A stretch of 64,000 nt of DNA from Actinomycetes bacterium (GTDB lineage: Bacteria > Actinomycetota > Actinomycetes > S36-B12 > GCA-2699445), in contig JAHZLH010000019.1 in the NCBI GenBank assembly GCA_022599915.1, forward strand, positions 1-64,000, in the 5' to 3' direction. The first letter of the stretch is position 1. The number at the start of each line of letters is the position of its first letter. The notes under the pieces were generated by a model that saw only the letters and a list, made by a program, of their open reading frames with translations, was not told the origin of the DNA and did not search any database. Of the stretch, positions 1 through 64,000 are shown piece by piece. Both the position numbers and the translations under genes were made by a program.

Positions 1-76
1 GGCCCCCGCGAAGAAGGCCCCCGCGAAGAAGGCCCCCGCGAAGAAGGCCCCCGCGAAGAAGGCCCCCGCCAAGAAA
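1..76 (+). repeat. 15-bp tandem repeat encoding APAKK units
   Basis: Five consecutive copies of a 15-bp unit (gcccccgcgaagaag) fill positions 2-76. The last copy has two substitutions and the array continues past the left edge. It is in frame with the following zinc-finger protein and encodes alternating Ala-Pro-Ala-Lys-Lys, a histone-H1-like tail. Copy number may vary between strains because the units are almost identical at the DNA level. Confidence 0.9.
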
Positions 77-583
77 ACCTCGAGCGTCACGACACCAGCG
101 CAGACCTCGGTAGCTTCCACGCCACGAGTATCAGCAGACGTTACTCGCCCGAAGGCTGCGGTAAAGGTGGCTGGGACGGCATCGGCGTCGGTGCAACTGG
201 CAGTTCGAGAGGACGAAGACCCATGGACCGAAGCGGAACTCACCGAGATTCGCGAACAACTGAGCGAGGAATTAGACAATCTCAGCCTAGAGTTGGCCGC
301 GATGCGCCGAGAGTTGGACGAGCTGATGTCGGAAGTAGCTGACGCGGCGGGGGACGACCAGGCGGACACCGGCAGCAAGACGTATGAACGGGAACACGAG
401 ATGTCGTTGATGGCCAGCGTTACCGACATGCGGGAACAGGTGCAGCACGCGCTGACCATGGTGGACTCTGGTGAGTACGGTCGCTGCGAGTCCTGCGAGA
501 ACCCCATCGGCAAAGTCCGGTTGCAGGCTTTCCCGCGAGCCACGCTATGCCTGTCGTGCAAACAGAGGCAGGAACGCCGCTGA
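2..583 (+). CDS. DksA/TraR-family zinc-finger protein with Lys/Ala/Pro-rich N-terminal tail (5' partial)
   Basis: The reading frame is open from the left edge, so the start lies outside the window; a GTG at 167 is internal. The N-terminal part is a low-complexity (APAKK)n tail followed by a Ser/Thr-rich linker. Next comes a predicted coiled coil rich in Glu/Leu, then a C-terminal zinc finger CX2CX17CX2C (CESC...CLSC) typical of the DksA/TraR family. These proteins act on RNA polymerase through its secondary channel or bind it otherwise; the exact role of actinobacterial members with basic tails is not settled. The coiled coil lacks a DxxDxA tip that I can recognise, so classical ppGpp/DksA function is uncertain. 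The gene sits directly upstream of lspA, 15 nt away. Family assignment is firm, function is inferred. Confidence 0.85.
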   Translation, partial: APAKKAPAKKAPAKKAPAKKAPAKKTSSVTTPAQTSVASTPRVSADVTRPKAAVKVAGTASASVQLAVREDEDPWTEAELTEIREQLSEELDNLSLELAAMRRELDELMSEVADAAGDDQADTGSKTYEREHEMSLMASVTDMREQVQHALTMVDSGEYGRCESCENPIGKVRLQAFPRATLCLSCKQRQERR

Positions 584-585
584 CG

Positions 586-591
586 TAGGCT
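586..591 (+). promoter_or_regulatory. Putative -10 box for a leaderless lspA transcript
   Basis: TAGGCT lies 7 nt before the GTG start of lspA, with no Shine-Dalgarno between them. This TAGnnT-6/7-start arrangement recurs at several genes in the window. Confidence 0.5.
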
Positions 592-598
592 GAACCTT

Positions 599-1150
599 GT
601 GACCAGTCAATCGCGGCGTAGCCTCCTGGCAGTCCTCGGCCTCGCTGCCGTGGTCGTTGTAATCGACGTCGCGACCAAGGTGTGGGCGGAGAACCAACTC
701 CAAAACCAACCACCCATGCAGGTCTTGGGCGAATGGCTGCAGTTCACCTTCACCCGCAACCCCGGCGCCGCCTTCAGCCTGGGCAGCGACTTCACTGGGC
801 TGTTCACTATCGCCGCCGTCATCGTCAGTGTCGTGGCTATCTGGTTCGCGCGTCGAGTGGTGTCCGGCTGGTGGCTAGTAGCGCTAGGGCTACTGCTCGG
901 GGGTGCAGTGGGAAACCTCGTCGATCGAGTCACGCAACCGCCTGGCTTCGGTGTCGGTGAGGTACGCGACTTCATCCAGGTGCCGAACTGGCCGGTCTTC
1001 AACGTGGCGGATATGGCTGTGGTGGGCAGCGCCTTGCTCATTGTTGTGCTGTCCCTGCTCGGCATCCCGGCGACGGAGCAGCAAGCCGATGAGGATGCGG
1101 AAGAACCGTCCGCTGAAGTATCGCCGGTGACCGGCAACAGCGATGACTGA
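599..1150 (+). CDS. lspA: Lipoprotein signal peptidase LspA
   Basis: Signal peptidase II, an inner-membrane aspartyl protease that removes the signal peptide from diacylglyceryl-modified prolipoproteins; it works after Lgt, also encoded in this window (22929). At 183 residues it has the family's usual length plus an acidic C-terminal tail. There are four hydrophobic segments. The conserved motifs are present: [10 protein letters not shown] around residue 50, [10 protein letters not shown] around residue 100 carrying one catalytic Asp, and VFNVADMAV around residue 133 carrying the second. The GTG start is preceded by a TAGGCT -10 box rather than a ribosome-binding site. The end overlaps the next gene by 8 nt, suggesting coupled translation. 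Confidence 0.95.
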
Positions 1151-2060
1151 CCGGCGTTCACTACCAACGCCGGACGGTCTGGTTGGTGAACGCATCGACG
1201 TTGCCCTCGCCCGATTGCTGGGGGTTTCTCGTACCCGTGCCGCTGATTTGGTCTCGGCAGGGCTCGTCGAAGTCGATGGTCAGCAGGCGGCGAAGTCCCA
1301 TCGGCTTTCGGCCGGTGAATGGTTGCAGGTGGAACTGCCCGACCCACCAGCGGCCACACCTCCGGAACCGGTCCCGGGTCTGGTGACGCTGTACGAGGAC
1401 CAAGACATGATTGCGGTAGATAAGCCAGTGGGAGTTGCGGCTCATCCCAGTCCAGGTTGGGAAGGTCCCACGGTCATCGGTGGCTTGCGAGCCGCTGGGG
1501 TCGCCGTTGCTGATGTGGGCGCGGCGGAACGGCAGGGCATAGTTCACCGATTGGACGTCGGCACGAGTGGCGTCATGGTGGTAGCCAAAAGTGCGGTTGG
1601 GTACTCAGACCTCAAGCGGCAGTTCAAGGAACGTACGGTCACCAAGACCTACCACGCCTTGATCCAAGGGCACCCCGACCCCACCGAAGGCACTATCTCG
1701 GCGCCCATCGGTCGTCACCCCTCCCATGACTACCGGTTTGCGGTGGTGTCGAACGGCAAGCCGAGCATTACCCACTACCGGACGCTGGAGGCGTTCCGGT
1801 ACGCAACATTGTTGGAAGTGCGGCTGGAGACCGGGCGGACTCACCAGATCAGGGTGCATATGTCCGCGATGCGGCATCCGTGTGCCGGCGATCTGACCTA
1901 CGGCGCCGACCCGGCCTTGGCGGAGCGGCTCGGGTTGCACCGGCAGTGGCTCCACGCCATTCGCTTGGAAGTTCAGCAGCCGACTACCGGGGAGCCGGTG
2001 GTCTTGGAATCCAGCTATCCGCCGGACCTAGCAGAAGCGCTGCAACGGTTGGCGGACTGA
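1143..2060 (+). CDS. rluD: Pseudouridine synthase, RluA/RluD family
   Basis: A 305-residue RNA pseudouridine synthase that isomerises uridines, probably in 23S rRNA. An N-terminal S4 RNA-binding region (about residues 15-65) precedes the catalytic domain. The motif [13 protein letters not shown] near residue 138 contains the catalytic Asp, and [10 protein letters not shown] near residue 222 is the second family signature. It follows lspA with an 8-nt overlap, a pair conserved in many actinobacteria. Assignment to RluD rather than RluA or RluC is by context and domain layout only. Confidence 0.9.
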
Positions 2061-2314
2061 CTGCAGGGCAGCGGTCGCCGGACAAGCGTTGCCGGCCGAG
2101 TTCGCTGCGGCAGCGACCAGTGGATCGGATCCGCAGCCAACTCCGGCGTGCCGCACCGATCGAGTTGTAGGGCCCTCGGGTTAGAGTTACCCGTCGCGTT
2201 CTTCCCTCGCCTGTCATCCGTGACCGGGCAAGCGCGTCACCGCTGGCCACCGCCCGTGCCGATGGCCGGCCTCGGACCAGCCGGGTCCGGCAAGACTGAC
2301 CCAGGAGTATCACC
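2061..2314 (+). promoter_or_regulatory. dnaE upstream region with candidate -10 box
   Basis: A 254-nt non-coding stretch. It contains TAGAGT at 2182-2187, a -10 sequence of the type used elsewhere in this window, which would give a leader of about 120 nt before the GTG of dnaE at 2315. An imperfect inverted repeat GGTCGC (2073-2078)/GCGACC (2113-2118) lies just after the rluD stop and could help end its transcript. No convincing -35 was found. Confidence 0.35.
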
Positions 2315-5300
2315 GTGACGAATCGGGTGCAGCAGGACGACGACTTCGTCCATCTGCACGTTCACACCGAGTACTCCATGCTCGACGGCGCGGCCAGACT
2401 GGATGATCTATTCACCCGGGTGAATGAGGTCGGTCAGCAAGCCATCGCCATGACCGATCACGGCAATCTCTACGGTGCCTACGAGTTCTACACCAAAGCC
2501 CGCGCGGCCGGCGTCAAGCCGATCATCGGACTTGAGGGCTACTACGCACCGCACGGTCGCGGCGAACGAAGCCCCATGGATTTCGGTGGTGGCTACGACG
2601 ACGGTGTCGGCGAGATTAGCGAGGGTCGTGGCAAATTCGCCTACACCCACATGACGGTGTGGGCGGAGAACAACGTCGGGCTGCATAACCTCTTTCGGCT
2701 GTCTAGCCGCGCCAGTATCGAAGGTTTCTACCGCGCGCCACGGTTTGATCGGGACTTGCTGGACCAGTACGGCAAGGGCCTGATCGGTACCACCGGTTGT
2801 CCATCGGGTGAGGTCAACCGCTGGTTGCAGTCGGGCAACTACGACAAGGCGCTGGAAGTTGCGGCCGATATGCGCGACATCTTGGGCCCAGAAAACTACT
2901 TCTGTGAGTTGATGGATCACGGCATCGACATTGAGCGGAAGTTCCGCGACGATTTGCTGCGCATCGCCAAAACTCTGGACCTGCCGCTGCTGGTGACCAA
3001 CGACACCCACTACGTGCACCCAGACGACTGGCAGATTCACGATGCGTTCCTGTGCGTCGGCACTAAGAGTTTGATCAGCGACACCAACCGGTTCCGGTTC
3101 GATAGCCACGACTTCTACATCAAGTCGGCCGCAGAAATGCGGCAGCAGTGGCGGGACTTCCCGGAAGCCTGTGACAACACGCTGCTGATAGCCGAGCGCT
3201 GTGACGTGTCCTTCAACGACGGTGCCGATCTCATGCCGAAGTTCCCGATCCCCGCGGGAGAAACCGAGGACTCCTGGCTGGCTAAAGAAGTGCAGCGAGG
3301 ACTAGCGGCACGTTTCGCACCCGATCCGGTGCCGGACGAACATCGGCAGCAGATGGAGTACGAGCTGGGCGTCATCTCCCAGATGGGCTACCCCGGGTAC
3401 TTCCTGGTGGTGGCGGACTTGATTCAGTACGCCAAGGACAATGCCATCCGAGTGGGTCCCGGGCGCGGCTCGGCAGCCGGCGCCCTGATCGCTTGGGCAC
3501 TAGGCATTACCGAGTTGGATCCGCTGGAGCATGGCCTATTGTTTGAGCGCTTCCTCAACCCAGAGCGGGTATCGATGCCAGATATCGATATCGACTTCGA
3601 TGAGCGTCGCCGTGGTGAGATGATCCGCTACGCCACCGAAAAATATGGTGACGACCATGTGGCTCAGATCGTCACTTACGGCACCATCAAGGCCAAGGCC
3701 GCTATCAAGGACTCCGCGCGGGTGTTGGGCCAGCCATTTGCGCTGAGCGATCAGATCACCAAAGCGATGCCGCCGTCGGTGATGGGCAAAGACGTCCCGC
3801 TCTCGGGCATTTTCGATCCCCAACACGCTCGCTACGGTGAAGCGGGGGAATTCCGCGATCTTTATGAGTCTGACGGCGTCGTGCGTGAGGTCGTTGACAC
3901 CGCCCGTGGCCTTGAGGGGCTGAAGCGGCAGGTGGGCGTGCACGCTGCGGGTGTCATTCTGTCCAGCGAACCACTGACCGATGTCATCCCGGTGTGGCGA
4001 CGTGATGCCGACGGCGCCATCATCACCCAGTTCGACATGGGGGCCTGCGAAACCCTCGGCTTGCTGAAGATGGACTTCTTGGGGCTGCGCAACCTCACCG
4101 TCATGGACGACTGTCTGCGGGCGATCGAGGCGAACACCGGTAATCACATCGTGCTGGAAGAGCTGCCACTTGACGACCGGCCCACCTATGACCTCCTTAC
4201 CCGTGGCGAAACCCTCGGTGTCTTCCAGCTGGATGGCGGTCCGATGCGCGCGCTGCTGCGCTCTATGGCGCCGGACAACTTCGAGGACATCTCCGCGGTG
4301 CTGGCGTTGTATCGACCCGGTCCGATGGGAGCGAATGCTCACAATGACTACGCCGACCGCAAAAACGGTCGTAAGCCAGTGACCCCCATTCATCCGGAGT
4401 TGGCGGAGCCGCTGGCGGACATCCTGGGTGATACCTACGGTCTGATCGTCTACCAGGAACAAGTCATGGCGATCGCCCAACAACTTGCTGGTTACTCGCT
4501 CGGGAAAGCAGACCTGCTGCGCCGCGCCATGGGCAAGAAGAAGAAAGAGATTCTGGACAAGGAGTACGTCCCGTTCGCGGATGGCATGCGCGACAACGGC
4601 TACTCCAACGATGCCATCTCCACCCTGTGGGAGATTTTGGTCCCGTTCTCTGACTACGCCTTCAACAAAGCGCATACCGCCGGCTACGGTTTGGTGGCTT
4701 ACTGGACTGGCTATCTGAAAGCCAACTACCCGGCCGAGTACATGGCCGCGCTGCTGACCTCGGTCAAAGATGACAAGGACAAATCGGCGATCTACTTGAG
4801 CGAGTGTCGTCGCATGGGCATCAAGGTCTTGCCCCCGGACATCAACGAGTCTGACTCCGAGTTCACACCACGTGGCACCGACATTAGGTTTGGGTTGTCG
4901 GCGGTCCGTAACGTCGGCGAGAACGTGGTGGCCTCAATCATTGCGACCCGCCGCAGCCACGGTCGGTTCGCAGACTTCATTGACTTCTTGGACAGCGTCG
5001 ACATCGGGGTCTGCAATAAGCGCACCATTGAATCGCTGATCAAAGCTGGTGCTTTCGACTCGCTAGGGCATGCCCGCAAGGGTCTGACGCTGGTGCATGA
5101 GCAGATCGTGGACGCGATGGTTGACTCCAAGCGGGCGGCTGCCGCCGGTCAGTTTGATTTATTCGCCGGCGGCTCGGATGACTCGGCCGCAGCGGCCCTG
5201 CAGGTCTTGCCGGAGATCCCCATGGCGGAATGGGACAAGGCCACGCTGCTCACCGGTGAACGACAAATGCTGGGACTTTACGTCAGTGATCATCCGCTGA

Positions 5301-5869
5301 ACGGTGTTGAGCATCTGCTGCGCAAGATGGTGGACTGTCCCATCGCCTCGCTGACGCAGGATGAACGCCCGTCCGGGCAGATGGTGACAATCGGTGGTCT
5401 GATCGCCTCGGTGCAGCGCAAGGTTACCCGGCAAAAAGGTGAGCCTTGGGCGCTCGTGCAACTGGAAGATCTCGATGGCTCGATTGAGGTCGCGGTCTAT
5501 CCGCGTACCTACGGCCCGGTTGCCGGCCAGATCACCGAGGACCGGATCGTGCTCTTCTCCGCTCGCTTGGAACGCCGCGATGAAGATGCGCTCAAGGTTG
5601 TCGCTCGGGAAGTCTCGTTTCCCGACTTAGCAGAACAAGAGCATGGGCCAGTACGGCTGACGTTGCCGGTAGCCAAATGCGTCCCGCCGGTGGTGGATCG
5701 GCTGAAAGAGGTCTTGGCCAGTCACCCGGGCACGGTGGAGGTGCAACTCCATCTGCAAAATGACGGTCGCACCACAGTGTTGCGGCTCGACGATCGGCTC
5801 CGGGTATCGCCCGGTCCTGCCCTCTATGGTGATTTAAAGGCGCTATTGGGCTCGGGCGTGCTGGGCTAA
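2315..5869 (+). CDS. dnaE: DNA polymerase III subunit alpha (DnaE)
   Basis: Replicative polymerase, 1184 residues, normal for the DnaE1 type. The N-terminal PHP domain begins with VHLHVHTEYSMLDGA (from about residue 12). The palm domain shows GPGRGSAAGAL near residue 384 and the catalytic acidic motif PDIDIDFD near 420. A C-terminal OB-fold (from about 1010) matches the region that contacts single-stranded DNA. Start GTG 2315 is supported by AGGAG 8-12 nt upstream. The stop overlaps the end of the convergent minus-strand gene by 4 nt, so no terminator fits between them. Confidence 0.97.
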   Translation: MTNRVQQDDDFVHLHVHTEYSMLDGAARLDDLFTRVNEVGQQAIAMTDHGNLYGAYEFYTKARAAGVKPIIGLEGYYAPHGRGERSPMDFGGGYDDGVGEISEGRGKFAYTHMTVWAENNVGLHNLFRLSSRASIEGFYRAPRFDRDLLDQYGKGLIGTTGCPSGEVNRWLQSGNYDKALEVAADMRDILGPENYFCELMDHGIDIERKFRDDLLRIAKTLDLPLLVTNDTHYVHPDDWQIHDAFLCVGTKSLISDTNRFRFDSHDFYIKSAAEMRQQWRDFPEACDNTLLIAERCDVSFNDGADLMPKFPIPAGETEDSWLAKEVQRGLAARFAPDPVPDEHRQQMEYELGVISQMGYPGYFLVVADLIQYAKDNAIRVGPGRGSAAGALIAWALGITELDPLEHGLLFERFLNPERVSMPDIDIDFDERRRGEMIRYATEKYGDDHVAQIVTYGTIKAKAAIKDSARVLGQPFALSDQITKAMPPSVMGKDVPLSGIFDPQHARYGEAGEFRDLYESDGVVREVVDTARGLEGLKRQVGVHAAGVILSSEPLTDVIPVWRRDADGAIITQFDMGACETLGLLKMDFLGLRNLTVMDDCLRAIEANTGNHIVLEELPLDDRPTYDLLTRGETLGVFQLDGGPMRALLRSMAPDNFEDISAVLALYRPGPMGANAHNDYADRKNGRKPVTPIHPELAEPLADILGDTYGLIVYQEQVMAIAQQLAGYSLGKADLLRRAMGKKKKEILDKEYVPFADGMRDNGYSNDAISTLWEILVPFSDYAFNKAHTAGYGLVAYWTGYLKANYPAEYMAALLTSVKDDKDKSAIYLSECRRMGIKVLPPDINESDSEFTPRGTDIRFGLSAVRNVGENVVASIIATRRSHGRFADFIDFLDSVDIGVCNKRTIESLIKAGAFDSLGHARKGLTLVHEQIVDAMVDSKRAAAAGQFDLFAGGSDDSAAAALQVLPEIPMAEWDKATLLTGERQMLGLYVSDHPLNGVEHLLRKMVDCPIASLTQDERPSGQMVTIGGLIASVQRKVTRQKGEPWALVQLEDLDGSIEVAVYPRTYGPVAGQITEDRIVLFSARLERRDEDALKVVAREVSFPDLAEQEHGPVRLTLPVAKCVPPVVDRLKEVLASHPGTVEVQLHLQNDGRTTVLRLDDRLRVSPGPALYGDLKALLGSGVLG

Positions 5870-6513
5870 CCGCAATCGGGGGTCGCGGTAGCGGCCTTGT
5901 TGGCCTTGACGGACTTGCCCACTGATGGCAGTGCTGGATCTGCCCAAGCGGCGCTGACTTCACCGTTCTCAGCGGTCACTCTGGTTCGCAGAACTGCCGT
6001 ATCCAAAGTTGTGCCGGCCCAGCACGCTCCGGCTTGATCGACTTTGTCGATGTCAGTAGCGGTTACTTCTGCACCTGGCTTGGTGCCGTCCGGTTGCAGC
6101 AGGATCAACTGCCGACTGCCATTATCGACGCCACCGGTAGTTCCGCGGACCTCGAAATACAGGCCGTAGGTCTGCGGCGTCGGCAACTCGACTTGTGCGA
6201 CCGAATCAGTAATGGTGGCGGTTTGCTGCTGTTCGCCGGCGGCGTCGGCGGTCTGTACCGCCGTGACCAGACAGCCCTCACAGTCTCCTGCGAAACGCAG
6301 TTCCACGACGGTGTTGCCTTCGCTGGCGTTCACCGCATCTTTGTCGGGGGCAGTCGTGGGAGTGCCAGCAGTCGCCGAGGGGGTCGGCATGGCTGATGGA
6401 GTCACCGGCGGTGCCGTACCACCGCCAGTCATGGCCAGCAGTGTCGCGCCGATACCGAAGAGGGCGACGCAGACGATTGTCCCGATGATGAACGGCTTTT
6501 TTGATTCCCGCAT
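5866..6513 (-). CDS. Membrane-anchored extracytoplasmic protein of unknown function
   Basis: A 215-residue protein with a short basic N-terminus, one hydrophobic helix (residues about 8-29, ending in a Gly-rich TGGG) and a long Pro/Thr/Ser/Ala linker. The globular part (about residues 65-215) contains four cysteines (two as CEGC), suggesting disulphide bonding outside the cell. The window's VKOR-DsbA pair could supply such bonds. I recognise no family. It lies 45 nt downstream of the ybaK-type gene on the same strand and ends inside the last codons of dnaE on the other strand. The ATG start has no clear Shine-Dalgarno; the sequence AAGAAT 6 nt upstream resembles the leaderless pattern seen elsewhere. 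Confidence 0.7.
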   Translation of the reverse strand: MRESKKPFIIGTIVCVALFGIGATLLAMTGGGTAPPVTPSAMPTPSATAGTPTTAPDKDAVNASEGNTVVELRFAGDCEGCLVTAVQTADAAGEQQQTATITDSVAQVELPTPQTYGLYFEVRGTTGGVDNGSRQLILLQPDGTKPGAEVTATDIDKVDQAGACWAGTTLDTAVLRTRVTAENGEVSAAWADPALPSVGKSVKANKAATATPDCG

Positions 6514-6558
6514 GACTCTATTCTTACCGATGGCTCTCGCCGCCGCCGCCGGTCCCGG

Positions 6559-7179
6559 TTATCTCGCGATCGGAGCAAGCCTAGCGTCGACCAAATCGAC
6601 AACCGCTCGCACCCGAAGTTCCAACTCCAGACCTCGACGACCGCCGGAAATCAGCATGAAATCGGCATCTGCGCTGGAGTCGTCGATGACGACCGGGATC
6701 TGTTGCTTCATTCCTAACGGGCTAATAGCACCCAGCCGGTAGCCGGTGGCGCGCTCGACGGTGGCCGGCTCAGCCATCTCAGCGCGTTTCACCCCCAAAG
6801 CAGCGGCCAATGCCCGCAGGTCCAGGGAAGCCGACACCGGGATCAGTGCCGCGGTGAGGTGATTCCCCACATCAACGATGAGCGTCTTGAAGACGCGGCG
6901 GGGGTCCGCGTTGAGCCGGTCCACCGCTTCTTTACCGTAGTTGCTATTGGCCGGATCGTGCTGAAAAACGTGAAGAGCGTAGCTATACCCGCGCTCTTCC
7001 AACAGTTGCGTGGCCGGAGTGGCACCTTTGCCGACCTTCTTCTTGCTCCCACTTTTACCTGACTTGACAGATTTCTTGTTCTGACCGGAAGTCTTCTTGG
7101 ATTTGGCAGTAGGAGGGGGAGAGTCAGCCCCCGATTCACCGGCTGGATCGGCCTCTGCGGCGGATTCTAGGTCCATCAT
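6559..7179 (-). CDS. ybaK: YbaK/EbsC-type Cys-tRNA(Pro) deacylase with Lys/Ser-rich N-terminal extension
   Basis: The C-terminal ~155 residues form a YbaK/aminoacyl-tRNA deacylase domain that hydrolyses mischarged Cys-tRNA(Pro). Recognisable stretches are VFKTLIVDVG and TGYRLGAISPLGMKQQIPVVID with the family's GG.RG region near the end. The first ~50 residues are an extension rich in Lys, Ser and Gly, unusual for the family and similar in character to the basic tails on the proteins at 2 and 61820. Two Met codons open the frame. An internal start just before the domain cannot be excluded. It is divergent from hisD, with 46 nt between them. Confidence 0.85.
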   Translation of the reverse strand: MMDLESAAEADPAGESGADSPPPTAKSKKTSGQNKKSVKSGKSGSKKKVGKGATPATQLLEERGYSYALHVFQHDPANSNYGKEAVDRLNADPRRVFKTLIVDVGNHLTAALIPVSASLDLRALAAALGVKRAEMAEPATVERATGYRLGAISPLGMKQQIPVVIDDSSADADFMLISGGRRGLELELRVRAVVDLVDARLAPIAR

Positions 7180-7213
7180 GTGCGGCTCACTTCGTATATT
7201 CCTCGCTCATTCG

Positions 7214-7219
7214 TAGACT
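7214..7219 (+). promoter_or_regulatory. Putative -10 box for leaderless hisD
   Basis: TAGACT ends 6 nt before the GTG of hisD. The purine run (aggggag) abuts the start codon too closely to be a normal ribosome-binding site, so transcription starting at or near the GTG is the simpler reading. Confidence 0.55.
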
Positions 7220-7225
7220 AGGGGA

Positions 7226-8545
7226 GTGATCCGGGTTATCGACTTACGAGGCGCCAACTGGGACGCGGCCCATGTCGTGCCGCGTGCTGGTCAAACGCCA
7301 GATGATGTTTTTGAGCAGGTGCAGCACATAGTTGCCGACGTCGCTGGCCGCGGTGCTGCCGCTGTCAACGAGTGGACTGAGCAACTTGATGGAGTCATCC
7401 CCGACAGTTTGCGGGTCCCCGCGGAGGTATTGGCAGTCGCCCTCGACCAGTTGGACCCGGCGGTACGAACTGCATTAGAGACCGCGATTGCGCGGGTGCG
7501 ACGGGTCCATGAGCAGCAACGACCCGAAGAACACCACATTGATGTCATCCCTGGTGGCACAGTGGCACAACGTTGGATCCCAGTGCGGCGCGTGGGGCTA
7601 TATGTTCCCGGTGGTCGCGCGGTGTATCCGTCCAGCGTGATCATGAACGTCGTGCCAGCTCAAGTCGCTGGCGTGCCGTCGCTTGCGGTGGTCTCCCCGC
7701 CGCAGCCAGACCACGGCGGCTGGCCGCATCCGGTGATCCTGGCAACTTGCCAGTTGTTGGGTGTCACCGAGGTGTATTCGGTTGGCGGTGCTCAGGCAGT
7801 AGCCATGCTGGCCTATGGCGCATCACTGGAGCCGGAGTCCTGCCGGCCAGTCAATCTGATTACTGGTCCGGGCAATGTGTGGGTCACTGCCGCCAAACGG
7901 GCGGTCAGGGGCCAGGTGGGTATCGATTCCGAAGCGGGCCCGACCGAAGTGATGGTAGTGGCAGACGACTCTGCCGACCCGGCCATGGTGGCATCGGATT
8001 TGGTGAGTCAAGCCGAACACGACCCGCTGGCGGCTGCCGTCTTGGTGACCGATTCCGAGCAGTTGGCCCGAGAGGTGGGGGCAGCCTTGGTGGCCCAGGT
8101 CGGGGCTACGAAACATGCGGAACGAATTGCCGCAGCACTTTCCGGCGAACAAAGTGCGGTGGTGCTAGTGAACAACATCGATCAGGCGGTAGCCATCGCC
8201 AACGGCTATGGCGCGGAGCATCTTGAGATTCAGACAAGAGCCGCGGCTAATGTCGCCGCCCAGATCAGCAACGCCGGCGCGATCTTCATCGGGGCCTATA
8301 GTCCGGTTTCGCTAGGCGATTACGCAGCTGGTTCTAACCACGTACTGCCGACATCGGGAATGTCCGCGCACTCGTCGGGTCTGGGTGTGCACACCTTTCT
8401 GCGTTCGGTACAAACAATCAACTACGACCGGGAGGCATTGGCTCAGATCGCTGGTGCGGTGCAGATACTTGCCGAGGCTGAGGACCTCCCGGCCCACGGC
8501 GCTGCGATCGCCGCTCGATTCCCAGACTCAGGTGGTAGCGACTGA
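7226..8545 (+). CDS. hisD: Histidinol dehydrogenase
   Basis: Catalyses the last two steps of histidine synthesis, histidinol to histidine with two NAD+. The 439 residues match the family. Recognisable are GLYVPGG near residue 129, [13 protein letters not shown] near 213, the [10 protein letters not shown] stretch, SQAEHD near 261 and the active-site [10 protein letters not shown] near 330. It is the first gene of hisD-hisC-hisB-hisH, transcribed from what looks like a leaderless promoter. Its stop overlaps the hisC start by one base (TGATG). Confidence 0.97.
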
Positions 8546-9630
8546 TGGCCGACTTGCCCCTGCGTGCCGATCTCGTCGGCGAAGAACCCTATGGCGCTCC
8601 CACCGATCCAGTGCCGGTGCGACTCAACGTCAATGAGAACCCCTATCCACCGCCGCCGGCAGCCGTTGCGGCGATTGCCGATCGCCTTGCCATAGCCGCC
8701 GCAGACTTGAATCGCTATCCCGACCGGGAGGCACTCGAGTTGCGCAGCGCGCTGGCCGACTACGTCGGCCGAGGTATTACCCCAGCACAGATCTGGCCCG
8801 CTAATGGCAGCAACGAAATCATGCACCAGTTGTTGGGAGCATTCGCTGGACCAGGTCGCGGCTTGCTCACCTTCTCGCCCAGCTACTCGATGTATCCGGT
8901 GTACGCCCGCGACACCATGACCGAGTTCCGCAGTGAACCTCGGGCGGCAGATTTCAGCATCGATATGGAGCTGGCTGCGGCGGTTATCGCTACAGATCCG
9001 CCCGCAGTCGTGGTAGCGGCCTCTCCCAACAATCCCACCGGAACGCCGCTCACTCATGACGACATCCGGCAACTGCATGAGTTGGTAGCGCCCACGGGCG
9101 TCTTGGTGATTGATGAAGCCTACGCGGAGTTTGCTGACACACCGGCTGCGTTGGATCTGCTGCCTGAGCTAGATCGCCTCGTCGTGGTGCGGACCCTGAG
9201 CAAGGCCTTCGGCCTAGCCGGGCTGCGGCTGGGATACGCCGTTGCGCAGCCCGCAATCGTGGATGCGCTTCGAATCGTGCGACTGCCCTATCACCTCTCA
9301 GCGACTACTCAGGCCGCGGCCGTCGCCGCGCTGGAGTTCAGCGATGCGCTATTGGCCCCGGTCGCGGAGGTAGTGTCGCAACGCACCGAGCTGGCGCAGT
9401 GGCTCACTGGACATGAGATTCCGGTGGCTGAGTCGCAGGCCAACTTTCTGCTGATTGGCCCGCTGCCGGATGCATCGGCAGTTTTTGCCGGTTTGCGGGA
9501 GCGTGGCGTACTAGTGCGAGAGACTCCGATTCCGGGATGCTTACGCGTAAGTATCGGTACGCCGACGGAAAATCAGGCTTTCCGGGAAGCCTTCGCAGCG
9601 ACGGTAGATCTGACAGGAGCCAAACTATGA
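8545..9630 (+). CDS. hisC: Histidinol-phosphate aminotransferase
   Basis: PLP-dependent transaminase converting imidazole-acetol phosphate and glutamate to histidinol phosphate; 361 residues, fold type I. The N-terminus has [13 protein letters not shown], typical of HisC. The PLP lysine sits in [16 protein letters not shown] near residue 220, with NNPTG near 160 and the aspartate of [11 protein letters not shown] near 190. Translationally coupled to hisD and hisB (ATGA overlap with hisB). Confidence 0.96.
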
Positions 9631-10223
9631 GTAGAGCCGCACTAGTGGAACGAGTCACTAAGGAATCCAGCGTTTCGGTGTCCCTCGACCTCGATGGGAC
9701 TGGTCGCGCCGAAGTCAGCACTGGGGTGCCATTCTTCGATCACATGCTGTCGCAACTGGGCAAGCACGGTGGCTTCGACCTCGTGGTGAACACCGACGGT
9801 GACCTGGAAGTGGACGCTCATCACACTGTCGAGGACACCTCGCTCGCGGTGGGTCAGGCGCTACGAGAAGCCCTGGGTGACAAGCAGGGTGTCCGCCGGT
9901 ACGGAGACTCGTTAGTGCCCTTGGACGAGGCATTGGTGCAATCTGCCGTCGACCTATCGGGGCGCCCGTATCTGGTGCATGAGGAACCAGACCTTGTGGA
10001 GTTGATCGGCAGCTACGACACCACGTTGACCCGCCACATCTGGGAGTCGATTGTGGCGACCGCCCAGATTACGCTTCACGTTCGAGTGCTCGCGGGGCGC
10101 AATGCGCACCACATTGTGGAGGCACAGTTCAAGTCTGTGGCCCGTTCACTGCGGACGGCAGTGGCGTTGGATGATCGAGTCGTGGGTGTGCCCAGTACCA
10201 AGGGAACTCTCGGCGGTGGGTAA
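9627..10223 (+). CDS. hisB: Imidazoleglycerol-phosphate dehydratase
   Basis: Monofunctional HisB, 198 residues, converting IGP to imidazole-acetol phosphate with two Mn ions. Visible motifs are [17 protein letters not shown], the metal-binding DAHHTVEDT near residue 62, and [12 protein letters not shown] near 160. I chose ATG 9627, which overlaps the hisC stop (ATGA) and has AGGAG upstream, over longer in-frame starts inside hisC. There is no fused histidinol-phosphatase domain, so that activity must be encoded outside the window. Confidence 0.96.
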
Positions 10224-10851
10224 TCCACGCGTCGTGGTCTTCGACTATGGCTTCGGAAATGTCCGGTCGTGTGAGAACTCACTCATTAGGGCCGGAGCAG
10301 ACGCGATCATCAGTAATGATCCGGAACTCGCGTTGAGCTGTGATGGTCTTGTTGTGCCAGGCGTGGGTGCCTTTGCCGCGTGTATGGCCGGTCTGGCTGC
10401 CGCCGGTGGCGCTGACATCGTCAGCCAGCGAATCGAGCAGCAGCGGCCAGTCCTGGGCGTGTGTGTGGGGATGCAGGTCCTCTTTGCCCGGGGTCGGGAA
10501 CACGGGGTGGACACGGCGGGACTCGGGCAGTGGCCGGGCGATGTCGATCGACTGGCAGCACCGGTACTGCCCCACATGGGCTGGAACACGGTCGTTGCGC
10601 CGACCACCAGTCAACTGTTTGCGGGTGTGGCGGAGGAACGCTTCTACTTCGTGCACTCCTACGCAGCCCGATCCTGGGTGGGGGAGTCGGGCCCGGCTGC
10701 GCCGCTAGTGACCAAGGCCGAGTACGGCGAGACGTTTGTGGCCGCGGTCGAAGACGGTCCGCTATGGGCTACGCAGTTCCACCCGGAGAAGTCCGGGCCA
10801 GCTGGTGCCCGGCTGTTGCGGAACTGGCTAGCTACGCTCCCGGATGGCTGA
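10216..10851 (+). CDS. hisH: Imidazole glycerol phosphate synthase, glutaminase subunit HisH
   Basis: Class-I glutamine amidotransferase that feeds ammonia to HisF. At 211 residues it is standard. The nucleophile Cys is in [12 protein letters not shown] near residue 80; the His/Glu of the triad are in TQFHPEKSG near 190. The GTG start at 10216 overlaps the hisB end by 8 nt; longer in-frame starts lie inside hisB and are unlikely. Its partner hisF is 1.7 kb downstream, separated by three other genes. Confidence 0.95.
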
Positions 10852-10910
10852 GCTGTCGTCCAGCACCGTTCCCATATATCGCCAGTCCTGAACGAGATTG
10901 CGAAATCTGG

Positions 10911-10951
10911 CCCCCAACGGGTCTATTGGTTCGCTAGTGTCGCCTTGGGGG
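10911..10951 (+). terminator. Hairpin between hisH and the DUF2510 gene
   Basis: Perfect 7-bp inverted repeat CCCCCAA (10911-10917)/TTGGGGG (10945-10951) with a 27-nt loop, 60 nt after the hisH stop and 18 nt before the next ATG. There is no T-tract. It could end the hisDCBH transcript or form a leader structure for the next gene; TAGTGT at 10935-10940 within the loop is a possible -10 box. Confidence 0.35.
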
Positions 10952-10969
10952 ACATGGATCCGGAGGTAA

Positions 10970-11329
10970 ATGGCAATGGCGAATCCGATGCCAGGCTGGT
11001 ATCCAGACCCGGAGGCCCCGGAGCGGCAGCGGTTTTGGGACGGTAACAAGTGGACCGACGCACGCGCGTATCCGGTTGTGGGCGCTGACCCGAACGCGCT
11101 CGGTGGACCACCGATGGGTGAAATCCCTGAGGATAAGAAACAATCCAATCCGTGGGTAGTGATTGCGCTGGTGGCCATTTTGGCCGCGCTGCTGTTCTTC
11201 TTCGCTTGGTTCTTCCTGCTGCGGGACAGCGGCGGCACTAGTGAACCGGTGTCACCGCCCACCCAGCCAGTGCCGGTGCCTACTTCGGTTCCGACAGCAC
11301 CAACTGAAACTGTGAGTCCCCCGCAGTAG
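10970..11329 (+). CDS. DUF2510 single-pass membrane protein
   Basis: A 119-residue protein. The N-terminal DUF2510 module is clear: PGWYPDPEAPERQRFWDG followed by KWT (residues about 8-29). After a Gly/Pro linker comes one transmembrane helix (about residues 62-84) and a Pro/Thr/Val-rich tail that probably lies outside the cell. DUF2510 modules are widespread in actinobacteria, usually attached to membrane segments; their function is unknown. CGGAGG lies 4 nt before the ATG. An alternative ATG is at 10976. It lies between histidine genes, but nothing shows a role in histidine synthesis. Confidence 0.85.
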   Translation: MAMANPMPGWYPDPEAPERQRFWDGNKWTDARAYPVVGADPNALGGPPMGEIPEDKKQSNPWVVIALVAILAALLFFFAWFFLLRDSGGTSEPVSPPTQPVPVPTSVPTAPTETVSPPQ

Positions 11330-11344
11330 CGAATGAGCGCCCAC

Positions 11345-11350
11345 TAGGCT
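11345..11350 (+). promoter_or_regulatory. Putative -10 box for leaderless hisA
   Basis: TAGGCT followed by exactly 6 nt and the GTG start of hisA; no ribosome-binding site between. Confidence 0.55.
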
Positions 11351-11356
11351 GGTGTC

Positions 11357-12127
11357 GTGAACGAAATTCTTACGCTGCTGCCGGCAGTCGATGTTGCTGA
11401 CGGCCGTGCTATTCGACTTGTCCAGGGTGCTGCGGGCACTGAGACCGACTACGGCGACCCCATCGAAGCCGCTGAACAGTGGCAAGAATTGGGTGCTGAA
11501 TGGATCCACCTGGTGGATTTGGATGCGGCATTTGGTCGCGGTTCGAATCGGGATTTGCTCGCCAACGTGGTGGGCCGCATGGATATCAATGTGGAACTCA
11601 GCGGTGGCATTCGAGACGACGAGTCGCTGGCTGCCGCTCTTGCCACCGGGTGCCGTCGGGTCAATATCGGCACGGCCGCCTTGGAGCAGCCGGAGTGGTG
11701 CGCTCGGATTATCGGCGAGCATGGCGATCGCATCGCCGTCGGCCTTGACGTGCGGGGCACCACGCTGGCGGCACGCGGGTGGACCGAAGAAGGTGGCGAT
11801 CTGTTCGAGACGCTGGACCGGCTCAACAAGGAGGGTTGCCCCCGCTACGTGGTTACCGACGTCTCTCGCGACGGGACGCTCGAGGGCCCGAATCTGGAAC
11901 TACTCGAGTCGGTATGCCGCGCGACGGACCGACCAGTCATCGCCTCTGGCGGAATCGGCAGCTTGGGCGACATTCACTCGCTGGCCGAACTCCTGCCGCA
12001 TGGATTGGAGGGCGCGATCATGGGCAAGGCGCTCTATGCGGGGGAGTTCACGTTGCCAGAGGCATTGGTCGCCGCGGAGCCGCGGCACAGTTACGTGCGC
12101 CCGGAAGACTACACCGGCGAGGGCTAG
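11357..12127 (+). CDS. priA (hisA): HisA, probably the bifunctional HisA/TrpF isomerase PriA
   Basis: A (beta/alpha)8 barrel of 256 residues that isomerises ProFAR to PRFAR in histidine synthesis. [18 protein letters not shown] carries the N-terminal catalytic Asp, followed by the first phosphate loop [12 protein letters not shown] near residue 80. [15 protein letters not shown] near residue 165 has the second catalytic Asp, and [11 protein letters not shown] the second phosphate site. Actinobacterial orthologues (PriA) also carry out the TrpF reaction. No separate trpF occurs in the his/trp cluster here, which supports dual function but does not prove it. Its 3' end overlaps the convergent PPOX gene by 4 nt. 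Confidence 0.9.
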
Positions 12128-12549
12128 CCAGCGCGGCGTTGCCGGCGGGAGGCCGCGGGAGTCGGATTGGTGATCCGGATTGCCACTGGCTTCCCGGCGC
12201 TGCGGCCCCGCAGCATCATCAGGCCACGCAGTAGCGGGTACTGCACGCCGTACCTACGGCGAATGATCGCACTAGCGCGACGAACAGTTTCGGCATCAGT
12301 CACCACTACCGCGGTCGCGGTAGAGGTCCCACCTTGAAGTCGACCACGGCCGTCGCTGGGTCCGATCTCGACACTGGGATTGCCGTTGATGCGCTCCACT
12401 TTGCCGGCACCGGCATGGGTCAGCAAATACAATGCATCACCTTCCCGGCCAAGCCACATGCAAGTGCTCACCCTGGTGCCGTCCGCGGCAAAAGACGTCA
12501 ATGCCACATGTCGGGCGGCAGCGAGGCGGTCTAAGTCTGGGTTCGTCAT
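12124..12549 (-). CDS. PPOX-class split-barrel flavin/F420-binding protein
   Basis: A 141-residue member of the pyridoxamine 5'-phosphate oxidase-like fold. The opening [21 protein letters not shown] and the following [15 protein letters not shown] match small actinobacterial PPOX proteins, many of which bind F420, FMN or haem. The substrate is unknown. The C-terminus is basic (RRQRRAG). It is divergent from hisF with only 33 nt between start codons and convergent with hisA. The upstream TAGAGT lies 8 nt from its ATG. Confidence 0.75.
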
Positions 12550-12557
12550 TGCCTTTC

Positions 12558-12563
12558 ACTCTA
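12558..12563 (-). promoter_or_regulatory. Putative -10 box of the PPOX gene
   Basis: Read on the minus strand, TAGAGT precedes the ATG at 12549 by 8 nt. It lies back to back with the hisF -10 box, so the two promoters must share or overlap their -35 regions. Confidence 0.4.
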
Positions 12564-12570
12564 CGCCCCG

Positions 12571-12576
12571 TAGCCT
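12571..12576 (+). promoter_or_regulatory. Putative -10 box for leaderless hisF
   Basis: TAGCCT followed by 6 nt (taacgc) and the GTG start of hisF; no ribosome-binding site is present. Confidence 0.55.
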
Positions 12577-12582
12577 TAACGC

Positions 12583-13371
12583 GTGTCTCTTGCCGTCAGA
12601 GTGATCCCATGCCTGGACGTGGACGCCGGTCGGGTAGTAAAGGGCGTCAACTTCCGCAATCTGCGGGATGCGGGCGATCCGGTGGAACTCGCGGCTCGCT
12701 ATAGCGAAGCGGGCGCCGATGAACTCATTTTCTTGGACATTACGGCTAGTTCCTCGCAACGGAGCACCATGGTGGATGTCGTCCAGCGCACCGCAGCAGA
12801 AGTGTTCATCCCACTGACGGTGGGCGGTGGTGTGCGTACCGTGGCAGATTTCGACCGGTTACTTCGAGCGGGGGCTGACAAGGTCGGTGTGAACACCGCG
12901 GCGGTGTCCCGACCTGAACTCATCGCGCAGGCTGCTAAGCGTTTCGGCTCCCAGTGCGTTGTGGTGTCGGTGGACGCGCGTCGCTGCGCGGAGACGCCGA
13001 GCGGATTTGAAGTCACGACCCACGGCGGCCGGCGCGGTACCCAGATTGATGCGCTGGCGTGGATGGTGCGTGCCGCAGAGTTGGGAGCTGGCGAGGTCTT
13101 GCTGAACTCGATGGATGCCGACGGCACCACTGCTGGATTCGACACCGACATGATTGCTGCCGCGCGACCGTTGGTCACCGTGCCGCTGATTGCTAGCGGC
13201 GGCGCCGGTTCCGCTGCCGATTTCCCCCCGGCAGTCGCCGCCGGTGCCGATGCAGTGTTGGCCGCAAGTGTTTTTCACTTTGGCGAGATCAAGATTGATG
13301 ATGCCAAACGGGAGTTGGCTGCCGCTGGCTACCCGGTACGACGGATGACGCCGCGGGTGAGTTTTGGGTAG
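12583..13371 (+). CDS. hisF: Imidazole glycerol phosphate synthase, cyclase subunit HisF
   Basis: TIM-barrel cyclase, 262 residues, that turns PRFAR plus HisH-derived ammonia into IGP and [23 protein letters not shown] carries the first catalytic Asp; [16 protein letters not shown] and [15 protein letters not shown] carry phosphate-binding and the second Asp regions. The start is a GTG with a leaderless-type promoter, so hisF seems to be its own transcription unit. It is followed by a strong hairpin before the convergent TIGR03085 gene. Confidence 0.96.
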
Positions 13372-13403
13372 TCCCCGCCGGCGAGAAGTGGGTAGGGATT
13401 GAT

Positions 13404-13434
13404 CAGCTGCAGTCATGCGGTGTGACCGCAGCTG
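13404..13434. terminator. Bidirectional hairpin terminator between hisF and the TIGR03085 gene
   Basis: CAGCTGC (13404-13410) pairs with GCAGCTG (13428-13434). After one A/C mismatch the stem continues as GTCA/TGAC around a 7-nt loop. It lies between two convergent genes, 33 nt after the hisF stop and 20 nt from the end of the minus-strand gene. No T-tract is present, as is common for actinobacterial terminators. Confidence 0.65.
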
Positions 13435-13453
13435 CCGTCGTTGCTACGGTGGA

Positions 13454-14122
13454 TCAGTCGGTTTCGGGGTGCAACAGATCTTCGTCGTTGCCCAGCTTCG
13501 CTTCCCGGAACGCGGCGACTGCCTCGTCATCGCCAGTGATGCTCACATCTGCCTCGCGACGACCGAAGGCGATCATGATCAGTTCACTAGGCGCGCCGGA
13601 GAGCGTCACCATCGGTTCACCACCTTTGACCTTGTGCGTGGCTCCAGTGTCGGTGCGCTCAAGCGTGACGCCGCCCGGCACTCCGGAGAACCAACCGCGG
13701 CCCGCGAGTCGGAACCGATCCCAGATGAAGTCGTTGAGTTCCTCTGGCAGTTCCCTGGCCTGCCAGTCGGGCTTACCGCGACGAACGTCCTCGTGGTGGA
13801 CGTAGTACTCCAGGGTGTTCAGTTGACCGTCAACCCAGGCCACCCGGAAGGCCGACCAGATCGGGGGGCCACTGCGGACGAGATCGACGAGCTTGCTGTA
13901 ATCCTGCGACGCTGCATCGGATTGGACCTTCTCAGTCCATGCGGCCAGGGGACCGCCCAGTCGACCAAATGCAGTGTCAGGTCGTCCCTCGCGCACAACG
14001 AGGTGAGCGGCGAGCTCCCGGGTTGTCCAGTCCTCGCACAGTGTTCGCGAGTCGGGCCCCTCGGCATCGAGAAGATCGCAGAGTGCTGCCCGCTCTTTTC
14101 GGGCCAGATCTATTGCTGACAC
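13454..14122 (-). CDS. TIGR03085-family protein (DinB/MDMPI-like putative metal-binding protein)
   Basis: A 222-residue member of the actinobacterial TIGR03085 family, related to mycothiol-dependent maleylpyruvate isomerase. [21 protein letters not shown] near residue 29 contains the first conserved His, and [15 protein letters not shown] near residue 105 the second His pair, the putative metal ligands. Reaction and substrate are unknown; a mycothiol-dependent function is possible. It starts with GTG at 14122, preceded 6 nt upstream by TAGAGT, and is divergent from hisI with no operon partner. Confidence 0.85.
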
Positions 14123-14128
14123 GGCCCC

Positions 14129-14134
14129 ACTCTA
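14129..14134 (-). promoter_or_regulatory. Putative -10 box for leaderless TIGR03085 gene
   Basis: On the minus strand TAGAGT is followed by 6 nt (ggggcc) and the GTG at 14122. This is the same geometry as for hisD, hisA and hisF. Confidence 0.5.
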
Positions 14135-14190
14135 TGAGTGATCGTCTCGTGGTCCTACACCACCCCATGATTCAACGGCACAATGGCGGT

Positions 14191-14547
14191 ATGGCCGATA
14201 CCAACGCCGATGCGCTAGCTCAGATTCAATTCAACGACGACGGGCTGGTGCCAGCTATTGCACAAGACCGCACCAGCGGAGCTGTGCTGATGATGGCCTG
14301 GATGGATCGCACTGCGTTGCAGCACACCATCCGTACCGGCCGGGCCACCTACTTCAGCCGTAGTCGCCAACAACAGTGGATCAAGGGAGAAACCTCCGGA
14401 CACACCCAGCGGGTGCACGAGATCCGGATCGACTGTGATGGCGATACCGTGCTGTTGGCGGTGGATCAGACCGGGCCGGCTTGCCACACCGGGGCGGCAA
14501 CTTGTTTTGATGCGGGGCCGCGGTTGGTGTTGGAGGAGGAACGATGA
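14191..14547 (+). CDS. hisI: Phosphoribosyl-AMP cyclohydrolase
   Basis: Zinc enzyme of histidine synthesis opening the purine ring of PR-AMP; 118 residues from ATG 14191. [14 protein letters not shown], then [33 protein letters not shown] and [10 protein letters not shown] with the metal-binding Cys/His are all conserved. It is monofunctional; hisE is separate at 60694. ATG 14191 was preferred over 14167 because family members start there and CACAAT followed by 6 nt resembles the leaderless -10 pattern. The end overlaps trpE by 4 nt (ATGA), coupling histidine and tryptophan genes. Confidence 0.93.
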
Positions 14548-16112
14548 ATGCAGCGGTGCCGGATCGTCACGGTGTCGTAGCTCCCGACGCTGCGACGTTT
14601 CGAGAATTAGCGCAAGAGCGTCGGGTGGTTCCGGTCATCAAAACGGTGCTGGCTGACGATCACACTCCGATTTCGTTGTATCGAGCCTTGGCCCAGGAGC
14701 GTCCCGGTACGTTTCTGCTGGAGTCAGCTGAACCAGGCAGATCCTGGTCGCGGTACTCGTTCGTGGGCGTGCGCAGCGCGGCCATGTTGACCGCTCAGGC
14801 TGGCCAAGCGGTGTGGATCGGACGACCACCTGCTGGCATCCCCACGGAAGGCGTAGCAGTAGAAGTTCTTCGCGACACCGTGGCGGCGCTAGCCACCCCG
14901 GCTACCGAAGGACTCCCGCCGTTCACGTCGGGCATGGTCGGCTGTCTTGCCTACGACGTGGTGCGGCGCTGGGAGAAGTTACCGGACGCCAATCCGGCAG
15001 AAGTGCCCGGGCCCGAGGTCGCCATGTTGTTGGCGACCGACGTCGCTGTCCTCGATCACATGACGGGAACGGTCTGGCTGATCGCGAACGCCATCAACTT
15101 CGATGGTTCACCAGAACGAGCCGATCAGGCGTATCAGGACGCGGTGGATCGGTTGGATCGTATGACCGCGGATCTGGCCGCGCCTCGGGCGGCGGTGGTA
15201 ACCGCTCTCGATCCGAACGTGGAGCCACAGTTTCGGGCTCGCACTGAGCCGGCCGACTACATGGCCGCTGTTGAGGCAGCTCGCGAACACATCAAGGCGG
15301 GTGACGCATTTCAGATCGTGGTCTCGCAACGGTTCGATATCGACTGTCCAGCCAGTGCGCTTGACGTCTACCGGGTGTTGCGAACCAGCAATCCCAGCCC
15401 CTACATGTACCTGCTGCGGTTGCCGGACTCCGATGCCGCCGACCTGGAATCCGGGGTTGGGGTGGGTGTCGACGTGGTCGGCTGTTCACCGGAAGCGTTG
15501 GTGACAGTTCGTGACGGTCGAGCCATGATGCACCCAATCGCCGGAACCCGGCCGCGCAGCGAAGACCCCGAGGTGGACGCCGCCCGAGCCGACGAACTGT
15601 TGGCGGATGAGAAGGAACGCGCCGAGCACCTGATGTTGGTGGACTTGGGCCGTAACGATCTGGGACGGGTGTGTACCTCCGGCACGGTTGAGGTCGTGGA
15701 GTTCATGCAGGTGGAGCGATACAGCCATGTCATGCATCTGGTGTCCACCGTGGTCGGCGAAGTGTCGCCTGATCGAACCGCCTACGACGTGCTGGCAGCG
15801 ACGTTTCCGGCGGGGACGCTATCGGGAGCGCCAAAGGTGCGTGCCATGGAAATTATCGATGACTTGGAACCATCCCGGCGTGGTCTGTACGGCGGGGCAG
15901 TGGGGTACCTGGATTTCGCCGGTGGCATGGACACCGCGATCACTATTCGAACCGCCGTGATCCGAGATGGTGTGGCTCATGTCCAGGCCGGGGCGGGGCT
16001 GGTGGCAGACTCGGATGCGAGCGAGGAACAATGGGAATGTCGCCATAAGGCTGCGGTAGTGCTGAAAGCAGTCGCAGTCGCCAGTAAGATGTCAACGACG
16101 GAAGGGTCCTGA
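14544..16112 (+). CDS. trpE: Anthranilate synthase component I
   Basis: Chorismate-utilising subunit of anthranilate synthase, 522 residues. The N-terminal region contains [18 protein letters not shown], where the feedback tryptophan site usually lies. The C-terminal chorismate-binding domain shows [13 protein letters not shown] near residue 252, HPIAGTRPR near 331, [13 protein letters not shown] near 370 and [17 protein letters not shown] near 425. GGAGGAGG lies 8 nt before the ATG, which overlaps the hisI stop. The glutaminase subunit trpG and trpD are not in the window. No leader peptide with Trp codons was found, since the gene is fused in transcription to hisI. Confidence 0.96.
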
Positions 16113-16116
16113 GCAC

Positions 16117-16314
16117 ATGAGTACTAGTCACGGGAATACCCCAGCGGCGTGGACCGCATCCCTCATCATCATGCTCGCTTTCCTGATCGGCACCATCGGC
16201 GTGGTCATGGCGAACTGGTATGTGTTCTGGATCGGTGGCGTTGGTCTGGGAATCGTCGGCATCATCGCGGGTTGGGTCATGTCCATGATGGGCATGGGCA
16301 AAGCCAGAACCTGA
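16117..16314 (+). CDS. Small HGxxP-type two-helix membrane protein
   Basis: A 65-residue protein with N-terminal HGNTPAAWTA followed by two transmembrane helices (about residues 14-33 and 38-58). This matches a small actinobacterial family that carries an HGxxPAAW motif and is typically found between trpE and trpC. Its function is unknown. It starts 4 nt after the trpE stop and ends 8 nt before the response regulator, so it belongs to the same transcript. Confidence 0.8.
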   Translation: MSTSHGNTPAAWTASLIIMLAFLIGTIGVVMANWYVFWIGGVGLGIVGIIAGWVMSMMGMGKART

Positions 16315-16322
16315 ACCGCCGA

Positions 16323-17033
16323 GTGGCCGAATCCGCTCCTCGCGGCACTGTGCTTGTCGTCGAAGATGAGCCAGCGATCGCCGATGTCGTCTCGCTCTAC
16401 CTGCGGCGTGACGGATTTGAGGTAACCCACGTCAGCGATGGTGCCGCCGGTTTGGCCGAGGCTCGCCGCGGCTCGCCGGTAGCTATCGTGTTAGATGTCG
16501 GGCTGCCGTCGCTGGATGGCACCGAGATCTGTCGGCAACTACGGGCTGAAGGCGACTGGACACCGGTGTTGTTCTGTACCGCCCGCGATGATGAGATCGA
16601 CCGGGTACTAGGTCTCGAACTTGGTGGCGACGACTACATCACCAAACCGTTCAGCCCGCGAGAACTGGTGGCCCGAGTAAAGGCGGCAGTTCGGCGCGCC
16701 GCCGGACCGACCGGCCCGATCACGATAGGACGAGTCCGGGTCGATGCCGCCGCACGACGAGTCTGGACTGACGATCGAGAAGTCGACCTGACGGCCACGG
16801 AGTTCGACCTGCTGGCATACCTAGTGGCCAGACCTGGCCGAGTGATCGAGCGAGCTGAACTGCTGGCAGAAATTTGGGGATATCCGGAGTCAGTAGGAAC
16901 GCGAACCGTTGACGTTCATGTGGCGCAGTTGCGGAGCAAGTTGGGTGAGGCAAGCCCGTTGCGCACCGTACGTGGCGTTGGGTACTCCGCTCAAACGCCG
17001 GACTCGGAGTCCGCGGGTAGCGACGATGGCTAA
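16323..17033 (+). CDS. OmpR/PhoB-family response regulator
   Basis: A 236-residue DNA-binding response regulator. The receiver domain (about residues 9-120) has the acidic pair in VVEDEP, the phosphoacceptor Asp in AIVLDVGLPSLDG, a Thr in LFCTARDD and Lys in DYITKPFSP. The C-terminal winged helix (about 135-230) has the usual DLTATEFDLLAYL and GYPESVGTRTVDVHVAQLR. GTG 16323 was chosen because it directly precedes the receiver domain and lies 8 nt after the previous stop. It overlaps its kinase by 8 nt. Its position inside a tryptophan gene cluster is notable; the signal and regulon are unknown. Confidence 0.92.
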   Translation: MAESAPRGTVLVVEDEPAIADVVSLYLRRDGFEVTHVSDGAAGLAEARRGSPVAIVLDVGLPSLDGTEICRQLRAEGDWTPVLFCTARDDEIDRVLGLELGGDDYITKPFSPRELVARVKAAVRRAAGPTGPITIGRVRVDAAARRVWTDDREVDLTATEFDLLAYLVARPGRVIERAELLAEIWGYPESVGTRTVDVHVAQLRSKLGEASPLRTVRGVGYSAQTPDSESAGSDDG

Positions 17034-18390
17034 TCAGCGGCGGTTCGGCGACAGCCTGACCACTCGAATGATCGGTGTGAGTGTGGTCGTGGCGTTGATC
17101 GCAGCGCTCGTCACTCTGCTGGTCGCGTTGCCGTTGGTCAACCAGGGGGCACAAGTGCGCGCGGAAACGGAGTTGGCGCGGCTGGCCGACGTGGGGGTAG
17201 CGGCGCTGCAGCAACCGGTTGACCCGGCTGACATTTCCCGCGTCCAGCGACAGTTTGAAGCAGCAGGGGTGGACGCCTATCTCATTGGACCTCGACTGGC
17301 ACCGGTTGCCGGGCTGGACGCTCGCGTGCAACAGCAAATCCTGCAGGGAGCCAGCATCAGCGGGTCCGCTGTTATCGCCGGCGATGAGGTGTTGGTGTCT
17401 GGTCGGCCGCTGTCGGGGGGATTCGGCTTAGTCCTGCTCGCGCCCGCGGATGCCAGCGATCTCATCAATGACGATCTGCGACGGCTGCTGATCTCGGTGC
17501 TCGTGGGTGCGGCAGTGGCTGCGGCGATTGGTTTGCTGGTCGCTCGCCGGCTGACCCGACCGCTGCGCAATGCGGCCGAAGCGGCTGAGCGGCTATCGGC
17601 TGGCGAGCGGGAAGCGCGACTCGATGCTGCCGGGCCTAAAGAAATCGCCGATATCGCCGAATCGCTCAATCGGCTTGGTGATTCGTTAGCCGCCAGCGAG
17701 GGTCGGCAACGGGAGTTTCTATTGTCGGTGTCGCACGAGTTGCGCACGCCGTTGACGGCGATTCGGGGCTACGGCGAGGCGCTATCGGACGGTCTCACCG
17801 ACAATTCTGCAGCGGCGGGGGCCGCCGTAGTCGACGAAACCCGTCGACTGGAGCGGTTGGTCGCCGATCTGTTGGATCTGGCTCGACTGGGCGCTGTGGA
17901 CATGTCGATTGAACTTACCGGCGTGGATCTGGCCGATATGGTCCGGCGAGCGGCGGCTGCTTGGCGAAACCGTTGCGACGCGGCGGCGGTGGAACTACGG
18001 CTGGAGGTTCCTCACGAGGCCGTCATCGTGCAGGCGGACCCAGAGCGGGTGCGCCAGATCCTCGACAACTTGATCGAGAATGCTCTGCGCGTCACCCCGG
18101 CTGAACAGCCAATCGTGTTGGCCGTAGCCAGCGATGACCACTACGGTGCAATGTCGGTTCGAGACGGCGGGCCGGGCCTCACGGAAGCGGATATGGCGGT
18201 GGCGTTTGAACCGGCAGAACTTTTCAGTCGCTATCAAGGAGTTCGCAAAGTCGGAACCGGAGTGGGTCTGGCGCTAGTTGGTCGGCTGGCTGATCGCATG
18301 GGTGGTGTTGCCCGGGTGTGGCCAGCGCCCGAAGGAGGCGCAGCCTTTGGCGTCTGGCTGCCGCTCGCCAGTACCAAAACCATCGAGTAG
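17026..18390 (+). CDS. Membrane sensor histidine kinase
   Basis: A 454-residue kinase partnered with the preceding regulator. Residues about 15-40 form the first transmembrane helix, then an extracytoplasmic sensor of about 110 residues without cysteines, a second helix (about 155-175) and a HAMP domain. The HisKA motif [17 protein letters not shown] near residue 238 has the phosphorylated His. The ATPase part shows NLIENALRV (N box), RDGGPGL (G1) and GTGVGLALV (G2). There is no PAS or known ligand-binding domain. ATG 17026 overlaps the regulator stop by 8 nt. Confidence 0.92.
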
Positions 18391-18473
18391 TGCCCCGGCA
18401 GTCGGACCCAGCGGTTAGCTGGCCGGGGCCGCTCGCTACTGTGATCGAACACTTCGAATTTCCGGAGGCGGCA

Positions 18474-19274
18474 ATGACGGTTCTTGACGACATCCTTGTG
18501 GGTGTCCGTGAGGACGTTGCTGCTCGGATGACTGGCGCATCGCTGGAAGACCTCAAAGATCGGGCCGCGAAGCAGGCACGTCCCAAAGAGTGTCTCGCCA
18601 CGTTTCGCGATGGTGGTGTCCAAGTCATTGCCGAGGTGAAACGAGCCAGCCCCAGTCGTGGTGCGCTGGCCGATATCCCGGACCCGGCTGATCTCGCCCG
18701 CAGCTATGAGGCAGGTGGCGCGCATATGATCAGCGTGCTCACCGAGCAACGCCGGTTCGGTGGCTCGCTGGCTGATCTGGCTGCAGTACGGGCCGCCGTA
18801 GACATTCCGATTCTGCGGAAAGACTTCATCGTCACCAGTTACCAACTGTGGGAGGCCCGTGCCTTTGGCGCGGACGTGGTTTTGCTGATCGTTGCCGCGT
18901 TGGAGCAAGAAGCCCTCGTCAGTCTGGTTGAGCGCACGCAATCGTTGGGGATGACGCCACTGGTAGAGGTCCACGAGACGGATGAAGTGGATCGAGCTGT
19001 CGCGGCTGGTGCGGAGTTGATCGGGGTCAATGCTCGCAATCTCAAGACGCTCAATGTTGACCCAGCGGTCTTCGCGCAGGTAGCGCCGCTCATTCCGGAT
19101 TCCTGCATCAAAGTAGCCGAATCGGGTATCCGTGGACCCCACGACCTGCTGACCTACGCCCACGAAGGAGCCGACGCGGTACTGGTCGGAGAGTCGCTAG
19201 TGACGCAGGGCGATCCGCAGGCGGCGGTGCACGAACTGGTGACGGCTGGTGCGCACCCGTCGCATGGGGGATAG
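18474..19274 (+). CDS. trpC: Indole-3-glycerol-phosphate synthase
   Basis: TIM-barrel enzyme closing the indole ring from CdRP; 266 residues. [13 protein letters not shown] near residue 48 contains the catalytic Glu and Lys, and [15 protein letters not shown] and [12 protein letters not shown] the phosphate-binding region. ATG 18474 has GGAGG upstream and matches family starts; the frame is open further upstream but that part overlaps the kinase gene. It lies 83 nt after the kinase, so it may have its own promoter. It is followed by trpB. Confidence 0.95.
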
Positions 19275-19277
19275 CGT
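19272..19277 (+). promoter_or_regulatory. Putative -10 box for leaderless trpB
   Basis: TAGCGT, overlapping the trpC stop codon, ends 7 nt before GTG 19285. It suggests that trpBA can be transcribed separately from trpC. Confidence 0.45.
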
Positions 19278-19284
19278 TGTAGTT

Positions 19285-20499
19285 GTGACTACATCTGCTC
19301 CGTCCGGCCTTTCGGACAAATTTGGTGACTATGGCGGCAGGTTTGTGCCTGAGGCGCTGATGCACGCTCTCGATCAATTGACTGCTGAGTTTGAACGGGC
19401 CCGTAACGATCCCGAGTTCACCCGGGAACTCGAGAGGCTCTTTGCCGACTACGTAGGTCGACCCAGCCCGCTCACCTCGGCGGACCGGTTTGCCGCCGAG
19501 TGCGGCGGCGCGACAGTTCTGTTGAAACGTGAGGACCTGAACCACACCGGTAGTCACAAAATCAACAACGTCATTGGTCAACTACTGCTGACCAAACGGA
19601 TGGGCAAGAACCGCGTCATCGCCGAAACTGGAGCCGGTCAGCATGGCGTCGCCACCGCGACTGCCGCGGCCTTGATGGGCGTCGAGTGCACCGTCTACAT
19701 GGGCGAAGAAGACACGCAGCGGCAGGCGCTCAACGTAGCCCGAATGCGAATCCTCGGGGCCGAAGTGGTTCCGGTGACGGCCGGGACCCGAACGCTGAAG
19801 GACGCGATCAACGAGGCGATGCGGGATTGGGTTACCAACGTGGACTCCACCCACTACGTGTTGGGAACCGTGACCGGACCTGCTCCGTTCCCACAGGTGG
19901 TGCGGCACTTTCAATCCATCATTGGCACCGAGGCACGGGAACAGGTACTGCAGCGCTACGGCAGATTGCCTGATGCGGTCTTGGCCTGCGTTGGCGGTGG
20001 CAGCAACGCGATTGGGTTGTTCAGTGCCTTTATCAACGATCCGGAAGTGGCGCTGTACGGCTTCGAGGCGGGCGGTCGGGGAGTGGCCACCGGGCAACAT
20101 TCCGCGCGATTCAGTGGCGGCCGACCGGGGGTGTTGCACGGGGCGCGCACCTACATCCTGCAAGACGATTTCGGACAGACCAGGCCCTCATACAGCATTA
20201 GCGCCGGATTGGACTATCCCGGCGTAGGTCCGGAGCACGCCCAACTCCACGACCTGGGGCGAGCCAACTACGAGCCGGTCGATGACGACGAGGCCATGGC
20301 CGCTTTCCAGTTGCTCTCCCGCACCGAGGGCATCATTCCGGCGCTGGAGACCGCGCACGGTCTGGCTGGGGCCATGCGGGTGGGGCGTCGGCTGGGCCCA
20401 GAGGCAATCCTGCTGGTCAATCTGAGCGGGCGAGGCGACAAAGACGTGGATACGGCTGCCGAGTACCTAGGCTTGGTTGCGGATGAGGATAACGAGTGA
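19285..20499 (+). CDS. trpB: Tryptophan synthase beta chain
   Basis: PLP enzyme condensing indole with serine; 404 residues from GTG 19285. Signatures are [15 protein letters not shown] at the N-terminus, the PLP lysine in [14 protein letters not shown] near residue 90, the glutamate in [10 protein letters not shown] and the phosphate-binding [10 protein letters not shown]. In-frame ATG codons at 19249 and 19264 would lengthen the N-terminus but lie within the trpC end. GTG 19285 fits the family start and the leaderless -10 box. It overlaps trpA by 4 nt (GTGA). Confidence 0.95.
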
Positions 20500-21296
20500 G
20501 CGTTTCGGTAGCTGAGGCCTTCGAGCGGGCCCAGCAGCAAAATCGCGCTGCGGTCATCGCATATTTGCCCGCGGGCTTTCCTGATCAGGCGACATCTATC
20601 CGATTGATTCGGGCCATGATTGCCGAGGGCGTGGACATGGTGGAAGTGGGGATTCCCTATTCAGATCCGGTGATGGACGGCCCAGTGATCTGCCAGGCAG
20701 CCGAGATCGCGTTGGCCGCTGGTACGACGACCGCAGATGCGCTGGCCGTGGTGGCGGCTTGTGCTGATACCCCGGCTGCGTTGCTGACCATGTCCTATTG
20801 GAACCTGATCGACTCTTACGGGGCGCAAAAGTTTTCGGCGGATTTGGCTGCGGCGGGCGGCGCGGGCACGATTACTCCGGATCTGATCCCAGAAGAAGCC
20901 ACCGCCTGGATCGCTGACAGCGATGAACGTGGGCTAGCGCATGTGTTCTTAGCTGCACCGTCTTCAGACGCCGAACGACTGCAAGTCCTCGCCGATGCCA
21001 GTTCAGGATTTGTTTACGCGGCCTCGCTGATGGGAGTTACTGGGGTGCGCACCGCAGTCAGCGGGAGTGCCGAGGCACTCGTTGCACGGCTGCGCGAAGT
21101 CACCGATACCCCCATCTCGGTGGGGTTGGGAGTCTCCACCGGAGAGCAGGCGCGGGAGGTCGCGAAGTTTGCCGACGGGGTGATCGTGGGTTCGGCGTTT
21201 GTCAAGCGAATCTTGGCGGCCCAGGACACGGATGAGGCGGAGCGAGAGGTAGCGGGCCTGGCGCGGGAACTTGTCGAGGCCTCCCAACGTCATTGA
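20496..21296 (+). CDS. trpA: Tryptophan synthase alpha chain
   Basis: TIM-barrel subunit cleaving indole-3-glycerol phosphate and channelling indole to TrpB; 266 residues. [18 protein letters not shown] near residue 50 carries the catalytic Glu and Asp. The canonical ADGP appears as MDGP, a common variation. [14 protein letters not shown] is the phosphate-binding loop. The GTG start overlaps the trpB stop. Confidence 0.95.
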
Positions 21297-21317
21297 GAAT
21301 GGGCGGTAATGTTGGCG

Positions 21318-21338
21318 GCAGCAACCTTGACCTGCTGC
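21318..21338 (+). terminator. Weak hairpin after trpA
   Basis: GCAGCA (21318-21323)/TGCTGC (21333-21338) with a 9-nt loop, 21 nt after the trpA stop and 34 nt before the VKOR start. There is no T-tract. It could terminate the trp transcript. Confidence 0.3.
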
Positions 21339-21372
21339 AAGACAGTTAGGTCGGCCCTCACCGGACCTGGAG

Positions 21373-22017
21373 ATGACGGAGACAGACATGGCAACTGACG
21401 CCGAGATCGAGGAAGATCTCAGCCCGGCTGCTCCGGAGCCGCTGCGACACGTGTGGCCCGCGGTAGAAATGTTGGTCTTTGGCACAATCGGCTTGGTAGC
21501 GGCTTTTGTGCTCTCGGTTGATGCCTTGATCCTGGCGGAGAACCCGAATGCCATCTTCTCCTGCGACATCAACACCAAGATCAGTTGCGGCACCGTGGGT
21601 ACCTCCTGGCAGGCCGAGTTGTTGGGCTTTCCCAATAGTTTCCTCGGCCTCATGGCGGAGCCAGTAGTCATCACGGTCGCCGTGGCGCTGCTTGGTTGGG
21701 GCGGCCGGGTGCTGTTCCCACGCTGGTTCATGCTCGCCGCCCAAGGGGTCTACTCCATCGGACTAGTGTTCGCCTTCTGGTTGTTCCACCAGTCCTACTA
21801 CGAAATCGGTGCGCTGTGTCCCTGGTGCCTTACCGTGACCGCCACCACGCTGTTGGTGTGGATGTCGCTGACCCGAATCAATCTGCTTGAAGGCAACTTT
21901 GGTGCCGGCCTGCAGCGAGTGACGGCCACGCCGCTGCGCGTCTATAAGGCCGACATTCTGATCAGTGTGTTGATCTTGGCGATCATGGCGGTGATGGTGA
22001 TTGTTGGCTATCTGTGA
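21373..22017 (+). CDS. Vitamin K epoxide reductase family protein (VKOR)
   Basis: A 214-residue four- to five-helix membrane protein that re-oxidises DsbA-type proteins using quinone, in place of DsbB. The loop cysteines are in IFSCDINTKISCGTV (about residues 61-75) and the quinone-proximal CPWC lies near residue 148. The helical pattern matches actinobacterial VKOR. Either ATG 21373 or 21388 could be the start; both have GGAG nearby. The next gene is its likely DsbA-like partner. Confidence 0.92.
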   Translation: MTETDMATDAEIEEDLSPAAPEPLRHVWPAVEMLVFGTIGLVAAFVLSVDALILAENPNAIFSCDINTKISCGTVGTSWQAELLGFPNSFLGLMAEPVVITVAVALLGWGGRVLFPRWFMLAAQGVYSIGLVFAFWLFHQSYYEIGALCPWCLTVTATTLLVWMSLTRINLLEGNFGAGLQRVTATPLRVYKADILISVLILAIMAVMVIVGYL

Positions 22018-22060
22018 CATTGTGCGCCGCCGTCTTCCACCAGTTGGCGATGTGGCACCG

Positions 22061-22066
22061 TACAAT
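22061..22066 (+). promoter_or_regulatory. Putative -10 box upstream of the DsbA-like gene
   Basis: TACAAT, a near-consensus -10, lies 38 nt before the ATG at 22104, which has its own GAAGGGG ribosome-binding site. No -35 at proper spacing was seen. It would separate this gene from VKOR. Confidence 0.4.
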
Positions 22067-22103
22067 CCACAGTGGGTGAATCGATGGGAAGGGGCTCCCC
22101 GAC

Positions 22104-22913
22104 ATGGGTAGTTCAAGTTCGAGCAAAGCGAAGCAGCGGGCTGCGGAAGCTCGCGCCAAGGAAGAGTCCGCGGCCAAGCGCCGGCAGCGGACCATCAATC
22201 TCATCATCGGTGGGGTAGTGGCGCTGGCTGTCCTCGCCATCATCTTCTTCGCGGTGCAAACTGCGGAAGACAACAAGGCCATCGACAAGCCGAACCCCGA
22301 TGCGGTGCAACCCACTGGTGCCATCCCTGCCGGAGATCCCAACGAGTTTGGCATCCCGTATAACAAGGCAGCCGGCAAGCCAGTACTTGCGATTTGGGAA
22401 GATTTTCAATGCCCCGCCTGCGGCGCCTTTGAGGCCGCCTTCGGCTCCACCGTGAAAGCCATCGCTGACCAGGGGTTGGCCGAAGTTATCGTGCGTAGTA
22501 CGTCGTTCTTGGATGCCAACTTCCCCGGCCAGAACTCGCAGCGGGCCGCCGCTGCCTGGGGTTGTGCGGTTGATGCTGGCAAGACTCAGGAGTACCTCTC
22601 CATCGTTTACGCGAACCAACCCGAAGAAGAAGGGGTCGGTTGGACTGACGAGCAGTTGAAGGCCTTCGGTGAGCAGGTAGGCATCAAGGGTGAGGACAAG
22701 GCGACCTTTGACCAATGCATCGCGGATAAGACCTACATGCCGTGGGCTGCCAACGGCACCATCGCGATGGCCGAAAACCAGATCGGTGGTACACCTGGAC
22801 TGGTCTTGAACGGGGAGCAGTTGGAGCAGGAAGCCTACGCCTCGCCTGACGCACTCATCGCGACTATCGAGGCAGCTGGCGGTTCAAGTGACGCGGACAA
22901 GTCCGACAAGTAG
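22104..22913 (+). CDS. Membrane-anchored DsbA-like thiol:disulphide oxidoreductase
   Basis: A 269-residue protein with a basic, Ser/Ala/Lys-rich cytoplasmic tail, one transmembrane helix (about residues 33-52) and an extracytoplasmic thioredoxin-fold domain. The active site is CPAC in EDFQCPACGAFE near residue 107, and the cis-Pro is in IGGTPGLVLNGE near residue 230. It probably introduces disulphides into exported proteins and is re-oxidised by the VKOR encoded just upstream. It has a further Cys pair (WGCAV and DQCIA) that may form a structural bond. Confidence 0.92.
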   Translation: MGSSSSSKAKQRAAEARAKEESAAKRRQRTINLIIGGVVALAVLAIIFFAVQTAEDNKAIDKPNPDAVQPTGAIPAGDPNEFGIPYNKAAGKPVLAIWEDFQCPACGAFEAAFGSTVKAIADQGLAEVIVRSTSFLDANFPGQNSQRAAAAWGCAVDAGKTQEYLSIVYANQPEEEGVGWTDEQLKAFGEQVGIKGEDKATFDQCIADKTYMPWAANGTIAMAENQIGGTPGLVLNGEQLEQEAYASPDALIATIEAAGGSSDADKSDK

Positions 22914-22928
22914 CAGCACAGTTCAACC

Positions 22929-23882
22929 GTGGTGACGCTTCCGCTAAGTATCCCCAGCCCCGAGCAGGGTGTCTGGTACCTAGGGCCGCTGCCGCTGCGC
23001 GCCTACGCGCTGTTCATCATCATCGGCATCGTTATGGCGGTGTGGCTGGGTGAAAAGCGCTGGGTAGCCCGCGGCGGTCGCGCCGGAACCGTCATGGACG
23101 TGGCCATCTGGGCAGTGCCGTTTGGCATTGTTGGCGGCCGGATTTACCACGTTGTCAGCGACAATCAGTTGTATTTCGGCGAAGGCGGTTCCGGATGGTC
23201 CGGGGCAGTGCAGATCTGGCAGGGCGGCCTGGGGATCTGGGGTGCTGTGGCCTTTGGTGCCCTGGGTGCCTGGATCGGATGCCGCCGGGCGGGAGTGCCG
23301 CTACCTGCCTTCGGCGATGCGATCGCGCCGGGGATCGTGTTGGCGCAAGCCATTGGCCGGTTAGGCAACTACTTCAATCAGGAGCTTTTCGGTGCCCCCA
23401 CGGACCTGCCGTGGGGTCTGGAGATCGATCCAGCGAATCGACCACCCGGCTATGAGGCCTTCGAGACTTTCCATCCGACGTTCCTCTACGAACTGTTGTG
23501 GAACTTAGCCGTCTTTGCGGTGCTGCTGTGGGCGGATCGTCGCTTCCGCATGGGCCATGGTCGGGTATTCGCGCTTTATGTGGCGCTGTACTGTCTGGGT
23601 CGATTGTGGATTGAGAATCTGCGCATCGATGCTGCCAACGAAATCTTCGGTCTGCGGCTCAACGTTTGGACTTCGCTGATTGTGGGGTTTGGTGCGGTGA
23701 TCTTCTTGGTCATCAGCGCGCGGCGTCATCCAGGCCGGGAAGATCCGGCGGAGTTAGATCCGGAGGCTGCCGCCGACGCCGATTCCAGCGGATTGGAAGG
23801 CAACCTAGCCGCTGAGACGACTGATGGCCTCGATTCGGACTCATCCGATCCGAACGCTCAGTCCACGCCCAACTCTGATTAA
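22929..23882 (+). CDS. lgt: Prolipoprotein diacylglyceryl transferase
   Basis: Integral membrane enzyme that transfers diacylglycerol to the lipobox cysteine, the first step before LspA. It has 317 residues with about seven hydrophobic helices. The essential GGRIYHV lies near residue 62 and the Lgt signature AQAIGRLGNYFNQELFG near residue 141, followed by HPTFLYELLWN. The C-terminal ~50 residues are an acidic Asp/Ser/Glu-rich tail, as in other actinobacterial Lgt. Start GTG 22929 (or the next codon). It converges on the SLAC1 gene with 4 nt overlap. Confidence 0.95.
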   Translation: MVTLPLSIPSPEQGVWYLGPLPLRAYALFIIIGIVMAVWLGEKRWVARGGRAGTVMDVAIWAVPFGIVGGRIYHVVSDNQLYFGEGGSGWSGAVQIWQGGLGIWGAVAFGALGAWIGCRRAGVPLPAFGDAIAPGIVLAQAIGRLGNYFNQELFGAPTDLPWGLEIDPANRPPGYEAFETFHPTFLYELLWNLAVFAVLLWADRRFRMGHGRVFALYVALYCLGRLWIENLRIDAANEIFGLRLNVWTSLIVGFGAVIFLVISARRHPGREDPAELDPEAAADADSSGLEGNLAAETTDGLDSDSSDPNAQSTPNSD

Positions 23883-24973
23883 TCCGTAGCCAGTGCGCGA
23901 CTGCGTCCGCGCTGTCGCAGTGTGTCCGTAGTAACGGTTATCCACACGGCGAACAGCAGTATTGCGAAGGTTGCCCCGAGCCATTGCAGTGGTAACGCGT
24001 CCCACAGGCGGCTGAGTTCGATAGTGGCGAGCGATAGGCCGGCCAGCGGAAAGACGTAGGACCAGTCGGCCGGCGAGTGAGTGAAGGCGCCCGCGCGACT
24101 TCCCCAAGTGATAGCCGCAGCCGCTAGCACCCACCACAACGAAAAACCCCACAGCAAGACCGCCAACAGGTCGAGGAAGGCGGCCGATTCTCTGCCAGCT
24201 TCCGAGTTGAGAATCTCCGCTTCCAAGCTGACCTGCTGCATCGCCAAGATGCTGATCGATAGCGGGCTGAGCATGATCCACATGGCTGGCGCACCATTGG
24301 CCCGCACATGCGGATGCAGAATTAGTCGGGTAAAGAAGACTGCGGCGGTCAACGCGAAGAGCAGCACGCCAGCACCAACTAAGGCGATCGCGGCGAATAT
24401 CAACGAGTTAATTGGTTCATCGAGTCCAGAGACCGCCATGCGTCCCAATACGATTCCGGCCAACATCAGCGCGGTCTCTGGAACAAACCACATGCCGGAC
24501 AAATGCTGCACTGGGAACGAGTCGTCGGCGAAGGCGGCTACGAAGAGTCGTACGGTCACTACCACGGCCAAAATTGCGCCGACTGCGGTCCAGACCAGCA
24601 CCAGCCACCAAGCCCACACCGGCAGGGTGCCGAGATCCAGCAGAATCGACAACGCCACCATCAACACCAACATGGCGCCGGGAATAGTCGCATAGGCGGG
24701 GCCAACCTGTGGCGAGGCCATGTCCTGCCAAGGGGTGCGAGAAGTACGCATGAACTGCGCCAGCAGAATGGGGAAAGCGATTCCGGACAACCCCAGCAAT
24801 ATCCAAGCCAGCGAAGTGCTGATAGCTGCCAGATCCACCGATGGCAGCGGATCCAGCGCGAGCACCGCAGCGGTGCCGGCGGTTCCCATGATCGCGGAAA
24901 ACCAGGCCGGATTGGTGCCAGAGTGCTCACCAGCGGCGCTGTCAGCGCCACTGGTCGAGGAACTACTGCTCAC
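23879..24973 (-). CDS. SLAC1/TehA-type anion channel or C4-dicarboxylate transporter
   Basis: A 364-residue protein with about ten transmembrane helices, matching the voltage-dependent anion channel family (TehA, Mae1, SLAC1). A short Ser-rich N-terminus precedes a Trp-containing first helix. The [15 protein letters not shown] segment near residue 160 resembles the family's Pro-containing helix. Members pass chloride, nitrate or dicarboxylates, or confer tellurite resistance; the substrate here cannot be told. It is divergent from gltB, with 183 nt between. Glutamate-synthase proximity does not establish a link. Confidence 0.75.
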
Positions 24974-25037
24974 GATGCGACGGTAGCGATCAGCGGCGGG
25001 TTGTGTGCAGCGATTTCCCGTGCCGATAGTGCCAGGA

Positions 25038-25067
25038 TTGTGCTGGGGCCCTTCAGACAGTTACTAT
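25038..25067 (+). promoter_or_regulatory. Putative gltB promoter
   Basis: TTGTGC at 25038-25043 and TACTAT at 25062-25067 are separated by 18 nt, a plausible housekeeping sigma promoter. Transcription from about 25074 would give an ~80-nt leader before the ATG at 25157, which has CGGAGG in front of it. Confidence 0.5.
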
Positions 25068-25156
25068 CCAAGTCCACGGGCCAATGTCGTCCCGTGAGTC
25101 CCCTTGCCTTTCCCGCCCAGCGGCCGTGCCCGAGCGGGCGACGACGGAGGTGCCTT

Positions 25157-29672
<4,516 letters not shown>

Positions 29673-29680
<8 letters not shown>

Positions 29681-31127
29681 TCCGCGCGGATTTATGAAGG
29701 CTGACCGGCAGTTGCCGGAGCGCCGCCCAGTAGACATTCGTATCCGAGACTGGCGCGAGGTCTACGAAGAGATGGAGACCGGCGCCGTACAAGAGCAAGC
29801 GGGTCGCTGCATGGACTGCGGTATCCCGTTCTGTCACAACGGTTGCCCGCTGGGCAACCTGATTCCGGAGTGGAACGATCAGGTGTGGCGGGATGACTGG
29901 CGCGCTGCCAGCGAGCGGTTGCACGCCACCAACAACTTCCCCGAGTTCACCGGTCGGCTCTGCCCGGCTCCCTGCGAGACCGCTTGCGTGCTGGGCATTA
30001 ACCAACCTGCCGTCACTATCAAGCAGGTTGAGGTGTCGATCGTCGATCGGGCTTGGGATGAAGGCTGGATCGAGCCCCGGATTCCGGATCGGCAGTCCGG
30101 AAAAACTGTTGCCGTCGTCGGATCTGGTCCCGCAGGACTAGCGGCCGCGCAGCAACTTGCTCGCGCCGGTCACACCGTCGCGGTGTACGAGCGAGCGGAC
30201 CGAATCGGCGGGTTACTTCGCTACGGAATTCCCGAGTTCAAGATGGAGAAGATGCATCTCGATCGACGGCTTGAGCAGATGACGGCAGAAGGCGTACGCT
30301 TCCGCGCTGGCGTCGACGTAGGAACCGATGTCACTGGTGAGGATCTGCGGCAGCGGTATGACGCGGTCGTGCTGGCCAACGGCGCCACGCTGTGGCGTGA
30401 CCTGCCGGTGCCTGGCCGAGACCTCGACGGTGTTCATCAAGCGATGGAGTATTTGCCGCTGGCCAACCGGGTAGTCCAAGGCGATATTGCTGAATCGCCT
30501 ATCGACGTTCACGACAAGCATGTGGTCATCATCGGTGGCGGTGACACCGGCGCAGACTGCCTGGGCACTTCGCATCGTCAGGGTGCAGCATCCGTCACGC
30601 AGTTGGAAATCATGCCGCATCCGCCGGAGCATCGACCGGATTCACAGCCGTGGCCGACCTATCCCATGACCTACCGAGTATCCACCGCTCACGAAGAAGG
30701 TGGCGACCGAGTTTACTCAGTTTCCACCAAGGACTTCGTTGCGGGAGACGACGGTCGAGTCAAGGCACTGCGCCTCGAAGAAGTGGAATCCGTGGATGGC
30801 CGCTTCCAGCCGGTCGCGGGTAGCGAGCGGGAAATCCCGGCGGACTACGTATTCCTCGCTATGGGATTCACCGGTGTGGAACAGGGCAACTGGATCACCC
30901 AGTTCGGGGTGGAACTCGACGAGCGGGGCAACATCGCTCGTAACGACGACTACAGCACCGCAGCTGACGGCGTCTTCGTCGCTGGCGATTCTGGTCGCGG
31001 CCAGTCGCTGATCGTGTGGGCGATTGCCGAGGGTCGTGCCGCGGCCGCCTCGGTGGATTCCTACCTCACGGGCAGCACCAACTTGCCGCGCCCGATCCCT
31101 GCATCGGCTCGACCGCTAATGGTGTAG
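29673..31127 (+). CDS. gltD: Glutamate synthase small subunit
   Basis: FAD/NADPH-binding beta chain, 484 residues, which passes electrons from NADPH to GltB. The N-terminal 4Fe-4S motif is [23 protein letters not shown] near residue 47 and a second Cys group follows ([12 protein letters not shown]). FAD binds at [19 protein letters not shown] near residue 150 and NADPH at [16 protein letters not shown] near 288. AMGFTGVEQ and [18 protein letters not shown] close the flavin domain. A 9-bp hairpin follows 45 nt after the stop. Confidence 0.97.
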
Positions 31128-31171
31128 CAGCACGCTGGTGGGAACCGGGCTAGTGGACTGAACCAAAACTC

Positions 31172-31192
31172 GGGCGAGCAGCCTGCTCGTCC
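31172..31192 (+). terminator. Hairpin terminator candidate after gltBD
   Basis: GGGCGAGCA (31172-31180) pairs with TGCTCGTCC (31184-31192) over 9 bp, with one G-U and a 3-nt loop. It lies 45 nt after the gltD stop and 42 nt before the next start. No T-tract follows. Confidence 0.5.
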
Positions 31193-31233
31193 TGCCATAC
31201 TCACAGCACATCGTCAACAGATGGGCTGGGAAC

Positions 31234-32418
31234 ATGGCGGAAGATCCTGCCGCAGCCACCGCATTGGCTGCGCCGGACTCAGCGCGGCCATCCGCAAGCG
31301 GAGTCGCCGCGGCAGCCGAACCGCCACTGCGGGTACCACCGATGCTGGTGACACTGGCTGGCATCACCTGGCGAGTACTGCTGATTGGCCTCGCCTTTTA
31401 TCTCCTGCTGATCGTCATTGATGCCATATTCCCGGTGGCGATTGCCATCTTCCTGGCCATGTTCACCACGGCACTCGCTGGGCCCATTGCCCGTCTCTTC
31501 ACGAAAGTCATGCCCAAGGCGTTGGCAGTAGTGCTGTCGTTGTTGATCATCGTTGTCGTGGGAACCTATCTGCTGGTGCAGGTCATTGGTTCCATCATTA
31601 GCCAAGGTCCAGCATTGGCCGAAGCGATATCGGCGGGTTTCAACGAGATTCAGGAGTGGCTGGCCAAGGGCCCACTTCAGTTGTCCTCCGATCAGATCGG
31701 ATCGCTGCAGCAGCAAGGTGCCAGTCTGCTGGAAAGCTTAGGTTCCGCCGCGGTGTCGGACTTGGTGGCGCAACTGGGAACTATCGGCACAATCATCGTG
31801 GCCGGGTCGGTCTACTTGTTCGGCACGTTGTTCTTCATGAACTCTGGCGACAAGATCTGGCAGTGGGCGGTTAGTTGGACACCTGAGCGGGCGCGGGCCG
31901 GCGTCGATGTCTGTGGGCATCTTGCCTGGCATACTCTTGCTGGCTATACCCGCGGCGTGGTCCTAGTAGCCATTTGTGACGCCTTGCTGGTGTTCGCCGG
32001 TCTGCTGATTTTGGGGGTACCACTTGCGCCGGTGCTGGCGGCTGTGGTGTTCATTGGGGCCTTTATTCCAGTGATTGGCGCCCCGATCGCAACGCTACTG
32101 GCGGCGCTAGTTGCGCTTGCCACCATGGGTCCGACGACCGCGCTTTTGGTAGTGCTGCTGACCGTGATCGTGGGTTCGTTCGATGGTGACGTGCTACAGC
32201 CGTTGGTCATGGGTAAGACAGTGCAACTCCACCCACTCGCTATCGTCTCGATCATTGCCGTGGGTGCGATCACGCTCGGTATTGTGGGGGCACTAATCGC
32301 CATCCCGATTGCGTCCAGTGTCTACGCGGTGCTGAAATATCTTTCAGGTCGAGATCCTGCGCACCCGTTTCCGCCGGTGCCAGCCGAGACCGCTGAACAG
32401 CCGAGTGCTGCCGCCTAG
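31234..32418 (+). CDS. AI-2E family transporter (PerM/UPF0118 permease)
   Basis: A 394-residue permease with about eight transmembrane helices. After an Ala/Pro-rich N-terminus, a central amphipathic stretch (about residues 125-170) is followed by helices with the family's FIGAFIPVIGAPIATLLA near residue 270 and the DGDVLQPLVMGKTVQLHPLAI signature near 308. Members have been linked to autoinducer-2 export or Na+(Li+)/H+ antiport, so the substrate is uncertain. The start ATG has weak GGGAAC upstream. The next gene follows after 21 nt, possibly in one transcript. Confidence 0.88.
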   Translation: MAEDPAAATALAAPDSARPSASGVAAAAEPPLRVPPMLVTLAGITWRVLLIGLAFYLLLIVIDAIFPVAIAIFLAMFTTALAGPIARLFTKVMPKALAVVLSLLIIVVVGTYLLVQVIGSIISQGPALAEAISAGFNEIQEWLAKGPLQLSSDQIGSLQQQGASLLESLGSAAVSDLVAQLGTIGTIIVAGSVYLFGTLFFMNSGDKIWQWAVSWTPERARAGVDVCGHLAWHTLAGYTRGVVLVAICDALLVFAGLLILGVPLAPVLAAVVFIGAFIPVIGAPIATLLAALVALATMGPTTALLVVLLTVIVGSFDGDVLQPLVMGKTVQLHPLAIVSIIAVGAITLGIVGALIAIPIASSVYAVLKYLSGRDPAHPFPPVPAETAEQPSAAA

Positions 32419-32439
32419 CAGCAGAATCCGGAGTTTTCC

Positions 32440-33816
32440 ATGACGGCAAAGAACGTAGCGGCGGACAGCACCGCTCGTGGTAAGGCACTGCGCAAAAAAC
32501 TACCCCGTAAGGAGTTTGGTGACTTTGCTGCCAGTGATCGCAGTGCGCTGCAGATCATTGCGGAGCAATCCAGCCGATGCCCGGAAGATATCCAGCCGAT
32601 CCGCAATGCCCTGCTTGCCAAGAATAGGCTGAACTATCTTTTGGGCTCTGGTTCGGTGATGGCTGCGGACTTGGCGGTCCAGCCCAACACCGGTCTCTCG
32701 GTTCAACTACTAGGTGATGCTCACGTGCATAACTTCGGTGGTCACGCGACAGTCGCGCACTCCTTCGTGTTCGATGGGCTCTCCTTCGCAGACACCTGCC
32801 GGGGACCCTTTGACTGGGACCTCAAGCGACTAGCAGTCACCGCGGTGGTCGCCGGCCAGGAAGCTGGACTGAGTAGGTCGCGTAGCCGTGCTCTAGCCGA
32901 AGTCGCGGCGAAAAGCTATCAGGACGCGATGCGTGGCTTTGCCGACGAGTCGACTGTGGATATGTGGTACTCCCGGCTCACCTCAAATCTGGTGCTGTCG
33001 CGGTGGGCTGAGCCCTCGGGCGCAAAGACGTTGGCCGAGATTCTGCGTGGCATGAAGCGGGCGCGGAGTCGCACGGGGGCTCGGGCTGCTCGCAAGATGA
33101 CGAAAGCAGTGGATGGTGAGTTGCGGTTCCGCAGTAAGCCACCGTTGCTGGAGCCGGTGGCGGCGTTGGCAGCGGACGGCGCTGCCGTACTCACTGCAGC
33201 AAAGAAAGCCTGGCAGCAACATCTCGACACTTTGGGGCCCAGTCGGGCGCAACTGCTTGGTCACTACCGGCTGGTTGATCTCGCCAGGTTGATTGGCTCG
33301 GTGTCGGACACCAACGTCCCGGTGTATGCCGGACTACTGCTTGGGCCAGCCGGTGCCGAAGAACCGTTGATTGTGGCTTTGCAGGGGGCATTCAGTTCGG
33401 TCCTGGCAGATGACGCAACTGAAGCTGCCGGCTCGGCCGCCGGGCAGTTGATCGTGGGACGAAGGCTGATTCAGGCGGCTCCGGAGCCGTTCTTAGGCGA
33501 ACTGCAGTTCGCTGATCACACTGGGGTGCAGCGGCAGTGGGTGATGTCGCAATTGCGGGATTGGAAGGGCGCGCTCGATCTAGCCCGGACCGGTGAGCGA
33601 GGATTACCGGTGTTTGTCGGACTGTGTGGTTGGGCGTTGGCGCGGGCACATGCGCGGACGGGCGACCGACACGAAATCGCCGGCTATCTCGGTCGGGGCA
33701 AATCTCTGGTTGGGTCGATTGGCGATTTCTCGGAGCAGGCCGCGGCTAAGGCCACGAATGACTACCGCGCTTTCTTGGCGGCCATCGACAAGGGCGACCT
33801 GCCGATAACGAGTTAA
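32440..33816 (+). CDS. Divergent DUF2252 protein, probable pseudoenzyme
   Basis: A 458-residue protein. It keeps several DUF2252 signatures: LLGDAHVHNFGGHA near residue 91, GPFDWDLKRLAVT near 127 and ALARAHARTGD near 402. Other positions conserved in the family, as I remember it, differ: the FxRG-like motif reads LLGSGS, the FDxNDFDE stretch reads FDGLSFADT, the glycine-rich GVGSVGTR segment reads IGSVSDTN, and the downstream QxKEA segment reads LQGAF. Function of DUF2252 is unknown; a kinase-like fold has been suggested for relatives, and the changes fall on what would be nucleotide-binding positions. It may therefore be catalytically inactive or use other residues. Confidence 0.75.
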   Translation: MTAKNVAADSTARGKALRKKLPRKEFGDFAASDRSALQIIAEQSSRCPEDIQPIRNALLAKNRLNYLLGSGSVMAADLAVQPNTGLSVQLLGDAHVHNFGGHATVAHSFVFDGLSFADTCRGPFDWDLKRLAVTAVVAGQEAGLSRSRSRALAEVAAKSYQDAMRGFADESTVDMWYSRLTSNLVLSRWAEPSGAKTLAEILRGMKRARSRTGARAARKMTKAVDGELRFRSKPPLLEPVAALAADGAAVLTAAKKAWQQHLDTLGPSRAQLLGHYRLVDLARLIGSVSDTNVPVYAGLLLGPAGAEEPLIVALQGAFSSVLADDATEAAGSAAGQLIVGRRLIQAAPEPFLGELQFADHTGVQRQWVMSQLRDWKGALDLARTGERGLPVFVGLCGWALARAHARTGDRHEIAGYLGRGKSLVGSIGDFSEQAAAKATNDYRAFLAAIDKGDLPITS

Positions 33817-33826
33817 CCAAGGCCTG

Positions 33827-33856
33827 TTGGCTGGGTACTGGCGTAGTTGCAGCCAA
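33827..33856 (+). terminator. Hairpin after the DUF2252 gene
   Basis: TTGGCTG (33827-33833)/CAGCCAA (33850-33856), 7 bp with a 16-nt loop, 10 nt after the stop. An additional G-U pair extends it. There is no T-tract, so termination is a guess. Confidence 0.35.
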
Positions 33857-34007
33857 TCACTGGGCCAGCCACCGCTTCCTCGGTCATGCTTGTAAGGTAG
33901 GCGCGACAGGCGTTTCACCAGGCCTCGCTTCAACAGGCGGACAACTGGGAAGGCGCTTATCGTCGACGTGCTGGTCTGGTGTAAGCCAGAGCGAAACTGG
34001 AGGACAT

Positions 34008-34466
34008 GTGAGCGAGGAAGATCTCGAAATTGGGCCGATCGACTATCTAGTCGTGGAATACCCAGAGTCTGGCCCGACGGGTGAGGCGCTACCTCACCTA
34101 CTCGACGTCGTGCGTCGCGGCATCATCCGGGTGCTGGATATGGCGATTATCGTCAAGGGCGAAGACGGTAACTACGTGCAGATGGAGCTGGCTGACGTCA
34201 CTCCGCTGGTAGCCGCCGAACTGGGACTGCTGGACGGTGCTACCACCGGACTGCTCGACGATGATGATCTCGCCGAAGCGGCCTCAGTCCTACTACCAGG
34301 CCGAATCGGTGCAGTATTGGTGTACGAGAACACTTGGGCCGCACCGTTCGCTACCGCGCTGCGGCGTGCTGGCGGCGAAGCTGTCGCTGGTGGCCGGGTT
34401 CCGGTGCAGGACATCTTGGACACACTTGACGCTATTGAAGAGTTAGAAGCAACCGAGGAGGTATGA
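34008..34466 (+). CDS. DUF6325 family protein
   Basis: A 152-residue acidic soluble protein. GPIDYLVVEYPESGPTGEALP, GIIRVLDMAIIVKGEDGN, and PGRIGAVLVYENTWAAPFATALRRAGG follow the pattern of the DUF6325/DUF1269-like proteins often found beside SHOCT proteins in actinobacteria. No enzymatic function is known. GTG start with CTGGAGGA upstream. Its partner SHOCT gene begins 4 nt after its stop. Confidence 0.75.
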   Translation: MSEEDLEIGPIDYLVVEYPESGPTGEALPHLLDVVRRGIIRVLDMAIIVKGEDGNYVQMELADVTPLVAAELGLLDGATTGLLDDDDLAEAASVLLPGRIGAVLVYENTWAAPFATALRRAGGEAVAGGRVPVQDILDTLDAIEELEATEEV

Positions 34467-34470
34467 CCCC

Positions 34471-34767
34471 ATGCCAGGATTGATCCGTGCCGCGACCCGT
34501 ACCGCGGTAGTCGCCGGAACTGCGACAGCAGTGTCGGGCCGAGTAGCCCGCCGGCAGAATGAAAAGTGGACCCAACAGGAGGTTCAACAGCAGGCCGCCC
34601 CGGCCCCGGCACCCGCCCCGGCCCCGGCACCCGCGCCTGCGCCGGCTCCCGCAAGCAGTGCCGATGATCAGATCGCCCAGTTGAAGCGACTGGAAGAGCT
34701 GAAAGAAGCGGGCGTCATCACGGCGGAAGAGTACGAAGCGCAGCGTAAGAAGGTCTTGGGCTTCTGA
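34471..34767 (+). CDS. SHOCT-domain small protein with Ala-Pro linker
   Basis: A 98-residue protein. The N-terminus (PGLIRAATRTAVVAGTATAVSGRV) may associate with membrane. An (Ala-Pro)n linker of about 20 residues follows. The C-terminal SHOCT module (IAQLKRLEELKEAGVITAEEYEAQRKKVLG) is a short amphipathic helical hairpin that usually mediates oligomerisation. GAGGAGG at the end of the previous gene serves as ribosome-binding site. The DUF6325-SHOCT pair recurs in actinobacteria and is likely a functional unit of unknown role. Confidence 0.8.
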   Translation: MPGLIRAATRTAVVAGTATAVSGRVARRQNEKWTQQEVQQQAAPAPAPAPAPAPAPAPAPASSADDQIAQLKRLEELKEAGVITAEEYEAQRKKVLGF

Positions 34768-34818
34768 GCGGCGAGTAGCGGGTGGACGCTAGTGTCTGCG
34801 ACGCCGCCTTTCCGGCGA

Positions 34819-34824
34819 TAGAGT
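34819..34824 (+). promoter_or_regulatory. Putative -10 box for leaderless pyk
   Basis: TAGAGT ends 7 nt before the ATG of pyk; there is no ribosome-binding site between them. Confidence 0.5.
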
Positions 34825-34831
34825 CCGCTAT

Positions 34832-36247
34832 ATGCGCCGAGCAAAGATTGTCTGCACCCTAGGGCCGGCTACCGCGGGTTTCGATACCACCCGGCAACTA
34901 GTGAGTGCGGGGATGGACGTTGCTCGCTTCAACCTCAGCCACGGCAGTCATGCCGACCACGAACGCGCATATGAGGACGTTCGTCGAGCCGGTGATGAGG
35001 TAGGGCGCGGCGTGGGAACCCTAGCTGACCTGCAGGGCCCCAAAATCCGGTTGGGCTCTTTTGCTACCGGTCCAGTCGATGTCGGTGAGGGCGACGAGTT
35101 CACCATCACCACGGAAGATATTCCGGGTGGCAGTCAGCGCTGCTCCACCACCTATGCCGACCTGCCCCGCGACGTAACCGTCGGAGATCTGATCCTCATT
35201 GATGACGGTCGGGTCACTGTAGAGACGATCAAAGTTGATGGTCCGCGGGTGCACACCCGAGTAGTCGAAGGTGGCACGCTGTCGGATCACAAAGGGTTGA
35301 ACTTGCCCGGCGTGGCGGTGTCCGCACCTGCGCTCACGGAGAAGGATGAACGCGATCTGCGCTGGGCGATCCGACTCGGTATCGACATGGTGGCGCTCTC
35401 GTTTGTGCGCTCGCCAGAGGACATTGATCTGCTGCATCGGATCATGGACGAAGAAGGTCGACGGCTCCCAGTACTAGCCAAGGTTGAGAAACCACAGGCG
35501 ATTCATCGGTTAGATGAGATTGTCGCTGCATTCAATGGCGTGATGGTGGCGCGCGGCGATCTGGGTGTGGAACTCCAACTTGAGGAGGTCCCGCTGGAAC
35601 AGAAACGAGCCATTGACTTGTGTCGTCGGGCAGGCAAGCCGGTGATCGTTGCCACCCAGATGTTGGACTCGATGATGACCGCAAGCCGCCCCACTCGTGC
35701 CGAGGTGTCCGATGTCGCCAACGCAGTGCTAGATGGCACTGACGCACTGATGCTGTCGGGGGAGACCAGTGTCGGGGTGAACCCACCCCACGTCGTGGAC
35801 ACCATGTCGACGATCATTGAACACGTCGAGACCGAGGCATTGGAGCGGCTGAATGTTGCCCCGCCCGAGTCAGCTGGGTCAACTGCTCGTGCAATTACCC
35901 GGGCTGCGGTCAGCGTCGCTCATGACGTGGGGGCCAAGTACATGATTGCCTTCACCGAGACGGGTTCGACCGCTCGACTGATTTCCCGACATCGATCGAC
36001 TATCCCGCTGTTGGCTTTCACCCCCAATCCCGAGGTTCGCAGCAGACTGGCCTTGGTCTGGGGTGTGGAGACGTTTATGGCTCCGCAGGTACGGCACACG
36101 GATGATCTGGTGCAGCAGGTGGACACGTCGCTGCTGGCCATTGGCCGAGTAGCGCTCGGTGAAAAACTTGTGATTGTGGCCGGCGTGCCACCGGGCGTTC
36201 CTGGGACTACCAATGGGATGCGAGTTCACACCGTCGGACATGGTTAA
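34832..36247 (+). CDS. pyk: Pyruvate kinase
   Basis: Final ATP-generating step of glycolysis, phosphoenolpyruvate to pyruvate; 471 residues. KIVCTLGPAT at the N-terminus and MDVARFNLSHGSH are the usual first motifs. The catalytic lysine and metal ligands are in VLAKVEKPQAI near residue 210 and VMVARGDLGVELQLEEVP near 237, followed by IVATQMLDSMMT and SGETSVG. The C-terminal allosteric domain spans about residues 340-471. It starts without a ribosome-binding site from a leaderless-type promoter and ends 8 nt before a strong hairpin. Confidence 0.97.
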   Translation: MRRAKIVCTLGPATAGFDTTRQLVSAGMDVARFNLSHGSHADHERAYEDVRRAGDEVGRGVGTLADLQGPKIRLGSFATGPVDVGEGDEFTITTEDIPGGSQRCSTTYADLPRDVTVGDLILIDDGRVTVETIKVDGPRVHTRVVEGGTLSDHKGLNLPGVAVSAPALTEKDERDLRWAIRLGIDMVALSFVRSPEDIDLLHRIMDEEGRRLPVLAKVEKPQAIHRLDEIVAAFNGVMVARGDLGVELQLEEVPLEQKRAIDLCRRAGKPVIVATQMLDSMMTASRPTRAEVSDVANAVLDGTDALMLSGETSVGVNPPHVVDTMSTIIEHVETEALERLNVAPPESAGSTARAITRAAVSVAHDVGAKYMIAFTETGSTARLISRHRSTIPLLAFTPNPEVRSRLALVWGVETFMAPQVRHTDDLVQQVDTSLLAIGRVALGEKLVIVAGVPPGVPGTTNGMRVHTVGHG

Positions 36248-36255
36248 CGTGCAGA

Positions 36256-36291
36256 GGCGCGTGGTCGCTTCAGTTGAAGTGACCACGCGCC
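36256..36291. terminator. Long bidirectional hairpin between pyk and bldD
   Basis: GGCGCGTGGTC (36256-36266) pairs perfectly with GACCACGCGCC (36281-36291); inside it a G-U pair and CTTCA/TGAAG extend the stem almost to the tip. It lies between convergent pyk and bldD, 8 nt after one stop and 13 nt from the other. It is the longest hairpin I found in the window and is a likely terminator for both genes. Confidence 0.75.
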
Positions 36292-36304
36292 GTTGGGTGA
36301 GCCG

Positions 36305-36796
36305 CTACTCCTCGAGTGACTTGGGGGCATCAGCATTGAGTACTCCCCAAGCGACGAGCTCCTCGGCGAGTACCCCGGGAGTGGTGTCGTAGATGACTGC
36401 CAGCGTCCGCAAATCATCGGACCGAACGGTAAGCACCCGACCGTTGTAGTCACCCCGCTGCGCTTGGATCGCGGACAGGTAGCGGTTGAGCGGTCCCGAC
36501 TTGTCCGGCGGGACGTTAGCTAGTTTCTCGAGGTCCATGACTACCCGTGTGGGTGGCGCCTGCGAGGCACTCGCCGCACCACCTGGCAGGAGTACGCCTA
36601 CTGGCACGCCGTAGAAGTCGGCAAGTTGGGCCAGTTTGGCGACGGTCACTGCACGATCGCCACGTTCGTAGGAGCCGATTACGACGGCTTTCCAGACCCC
36701 GTCGGACTTCTCTTCGACTCCTTGCAGCGACAGCCCTTGCTGCTTTCTGATCGCTCGCAGTCGTCCGCCTAGCGCTCGTGCGTATTCCGTGGCCAT
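36305..36796 (-). CDS. bldD: BldD-like c-di-GMP-responsive transcriptional regulator
   Basis: A 163-residue regulator. The N-terminal helix-turn-helix (about residues 8-70) has GGRLRAIRKQQGLSLQGVEE and VIGSYERGDRAVTV, closely matching Streptomyces BldD. The C-terminal domain contains RGD, then 8 residues, then RSDD, corresponding to the c-di-GMP-binding RGD-X8-RxDD of BldD with Ser in place of Gln. ATG 36796 was chosen: it has AGGAGG upstream and matches the BldD start; the frame is open 24 codons further. BldD represses developmental genes when bound to c-di-GMP in Streptomyces; in this organism the regulon is unknown. It is divergent from pyrR, as in Streptomyces. Confidence 0.93.
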   Translation of the reverse strand: MATEYARALGGRLRAIRKQQGLSLQGVEEKSDGVWKAVVIGSYERGDRAVTVAKLAQLADFYGVPVGVLLPGGAASASQAPPTRVVMDLEKLANVPPDKSGPLNRYLSAIQAQRGDYNGRVLTVRSDDLRTLAVIYDTTPGVLAEELVAWGVLNADAPKSLEE

Positions 36797-36906
36797 CGCC
36801 GGTCCTCCTGGTTGTCGCGCACATCGCAGCAGCAGGTGATGTTTGCTGTGCTGAGCCCGTATCAGCATCTACGTTACGTAATCGACTCATCGCCAGCCAC
36901 CACGAT

Positions 36907-36926
36907 CTGTGAGATTTGAGTCACAG
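36907..36926. promoter_or_regulatory. Candidate BldD operator
   Basis: CTGTGA-N8-TCACAG is a perfect inverted repeat whose half-sites fit the AGTGA/TCACC-type BldD box. It lies 111 nt upstream of the bldD start, so it may mediate autoregulation as in Streptomyces, and could also affect the pyr operon. No binding evidence is available. Confidence 0.5.
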
Positions 36927-37110
36927 TAGCGCGGGATTTACGACGGATCGTGGCTAATTTGGCGAATTTTTGCTGAGTTTCATTTTTACGGAGGGTGACC
37001 GTACATTGTTGGATATCCGTCGATCGTGGCCGGAGACCGGCCGAATCATGCGCTGATGCCCGCCACGGTGACGGGCAAGTTGGCTGTTATCGTAAGGCAA
37101 CTGTCCTTTA

Positions 37111-37140
37111 ACCAGTCGTCCCGTGAGGCGGCGAAGGAGG
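37111..37140 (+). promoter_or_regulatory. PyrR-binding RNA hairpin overlapping the pyrR ribosome-binding site
   Basis: The sequence TCCCGTGAGG (37119-37128) fits the PyrR-loop consensus UCCnGnGAGG. Flanking GTCG (37115-37118) and CGGC (37129-37132) form the lower stem. AAGGAGG (37134-37140), the ribosome-binding site of pyrR, follows immediately. UMP-bound PyrR would stabilise the hairpin and hide the ribosome-binding site, the translational control known from mycobacteria. Confidence 0.8.
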
Positions 37141-37150
37141 TGGCATTGCG

Positions 37151-37726
37151 ATGCCCAGTGAAATTCGACCGGAACAGATTGCCGGTCCGGTAGTCCTCGA
37201 TGCTGATGATCTCAATCGGGCGCTTACCCGCATTTCCCACGAAATCATTGAATCCGCTCGCGGCGCGCGAGATTTGGTGGTCCTCGGGATTCCCACCCGA
37301 GGTGCCGTTCTGGCGCAGCGGCTAGCCGATCGCATCTCGGTTGCCGAAGGCGTACCGGTGCCATCCGGATCGGTGGACGTCACCATGTACCGCGATGACT
37401 TGAGTTTGCGTCCTGCCCGAGCGCTCGGCCAGACCGTCATCCCACCGCAGGGCATCGACGGCAAGACAGTCGTACTCGTCGACGATGTGCTGTTCTCCGG
37501 TCGAACCGTGCGCGCGGCACTAGACGCGTTGCATGACATCGGTCGACCCCGGATCGTGCGGCTTGCCGTCCTTGTAGATCGAGGGCACCGGGAGTTGCCC
37601 ATCCGCGCGGATCATGTCGGCAAGAACTTGCCCACGCATCGCGGCGAGAGCGTTCGCGTGCGGTTGTCAGAGATCGACGGCTTGGATGAGATTGTGCTCA
37701 TCCGCGAGGCGGAGGGCGTGCTGTGA
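37151..37726 (+). CDS. pyrR: PyrR: pyr operon RNA-binding regulator / uracil phosphoribosyltransferase
   Basis: A 191-residue PRTase-fold protein. [19 protein letters not shown] and the PRPP loop [22 protein letters not shown] near residue 112 are typical, as is [21 protein letters not shown] near residue 146. It binds the leader hairpin just upstream when UMP is high and lowers expression of the whole pyr operon; many homologues also have weak UPRTase activity. The ATG has AAGGAGG 10 nt upstream. It overlaps pyrB by 4 nt. Confidence 0.96.
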
Positions 37727-38676
37727 TCGAACATCTGCTCTCCACTGCCGACATCAATCGCGACGACGCAGTCCAGATCTTGGACACTGCGGCTGAGATG
37801 GGGAACCTCACCGACAGGTCAGTCAAGAAGTTGCCAGCGCTGCGTGGTCGAACTGTCGTCAATCTCTTCTTCGAGGACTCCACCCGAACCCGCATCTCGT
37901 TCGAAGCGGCAGCCAAACGGCTCTCGGCCGATGTCATCAACTTCAGCGCGAAAGGTTCCAGCGTTTCCAAGGGTGAGTCGTTAAAAGACACTGCCCTCAC
38001 GCTGCAGGCGATGGGTGCGGATGCCGTCGTGATCCGACACGGGGCCTCTGGAGCGCCGATGCGATTGGCCTCAGCAGGTTGGATTGACGGTGCGGTCATC
38101 AACGCTGGTGACGGTACCCACGAACATCCCACCCAGGCCTTGCTGGATGCCTACACCATGCGCCGTCACCTACGTGGCGGCCAGGGTGATCTGTCTGGTC
38201 TACGAGTTGCCATCGTCGGTGACATCCTGCATAGCCGGGTAGCGCGTTCCAACGCGTGGTTGCTGCACACCTTGGGAGCCGAGGTCACTCTGGTTGCCCC
38301 GCCTACGCTGATCCCGGTGGGCGCCGAAGCGTGGCCTGTGAAAGTCAACTACGACCTGGATGACGTTTTGCCGCACGTTGATGCGGTGATGATGTTGCGG
38401 GTGCAGGCCGAGCGAATGAAAGCGGACTTCTTCCCCAGCACCCGCGAATACAGCCGGCGGTACGGGCTGGATGCCGCTCGTGCCCGACTGCTACCGGAAA
38501 AGTCCATCATCTTGCACCCCGGACCGATGGTCCGCGGAATGGAGATCGGCGATGACATTGCTGACTCCGATCGGGCGGTGATCCTCGAGCAAGTGAGTAA
38601 TGGCGTGAGCGTGCGAATGGCGGTGCTCTACCTGCTGGTAGGCGGTGCCCGCGAGGGATCAGGAGTGGTGGCATGA
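37723..38676 (+). CDS. pyrB: Aspartate carbamoyltransferase catalytic subunit
   Basis: Second step of UMP synthesis, carbamoyl phosphate plus aspartate; 317 residues. [18 protein letters not shown] near residue 48 binds carbamoyl phosphate, with [13 protein letters not shown] near 88, [11 protein letters not shown] near 131 and [11 protein letters not shown] near 268. No pyrI regulatory subunit is present, as expected in actinobacteria. Both neighbours overlap by 4 nt. Confidence 0.97.
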
Positions 38677-39971
38677 GTTCCAGTTACCTGCTGGCAGGGG
38701 TCAGCCCGCTGGGTCTAGGTCCGGCTGACATCTTGCTGCGCGACGGGGTCATTGCCGCCATCGGAACTCCTGGTGATCTGGACGCAGCCGACGCAGAGCG
38801 GATTGACGGTGCCGGGCTTGTCGCGCTGCCGGGACTCGTTGACCTACACGCCCACTTGCGTGAACCGGGCCGGGAAGATGCCGAGACGGTCGCCTCCGGT
38901 ACCGCGGCAGCGGCCACCGGTGGCTTTACTGCTGTTCATGCCATGGCCAACACTGATCCGGTCGCCGATACGGCGGGAGTTGTTGAACAGGTGTACCGAC
39001 TTGGTGAGGCCGCTGGCTACTGCCAGGTCCGACCGGTAGGTGCCGTCACCCGCGGCTTAGCGGGCGAACACCTCGCCGAACTAGGTGCCATGGCTGACTC
39101 CAGTGCCGCGGTGCGGGTCTTCAGCGACGATGGCCACTGTGTGGCCGACTCGCTGCTGATGCGACGTGCATTGGAATACGTCAAGGCATTCGACGGCGTC
39201 ATTGCCCAGCATGCGCAAGACCCCCAGTTGACGGTTGCTGCACAGATGAATGAGGGCGTGGTGTCTGCCCGGCTCGGGCTACAGGGTTGGCCCGCTGTCG
39301 CGGAGGAAGCGATCATCGCCCGAGATGTGCTGCTCACCGAACACGTCGGTTCGCGGCTGCATGTTTGCCATGTATCGACTGCGGGCAGTGTCGATATCAT
39401 CCGGCGCGCCAAGTCCCGCGGTATTGACGTGACGGCAGAAGTGACGCCACATCATCTACTGCTTACCGACGAACTTGTTGCGGGCTACGATCCGGTCTTC
39501 AAGGTCAATCCACCGCTGCGTACCGAGGCTGACGTGATGGCGTTACGTGAGGGACTGGCGGATGGAACCATCGATATCGTCGCCACCGATCACGCTCCGC
39601 ACACTGGTGAGGATAAAGACTGCGAGTGGGCGGCAGCGGCTTTCGGCATGATCGGACTGCCAACCGCGCTGTCGGTGGTGACCGCCAGCATGGTGGAAAC
39701 CGGGCTACTGGACTGGGCTGGGGTTGCGGAACGCATGTCGGCCAGTCCGGCAACGATCGGTCGGGTGACTGATCAGGGCCGGCCGGTTGCGGAGGGCGAG
39801 CCGGGCAACATTGTGCTCTTCGACCCGGCAGCTCGGTCCCAGGTCAATCCAGCTCACTTCCCTGGCGTGGCCCGCAACAGTCCGTTCCGGGGGATGGAGC
39901 TACCAGGTCGAGTCGTCGCCACGTTCTTCCGTGGCACCGCCACCTTGCTGGACGGAGAATTGCAGTGGTGA
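38673..39971 (+). CDS. pyrC: Dihydroorotase
   Basis: Zinc amidohydrolase closing carbamoyl aspartate to dihydroorotate; 432 residues, type I dihydroorotase. [20 protein letters not shown] near residue 52 holds the first metal His pair; HVCHVST near residue 232 and [12 protein letters not shown] near 305 the others. The C-terminal part contains the amidohydrolase small domain ending in [10 protein letters not shown]. It starts within the pyrB stop (ATGA). Confidence 0.96.
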
Positions 39972-40516
39972 TGGAGTTGAGCGAGCAGGCGCAGGTCACC
40001 AATTGGCCGCTTCGGCTGCTGCTCACCGGGGCGACGCTCGTTGTCATTCTGTTGGCGTTAGCGCTGCTGCGTCGTGGCTGGCGTAGTCGCCGTCATCGGC
40101 AGGACTTTGCCCTGCCGCCGGATGCGGCGGGAGCCCAGCCGCTGCAATCGGGCATCACCGGCAAATACATCGGCACCGTTCGCGCTGGGGACTGGCTGGA
40201 CCGGATTGTGGCCGGTGGCGCCATGGCTCGGGTCGAGGTCAGCCCCACCGCCGCCGGCCTCCTGCTGGATCGGGAAGGGGAGCCGCCCTTGCTGGTCCCG
40301 GGCGCCGACCTCCGCGAGGTGGGCAGCACGCCGGGGATGCTGCAGAAGTTCTACGGCAAGCACGGAATCTTGACCATCACCTGGCAATGGGGCGACACCG
40401 AAGTGGTGTCAGGGATCTGGTTCGCCGACCCGCAGGACCATCTAGTGGTCCGGGGTTGGGCGAGTGACATGCTGGCATCGGTGCCAGGAGCCAGCGCGAA
40501 CGAGGAGGATGTCTGA
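39965..40516 (+). CDS. PH-like domain membrane protein of the pyr operon
   Basis: A 183-residue protein with one N-terminal transmembrane helix (about residues 16-37), a basic [11 protein letters not shown] stop-transfer segment and a cytoplasmic ~130-residue domain with a beta-rich pattern ([39 protein letters not shown]). It matches the PH-like protein found between pyrC and carA in actinobacteria; its role in pyrimidine synthesis is unknown. GTG 39965, GTG 39968 and ATG 39971 are all possible starts. It is coupled to carA by a one-base overlap. Confidence 0.75.
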
Positions 40517-41649
40517 TGACGCAACGAGATTCGGCGGTGTTGGTACTAGAGGATGGCACCTGTCACCGGGGCTACAGTTACGGCGCGGCCGGGACGACCT
40601 TCGGCGAGGCGGTCTTCACTACCGCGATGACTGGGTATCAAGAAACCCTGACAGACCCGTCGTATCACCGACAGGTGGTGATCCAGACTGCCCCGCACAT
40701 CGGCAACACCGGCATGAACGATGAGGATCCAGAGTCTCGCCGCATCTGGGTCTCCGGCTACGTCGTGCGCGACCCAGCGCCCCGTGCGAGCAACTGGCGG
40801 TCCCGCCGCGAGCTGGACGACGATCTACGTGATGCCGGCGTTGTCGGTATCAGTGGGATCGACACTCGGGCGGTCACGCGGCACTTGCGAGACCGTGGCG
40901 TGATGCGCGTCGGTATTTTCGCTGGCGAGGCGGTGCGTTCTGACGCCGACATGGTCGCGGAGGTGCAGGCCAGTCCGCAGATGGCTGGGGCAAATCTCAC
41001 CGCGGATGTCACCACTCCGGAGTCGTATGTGATTGAGCCGGACGGTGAACCACTAGCCACAGTGGCGGCCGTGGACCTGGGCATCAAGGCCATGACGCCT
41101 CATCGGATGGCGGAGCGCGGTCTACGGGTGCTGGTGCTGCCGGCCACGATCAGCACCGCTGATTTGCTTGCCACCGAGGCTGACGGTTTCTTCCTTTCCA
41201 ATGGCCCGGGAGATCCGGCGACTGCTGACCACGCAGTGGGACTGGTGCAGGCGGTGCTGGCGGCTGATCGACCGTTGTTCGGTATTTGCTTTGGCAACCA
41301 GGTTTTCGGCCGAGCCCTGGGGCTTTCTACTTACAAACTCAAGTTTGGCCATCGCGGGGTGAACCAACCGGTTCGCGACAACGCGACTGGTCGGGTAGCG
41401 GTGACCGCGCACAACCACGGCTTCGCGGTGAAAGCGCCGCTGGAAGGTTCGTTCGAGACACCGTATGGCGACGCGGAGGTCAGCCACGTGTGTCTCAATG
41501 ACGATGTGGTGGAAGGGCTGCGGCTGCTTAGCGGCCGCGCCTTCAGCGTCCAATACCACCCGGAGGCCGCCGCCGGGCCGCACGACGCTGCCTACTTATT
41601 CGACAGATTCACTGAACTGATTCAGGGGGGTTCCGATGCCACTGCGTGA
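40516..41649 (+). CDS. carA: Carbamoyl-phosphate synthase small subunit
   Basis: Glutaminase subunit, 377 residues. The N-terminal CPSase small domain includes [20 protein letters not shown]. The class-I amidotransferase has its nucleophile Cys in [17 protein letters not shown] near residue 256; HNHGFAV and [13 protein letters not shown] supply the remaining triad. The reference LGGNQ-like loop reads FGNQ. ATG is the A of the previous TGA. It overlaps carB by 14 nt. Confidence 0.96.
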
Positions 41650-44600
41650 TGACATCTCTTCGGTGATGGTGATTGGCTCAGGTCCAATCGTCATCGGCCA
41701 AGCCTGCGAGTTTGACTACTCCGGAACTCAGGCCTGTCGAGTGTTGAAATCTGAGGGACTGCGGGTGGTGCTGGTCAATAGCAATCCGGCCACGATCATG
41801 ACGGACCCGGAGTTCGCTGACGCCACCTACGTCGAACCGATCACGGTAGATGTGTTGGAGCGGATCATTGCCAAGGAACGCCCCGACGCACTGCTGCCCA
41901 CCCTGGGCGGTCAAACCGCTTTGAACGCCGCCACTGCGTTGGATCGGGCGGGCATTCTCACCAAGTACAACTTGGAGTTGATTGGTGCAGATATTGACGC
42001 GATCGAGCGAGGCGAGAACCGGGAAGAGTTCCGCGGCATTGTGGAAGCTATTGGTGCCGAGTCTGCCCGCAGCCGGATCTGCCACACACTCGATGAGTGT
42101 CTTGCGGCAGCTGAAGAACTCAACTACCCGGTGGTGGTGCGGCCGTCGTTCACAATGGGCGGCGCTGGCTCTGGTTTTGCCTACGATCCCGACGACCTGC
42201 GGCGCATCGCCGGTGCGGGGCTGCAAGCCAGCCCTACCACCGAGGTGCTGTTGGAAGAGTCGATCATGGGCTGGAAGGAATACGAACTTGAGCTGATGCG
42301 CGACAAGAACGACAACGTTGTCGTCGTGTGCTCCATTGAGAACCTCGACCCGATGGGCGTGCACACCGGTGACTCCATCACGGTAGCGCCTGCGCTCACC
42401 CTGACGGATCGGGAATATCAGCGGCTCCGGGACATCGGCATCGACATCATTCGTGCGGTTGGGGTGGACACCGGCGGCTGCAATATTCAGTTCGCAGTGA
42501 ACCCCGCCGACGGTCGCATCATCGTGATCGAGATGAACCCACGGGTATCGCGGTCCAGCGCACTAGCCAGTAAGGCCACCGGATTCCCGATCGCCAAGAT
42601 CGCAGCTCGGCTAGCCGTTGGCTACACGTTGGACGAAATTCCCAACGACATCACCCAGGAAACTCCGGCCTCCTTCGAACCGGCTTTGGACTACATCGTG
42701 GTGAAGGTCCCGCGATTCGCCTTTGAGAAGTTCCCCGGCGCCGACGATGTGCTCACTACCACGATGAAGAGCGTGGGCGAAGCCATGGCGATCGGTCGCA
42801 ACTTCACCGAAGCATTGCAGAAGGCGCTGCGTTCGCTGGAGCGGCCGGAAGCACAGTTTGACTGGAACGGTGAGCCACCTGCTGATCCTGCCGCGCTGCT
42901 GGAACAAGCGGCAACCCCGCGCGACGGGCGGCTGCGGTTGGTGCAGCAGGCACTGTGGGGCGGCGCGACAGTGGCGCAAGCCCATGAGGCCACTGGTATC
43001 GACCCGTGGTTCCTTGACCAGATCGTCCTGCTCAACGACATCGCCGAAGAACTAGCTACGGCCGGAGTGCTGCAGGAAGATCTGGTTGCGGTAGCGAAGC
43101 GGCACGGCTTCTCGGACTTACAGATCGGTGGCATCATCGGACTCCCAGAGTCGGTGGTGCGGGGCGTGCGGCAAGCGCTGGGTATTCGGCCGGTCTACAA
43201 GACGGTGGACACCTGTGCCGCTGAGTTCGCGGCCCGCACTCCCTACCACTACTCCAGTTACGACTCCGAGACCGAAGTGGAGTCCGGAGATCGCCCGAAG
43301 GTGATCATTCTGGGCTCGGGTCCCAACCGAATCGGTCAGGGAATCGAGTTCGACTACTCCTGCGTCCATGCCGCATTGACGCTACGGGAGCAGGACTTCG
43401 AAACCATCATGGTGAACTGCAACCCCGAGACCGTTTCCACCGACTACGACACCTCCGATCGGCTCTACTTCGAGCCACTCACCTTGGAGGATGTGCTGGA
43501 GATTTACCACGCTGAGAGCCAAAGCGGTGAGGTTGTCGGGGTCATCGTGCAGTTGGGTGGCCAGACCCCGCTGGGTCTGGCGCAGTCACTAAAGGATCTG
43601 GGGCTACCCATCGTCGGGACCTCGCCAGAGTCGATTCATCTCGCCGAAGATCGGGGTGCCTTCGGTCGGGTGCTGGCAGATGTGGATCTGCCGGCTCCCA
43701 AGCACGGCACTGCGTTCTCCTTCGATGAAGCTCGCGACATCGCTCATGAGATCGGCTACCCGGTGCTGGTTCGTCCGTCCTACGTCTTGGGCGGCCGAGG
43801 CATGGAGATCGTCTATGACGACGACATGCTTGCGGGATTCCTGCAACGAGCCACCGAGATCAACCCGGATCATCCGGTGCTGGTGGATCGCTTCCTCGAT
43901 GACGCGATTGAGATTGACGTGGACGCCCTGTTCGACGGCGAGGACCTGTATCTCGGCGGCGTCATGGAGCACATCGAAGAGGCCGGTATTCACTCCGGGG
44001 ATTCAGCCTGTGCGCTACCCCCGATCACTCTCGGCCAAGCCGAAGTGGAACGAATCCGTCGCTCCACACGTGACCTGGCTGCCGGCATCGGTGTTCGCGG
44101 TCTGATGAATGTGCAATATGCGCTGTCCGGGGATGTGCTCTACGTCCTAGAGGCCAACCCGCGCGCATCCCGCACCGTCCCGTTCGTCTCCAAAGCCACT
44201 GCGGTACCGCTGGCCAAGGCGGCAGCCCGGGTAATGATGGGGGAGACCATTCCGCAACTACGGCAGGAAGGCATTCTGCCGGAGTCTGGCGATGGCGGAT
44301 CGCTGCCGATCGGATCACCAATCGCGGTGAAGGAAGCGGTGCTGCCCTTCGGCCGGTTCCACGGGGTAGACACCGTGCTCGGGCCAGAGATGCGCTCCAC
44401 CGGTGAAGTCATGGGCATCGACTCATCCTTTGGTACCGCGTTCGCCAAATCACAGTCCGGTGCCTACGCCGGTGGCTTGCCCAATGCGGGTCGAGCGCTG
44501 ATCAGCGTTGCCAATCGAGACAAGCGTTCGATGATCTTCCCGTTGAAGCGGTTGGCTGATCTCGGATTCGAGATTGTGGCAACGGCCGGTACTGCTGAGA

Positions 44601-44929
44601 TTCTGCGTCGCAATGGCCTCAAGGTCGGTGTGGTGCGCAAACAGCGCGAGGGTCCCGGTCCCAACGGCGAGCCCACCACCGTGCAGGCGATCATGGCCGG
44701 GGACGTGGACCTGATTGTGAACACGCCCTTCGGTGTTGGTACCCGATTGGACGGCAACGAGATTCGTACTGCGGCAGTTTCGCGGGCGGTCCCGTGCATC
44801 ACTACCACCGCTGGTCTGGCAGCCGCAGTCCAAGGCATCGAAGCTCAGCGCAGTTCCGAGGTGGGGGTGCGGTCGCTACAAGAGCACGCCCGGGACATTC
44901 ACGAACTGCGCCGGGAGGAACTCGGGTGA
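41636..44929 (+). CDS. carB: Carbamoyl-phosphate synthase large subunit
   Basis: ATP-dependent synthetase of 1097 residues supplying carbamoyl phosphate to both UMP and arginine. Two homologous ATP-grasp halves are visible: the first with [20 protein letters not shown] near residue 164 and the second with [20 protein letters not shown] near residue 708. The C-terminal MGS-like domain (from about 940, [27 protein letters not shown]) binds allosteric effectors such as UMP. Its length is slightly above the usual 1070, mostly in the linker of the first half. It overlaps pyrK by 4 nt (GTGA). Confidence 0.97.
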
Positions 44930-45756
44930 GCTCCGCGGCGCAATGGCCCGCCACCGTCATGGCCAAGCGGGTCACTGATCGCTACGCGGTAGTGACCTTG
45001 GCGGCGGTCGCGGGTGCGGCTACTGCTCGACCGGGGCAGTTCGCCTCACTGCGCATCGCTGGTCCTGACTCCGCGCTGCTGTTGCGCCGGGCGCTGTGGA
45101 TCAGCGAGGCGACGGCGGGTGGCCGTCACGGCGGCACGCTGTCGGTGGCGGTGGATGTGCACGAGCCGGGCGGTGCCTGGCTAACGAGCCAGCCGGACTC
45201 GGCCAAGGTGGATGTCATCGCGCCGCTGGGTCGGCCGTTTTCGTTGCCACGTGATCCGGTCTCCTGTCTGTTGGTGGGGATGGGGAGTGCATCGGCGTCA
45301 CTGATTCGACTGGCGGAGGAACTGGTTGAGCGGGGCAGTCGGGTGCGCTTGCTCTTGGTTGGTGAGGCGCCACCCTTCGGAGTGCTGGCCGCTCGACGCT
45401 TCAGTTCAGAAATCGCTGATCTCACCGGTGCGGCTATCTCTGCCACGGTCCTAGCCGAAGCCATGGCTGACAACGTCGATGTCGTCTATTCCGCCGGGTC
45501 TGCCGAACAGGTGCGCGTAGTTGCGGCAGCGGCTGCGCAGGTGAACCTGCCGCATCAAGCCGCTATCGACACCCCGTTGGTCTGTGGCAGCCGGACCTGC
45601 ACGCTGTGTGCCATACCGATCCGGGGCAGAGACGGCATTACCCGGATGGTGCGTAGTTGTACTGAGGGGCCGGTCTTCGCCGCTGATCTGGTGCGGTGGG
45701 ATGACCTCGGTACCGTGCCGGGAGATTGTCTGGGCGCAGCGGCGGAGCAGCCATGA
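44926..45756 (+). CDS. pyrK: Dihydroorotate dehydrogenase electron-transfer subunit (PyrK)
   Basis: A 276-residue FAD/[2Fe-2S] protein passing electrons from dihydroorotate dehydrogenase to NAD+. The N-terminal flavodoxin-reductase-type barrel is followed by an NAD-binding domain ([20 protein letters not shown]). The C-terminal cluster motif is CGSRTCTLC then a fourth Cys 17 residues on (RSCTEGPVF), matching PyrK. GTG 44926 overlaps the carB stop and has GGGAGGA upstream; the longer open frame upstream lies inside carB. Its presence implies that the following PyrD is class 1B. Confidence 0.9.
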
Positions 45757-46679
45757 GCATGTCCATAGCTATTGCGGGGATTGAGTTCGCCCATCCGATC
45801 TTCGCTGCCGCCGGTTGCGCTGGCACCGGTCGGGAACTACCACCGCAGGCAGAGCTCGCCGGCTTCGGCGCTGTCATCACTCGCAGCATCACAGCGGAAC
45901 CGCGTGCTGGCCTGCCGTCGCCACGGATCGCGGAGACACCCGCTGGACTGGTCAACGCACTGGGATTGCCCGGCCCCGGTGTTGAACAGTTCCTCACCGA
46001 TGAATTGCCGTGGCTCGTTGACCGAGGTGTTCCGGTCATCGCGTCGATCGCGGCCGATAGTGCCGCTGACTATGCCCGGTTGGCCCAGCGACTAAGGCAG
46101 GCAGCCGGAATCTTGGCAATCGAGGTCAATCTGTCTAACCCGGTAGTGGAACCCGGCCGGTTCCCGTTTGCCATGGAGGCCGGTGCAGCCGGTGGCGTGG
46201 TGCATGCCGTACGGCGCAACACTGCGGTGGGCGTGCCGGTATTCGCGAAACTGGCAGGCGACACCACCGATATCGTCGGCGTGGCTCGGGCTTGTGCTGG
46301 TGCGGGCGCCGACGGTTTATCCCTGATCAACGCAGTGCGAGCTATGGGTATCGACGCAACTGCCGAACAGCCGAGTCTGGGCGCCACCATCGGCGGGTTG
46401 TCGGGTCCGGCTATCAAACCGATCGCGTTGCGGGCAGTGTGGGAGGTGTACGCCGCCATGCCAGACGTGCCGATCATCGCCAGCGGTGGCGTTCGCACTG
46501 GTGCCGATGCCGTAGAAATGATTATGGCGGGCGCGAAGGCAGTATCGGTGGGTACCGCGTTGCTGAACGATCCCGCCGCCGGGACCCGCGTGCGAGATGA
46601 GTTGACCGATATTGCGGCCCGACGGGAGGGCGGTCTCCCGGCTCTCCTAGGATGCGCTCACCAGGAGGAACGGGTATGA
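45753..46679 (+). CDS. pyrD: Dihydroorotate dehydrogenase, class 1B-like, lacking the usual catalytic Cys
   Basis: A 308-residue FMN TIM-barrel. Family features are FAAAGCAGTGRE at the N-terminus, VFAKLAGDTTDIV near residue 168, GADGLSLINAVRAMGID and GGLSGPAIKPIAL near residue 220, and IIASGGVRTGADAVEMIMAGA. The loop that normally reads N-[IL]-S-C-P-N reads NLSNPV, so the catalytic Cys position is Asn. Either Ser in the same loop or another residue acts as base, or the activity is changed. Pairing with pyrK supports class 1B. ATGA overlaps on both sides. Confidence 0.88.
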   Translation: MSMSIAIAGIEFAHPIFAAAGCAGTGRELPPQAELAGFGAVITRSITAEPRAGLPSPRIAETPAGLVNALGLPGPGVEQFLTDELPWLVDRGVPVIASIAADSAADYARLAQRLRQAAGILAIEVNLSNPVVEPGRFPFAMEAGAAGGVVHAVRRNTAVGVPVFAKLAGDTTDIVGVARACAGAGADGLSLINAVRAMGIDATAEQPSLGATIGGLSGPAIKPIALRAVWEVYAAMPDVPIIASGGVRTGADAVEMIMAGAKAVSVGTALLNDPAAGTRVRDELTDIAARREGGLPALLGCAHQEERV

Positions 46680-47380
46680 CGCGGATCAGCGGTCTGGCAG
46701 TGGCGCTAGACACCACCTCAGTCGATCAAGCCCAGACGTGGGCGCAGCAGGTCGGTCCGCACGCGACGTTGGTGAAACTCGGCTTGGAGTTCTACCTACG
46801 GAATGGTGCGGCGGGGGTGGCGCAAGTGCGGCAAACTGCGCCCGACTGTGGTTTGTTCTTGGATTTGAAGCTGCACGACATTCCCGCGACAGTTGCCGGC
46901 GGCGCTCGTGCGATTGGCGATCTCCAGCCGGACGTGTTGACCGTACATGCCGCCGGCGGCACGGCCATGGTTACGGCTGCCGCAGCGGAACTACCGGATA
47001 CGGCCATTGCTGCGGTCACGGTACTGACGTCGTTGGACGCCGCGGAGTTGGACCAGTTGGGTCTGCCCGCGGCCGCTGACTTGGTGCCTCGCTGGGCCAG
47101 TACTGCGGTCGCGGCGGGAGCGCGGGCCGTTGTGGCTTCGGCGCAAGAGGCGGCGTCTTTACGTGCGGTGCTGGGTCCGCAACCCATCCTCATCACCCCC
47201 GGCATTCGACCGGCCGGTTCGGCCGCGAACGATCAGGCGCGGGTGGCAACCCCTGCCGCGGCCATCGCCGACGGTGCTGATGTCTTGGTGGTGGGTCGTC
47301 CGATTACGACTGCGGCAGATCCGGCGGCAGCAGCCGCGGAGATTGCTGCCGAGATCGCAGCTGCTCAGGATGCGCAGTGA
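46676..47380 (+). CDS. pyrF: Orotidine-5'-phosphate decarboxylase
   Basis: Last step of UMP synthesis, 234 residues from ATG 46676. The barrel has AVALDTT at its start, and the catalytic Asp-Lys-Asp set in LDLKLHDIPATVAGGA near residue 62. VLTSLDAAEL and LITPGIRPAGSAANDQARV complete the phosphate-binding region. AGGAGG precedes the start. The longer frame in pyrD was rejected. No separate pyrE (orotate phosphoribosyltransferase) is present in the window, so it must lie elsewhere. Confidence 0.95.
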   Translation: MTRISGLAVALDTTSVDQAQTWAQQVGPHATLVKLGLEFYLRNGAAGVAQVRQTAPDCGLFLDLKLHDIPATVAGGARAIGDLQPDVLTVHAAGGTAMVTAAAAELPDTAIAAVTVLTSLDAAELDQLGLPAAADLVPRWASTAVAAGARAVVASAQEAASLRAVLGPQPILITPGIRPAGSAANDQARVATPAAAIADGADVLVVGRPITTAADPAAAAAEIAAEIAAAQDAQ

Positions 47381-47709
47381 GTTCCCGGAACTCTCCGCCG
47401 GCGATGACCGAGCACCAGCGTGCCGCTGGTCGAGAGAAAGCGACCGCCGCTCGACGCGTTCGTGCCGAACTCAAGAGGCAGTTGAGTACCGGTCGGATCG
47501 ATCTGACCGATTTGTTCCGCATCGTGGCCGAGGACGACGAGCGAGGGCAGGCAGCCATGCGACTGCGTGTGGGGGAAGTGCTGCTGGCTTTACCGGGAAT
47601 CGGGCGAACCCACGCTGAGGAGTTACTGGTGCGCCAGGACATCAGCGGACAACGGCGCATCGGACAATTGGGGGAGCGGCAGCGAGAGCGACTGGTGGCG
47701 GCGGTATGA
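47377..47709 (+). CDS. mihF: Actinobacterial integration host factor mIHF
   Basis: A 110-residue basic nucleoid-associated protein. The C-terminal part has the helix-two-turns-helix signature GIGRTHAEELLVRQDISGQRRIGQLGERQ, preceded by LFRIVAEDDERGQAAMRLRVGEVLLALPG. It matches mycobacterial and streptomycete mIHF, which binds DNA and affects compaction and phage integration. It is coupled to pyrF and gmk by GTGA/ATGA overlaps, as in other actinobacteria. Confidence 0.92.
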   Translation: MSSRNSPPAMTEHQRAAGREKATAARRVRAELKRQLSTGRIDLTDLFRIVAEDDERGQAAMRLRVGEVLLALPGIGRTHAEELLVRQDISGQRRIGQLGERQRERLVAAV

Positions 47710-48263
47710 GTGGTCGACTAGTGGTCGTGAGCGGGCCGTCAGGGGTTGGCAAGGGCACGGTGATCGCTGAGCTGCTGCGCAGGCGGGCAGATATCTGGTT
47801 ATCGATATCGACTACTACTCGGCAACCCCGGCCCGGTGAGCAAGACGGCCGGGAGTACTTCTTCGTCAGTGCTGAGGAGTTCCGGCGGATGGCGGATTCC
47901 CAGGGTTTTCTGGAATGGGCGCAGTACGCCGACAACCTGTACGGGACGCAGCGCAAGCCGGTAGATGCCCGGATTTCGGAGGAAACGTCGGTCCTGCTGG
48001 AGATTGACCTTGAAGGGGCCCGACAGGTGCGGCGCAACTTTCCGGAGGCGCTGCTGGTCTTCATCGCGCCACCAGATGAGGCGGAACTGGAGCGGCGACT
48101 GCTCGGTCGGGGGACTGAATCTGTCGAGGTAGCGCGTGGCCGACTTGCTCGCGCGAGTGAGGAAATGGCAGCAATTGGCGAGTTTGATCAGGTCTTCGTC
48201 AACTCGGAGGTAACAGCCACCGTCAATGAGTTGCTAGCATGGTGCGAACAGGCCGGCGTCTGA
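47706..48263 (+). CDS. gmk: Guanylate kinase
   Basis: GMP to GDP kinase, 185 residues. The P-loop is VVSGPSGVGKGTV at the N-terminus. The GMP-binding STTTRQPRPGEQDGREYFFVS near residue 36 and DLEGARQVRRNFPEALLVFI near residue 100 are diagnostic. It is coupled to mihF and followed by 157 nt of non-coding sequence before rpoZ. Confidence 0.96.
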   Translation: MSGRLVVVSGPSGVGKGTVIAELLRRRADIWLSISTTTRQPRPGEQDGREYFFVSAEEFRRMADSQGFLEWAQYADNLYGTQRKPVDARISEETSVLLEIDLEGARQVRRNFPEALLVFIAPPDEAELERRLLGRGTESVEVARGRLARASEEMAAIGEFDQVFVNSEVTATVNELLAWCEQAGV

Positions 48264-48336
48264 CGTCGGTAGCGCGACACTCAGGTGCCCTCGCATCACC
48301 ACGATCGATCCTCTCGCCGCCAGCGTGGACGTCGGT

Positions 48337-48373
48337 ATGGTGCCTCGCCAGGTCAGCAACGGTCGGGCACCAT
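48337..48373. other. 8-bp inverted repeat between gmk and rpoZ
   Basis: ATGGTGCC (48337-48344) and GGCACCAT (48366-48373) are perfectly complementary, with a 21-nt loop, in the 157-nt gap between gmk and rpoZ. It could be a terminator for the pyr-mihF-gmk transcript, an operator, or a leader structure for rpoZ. Nothing else recognisable is in the gap. Confidence 0.4.
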
Positions 48374-48420
48374 TGTGGCAAATGCCGCAATGATCGGTAC
48401 GAAAGCATCGGAAGGCGATT

Positions 48421-48777
48421 GTGACTACGAATACCAACCGTCCGCAGGGAGTGACCCATCCCTCCATCGACGAACTGCTGCAGACCACCGAGTCCAAATA
48501 CTCCCTCGTCATCTACGCTGCCCGGCGGGCGCGGCAAATCACTGGCTACTACTCACAGATGGGTGATTACCTGCTGGAGTACGTGGGACCACTGGTTGAG
48601 ACGCAGCCCCAAGAGAAGCCCATGAGCATTGCCATGCGGGAAATCCACGCCGGACTCCTCGTCGCCAGTGTTGATGAGGGTGGTGACGAACCGGCCGCTG
48701 AGGCTGAGGTCGTCGAGGAGAGCACTGAGCCCGAACTCGTGGCGGTCGACACCGCTGAGATCGAGCAGAACGACTAA
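48421..48777 (+). CDS. rpoZ: RNA polymerase omega subunit
   Basis: Omega assists folding of beta-prime. Of the 118 residues the first ~85 form the conserved domain, with [11 protein letters not shown]-like [25 protein letters not shown] near residue 30 and [13 protein letters not shown] near residue 68. The remaining 30-odd residues are a Glu-rich actinobacterial tail. It starts with GTG; GGAAGG is 8-13 nt upstream. coaBC follows after 8 nt. Confidence 0.93.
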
Positions 48778-48785
48778 CGACGGTT

Positions 48786-49988
48786 ATGGCCACCGTCGTC
48801 GTAGGAGTAGGCGGAGGTATTGCCGCCTACAAGGTGCCATCGCTGGTCCGCCAGTTCACTGAAACTGGTCACGATGTCACGGTAGTTCCCACGGCCGCGG
48901 CGTTGAACTTTGTTGGCGAGGCCACCTGGGCCGCGCTGTCTGGCAATCCGGTCAGCACCGAAGTGTGGGATCGAGTTCACGAAGTTAATCACGTCGCAGT
49001 AGGGCAGCGAGCAGACCTAGTCGTGATAGCCCCGGCCACCGCTGATCTGATCGCTCGTGCTGCCGTCGGCCGGGCCGACGATCTACTGAGCGCGACATTG
49101 CTGACAGCCACCTGCCCAGTGCTGTTTGCCCCCGCGATGCACACCGAAATGTGGCAGCACCCAGCAACCGCTGCCAACGTTGCAACCCTGCGCGAGCGGG
49201 GGGTGACGGTCATGGCACCTGCTATCGGTCGGCTCACTGGCAGCGACTCTGGGCCAGGCCGGCTGCCGGAGCCGGAAGAGATCTACCGCAGCGCTATCAA
49301 ACTGCTGGGGCCGCAAGACCTGGCTGGTGTGCGGGTCGTTGTGAGTGCGGGTGGCACTCGCGAACCACTCGACCCGGTGCGATTCCTCGGCAACCGATCC
49401 TCCGGCCGACAGGGATACGCGCTAGCCGCGGGAGCGGCTCGCCGGGGTGCGAATGTGGTTTTGGTCAGTGCCAACGTGGCCCTGCCAGCACCTACCGCGG
49501 TGACGGTAGTTTCGGTAGAAACTGCTGCGGAGTTGGCAGGTGCGGTACAACAGCACGCCGCCAGCGCGGACATTGTCACCATGGCAGCGGCCGTTGCTGA
49601 TTTCCGGCCGGCTGATGTCAGTGACGTCAAACTCAAGAAAGACTCTGCAGTCGAACCCACCGCGATCGCCCTGGAGCGAAACCCCGACATCCTGCGCGCA
49701 TTGGTGGCCAACAAGAGCGAGGGGCAGACGATTGTCGGTTTTGCCGCTGAAACCGGTGACGAGGCTGCCGCGGTTATTGAATACGGTCGGAAGAAACTAG
49801 CAGCCAAGGGCTGCGATCTGCTGGTGGTTAATGACGTGTCCGGGGGCGCAGTATTCGAACGGGCCGAGAACCAAGTGATCATCCTGGACCGAGTTGGCGG
49901 ACAGCAGTCGCTGCCGCGCGCTGACAAGTCGCGAATAGCCGATCAAGTCTGGGATGCCGTGATCGCTTTTCGGAGGTCGGCGCCGTAG
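48786..49988 (+). CDS. coaBC: Bifunctional phosphopantothenoylcysteine decarboxylase/synthetase
   Basis: Coenzyme A synthesis enzyme, 400 residues. The N-terminal CoaC flavoprotein domain (about residues 1-180) has VVGVGGGIAAYKV, a catalytic His in HEVNHVAVGQRADLVVIAPATAD near residue 63 and PAMHTEMW near 118. The C-terminal CoaB domain (about 185-400) has VVSAGGTREPLDPVRFLGNRSSGRQG and AAVADFRP with the KLKK-like SDVKLKKD loop. No clear ribosome-binding site precedes ATG 48786. Confidence 0.96.
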   Translation: MATVVVGVGGGIAAYKVPSLVRQFTETGHDVTVVPTAAALNFVGEATWAALSGNPVSTEVWDRVHEVNHVAVGQRADLVVIAPATADLIARAAVGRADDLLSATLLTATCPVLFAPAMHTEMWQHPATAANVATLRERGVTVMAPAIGRLTGSDSGPGRLPEPEEIYRSAIKLLGPQDLAGVRVVVSAGGTREPLDPVRFLGNRSSGRQGYALAAGAARRGANVVLVSANVALPAPTAVTVVSVETAAELAGAVQQHAASADIVTMAAAVADFRPADVSDVKLKKDSAVEPTAIALERNPDILRALVANKSEGQTIVGFAAETGDEAAAVIEYGRKKLAAKGCDLLVVNDVSGGAVFERAENQVIILDRVGGQQSLPRADKSRIADQVWDAVIAFRRSAP

Positions 49989-50054
49989 CAAGTGCCGCTG
50001 TCCGACTCGTCAGACCTTCATCGCCCCCCTGAACGATTAGTCGGGATGTGCGAG

Positions 50055-50060
50055 TAGCGT
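50055..50060 (+). promoter_or_regulatory. Putative -10 box of the metK transcript
   Basis: TAGCGT would place the transcription start near 50067, about nine nucleotides before the first strand of the structured leader. This gives a leader of about 190 nt. No convincing -35 was found. Confidence 0.45.
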
Positions 50061-50066
50061 AAGAAC

Positions 50067-50257
50067 ACTGTGTGAGATCACTGACTCATCAGAGTGGGGC
50101 TGCGGTTAGCGATCGCAATCCGGCCGGCACCAGTCGGTGATCATCGCAAGACAACTAAATGCCGAACAACATCACGACAGGAACAGCACCAACCAGTCGC
50201 AGGGGAACTGATACTGGCGGGTGATGATCAGATTGACCTGGGAAAAGGGGCACACCA
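50067..50257 (+). promoter_or_regulatory. Structured metK leader, candidate riboswitch of unassigned class
   Basis: The leader can form P1, an 11-bp helix GATCACTGACT (50076-50086)/AGTCGGTGATC (50132-50142) with one G-U, closing an internal region with a hairpin (CGGTT/AA-CCG around GATC, 50103-50122). The 3' strand of P1 overlaps TGATCATCGC (50138-50147), which can instead pair with GTGATGATCA (50221-50230), 10 bp with one G-U, lying just upstream of the purine-rich ribosome-binding region (50239-50250). The two helices cannot form together, a typical switch layout. TCATCAGAG-GG at 50087-50096 recalls the start of SAM-I/IV cores, but the remainder of those cores is absent. Confidence 0.5.
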
Positions 50258-51451
50258 ATGACCAAGCGACTGTTCACCTCGGAATCAGTCACCGAGGGGC
50301 ACCCCGACAAGATGGCGGACCAAATCAGCGATGCCATCTTGGACGACCTGCTGCGACAGGATCCCGGTAGCCGGGTCGCGGTCGAGTCACTGCTGACCAC
50401 TGGTCAGGTGCACGTGGCTGGCGAGGTCCGCACTCAGGGTTTTGCCGACGTCATTGAGATTGTGCGCCAGGTTGTGTTGGACATCGGGTACGACTCCTCG
50501 GTCAAAGGATTTGACGGGGACTCTTGCGGGGTGTCGGTGTCTATTGGCAAGCAGTCGCCGGACATTGCCCAAGGCGTCGACGACGCTATGGAAGAACGGG
50601 TCGAGCACAGCGCTGATCCGCTGGACGCCCAGGGCGCGGGCGATCAAGGTCTGATGTTTGGCTATGCCTGCCGGGATACTGACCAACTGATGCCGTTGCC
50701 CATCTCATTGGCCCACTCGATGTCCTACGCACTGTCCCGAGTGCGCCACGATGGCCTGCTGCCGTACCTGAGGCCCGATGGCAAAACCCAGGTCACCATC
50801 GAGTACGACGGCGACAAGCCTGCCCGGGTGGACACCATCGTGATCAGCACGCAGCATGCCCGCGATGTCTCCTTGGAGGGAATGCTTACCCCCGATCTGC
50901 GCAAACACGTTGTCGAGACCGTCTTGGCCGAGTACGGCTTGGCCAGTGACGGCTTTCGCCTGTTGGTCAACCCGACCGGCAAGTTTGAGATCGGCGGTCC
51001 CATGGGAGACGCGGGTTTGACCGGACGGAAGATCATCGTGGACACCTACGGCGGCATGGCCCGCCACGGCGGTGGCGCCTTCTCCGGAAAGGACCCGTCC
51101 AAGGTGGACCGATCCGCCGCCTACGCCATGCGTTGGGTGGCCAAGAACGTAGTCGCCGCAGGTCTCGCCGACCGCTGCGAGATGCAGGTTGCCTACGCCA
51201 TTGGCAAAGCTCACCCGGTGGGGCTGTTCGTGGAGACCTTCGGTACCGAATCGGTGCCGACCGATCAGATCGTGACCGCGGTCAAGGACACCTTCGATCT
51301 TCGGCCAGCAGCGATCATCGCTGATCTGGATCTCCTGCGTCCGATCTACCAGCAGACGGCTGCCTACGGGCATTTCGGTCGCGAAAAGCCCGACTTCACC
51401 TGGGAGCGGACCGACCGGGCCGACGCGTTGGCCCGCGCCGTCCGCGGCTGA
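50258..51451 (+). CDS. metK: S-adenosylmethionine synthetase
   Basis: Methionine plus ATP to SAM; 397 residues, standard length. Signatures are [18 protein letters not shown] at the N-terminus, [13 protein letters not shown] near residue 127, the hexapeptide-like [19 protein letters not shown] near residue 268 and [14 protein letters not shown] near 92. It follows a 269-nt non-coding region with a structured leader and precedes priA by 7 nt. Confidence 0.97.
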
Positions 51452-51458
51452 TGCGGCA

Positions 51459-53402
51459 GTGACCGATCAGATCCCGCTGATCGGCCCGCGGGGCGGCTTG
51501 CTGCCCCGCCCCAGTCGTAAGTCCACTGCTGCTGCAGTTGCTGGTCGGGTACAGGTATTGCTGGATTCACCGCTACCGCAATTGGATCGGTTGCTGGACT
51601 TCGCCGTACCTTCCAACGCCGTCGATCGAGCCGTAGTGGGTGCCCGGGTCAAAGTCACCGTTGCGGGACAGAAACTGACCGGCTTCATCGTGGCTCAGGG
51701 CGGCGATCCCAACTACGACGGTCCGGTTCGACCCCTCGATGCGGTGGTCTCCCCGGTGCCGGTGCTCACCGATGCGGTGCTGCAACTGTGTCAGGCAGTA
51801 GCTCAGCACTACGCCGGCAGTGTCAGCGACGTGGTGCGGCTGGCGGTGCCGCCCCGAGCCGCCGCAGTTGAGGTCCAGTGGCAGCAATCGCTGGCGGCCG
51901 CTGCGGATACCGTCCAGCAGCCAACTCACCACCAGCATGCGCCATTGATCGGATTGCCCAGCGGCGGTCGGGGTGTGTGGAGTTGTCCCCCTCGCATCGA
52001 TTGGGTGGAAGCAATCACCCAGGCAGCGACGGCAACTGCTGATAGTGGTCGGGGAGCGTTGCTTGTGCTCCCCGACGCCACGGACATCGCCCAAGTCGAA
52101 CAGCGACTGCGCGCGACGACCACTCATCCGATAGCGGTGCTGCGCGCTGACGATGGCCCCTCCGTCCGCTATCAAAACTTCCTGGCCGCGCTCGCGGGCA
52201 CCGCCCGAATCGTTATCGGAACCCGAACGGCTGCCTTTGCCCCGGTAGCCGATCTCGGCTTGGCGATCATCTGGGATGACAGTGATCCGAGTCATGCGGA
52301 ACCACACGCGCCTTACCCGCACGCCCGGGAGGTATTGGTGCTGCGCAGTCACTTGTCCGGTTGTGGTCTGCTGATTGCCTCCCACTCGCGCAGCTGCGAT
52401 GCGCAGCGGCTGATCGAGCGTGGTTGGGCGACGGAACTATCGACCAGCCCGCCATCGCTGCGCGACCGACCGCAAGTGTCAGCTACCGAGGATCGGGTCT
52501 ACTCGCCACTGGATCTCGTTCGCAGATTCCCGCAAGCGGCCGTGGACGTTCTCCGGCGGGGCCTCGCGGTGGGTCCGGTGCTGATCCAGGTGGCGAGAGC
52601 TGGATATGTGCCGGTGACAGCCTGCCAAAACTGTCGGCTACCCGCTTCCTGCCCGGAATGTGACGCTGCCGTGGAGTTGGACCGCGGTGGTGCCCGTTGC
52701 CGTCGCTGCAACTGGGCGGGTGACTACCGTTGCCCCGACTGTGGTGGCCAGCAACTGCGGGCCGTGCGGGTGGGTGCGGGGCGTACCGCCGAGGAGGTGG
52801 CCCGGCTATTCCCGAAAGAATCGGTGGCACTGCGCATGGCTGGGAGCAGCGAAGGCGATTCGTCAGCTGCGATCGTGGTGGCCACCCCGGGTATGGAGCC
52901 ACCTGTTCCCGGCGGTTTCGCTGCCGCCTACTTCCCCGACGCACAGCAGGATCTGTGGTTTCCCGATGCTCGGGCTGGCGAGAATGCTGTGCGCCGTTGG
53001 ATCAACGCCGCCGCGCTGGTGCGGCCGGGGGCCCCGGTGATGATCAATGCGGATCCGACCGACTCGGCAGTGCAGGCGCTGATTCGCTGGAATCCGCAGG
53101 AGTTTGCTCGCGAGGAGTTGGCGCAACGGCAAGCGGCGGAGCTGCCACCGGTCCGGCGACTCGTGCAGTTGGATGGCGCTGCTGACGCCGTAGCCGATCT
53201 CGTGGCCGCCGTGGTAGCCGCTGCTGCCGAGGTGCGAGTGTTGGGTCCGCGGGAGATGGCTTCCGGGGTCAGGACGCTGCTGACCGCACCCAAGGGCAAT
53301 CAGTTGGTTACGGCGGTGCGGCAGGCGGTGGTAGCCCGCGCAACCAGCTCTCGGTCTGGCCCGCCAGTGCGGGTTCAGGTCGATCCCATGGAACTGGACT
53401 GA
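51459..53402 (+). CDS. priA: Primosomal protein N' (PriA), actinobacterial type without helicase motifs
   Basis: A 647-residue PriA. The N-terminal 3'-DNA-binding domain (about residues 28-130, RVQVLLDSPLPQLDRLLDFAVP) is intact. The zinc-binding region CQNCRLPASCPEC...CRRCNWAGDYRCPDC near residue 390 is complete. The Walker A and DExH helicase motifs are not seen: IIWDDSDPSHAEPHAPYPH stands where DEEH would be, and no GxxGSGKT occurs. Actinobacterial PriA proteins usually lack them, so it likely acts in replication restart as a loader without unwinding. GTG start 7 nt after metK. Confidence 0.9.
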   Translation: MTDQIPLIGPRGGLLPRPSRKSTAAAVAGRVQVLLDSPLPQLDRLLDFAVPSNAVDRAVVGARVKVTVAGQKLTGFIVAQGGDPNYDGPVRPLDAVVSPVPVLTDAVLQLCQAVAQHYAGSVSDVVRLAVPPRAAAVEVQWQQSLAAAADTVQQPTHHQHAPLIGLPSGGRGVWSCPPRIDWVEAITQAATATADSGRGALLVLPDATDIAQVEQRLRATTTHPIAVLRADDGPSVRYQNFLAALAGTARIVIGTRTAAFAPVADLGLAIIWDDSDPSHAEPHAPYPHAREVLVLRSHLSGCGLLIASHSRSCDAQRLIERGWATELSTSPPSLRDRPQVSATEDRVYSPLDLVRRFPQAAVDVLRRGLAVGPVLIQVARAGYVPVTACQNCRLPASCPECDAAVELDRGGARCRRCNWAGDYRCPDCGGQQLRAVRVGAGRTAEEVARLFPKESVALRMAGSSEGDSSAAIVVATPGMEPPVPGGFAAAYFPDAQQDLWFPDARAGENAVRRWINAAALVRPGAPVMINADPTDSAVQALIRWNPQEFAREELAQRQAAELPPVRRLVQLDGAADAVADLVAAVVAAAAEVRVLGPREMASGVRTLLTAPKGNQLVTAVRQAVVARATSSRSGPPVRVQVDPMELD

Positions 53403-53451
53403 GTCACGCTCCAGGTAGCCAGTAGGCTGGAGAACACCGCAAGGAGGTCCC

Positions 53452-53997
53452 GTGCCCGTACAAGAAATCCGGTTGTTTGGCGATCCGGTGCTACGCACCC
53501 CGGCGGTTCCGGTGGAGACCTTCGACAAAGAGTTGCGCCGACTGGTCAAGGATCTCACCGACACCATGCAGGAAGCCTCCGGGGCCGGTTTAGCCGCTCC
53601 GCAGTTGGGGGTGGGGCTGCGAGTGTTCACCTGGTTCGTGGACAACGAGGTGGGTCACTTGGTGAATCCCTCGCTGGACCTGTCCGAAGACCTGCAAGAG
53701 GGCGAGGAAGGATGCCTGTCGATTCCGGGCATCTACGCTGACACCCGCCGCTCGTTCGGCGTGGTGGCCAAGGGCTTCAACATGCATGGTGAGCCGGTCG
53801 CCATCGAAGGCACCGAGTTACTGGCCCGCGCCATCCAGCATGAGACCGATCACCTCGACGGCATTCTGTTCATCGATCGACTCGATCCTGAGCAGCGACG
53901 GGAAGCCATGAAGTTGATTCGGGAAGCTGACTGGTTCGGTCAAGACAAACCGGTCATCAAGCAAAGCCCGCATCGCATCTCCGGTAAATGGCTGTAG
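53452..53997 (+). CDS. def: Peptide deformylase
   Basis: Metalloenzyme removing the formyl group from nascent proteins; 181 residues. GAGLAAPQLGVG near residue 44, EGCLSIPG with the metal-binding Cys near 86 and QHETDHLDGILF with the two His near 128 are the three signature motifs. AAGGAGG precedes the GTG start. fmt follows after 4 nt, the usual def-fmt pair. Confidence 0.96.
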   Translation: MPVQEIRLFGDPVLRTPAVPVETFDKELRRLVKDLTDTMQEASGAGLAAPQLGVGLRVFTWFVDNEVGHLVNPSLDLSEDLQEGEEGCLSIPGIYADTRRSFGVVAKGFNMHGEPVAIEGTELLARAIQHETDHLDGILFIDRLDPEQRREAMKLIREADWFGQDKPVIKQSPHRISGKWL

Positions 53998-54001
53998 CCC
54001 A

Positions 54002-54931
54002 ATGAGACTCGTCTTCGCTGGCACCCCGCAGACAGCGGTTCCGTCGCTACAGCGCATCATTGACTCCAGTCACGAGGTAGCCGCAGTATTGACCCGCCCG
54101 GATGCCCGCACTGGACGTGGGAAAAAGTTGTCCAGGTCGCCGATCGCGCTGCTTGCTGATGACGCCAACATCCCGGTACTGCAGCCGTCCACGGTCCGCG
54201 ACGAAGACTTCCTCGCAGAGTTGGCTGAGCTGCAACCGGACGCGGCTCCGGTGGTTGCCTATGGCGGGTTAATTCCACCGGCGGCGCTGGCAACCCCGAC
54301 CCACGGCTGGATTAATCTCCACTTCTCGTTGTTGCCTGCCTGGCGGGGAGCGGCCCCGGTGCAGTACGCAATCTGGCACGGGGACGATGTCACCGGAGCC
54401 TGCACCTTCCGCTTGGAAGAAGGTCTGGACACCGGTCCCATCTTCGGCACGCTGGTGGAGCCGTTACAGCCGAGTGATACTGCCGGGGAGGTCCTGGAGC
54501 GGTTGGCGGAATCGGGTGCTGATCTACTGCTCGCCACCTTAGACGGCATCGAGACTGGACAGTTGGTCGCGCAGTCGCAACCAGCAGAGGGCGTCAGTCT
54601 GGCGCCCAAGATCACGGTCGCTGATGCGCGCATTGACTGGACCTTGCCGGCGATGGCCATCGAGCGACAGTTACGAGCACTTGATCCCGCTCCCGTTGCC
54701 TGGACCACTTTTCGTGACGACCGGGTGAAGATCTTTACCGCGGAGTTGCTGCGGGAAGCCGATTCGCTGCCCCCCGGTGAACTACAGCCAGCCGGCCGCA
54801 ACACCTGGCAGATCGGGACCGGTACCCACCCGCTGCAACTGGGCGAGGTGCAAGCTGCTGGCAAGAAACGGATGGCGGCTGCCGATTGGCTACGTGGCAT
54901 TGCGGATGCGACCGGGGATGCGATGCAATGA
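54002..54931 (+). CDS. fmt: Methionyl-tRNA formyltransferase
   Basis: Formylates initiator Met-tRNA; 309 residues. The N-terminal Rossmann domain has VFAGTPQTAVPSLQ and the folate-binding LHFSLLPAWRGAAPVQYAIWHGDD near residue 104 containing the catalytic His. TGACTFRLEEGLDTGPIF near residue 134 completes the active site. The C-terminal OB-fold (about 205-309) binds tRNA. ATGA overlap with rsmB. Confidence 0.96.
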   Translation: MRLVFAGTPQTAVPSLQRIIDSSHEVAAVLTRPDARTGRGKKLSRSPIALLADDANIPVLQPSTVRDEDFLAELAELQPDAAPVVAYGGLIPPAALATPTHGWINLHFSLLPAWRGAAPVQYAIWHGDDVTGACTFRLEEGLDTGPIFGTLVEPLQPSDTAGEVLERLAESGADLLLATLDGIETGQLVAQSQPAEGVSLAPKITVADARIDWTLPAMAIERQLRALDPAPVAWTTFRDDRVKIFTAELLREADSLPPGELQPAGRNTWQIGTGTHPLQLGEVQAAGKKRMAAADWLRGIADATGDAMQ

Positions 54932-56322
54932 GTCGCCGTCCATCCCGGTCGCGTCGGCGGGGCTCCCCGTCTGCTGAAGTAGACCAACCCCGACTGGTCG
55001 CCTACTCGCTGCTGCGACAGGTTGCTGACCAGCAGGCCTACGCAAATCTGGCCATGCCGAAGCTACTCAAAGAGCGTTCGCTTGGTGGCACCGATGCGGC
55101 TTTCGCTACCGAGTTGGCCTTCGGCACGCTACGACTGCAAGGTCGCTATGACGCGATCATTGCGTTGTGCTCCAGTCGGCCACTGGCGCAGATCGATGAG
55201 CGAGTTCTGGATGTGCTGCGATTAGGGGCTCACCAACTGCTGGCCATGCGAGTTCCGGACTACGCTGCTGTCAACTCCAGTGCCGCGATGATTCGTCGAG
55301 TGGGTCGCTCCGGTGCGGCCGGCTTTGTCAATGCAGTGCTACGCCGCATCGCAGGTACCGATTTGACCGAGTGGCTGCAGCAGATTCCGCCTGACCCGCA
55401 GCAAGACCCCGACGGCCATACCTTTGCCGCCGAGTCTCACCCGCGCTGGATCGGAACCGCCTTGGCTGATTCACTGGCCACGCAACAGGCCCGAGCGGAA
55501 CTGCCCGAGTTGTTGGCGGCCAACAACCGAGCGGCACCGGTGACGTTGGTGGCTCGACCGGGTCGCATGGATACCGCCGACTTATTAGCCATGGCTGAGG
55601 GGGAGCCAGGGCAATGGTCACCATGGGCGGTGCGCAACTCTGGAGATCCGGGTCGGATCGCCACGGTGCGGGACGGTCGCGTGGGGGTACAAGATGAAGG
55701 CAGTCAGTTGGTGACGCTGGCGTGGTCCCGAGCCGAAGTGACCGGCACAGATGACCGTTGGCTAGACATGTGCGCCGGCCCGGGCGGCAAAACCGCAATC
55801 CTGGCCGGATTGGCGGCCCAAAAGCAGGCAGAGCTAGTGGCGGTGGAGCAGCATTCGCATCGGGCGGAGTTGGTTCGGCAGGCGCTGCCACCAGACTCCG
55901 AAGCGGAAGTACTGGTTGCCGATAGTCGCGAGCTGACCGCCGGTGCTGGTTTCAGTCGGATTCTGCTCGATGCCCCTTGCACCGGGATCGGCGCGGTGCG
56001 CCGCCGCCCGGAACTGCGTTGGCGGCGAACTGCGGCGGACCTGCCTGGGCTGCGGCAATTGCAAACGGAGTTACTGAATCACGCGGTCGCGCTGCTCCGG
56101 CCGGGTGGCGTAATCGGCTACATCACCTGCTCACCCCACCTCGCTGAAACTGATGACATCATTGCCGCAGCGTTGACCCAGCATGATGAATTGCGGCAAC
56201 TCCCGGCAGCCGAGTTACTCCCTGAGGTACCGGATGCAACAGCTGGGTATGCGGTGCGGTTGTGGCCACATCGGCATGACACCGACGGGATGTATCTGGC
56301 TGTCCTGCAGCGCCGCGGTTGA
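54928..56322 (+). CDS. rsmB: 16S rRNA m5C967 methyltransferase RsmB-type
   Basis: A 464-residue SAM-dependent methyltransferase (Sun/Fmu). The first ~25 residues are basic. An N-terminal NusB-like domain (about 25-170) is followed by the catalytic domain with SAM motif LDMCAGPGGKTAILAGL near residue 288, catalytic Cys in LDAPCTGIGAVRRRPELRW near 348 and the second Cys in YITCSPHLAETDDI near 400. ATG 54928 overlaps the fmt stop; the longer frame was not used. 149 nt without a gene follow. Confidence 0.94.
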   Translation: MSRRPSRSRRRGSPSAEVDQPRLVAYSLLRQVADQQAYANLAMPKLLKERSLGGTDAAFATELAFGTLRLQGRYDAIIALCSSRPLAQIDERVLDVLRLGAHQLLAMRVPDYAAVNSSAAMIRRVGRSGAAGFVNAVLRRIAGTDLTEWLQQIPPDPQQDPDGHTFAAESHPRWIGTALADSLATQQARAELPELLAANNRAAPVTLVARPGRMDTADLLAMAEGEPGQWSPWAVRNSGDPGRIATVRDGRVGVQDEGSQLVTLAWSRAEVTGTDDRWLDMCAGPGGKTAILAGLAAQKQAELVAVEQHSHRAELVRQALPPDSEAEVLVADSRELTAGAGFSRILLDAPCTGIGAVRRRPELRWRRTAADLPGLRQLQTELLNHAVALLRPGGVIGYITCSPHLAETDDIIAAALTQHDELRQLPAAELLPEVPDATAGYAVRLWPHRHDTDGMYLAVLQRRG

Positions 56323-56459
56323 CCCCGAGTTTCTGGCGATCATGCGCCCACGGCTCCCAGCGGCCAAGTGGCCAAGGGATTGGGTGGCTCAGTGGCGAAG
56401 TGCGGCGACAAGAACCGCGCCAACGACTGACAAGACCTGCGATCTGCAACTCATCGCTA

Positions 56460-56465
56460 TAGCCT
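56460..56465 (+). promoter_or_regulatory. Putative -10 box for leaderless rpe
   Basis: TAGCCT followed by 6 nt (gccctc) and GTG of rpe. TATAGC overlaps it as an alternative. There is no ribosome-binding site in between. Confidence 0.5.
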
Positions 56466-56471
56466 GCCCTC

Positions 56472-57137
56472 GTGGGCATGCAGATATCGCCAAGCATCTT
56501 GGCCAGTGACTTCGCCGTACTAGCTGACGAGTGCCGCCGGGTCTCCTCGGCGGACTGGCTGCACGTAGACGTGATGGACAACCACTTCGTGCCCAATCTG
56601 ACACTGGGATTGCCGGTGGTGGATTCACTGCTGCAACATGTCATCCAACCGATTGACTGCCACCTCATGATCGAAGACCCCGATCGGTGGGCGCCCGCCT
56701 ATGCCGAGGCTGGCGCCAAGTCGGTCACTTTCCATGCCGAGGCGGCGCGTGCACCTATTCGCCTCGCTCGAGAGTTGCGCGCCCAAGGCGCTCGAGCCGG
56801 GATGGGACTCAAGCCGGCGACCCCGGTAGAACCGTTCGCTGACTTGTTACCGGAGATTGACATGTTGTTGATCATGACGGTGGAACCAGGATTTGGTGGG
56901 CAAAAGTTCCTCGACGTGGTGGTGCCAAAAATCCGCAAGGCGCGGGATCTCATCGCCGGCAGCGACGTGGATGTGTGGCTGCAAGTAGACGGTGGCGTCT
57001 CCGCAGACACGATCGGCATCTGTGCCGAAGCTGGTGCAGACGTGTTCGTGGCTGGTTCTGCCGTGTTCGACACGGACGATCCCGATGAAACTGTTCGAAA
57101 GCTGCGCGCCATGGCTACGGAAGCCTACTCAGATTGA
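56472..57137 (+). CDS. rpe: Ribulose-phosphate 3-epimerase
   Basis: Pentose-phosphate pathway epimerase, 221 residues. [16 protein letters not shown] at the N-terminus, [14 protein letters not shown] near residue 33, [10 protein letters not shown] and [15 protein letters not shown] near residue 133 are diagnostic, with the catalytic Asp in [11 protein letters not shown]. It supplies the ribulose-5-phosphate pool used by the neighbouring ribBA product. Transcription looks leaderless. A second in-frame start, ATG 56478, exists. Confidence 0.96.
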
Positions 57138-57237
57138 CTTGTGCAGCGCCGACAACGCGCCGCCGCAGGTAAGACCGCCCGAGCGCAACTAATGCCGGAA
57201 TTGGTGTCTCGGGGCTACCTGACGCGACAATGACGGT

Positions 57238-58263
57238 GTGGAGATTTCTGAAGCCATGCAGCGGGCCCTCGATCTGGCCCGGCAGTCGCCCGATCCGCGA
57301 CCCAACCCGCGGGTTGGTTGCGTAATCCTGTCGGCTGCTGGCGAACCGTTGGGGGAAGGCTGGCACGACGGCCCCGGAGCGCCGCATGCGGAGATCGTGG
57401 CCTTGCGGGCTGCTGGGGCTGCTGCCCATGGGGCTACGGCGGTGGTAACGCTGGAACCCTGCAACCACACCGGTCGGACTGGACCCTGTAGTCAGGCGCT
57501 CATCGATGCTGGCGTGGCTCGGGTGATGTTTGCGCAAGCCGACCCCAACCCGGAAGCGGCGGGTGGTGCTGCAGCCCTGCGGGCTGCCGGGATTCAGGCG
57601 GAAGGCGGGTTGGCGTCAGAATCCGCCCGGGCGGTCAACCCGACTTGGACCTTCGCCATGACCCACCAGCGGCCGCATGTGCGGTGGAAGACCGCTGCCA
57701 CGCTGGATGGCCGCGTAGCCGCAGTAGATGGCAGCAGTCGGTGGATAACCGGTCCCGCCGCCCGCGCGGATGTCCACCAACTGCGGGCACAGGTAGACGC
57801 AGTGATGGTGGGAAACGGCACGCTGTTTGCTGATGATCCGGAACTTACGGTGCGACTAGCCGACCCGGCTGAGTCGGTGCCGCAGCCACTTCGCGTGGTG
57901 GTGGGGCAGCGAGCGGTACCGGCTGCTGCCAAGGCGCGGATGGCCGAACCGATGTCCAACTTTGTTCATATTCCCAACCGGCAGCCTGGCTACGCGCTCG
58001 CCGAACTGTTCCGTCGGGGCGCCCACAGTGTGTTGCTGGAAGGTGGTCCTACCTTGGCGCGGGCGTTCCTGCGAGCAGGACTAATTGACGCCATCACGTG
58101 GTACACCGCGCCCGCCTTGTTGGGTGCAGGACGTGAAGTAGTGCCATCGTTGGGGATCGCGACCATCGACGCGGCATTGCGGTTCACCGTTACCGACGTC
58201 CGGCAAGTAGGGGAAGATGTTCGCATCGACATGGAGCCGGGAACTGACCCGGAAAGGGGCTGA
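57238..58263 (+). CDS. ribD: Bifunctional diaminohydroxyphosphoribosylaminopyrimidine deaminase/reductase
   Basis: Steps 2 and 3 of riboflavin synthesis, 341 residues. The N-terminal deaminase has the zinc site HAEIVALRAAG near residue 49 and EPCNHTGRTGPCSQALIDAG near 76. The C-terminal reductase shows RPHVRWKTAATLDGRVA near 140 and VLLEGGPTLARAFL near 265. GACAAT followed by 6 nt precedes GTG 57238, similar to the arrangement before hisI. It starts a ribD-ribE-ribBA-ribH operon. No FMN riboswitch was recognised in the 100 nt upstream. Confidence 0.95.
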   Translation: MEISEAMQRALDLARQSPDPRPNPRVGCVILSAAGEPLGEGWHDGPGAPHAEIVALRAAGAAAHGATAVVTLEPCNHTGRTGPCSQALIDAGVARVMFAQADPNPEAAGGAAALRAAGIQAEGGLASESARAVNPTWTFAMTHQRPHVRWKTAATLDGRVAAVDGSSRWITGPAARADVHQLRAQVDAVMVGNGTLFADDPELTVRLADPAESVPQPLRVVVGQRAVPAAAKARMAEPMSNFVHIPNRQPGYALAELFRRGAHSVLLEGGPTLARAFLRAGLIDAITWYTAPALLGAGREVVPSLGIATIDAALRFTVTDVRQVGEDVRIDMEPGTDPERG

Positions 58264-58265
58264 TC

Positions 58266-58877
58266 GTGTTCACCGGAATCGTGCGCGAAGTGGGTCGGAT
58301 ATCCCGCCTGCAACCGTTGGAAACTGGCCAGGTGCGGTTGACCGTGGCTGCGGAGCAGGTACTGGATGGCGCCCAACTGGGCGACTCCGTTGCTGTGAAT
58401 GGTGTCTGTCTCACCGTGGCTGAACAGCAGTCAGATGGATTTACTGCCGATGTGATGGCTGAAACATTGCGGCGTTCGACACTAGGGGGTCTAGCGTCTG
58501 GCTCCGCGGTGAACCTGGAGCCCGCGGCTACTCCTGCTACCGCTCTCGGTGGTCATATCGTGCAGGGCCACGTGGACGGGACCGGATCGGTGTTGCAACG
58601 GGAACCTAGCGGTGACTTTGACGAAATCACCATCGGATTGTCACCAGACTTGGCCCGCTACACCGTGGAGAAGGGCTCGATCGCGGTGGAAGGCGTTTCG
58701 CTGACCGTGGCTGCAATAGGAGATGATGAGCGTGGCTCGTGGTTTCGGGTCGCGCTGATTCCCGCTACCTTGCAACACACCACCCTCGGCGGACTATCAG
58801 TCGGGGATGACGTCAACTTGGAGGTCGATGTGCTCGCCAAGTACGTGGAGCGGTTGCTGCCAGGGGCGGACTCATGA
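58266..58877 (+). CDS. ribE: Riboflavin synthase alpha chain
   Basis: Converts two lumazines to riboflavin; 203 residues with two homologous lumazine-binding barrels. [12 protein letters not shown] opens the first, with [12 protein letters not shown]; the second has [16 protein letters not shown] and [15 protein letters not shown] start after only 2 nt from ribD. Overlaps ribBA by 4 nt (ATGA). Confidence 0.95.
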
Positions 58878-60181
58878 TCCCTGCCGATCGACTGTTCGCG
58901 GAATCTGATGACGACGAGCCGGACACTATCCAGCCCAGTGCCGCAGCACCTGCGGCTGATTCCGATGCCGATGTCGTGCTGGATCCCGTGAGCGAGGCGG
59001 TGGCCGCCATCGGCCGAGGTGAAGCCGTTGTGGTCGTGGATGATGCCGACCGCGAGAACGAAGGCGACTTGATCTTCGCCGCAAGTCGGGCCACCCCGGA
59101 TCTCACTGCCTTCATGATCCGATACACCTCCGGCGTGGTGTGCGTACCGATGCCAGCGGATCAACTAGATCGGCTGGAGTTGCCGCCGATGACTGTGGTG
59201 AACGAAGACGCCAAGCAGACCGCGTACGCCGTGTCGGTAGATGCTCGTGACGGAGTGACCACCGGTATTTCCGCCGCAGACCGGGCGCACACCATCAAGG
59301 TTTTGGCGGATTCCGCCACCGAGTCGTGGGAACTGACTCGACCCGGACATGTCTTTCCGTTGCGGGCGGTCCCTGGCGGTGTGCTGCGGCGGGCGGGACA
59401 CACCGAAGCGGCCGTGGATCTTGCTCGCCTAGCTCGCCTGACTGCGGCGGGTGCTATTGCCGAATTGGTCAATGAGGACGGTTCGATGATGCGAGCCCCG
59501 CAATGTCGGGAGTTCGCCAACGAGCACGGGTTGCCGATGATCTCCATCGCGGACTTGATCGCCTACATCCGCACAACGGAAACCCAGGTGGAACGAGTAG
59601 TCGAAACCCAGTTGCCGACCGAGTTCGGCGACTTCCGAGCCGTTGGCTATCGCTCTACGATCGACGGCCAGGACCACATTGCGCTGGTTGCTGGTGACGT
59701 TGGTGACGGTCAGGATCTGCTGGTGCGAGTGCATTCCGAATGTTTGACCGGTGATGCGCTGGGCTCGGTGCGCTGCGATTGTGGGCCGCAGTTACACACC
59801 GCCCTTAAGGCGGTGGCGGATGAGGGGCGCGGCATTGTGTTGTATTTGCGCGGCCACGAGGGGCGCGGCATCGGCCTGCTCCAAAAACTGCACGCCTATC
59901 GGTTGCAGGACGGCGGTCGCGACACTGTGGACGCCAATCTCGACTTGGGGCTACCCGCGGACGCCCGCGAGTACGGCACCGGTGCCCAGATCCTGGCAGA
60001 CCTCGGTGTGCGCACCGTGCGATTGCTCACCAATAACCCCGCCAAGCGGGCTGGTTTAGAGGGCTACGGTATTTCCATCGTGGAACGGATCCCGCTGGTA
60101 GTGGGTCATAACGAGTACAACCAGGGCTACCTGCGCACCAAGCAGCAGCGCATGGGTCACGAGATTGCGCAGGAGTGGTGA
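58874..60181 (+). CDS. ribBA: Bifunctional DHBP synthase / GTP cyclohydrolase II
   Basis: A 435-residue fusion. An acidic N-terminal extension (about 35 residues) precedes the DHBP synthase domain with [17 protein letters not shown] near residue 50 and [16 protein letters not shown] near 155. The GTP cyclohydrolase II domain (about 245-435) has the zinc Cys in [21 protein letters not shown] near residue 288 and [15 protein letters not shown] near 325. It supplies both substrates for riboflavin synthesis. It overlaps ribH. Confidence 0.96.
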
Positions 60182-60684
60182 TGAGTGGAGCAGGGGCGGC
60201 CGGTCGGGACGTCGAAGCAACTGGAATGCGAATCGCGGTGGTGGCGGCGTCCTGGCATGACGAGGTGATGTCCGGGATGTTGGCTGGTGCCCAGCGGCAA
60301 GCGAAGCAAGCCGGTGCCACGGTGGAGGTTTTTCGGGTTCCCGGTTCATTCGAACTGCCCGTCGCCGCGCAACGAGCAGCGCAAGCAGACTTCGACGCGG
60401 TGGTTGCCCTAGGCGTGATTATTCGCGGCGGTACCCCGCATTTTGACTATGTGTGCAACGCCGCTACCGAGGGGCTTTCCCAAGTGGCGCTCAATAGCGG
60501 CGTGCCGGTGGGCTTCGGATTATTGACCTGCGACACGATTGAGCAGGCCCTAGACCGGGCCGGGCTGCCGAGCAGCACCGAGGACAAAGGTGGCGAGGCG
60601 GTAGCCGCGGCATTGGCCACAGCAATCACCCTGCAGGACATCGGCAGCGCAAAACGGCCTTATTCTGGTTTCACACCGTCTTAG
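60181..60684 (+). CDS. ribH: 6,7-dimethyl-8-ribityllumazine synthase
   Basis: A 167-residue lumazine synthase forming icosahedral or pentameric assemblies. VVAASWHDEVMSGM, RVPGSFELPVAAQ near residue 56 and GVIIRGGTPHFDYVC with the catalytic His near residue 88 are conserved. Adjacent GTG 60175, GTG 60178 and ATG 60181 are all possible starts; ATG 60181 fits AGGAG at 60171-60175. The end shows KGGEAVAAAL typical of the family. Confidence 0.95.
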   Translation: MSGAGAAGRDVEATGMRIAVVAASWHDEVMSGMLAGAQRQAKQAGATVEVFRVPGSFELPVAAQRAAQADFDAVVALGVIIRGGTPHFDYVCNAATEGLSQVALNSGVPVGFGLLTCDTIEQALDRAGLPSSTEDKGGEAVAAALATAITLQDIGSAKRPYSGFTPS

Positions 60685-60693
60685 GGAGCTGTC

Positions 60694-60957
60694 GTGAAAA
60701 CTGTTGAGGTACTGTTTGCCGAGATTCAGCAGCGCGCCCAAGAGCGGCCCGCGGAATCCCGCACTGTGGAACTCCTGGATGCAGGGGTACACGAGATCGG
60801 TAAGAAGATCGTGGAAGAGGCGGCCGAGGTCTGGATGGCGGCCGAATACGAGGGTCCACAGCGCACCGCAGAGGAGATTTCTCAGTTGATCTATCACTTG
60901 GAAGTGTTAATGGTTGCCCAGGGTGTGTCATTGTCCGACGTCTACGAATGTCTGTGA
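60694..60957 (+). CDS. hisE: Phosphoribosyl-ATP pyrophosphatase
   Basis: An 87-residue MazG-like enzyme, second step of histidine synthesis. [29 protein letters not shown] contains the metal-binding Glu residues, with [14 protein letters not shown] following. GGGAGC lies before the GTG. It lies far (46 kb) from the other his genes but is adjacent to hisG, an arrangement common in actinobacteria. Confidence 0.95.
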
Positions 60958-60963
60958 GGCGGG

Positions 60964-61809
60964 ATGCTGAAAGTTGCGCTGCCCAATAAGGGTCAGTTGT
61001 CCGAACCAGCTAAGGCGATGCTCGCTGAGGCTGGCTATCGTGGCAGTCGAAATCCGCGAGATCTGGTGATCACCGACCGCGAAAACGGCGTGGAGTTCTT
61101 CCTACTGCGACCGCGAGACATCGCCACCTACGTCGGTTCCGGGATTTTGGACCTTGGAATTACCGGTCGGGACATGCTGGCCGACTCGGGGGCTGAGGCC
61201 GACGAGGTACTGCAGCTGGGTTTTGCCCCGTCTACGTTTCGGCTGGCAGCGCCGGCGGGAACGGTGGCTGATGTTGCGGGTATGGCCGGACGAAGAATCG
61301 CCACCTCCTACCCCGAACTATTGCAGGCCTACCTGACTGCAGTCGGCCTCACCGCTGAGGTGGTGTCACTAGATGGCGCGGTGGAGAACGCCGTGCGGTT
61401 GGGAGTGGCGGATGCGGTAGCGGATGTGGTCGATACCGGAACTACCTTGCGGCAGGCTGGCTTGGAGTTGGTGGGTGAGCCCGTGCTGATCAGTGAGGCG
61501 GTGCTGATTCGCCGTGCGGATGCTCCCGCCGACGCCGAGGTAGACACCTTCATACGTCGCCTGCAGGGGGTGTTAACTGCTCGTAACTACGTCTTGGTGG
61601 ACTACGACATCCCGCTGCAGCACGTGGAGAAAGCCTGCGAACTCACCCCGGGCTTGGAATCGCCCACGGTATCGCCACTGCATGAAGAGGGCTGGGCGGC
61701 AGTCCGAGCGGTAGTGCCGAAGAATCAGGCCCATCGGATCATGGACCAACTGGTGGAACTAGGCGGGCGTGGCATCTTGGTGACTGCCATTTCCGCTTGC
61801 CGACTGTAG
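60964..61809 (+). CDS. hisG: ATP phosphoribosyltransferase, long form
   Basis: First and feedback-inhibited step of histidine synthesis; 281 residues. LKVALPNKGQLSEPA at the N-terminus and DAVADVVDTGTTLRQAGLELV with the PRPP-binding region near 150 are typical. The C-terminal ~75 residues form the ACT-like regulatory domain of the long form (LTPGLESPTVSPLHEEGWAAVRAVV), so no HisZ is needed. Begins 7 nt after hisE. Confidence 0.95.
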   Translation: MLKVALPNKGQLSEPAKAMLAEAGYRGSRNPRDLVITDRENGVEFFLLRPRDIATYVGSGILDLGITGRDMLADSGAEADEVLQLGFAPSTFRLAAPAGTVADVAGMAGRRIATSYPELLQAYLTAVGLTAEVVSLDGAVENAVRLGVADAVADVVDTGTTLRQAGLELVGEPVLISEAVLIRRADAPADAEVDTFIRRLQGVLTARNYVLVDYDIPLQHVEKACELTPGLESPTVSPLHEEGWAAVRAVVPKNQAHRIMDQLVELGGRGILVTAISACRL

Positions 61810-61819
61810 AGGACGATCG

Positions 61820-62890
61820 ATGGCGCAGCGCACAACAACTAAGACCTCCCGTGGTCGTGCGGGTAAGCCTGCGTCGAAGTCGACAGGCAAGAAAGCGAGC
61901 AAGCGGAAAGGCGCCCGCTCTGCGAAATCCGCTGCCAAGTCTTCGGCCGCTGCCTCCGGGCAGGGTCAGGAGGAAAAACCAGCCAAGGCGGCTCGCTCGG
62001 ATTCCGCAACTGCCCGGCAGTCCCAGTCAACCAATCAGCCTCAGCAGCCCGAACCGATCTCGCCGGCCCCGAACAGCGGTGCGAACTCGAACCGGGAATG
62101 GCCGGGTCCGCAGTTACGGCGCAGTATTGGCGTTGCGCTGCTCGGACTTGCCGGCGCCGGTCGATTCACCACCGGTCAGGAGCAAGTCGTACCGGGACCA
62201 GGTGGTGAGTTGCCCGCCGAACCAGTGATGGACGTGGCCTTAGGCGCCGTGGACGTTGGGTTGGAAGCCGCTGAGCGGGTGGCAAACTCGCTTCGTCGTC
62301 GGCTCAACCCGATCCTGACTGCGGCCTTGGCGCCGGCAGCCGCACCTGCCGCTGGACTTTCCGGTGTGGGTATGGAGCTGCTGCAGCGGGTGACTGAACC
62401 GCTGGCGGAGCGTGGTCGTCGGCTGCGGGCCGATTCCGAACACGAAGCGGCGGCTGCCGTCGCTGGCGTATTGCCGGAGACCATCGAACTGGTGATGGAA
62501 CAGATTGACCTCACCCAGGTAGCCATCGACAACGTGGACATCCGTCGAGTCTTGGAAGCTACAGTCGCTCAGATGGACATGACGCAGTTCGCCATTGATG
62601 CCATGGACTTGCCGCGGGTAGTTGGCGCTAGCCTCGACGCGGTCGATCTCACCGAGATTGCCATCGATCGAATTGACTTCTCCCGCACCGTGCCGGAGGT
62701 GCTTGATCAGGTGGACGTGTTCGGTATCGCCCGCGATCAAGTCGACCCAGCCCGGTTGGCGGCGTTTATCAGAGACAACGTCGACCTCACCGAATCGATC
62801 AAGATCGACCCGACCGCGGTGGCAGGCGATGCGGTGCGTGGCGTAACTAAACGCGCGCGTCGGATTGTCGGCGCGGGGAATGACGACTAA
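61820..62890 (+). CDS. Lys-rich protein with tandem 23-residue VDL-type repeats, unknown function
   Basis: A 356-residue protein in three parts. The first ~60 residues are Lys/Ala/Ser-rich, like a histone H1 tail, followed by a Gln/Pro/Asn linker to about 95. A central region (about 100-215) has helices of mixed hydrophobicity (LLGLAGAGRF, VALGAVDVGLEAAERVANSLRRRL) and a small Ala/Pro-rich stretch. The C-terminal ~110 residues hold about 4.5 tandem repeats of 23 residues with pattern hDhTxhAhDxhDhxRhhxxhh (IDLTQVAIDNVDIRRVLEAT, MDMTQFAIDAMDLPRVVGAS, VDLTEIAIDRIDFSRTVPEV). Such VDL repeats occur in actinobacterial proteins of unknown function. It lies 10 nt after hisG and may share its transcript. 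Confidence 0.75.
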   Translation: MAQRTTTKTSRGRAGKPASKSTGKKASKRKGARSAKSAAKSSAAASGQGQEEKPAKAARSDSATARQSQSTNQPQQPEPISPAPNSGANSNREWPGPQLRRSIGVALLGLAGAGRFTTGQEQVVPGPGGELPAEPVMDVALGAVDVGLEAAERVANSLRRRLNPILTAALAPAAAPAAGLSGVGMELLQRVTEPLAERGRRLRADSEHEAAAAVAGVLPETIELVMEQIDLTQVAIDNVDIRRVLEATVAQMDMTQFAIDAMDLPRVVGASLDAVDLTEIAIDRIDFSRTVPEVLDQVDVFGIARDQVDPARLAAFIRDNVDLTESIKIDPTAVAGDAVRGVTKRARRIVGAGNDD

Positions 62891-62918
62891 GGCGAGCGGA
62901 AGTCACCCGTCTTTTCGC

Positions 62919-62932
62919 TGCCCTCGCGGGCA
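62919..62932. terminator. Short hairpin between convergent genes near the right end
   Basis: TGCCC-TCGC-GGGCA, a 5-bp stem with 4-nt loop, lies 28 nt after the repeat-protein stop and 6 nt from the end of the convergent hydrolase gene. It is short and has no T-tract. Confidence 0.3.
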
Positions 62933-62938
62933 CGGGGG

Positions 62939-64000
62939 CTATTGCACCGGAAACGGGTACTCGCAGTTGATGTTCTGCTTTGGCAACTTCTGCTTGATCA
63001 GATAGCGATTGACTGGCTTGTTGATACACGATGTCGGGGCCGGGAACAGCACGTGGAACGACGTATCCACCGAGATCAGCCGACTACCGGGAAACCAAGA
63101 ACGGGTTTGCTTCGCCCCAGTGAACGGGGTCGCAATGTCGTACTTGCCGGACAGCAAAAGCGGGGGCGTCTTGCTGCGGACTTTGCTGTCGAAGGCGGGC
63201 AACGGATCCACCGGTGCTGGCAGTCCGCGACACATGGAGCCGAACTGGGATCCGTTGGTACCACCAGTCTGCCCAGCCGGCGAGGTCGTATCGTTGTCTG
63301 CCACCCCGGCAGCGATCTGAGAAACCGATGGCCGCCCCCGCAAATCAACACAGTTGATCAATCGGGTGAGCATGTCATTGGGCGGTCCGGTACGCCCAGC
63401 CTTGGCGAACGCTCGACTGATGGCAGCGTCGCTAGCAGCAACAACCCGGTCCTCGCAGCCAGGCAGTCCGAGTGCGGAAACCAGACCGCAGACAGTGGAC
63501 GCGAGGTCCTGGGCGCCTTGCGGGCCGCGCATGGCCATCAGCGTGACATTCCACAACTCGGCGCGGGTCACGATGTCGCCTGTGGCCAAGGTAATCACGT
63601 TGGTTGCCAGTAGATCGTTCAGTGCCAGGTATCCGGTGTAGACACTTGCGGGCAGATTGCGTTGCAAGTAGCGGAATCCTTGTCTGCCGGCGCGCCCGTT
63701 GTCTACCGCGTAATCCGGGACGGTCAGATTTGGCTGGGTAACACCGTCCAACATGACCGCTCGCACGCTATCGGGATAGCGCTGCGCATAGACCTTGCCA
63801 ATGGTGGTGCCATAGCTGCCGCCGAGGTAGGTGAGTTTCTTGTCGCCGACTGCTGCTCGGAGTGCATCCAGATCTTGCACCACGTTGTTGGTGCCGATGT
63901 ACTCCACCCAGTCCAGGCTGTTGTTATAGCAGTAGGCAGCCGCTGGCCCGAAGATGTTATTCACCGATGCCACCATCTGTCGCCAGGTGAAGGGTCCAGT
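62939..64000 (-). CDS. Alpha/beta-hydrolase of the tripeptidyl aminopeptidase (TAP) family, N-terminus missing
   Basis: The frame is open to the right edge, so the N-terminus, probably with a signal peptide, is outside; at least 353 residues are present. The nucleophile Ser is in TYLGGSYGTTIGKVYAQRYP, the Asp in LLLSGKYDIATPF and the His in VDTSFHVLF near the C-terminus, giving a complete triad. The C-terminal TAP-like domain ends with Cys residues (TSCINKP, INCEYPFPV). Five or more Cys suggest disulphides in an exported protease or esterase of the Streptomyces SlpD/Tap type. Convergent with the repeat protein. Confidence 0.85.
   Translation of the reverse strand, partial: TGPFTWRQMVASVNNIFGPAAAYCYNNSLDWVEYIGTNNVVQDLDALRAAVGDKKLTYLGGSYGTTIGKVYAQRYPDSVRAVMLDGVTQPNLTVPDYAVDNGRAGRQGFRYLQRNLPASVYTGYLALNDLLATNVITLATGDIVTRAELWNVTLMAMRGPQGAQDLASTVCGLVSALGLPGCEDRVVAASDAAISRAFAKAGRTGPPNDMLTRLINCVDLRGRPSVSQIAAGVADNDTTSPAGQTGGTNGSQFGSMCRGLPAPVDPLPAFDSKVRSKTPPLLLSGKYDIATPFTGAKQTRSWFPGSRLISVDTSFHVLFPAPTSCINKPVNRYLIKQKLPKQNINCEYPFPVQ

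Follow-up and report, generated by a model that had tools for sequence, protein, structure and literature searches.

Gene arrangement at the bldD-pyrR locus

The DNA analysed here, a stretch of 64,000 nucleotides referred to as the window, carries bldD and pyrR back to back. An intergenic stretch of 354 bases separates the start of bldD (36796, minus strand) from that of pyrR (37151, plus strand), and pyrB follows pyrR. The identities of the three genes are established by curated models:

36305 to 36796, minus strand: bldD, helix-turn-helix and BldD-like C-terminal domain; above the NCBIfam BldD equivalog cut-off (NF050110, 267 bits against 250), PF21179 116 bits
37151 to 37726, plus strand: pyrR; PyrR equivalog model NF003547, 272 bits (cut-off 230)
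37723 to 38676, plus strand: pyrB, aspartate carbamoyltransferase; NF002032, 402 bits (cut-off 263)

The bldD product matches solved chains such as 4oay, 5khd and 2ewt, which are annotated as DNA-binding proteins and correspond to BldD. Its translation contains RGD-YNGRVLTV-RSDD, the c-di-GMP signature RxD-X8-RxxD as defined in the excerpt of PMC7374567. Because BldD carries this signature and the window genome encodes 12 GGDEF domains, c-di-GMP signalling is plausible there. A near-perfect 17-bp hairpin (36256-36291) lies between the convergent ends of a pyruvate kinase gene and bldD and is perhaps a bidirectional terminator.

To compare relatives, 110 loci were fetched. tblastn located both bldD and pyrR in 58 of them, and the two are divergent in 57/58, a count that keeps near-identical loci (L005 and L031, for example, are the same locus). 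They lie 1.7 kb apart in L063. On these sequences the divergent order is old. The window's family consists of 8 genomes; bldD was found in 7, and the eighth genome is 81% complete. At the level of the order, true BldD (E below 1e-50) is present in 32/60 genomes, the window's included, and all 32 encode GGDEF domains. GGDEF domains are still present in 10 of the 28 order genomes that lack BldD (up to 30), and two families of the order, f5 and f6, lack BldD in almost every genome.

A BldD box upstream of bldD

A stock sigma-70 scan returned no promoter in 36700-37200. Candidate promoters and the best BldD site are as follows:

36871 to 36900, minus strand: putative bldD promoter, -35 GTGGCT (36900-36895), 18 nt, -10 TAACGT (36876-36871)
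36979 to 37007, plus strand: possible pyrR promoter TTCATT-N17-TACATT, which ranked first in a simple scan (7/12 letters) and whose spacer contains the BldD box
36985 to 36999, no strand assigned: BldD box TTTACGGAGGGTGAC, 8/9 defined positions of nTnACnC(A/T)GnGTnAn

The consensus score of the putative bldD promoter is weak, and TAnnGT occurs at the aligned place in 7/7 family loci (by eye). The possible pyrR promoter is weak and has no support from conservation.

The initial annotation had noted TACGG-N7-CCGTA, and these letters were confirmed at 36987-37003. Overlapping them is TTACGGAGGGTGA (36986-36998), the best BldD-box fit in the intergenic stretch. Compared with the consensus quoted in the excerpt of PMC7374567, TTACGGAGGGTGA has G for C at position 6; it is not letter-perfect and is recognised by profile. 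In a BldD profile of 36 sites from loci outside the window's family it scores 16.8, the next best site scores 4.8 and 0/200 simulations score as high, although the profile is not fully blind because its training sites were chosen by likeness to three 13-mers picked with the window box in view.

BldD boxes matching at 8 or 9 of 9 positions were found in 27/57 loci compared with about 2.3 in shuffles, the loci being related. Relatives carry TTACGGAGCGTGA or TTACGGACAGTGA above bldD. The best sites of the other family loci have p values of 0.000 (L003), 0.045 (L004), 0.050 (L005), 0.040 (L006) and 0.030 (L030). By profile, no site reaches significance in L002, the sole congener that has the locus (top score 7.3, p 0.175). 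Since the best sites of the family differ in position, the BldD site appears to turn over. In the window 189 nt separate the strong box from the bldD ATG, and the box is about 110 nt above the putative -10; elsewhere in the order it mostly lies 30-75 nt from the ATG.

TTACGNAGNGTGAC has one exact match in the genome, the window box itself. With one mismatch it has 3 matches versus 10 in the control, and TNACNSWSNGTGAC has 3 versus 13 in a backward control. These counts give no hint that the window genome has a large regulon marked by this strict form of the box. Elsewhere, a one-mismatch BldD-like box, TTACGACGGGTGAC, is found at about 1501-1514 of locus L142, between divergent Lrp/AsnC-like and aldehyde-dehydrogenase-like ORFs (named by eye).

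A conserved TCACA element above the putative bldD promoter

A second feature lies between the BldD box and the putative bldD promoter:

36907 to 36926, no strand assigned: inverted repeat CTGTGA-N8-TCACAG, conserved part TCACA at 36921-36925

The repeat is perfect, as initially annotated. The window contains 407 perfect repeats with 6-nt arms and gaps of 3-15, and 4 of them fall between bldD and pyrR, so the palindrome by itself is unremarkable. A genome-wide search for the 20-mer pattern gave a single exact match and, with at most one mismatch, 4 places in all versus 2 in the control.

The 7 family loci were aligned by anchoring on the conserved TAnnGT (bldD -10-like). TCACA is found 49-52 nt above the putative bldD -10 in 7/7 loci and is the sole 5-mer so shared. 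A 5-mer common to all 7 at a fixed offset arose in 0/500 shuffles, which overstate the conservation because the family loci are related. Even so, L001 and L002, which are congeners, already differ strongly in flanking sequence. The left arm fared less well: GTGA is at the matching place in 3/7 loci (L001, L002 and L003, with arm gaps of 8, 8 and 10 nt). Phylogenetic footprinting bears out half of the repeat. TCACA is not general outside the family, where it lies within 250 bp in 7/23 other loci of the order and 4/28 other actinobacterial loci (shuffle expectations 2.6 and 4.3, respectively).

The repeat had been interpreted as a pair of BldD half-sites. The best profile match overlapping 36907-36926 scores 4.8 (p 0.32), and the half-site order of the repeat is opposite to that of a BldD box. 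In that form the palindrome was ruled out by the profile; it is retained as a partly conserved element, its right arm kept throughout the family. Two other candidates were rejected. The CRP consensus is TGTGA-N6-TCACA, and the spacing at 36907-36926 is 8, not 6. GACAC is the core of WhiA sites, and neither GACAC nor GTGTC is present in the window's bldD-pyrR region. Since the TCACA arm is kept at a fixed spacing family-wide, the repeat is probably part of some operator, which BldD or another protein would recognise.

A PyrR-type hairpin above pyrR

The initial annotation overlooked a hairpin in front of pyrR:

37104 to 37140, plus strand: PyrR RNA-binding hairpin, in which UCCUUU pairs with AAGGA of the Shine-Dalgarno sequence AAGGAGG; upper stem-loop around GUCCCGUGAGGC

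Its letters read UCCUUUAA...GUCCCGUGAGGC....AAGGAGG, and the GUCCnGnGAGGC loop of PyrR RNA elements is present above pyrR. The core GTCCnGnGAGG occurs in 105/106 distinct pyrR loci, L079 being the exception. The strict full pattern with both arms occurs in 69/106, and most of the others vary at outer arm letters. Among 94 distinct elements, pairs -1/12 and -2/13 (core positions) are kept in all 94, with compensatory changes from C-G to T-A in 7 and from C-G to T-G, A-T or G-C in 4. Pair -3/14 is kept in only 48/94, so the stem is not continuous at this point. Both the fold of 37100-37155 and the lower-stem letters across loci pair the lower stem with the ribosome-binding site; L032 is without this pairing to the Shine-Dalgarno sequence. 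The two congeners, L001 and L002, have near-identical hairpins, whereas the rest of the stretch has diverged.

Rfam at its gathering threshold gave no match in the window. RF00515, whose model also spans downstream hairpins unmatched here, scores 26.2 bits, below the 54-bit gathering cut-off. The folding energy of the hairpin stretch is by itself unremarkable (z -0.41). In L032 (= L116) two tandem PyrR-type loops, GTCCAGTGAGGC and GTCCGGTGAGGC, lie 8 nt apart just above pyrR, and bldD is about 3.3 kb from pyrR in that genome.

A repeated octamer

Three copies of GATCGTGG within 130 bp, from which a second, unidentified regulator had been proposed, were confirmed by letter:

36900 to 36907, minus strand: GATCGTGG copy 1, abutting the putative bldD -35; judged coincidental
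36946 to 36953, plus strand: GATCGTGG copy 2; judged coincidental
37022 to 37029, plus strand: GATCGTGG copy 3; judged coincidental

The octamer is common, with 328 copies in the 2.44-Mb genome, and this genome-wide preference accounts for its excess in the window (15 versus 3.9 in shuffles). A 463-kb sample, consisting of the window and 20 further stretches, was used to examine its placement; the simple gene call covers 90% of the bases. 67/73 copies are in genes, and the 6 outside compare with 7.5 expected, so there is no intergenic bias. In the same sample 92/1989 octamers of similar abundance (40-90 copies) also form at least one triple within 130 bp. Among 57 loci scanned, GATCGTGG is found between bldD and pyrR only in the window, L020 and L063; it was not found in the other family loci, congener L002 included.

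The clustering does have something in its favor. Across the whole window 14 octamers form triples within 130 bp, where 30 simulations averaged 1.0 (between 0 and 3), and the GATCGTGG triple is one of 4 independent triples. A single short repeat at window positions 1-130 supplies 11 of the 14 octamers (at least 3 copies each). GATCGTGG is a frequent octamer without intergenic bias, the outcome that the initial annotation had named as refuting, and it is unconserved; the argument for a regulator bound to its three copies fails, and such a protein is very improbable. The triple looks like a coincidence. GATCGTGG was dropped as a regulator site on the genomic count, the absence from the family, the split between genes and intergenic DNA and the triple statistics, and this lead can be abandoned.

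Discussion

BldD autoregulates its own gene in Streptomyces. The window resembles that system in having a BldD orthologue with the c-di-GMP signature, a divergent pyrR and a box upstream of bldD. It differs in the 189-nt distance from box to ATG, in a host outside Streptomyces and in one defined position of the box (C6 = G), as in many relatives in the order. Fields and Switzer reportedly described PyrR-dependent translational repression in Mycobacterium smegmatis in 2007. The window hairpin would fit this mode of control, as the PyrR loop again lies just above pyrR and pairs with the ribosome-binding site; no difference was found at the level of sequence.

The Streptomyces region is under several regulators. 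According to PMC5839063, functional ARG boxes precede both bldD and pyrR in Streptomyces coelicolor, and in PMC3781837 pyrR/bldD is among the WhiA targets listed from ChIP in S. venezuelae. The divergent region is shared with these species, whereas no ArgR or WhiA site is established in the window region.

We consider it probable that this is an ordinary divergent region in which bldD is under BldD/c-di-GMP autoregulation and the pyr operon is under PyrR acting on RNA. c-di-GMP would dimerise BldD, which would bind TTACGGAGGGTGA (36986-36998) and so repress bldD transcription; it may also occupy weaker half-sites, among them the TCACA at 36921-36925, above the bldD -35. On the other side, pyrR mRNA would fold the hairpin, with UCCUUU paired to the Shine-Dalgarno sequence, and UMP-bound PyrR would stabilise this fold, so that translation would cease for pyrR and, through coupling, for the pyr operon. 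Autoregulation of bldD, suggested in the initial annotation, is supported by the sequence; the strong box that speaks for it is the TACGG-N7-CCGTA feature, not the CTGTGA/TCACAG repeat. Both modes of control are of known kinds, and, TCACA aside, no evidence needs a new regulator. Counting against this reading are the unusual distance of the strong box from bldD, the lack of a significant box in L002, the incomplete blindness of the profile and the ordinary folding energy of the hairpin stretch.

Alternatively, some other protein than BldD could recognise the TCACA element, either an activator or an input of the ArgR or WhiA type, the inverted second arm being present in some genomes only. This reading is a serious but less favored one. 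The unique sharing of this 5-mer at a fixed offset in the family agrees with it, as does the orientation of GTGA-N8-TCAC, opposite to the TnAC-N5-GTnA of BldD boxes. TCACAG is also contained in CGCTGCGTAACCTCACAGTG, which PMC5839063 gives as the ARG box of bldD in S. coelicolor; by eye this ARG box matches the final ten positions of the BldD box. On the other hand, TCAC also serves as a half-site of BldD, three loci (L004, L005 and L006) have a GT half after TCAC at BldD-box spacing (by eye), and both WhiA core orientations are missing from the region.

An effect of BldD on the pyr genes is possible. The box fits between TTCATT and TACATT, and in L004 a box lies 152 nt from the start of the pyrR alignment (which begins at residue 6), as in the window, with a score of 9.5 (p 0.045). 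Repression of pyrR transcription by BldD/c-di-GMP from a box between -35 and -10 is nevertheless unlikely, as the pyrR promoter is a guess, congener L002 is without a strong box and elsewhere in the order the box is nearer bldD than pyrR. Still less likely is the combination of an extra family-specific operator, the invariant TCACA about 50 nt above the bldD -10, with repression of the pyr operon by BldD/c-di-GMP acting at the box within the possible pyrR promoter; if true, it would tie second-messenger signalling to pyrimidine supply.

Under the preferred reading, autoregulated bldD beside PyrR-controlled pyr genes, BldD-type boxes and PyrR leader control would persist in an actinobacterial lineage outside Streptomyces. 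The TCACA element is a concrete, testable place at which bldD seems to have gained or retained an input in this family.
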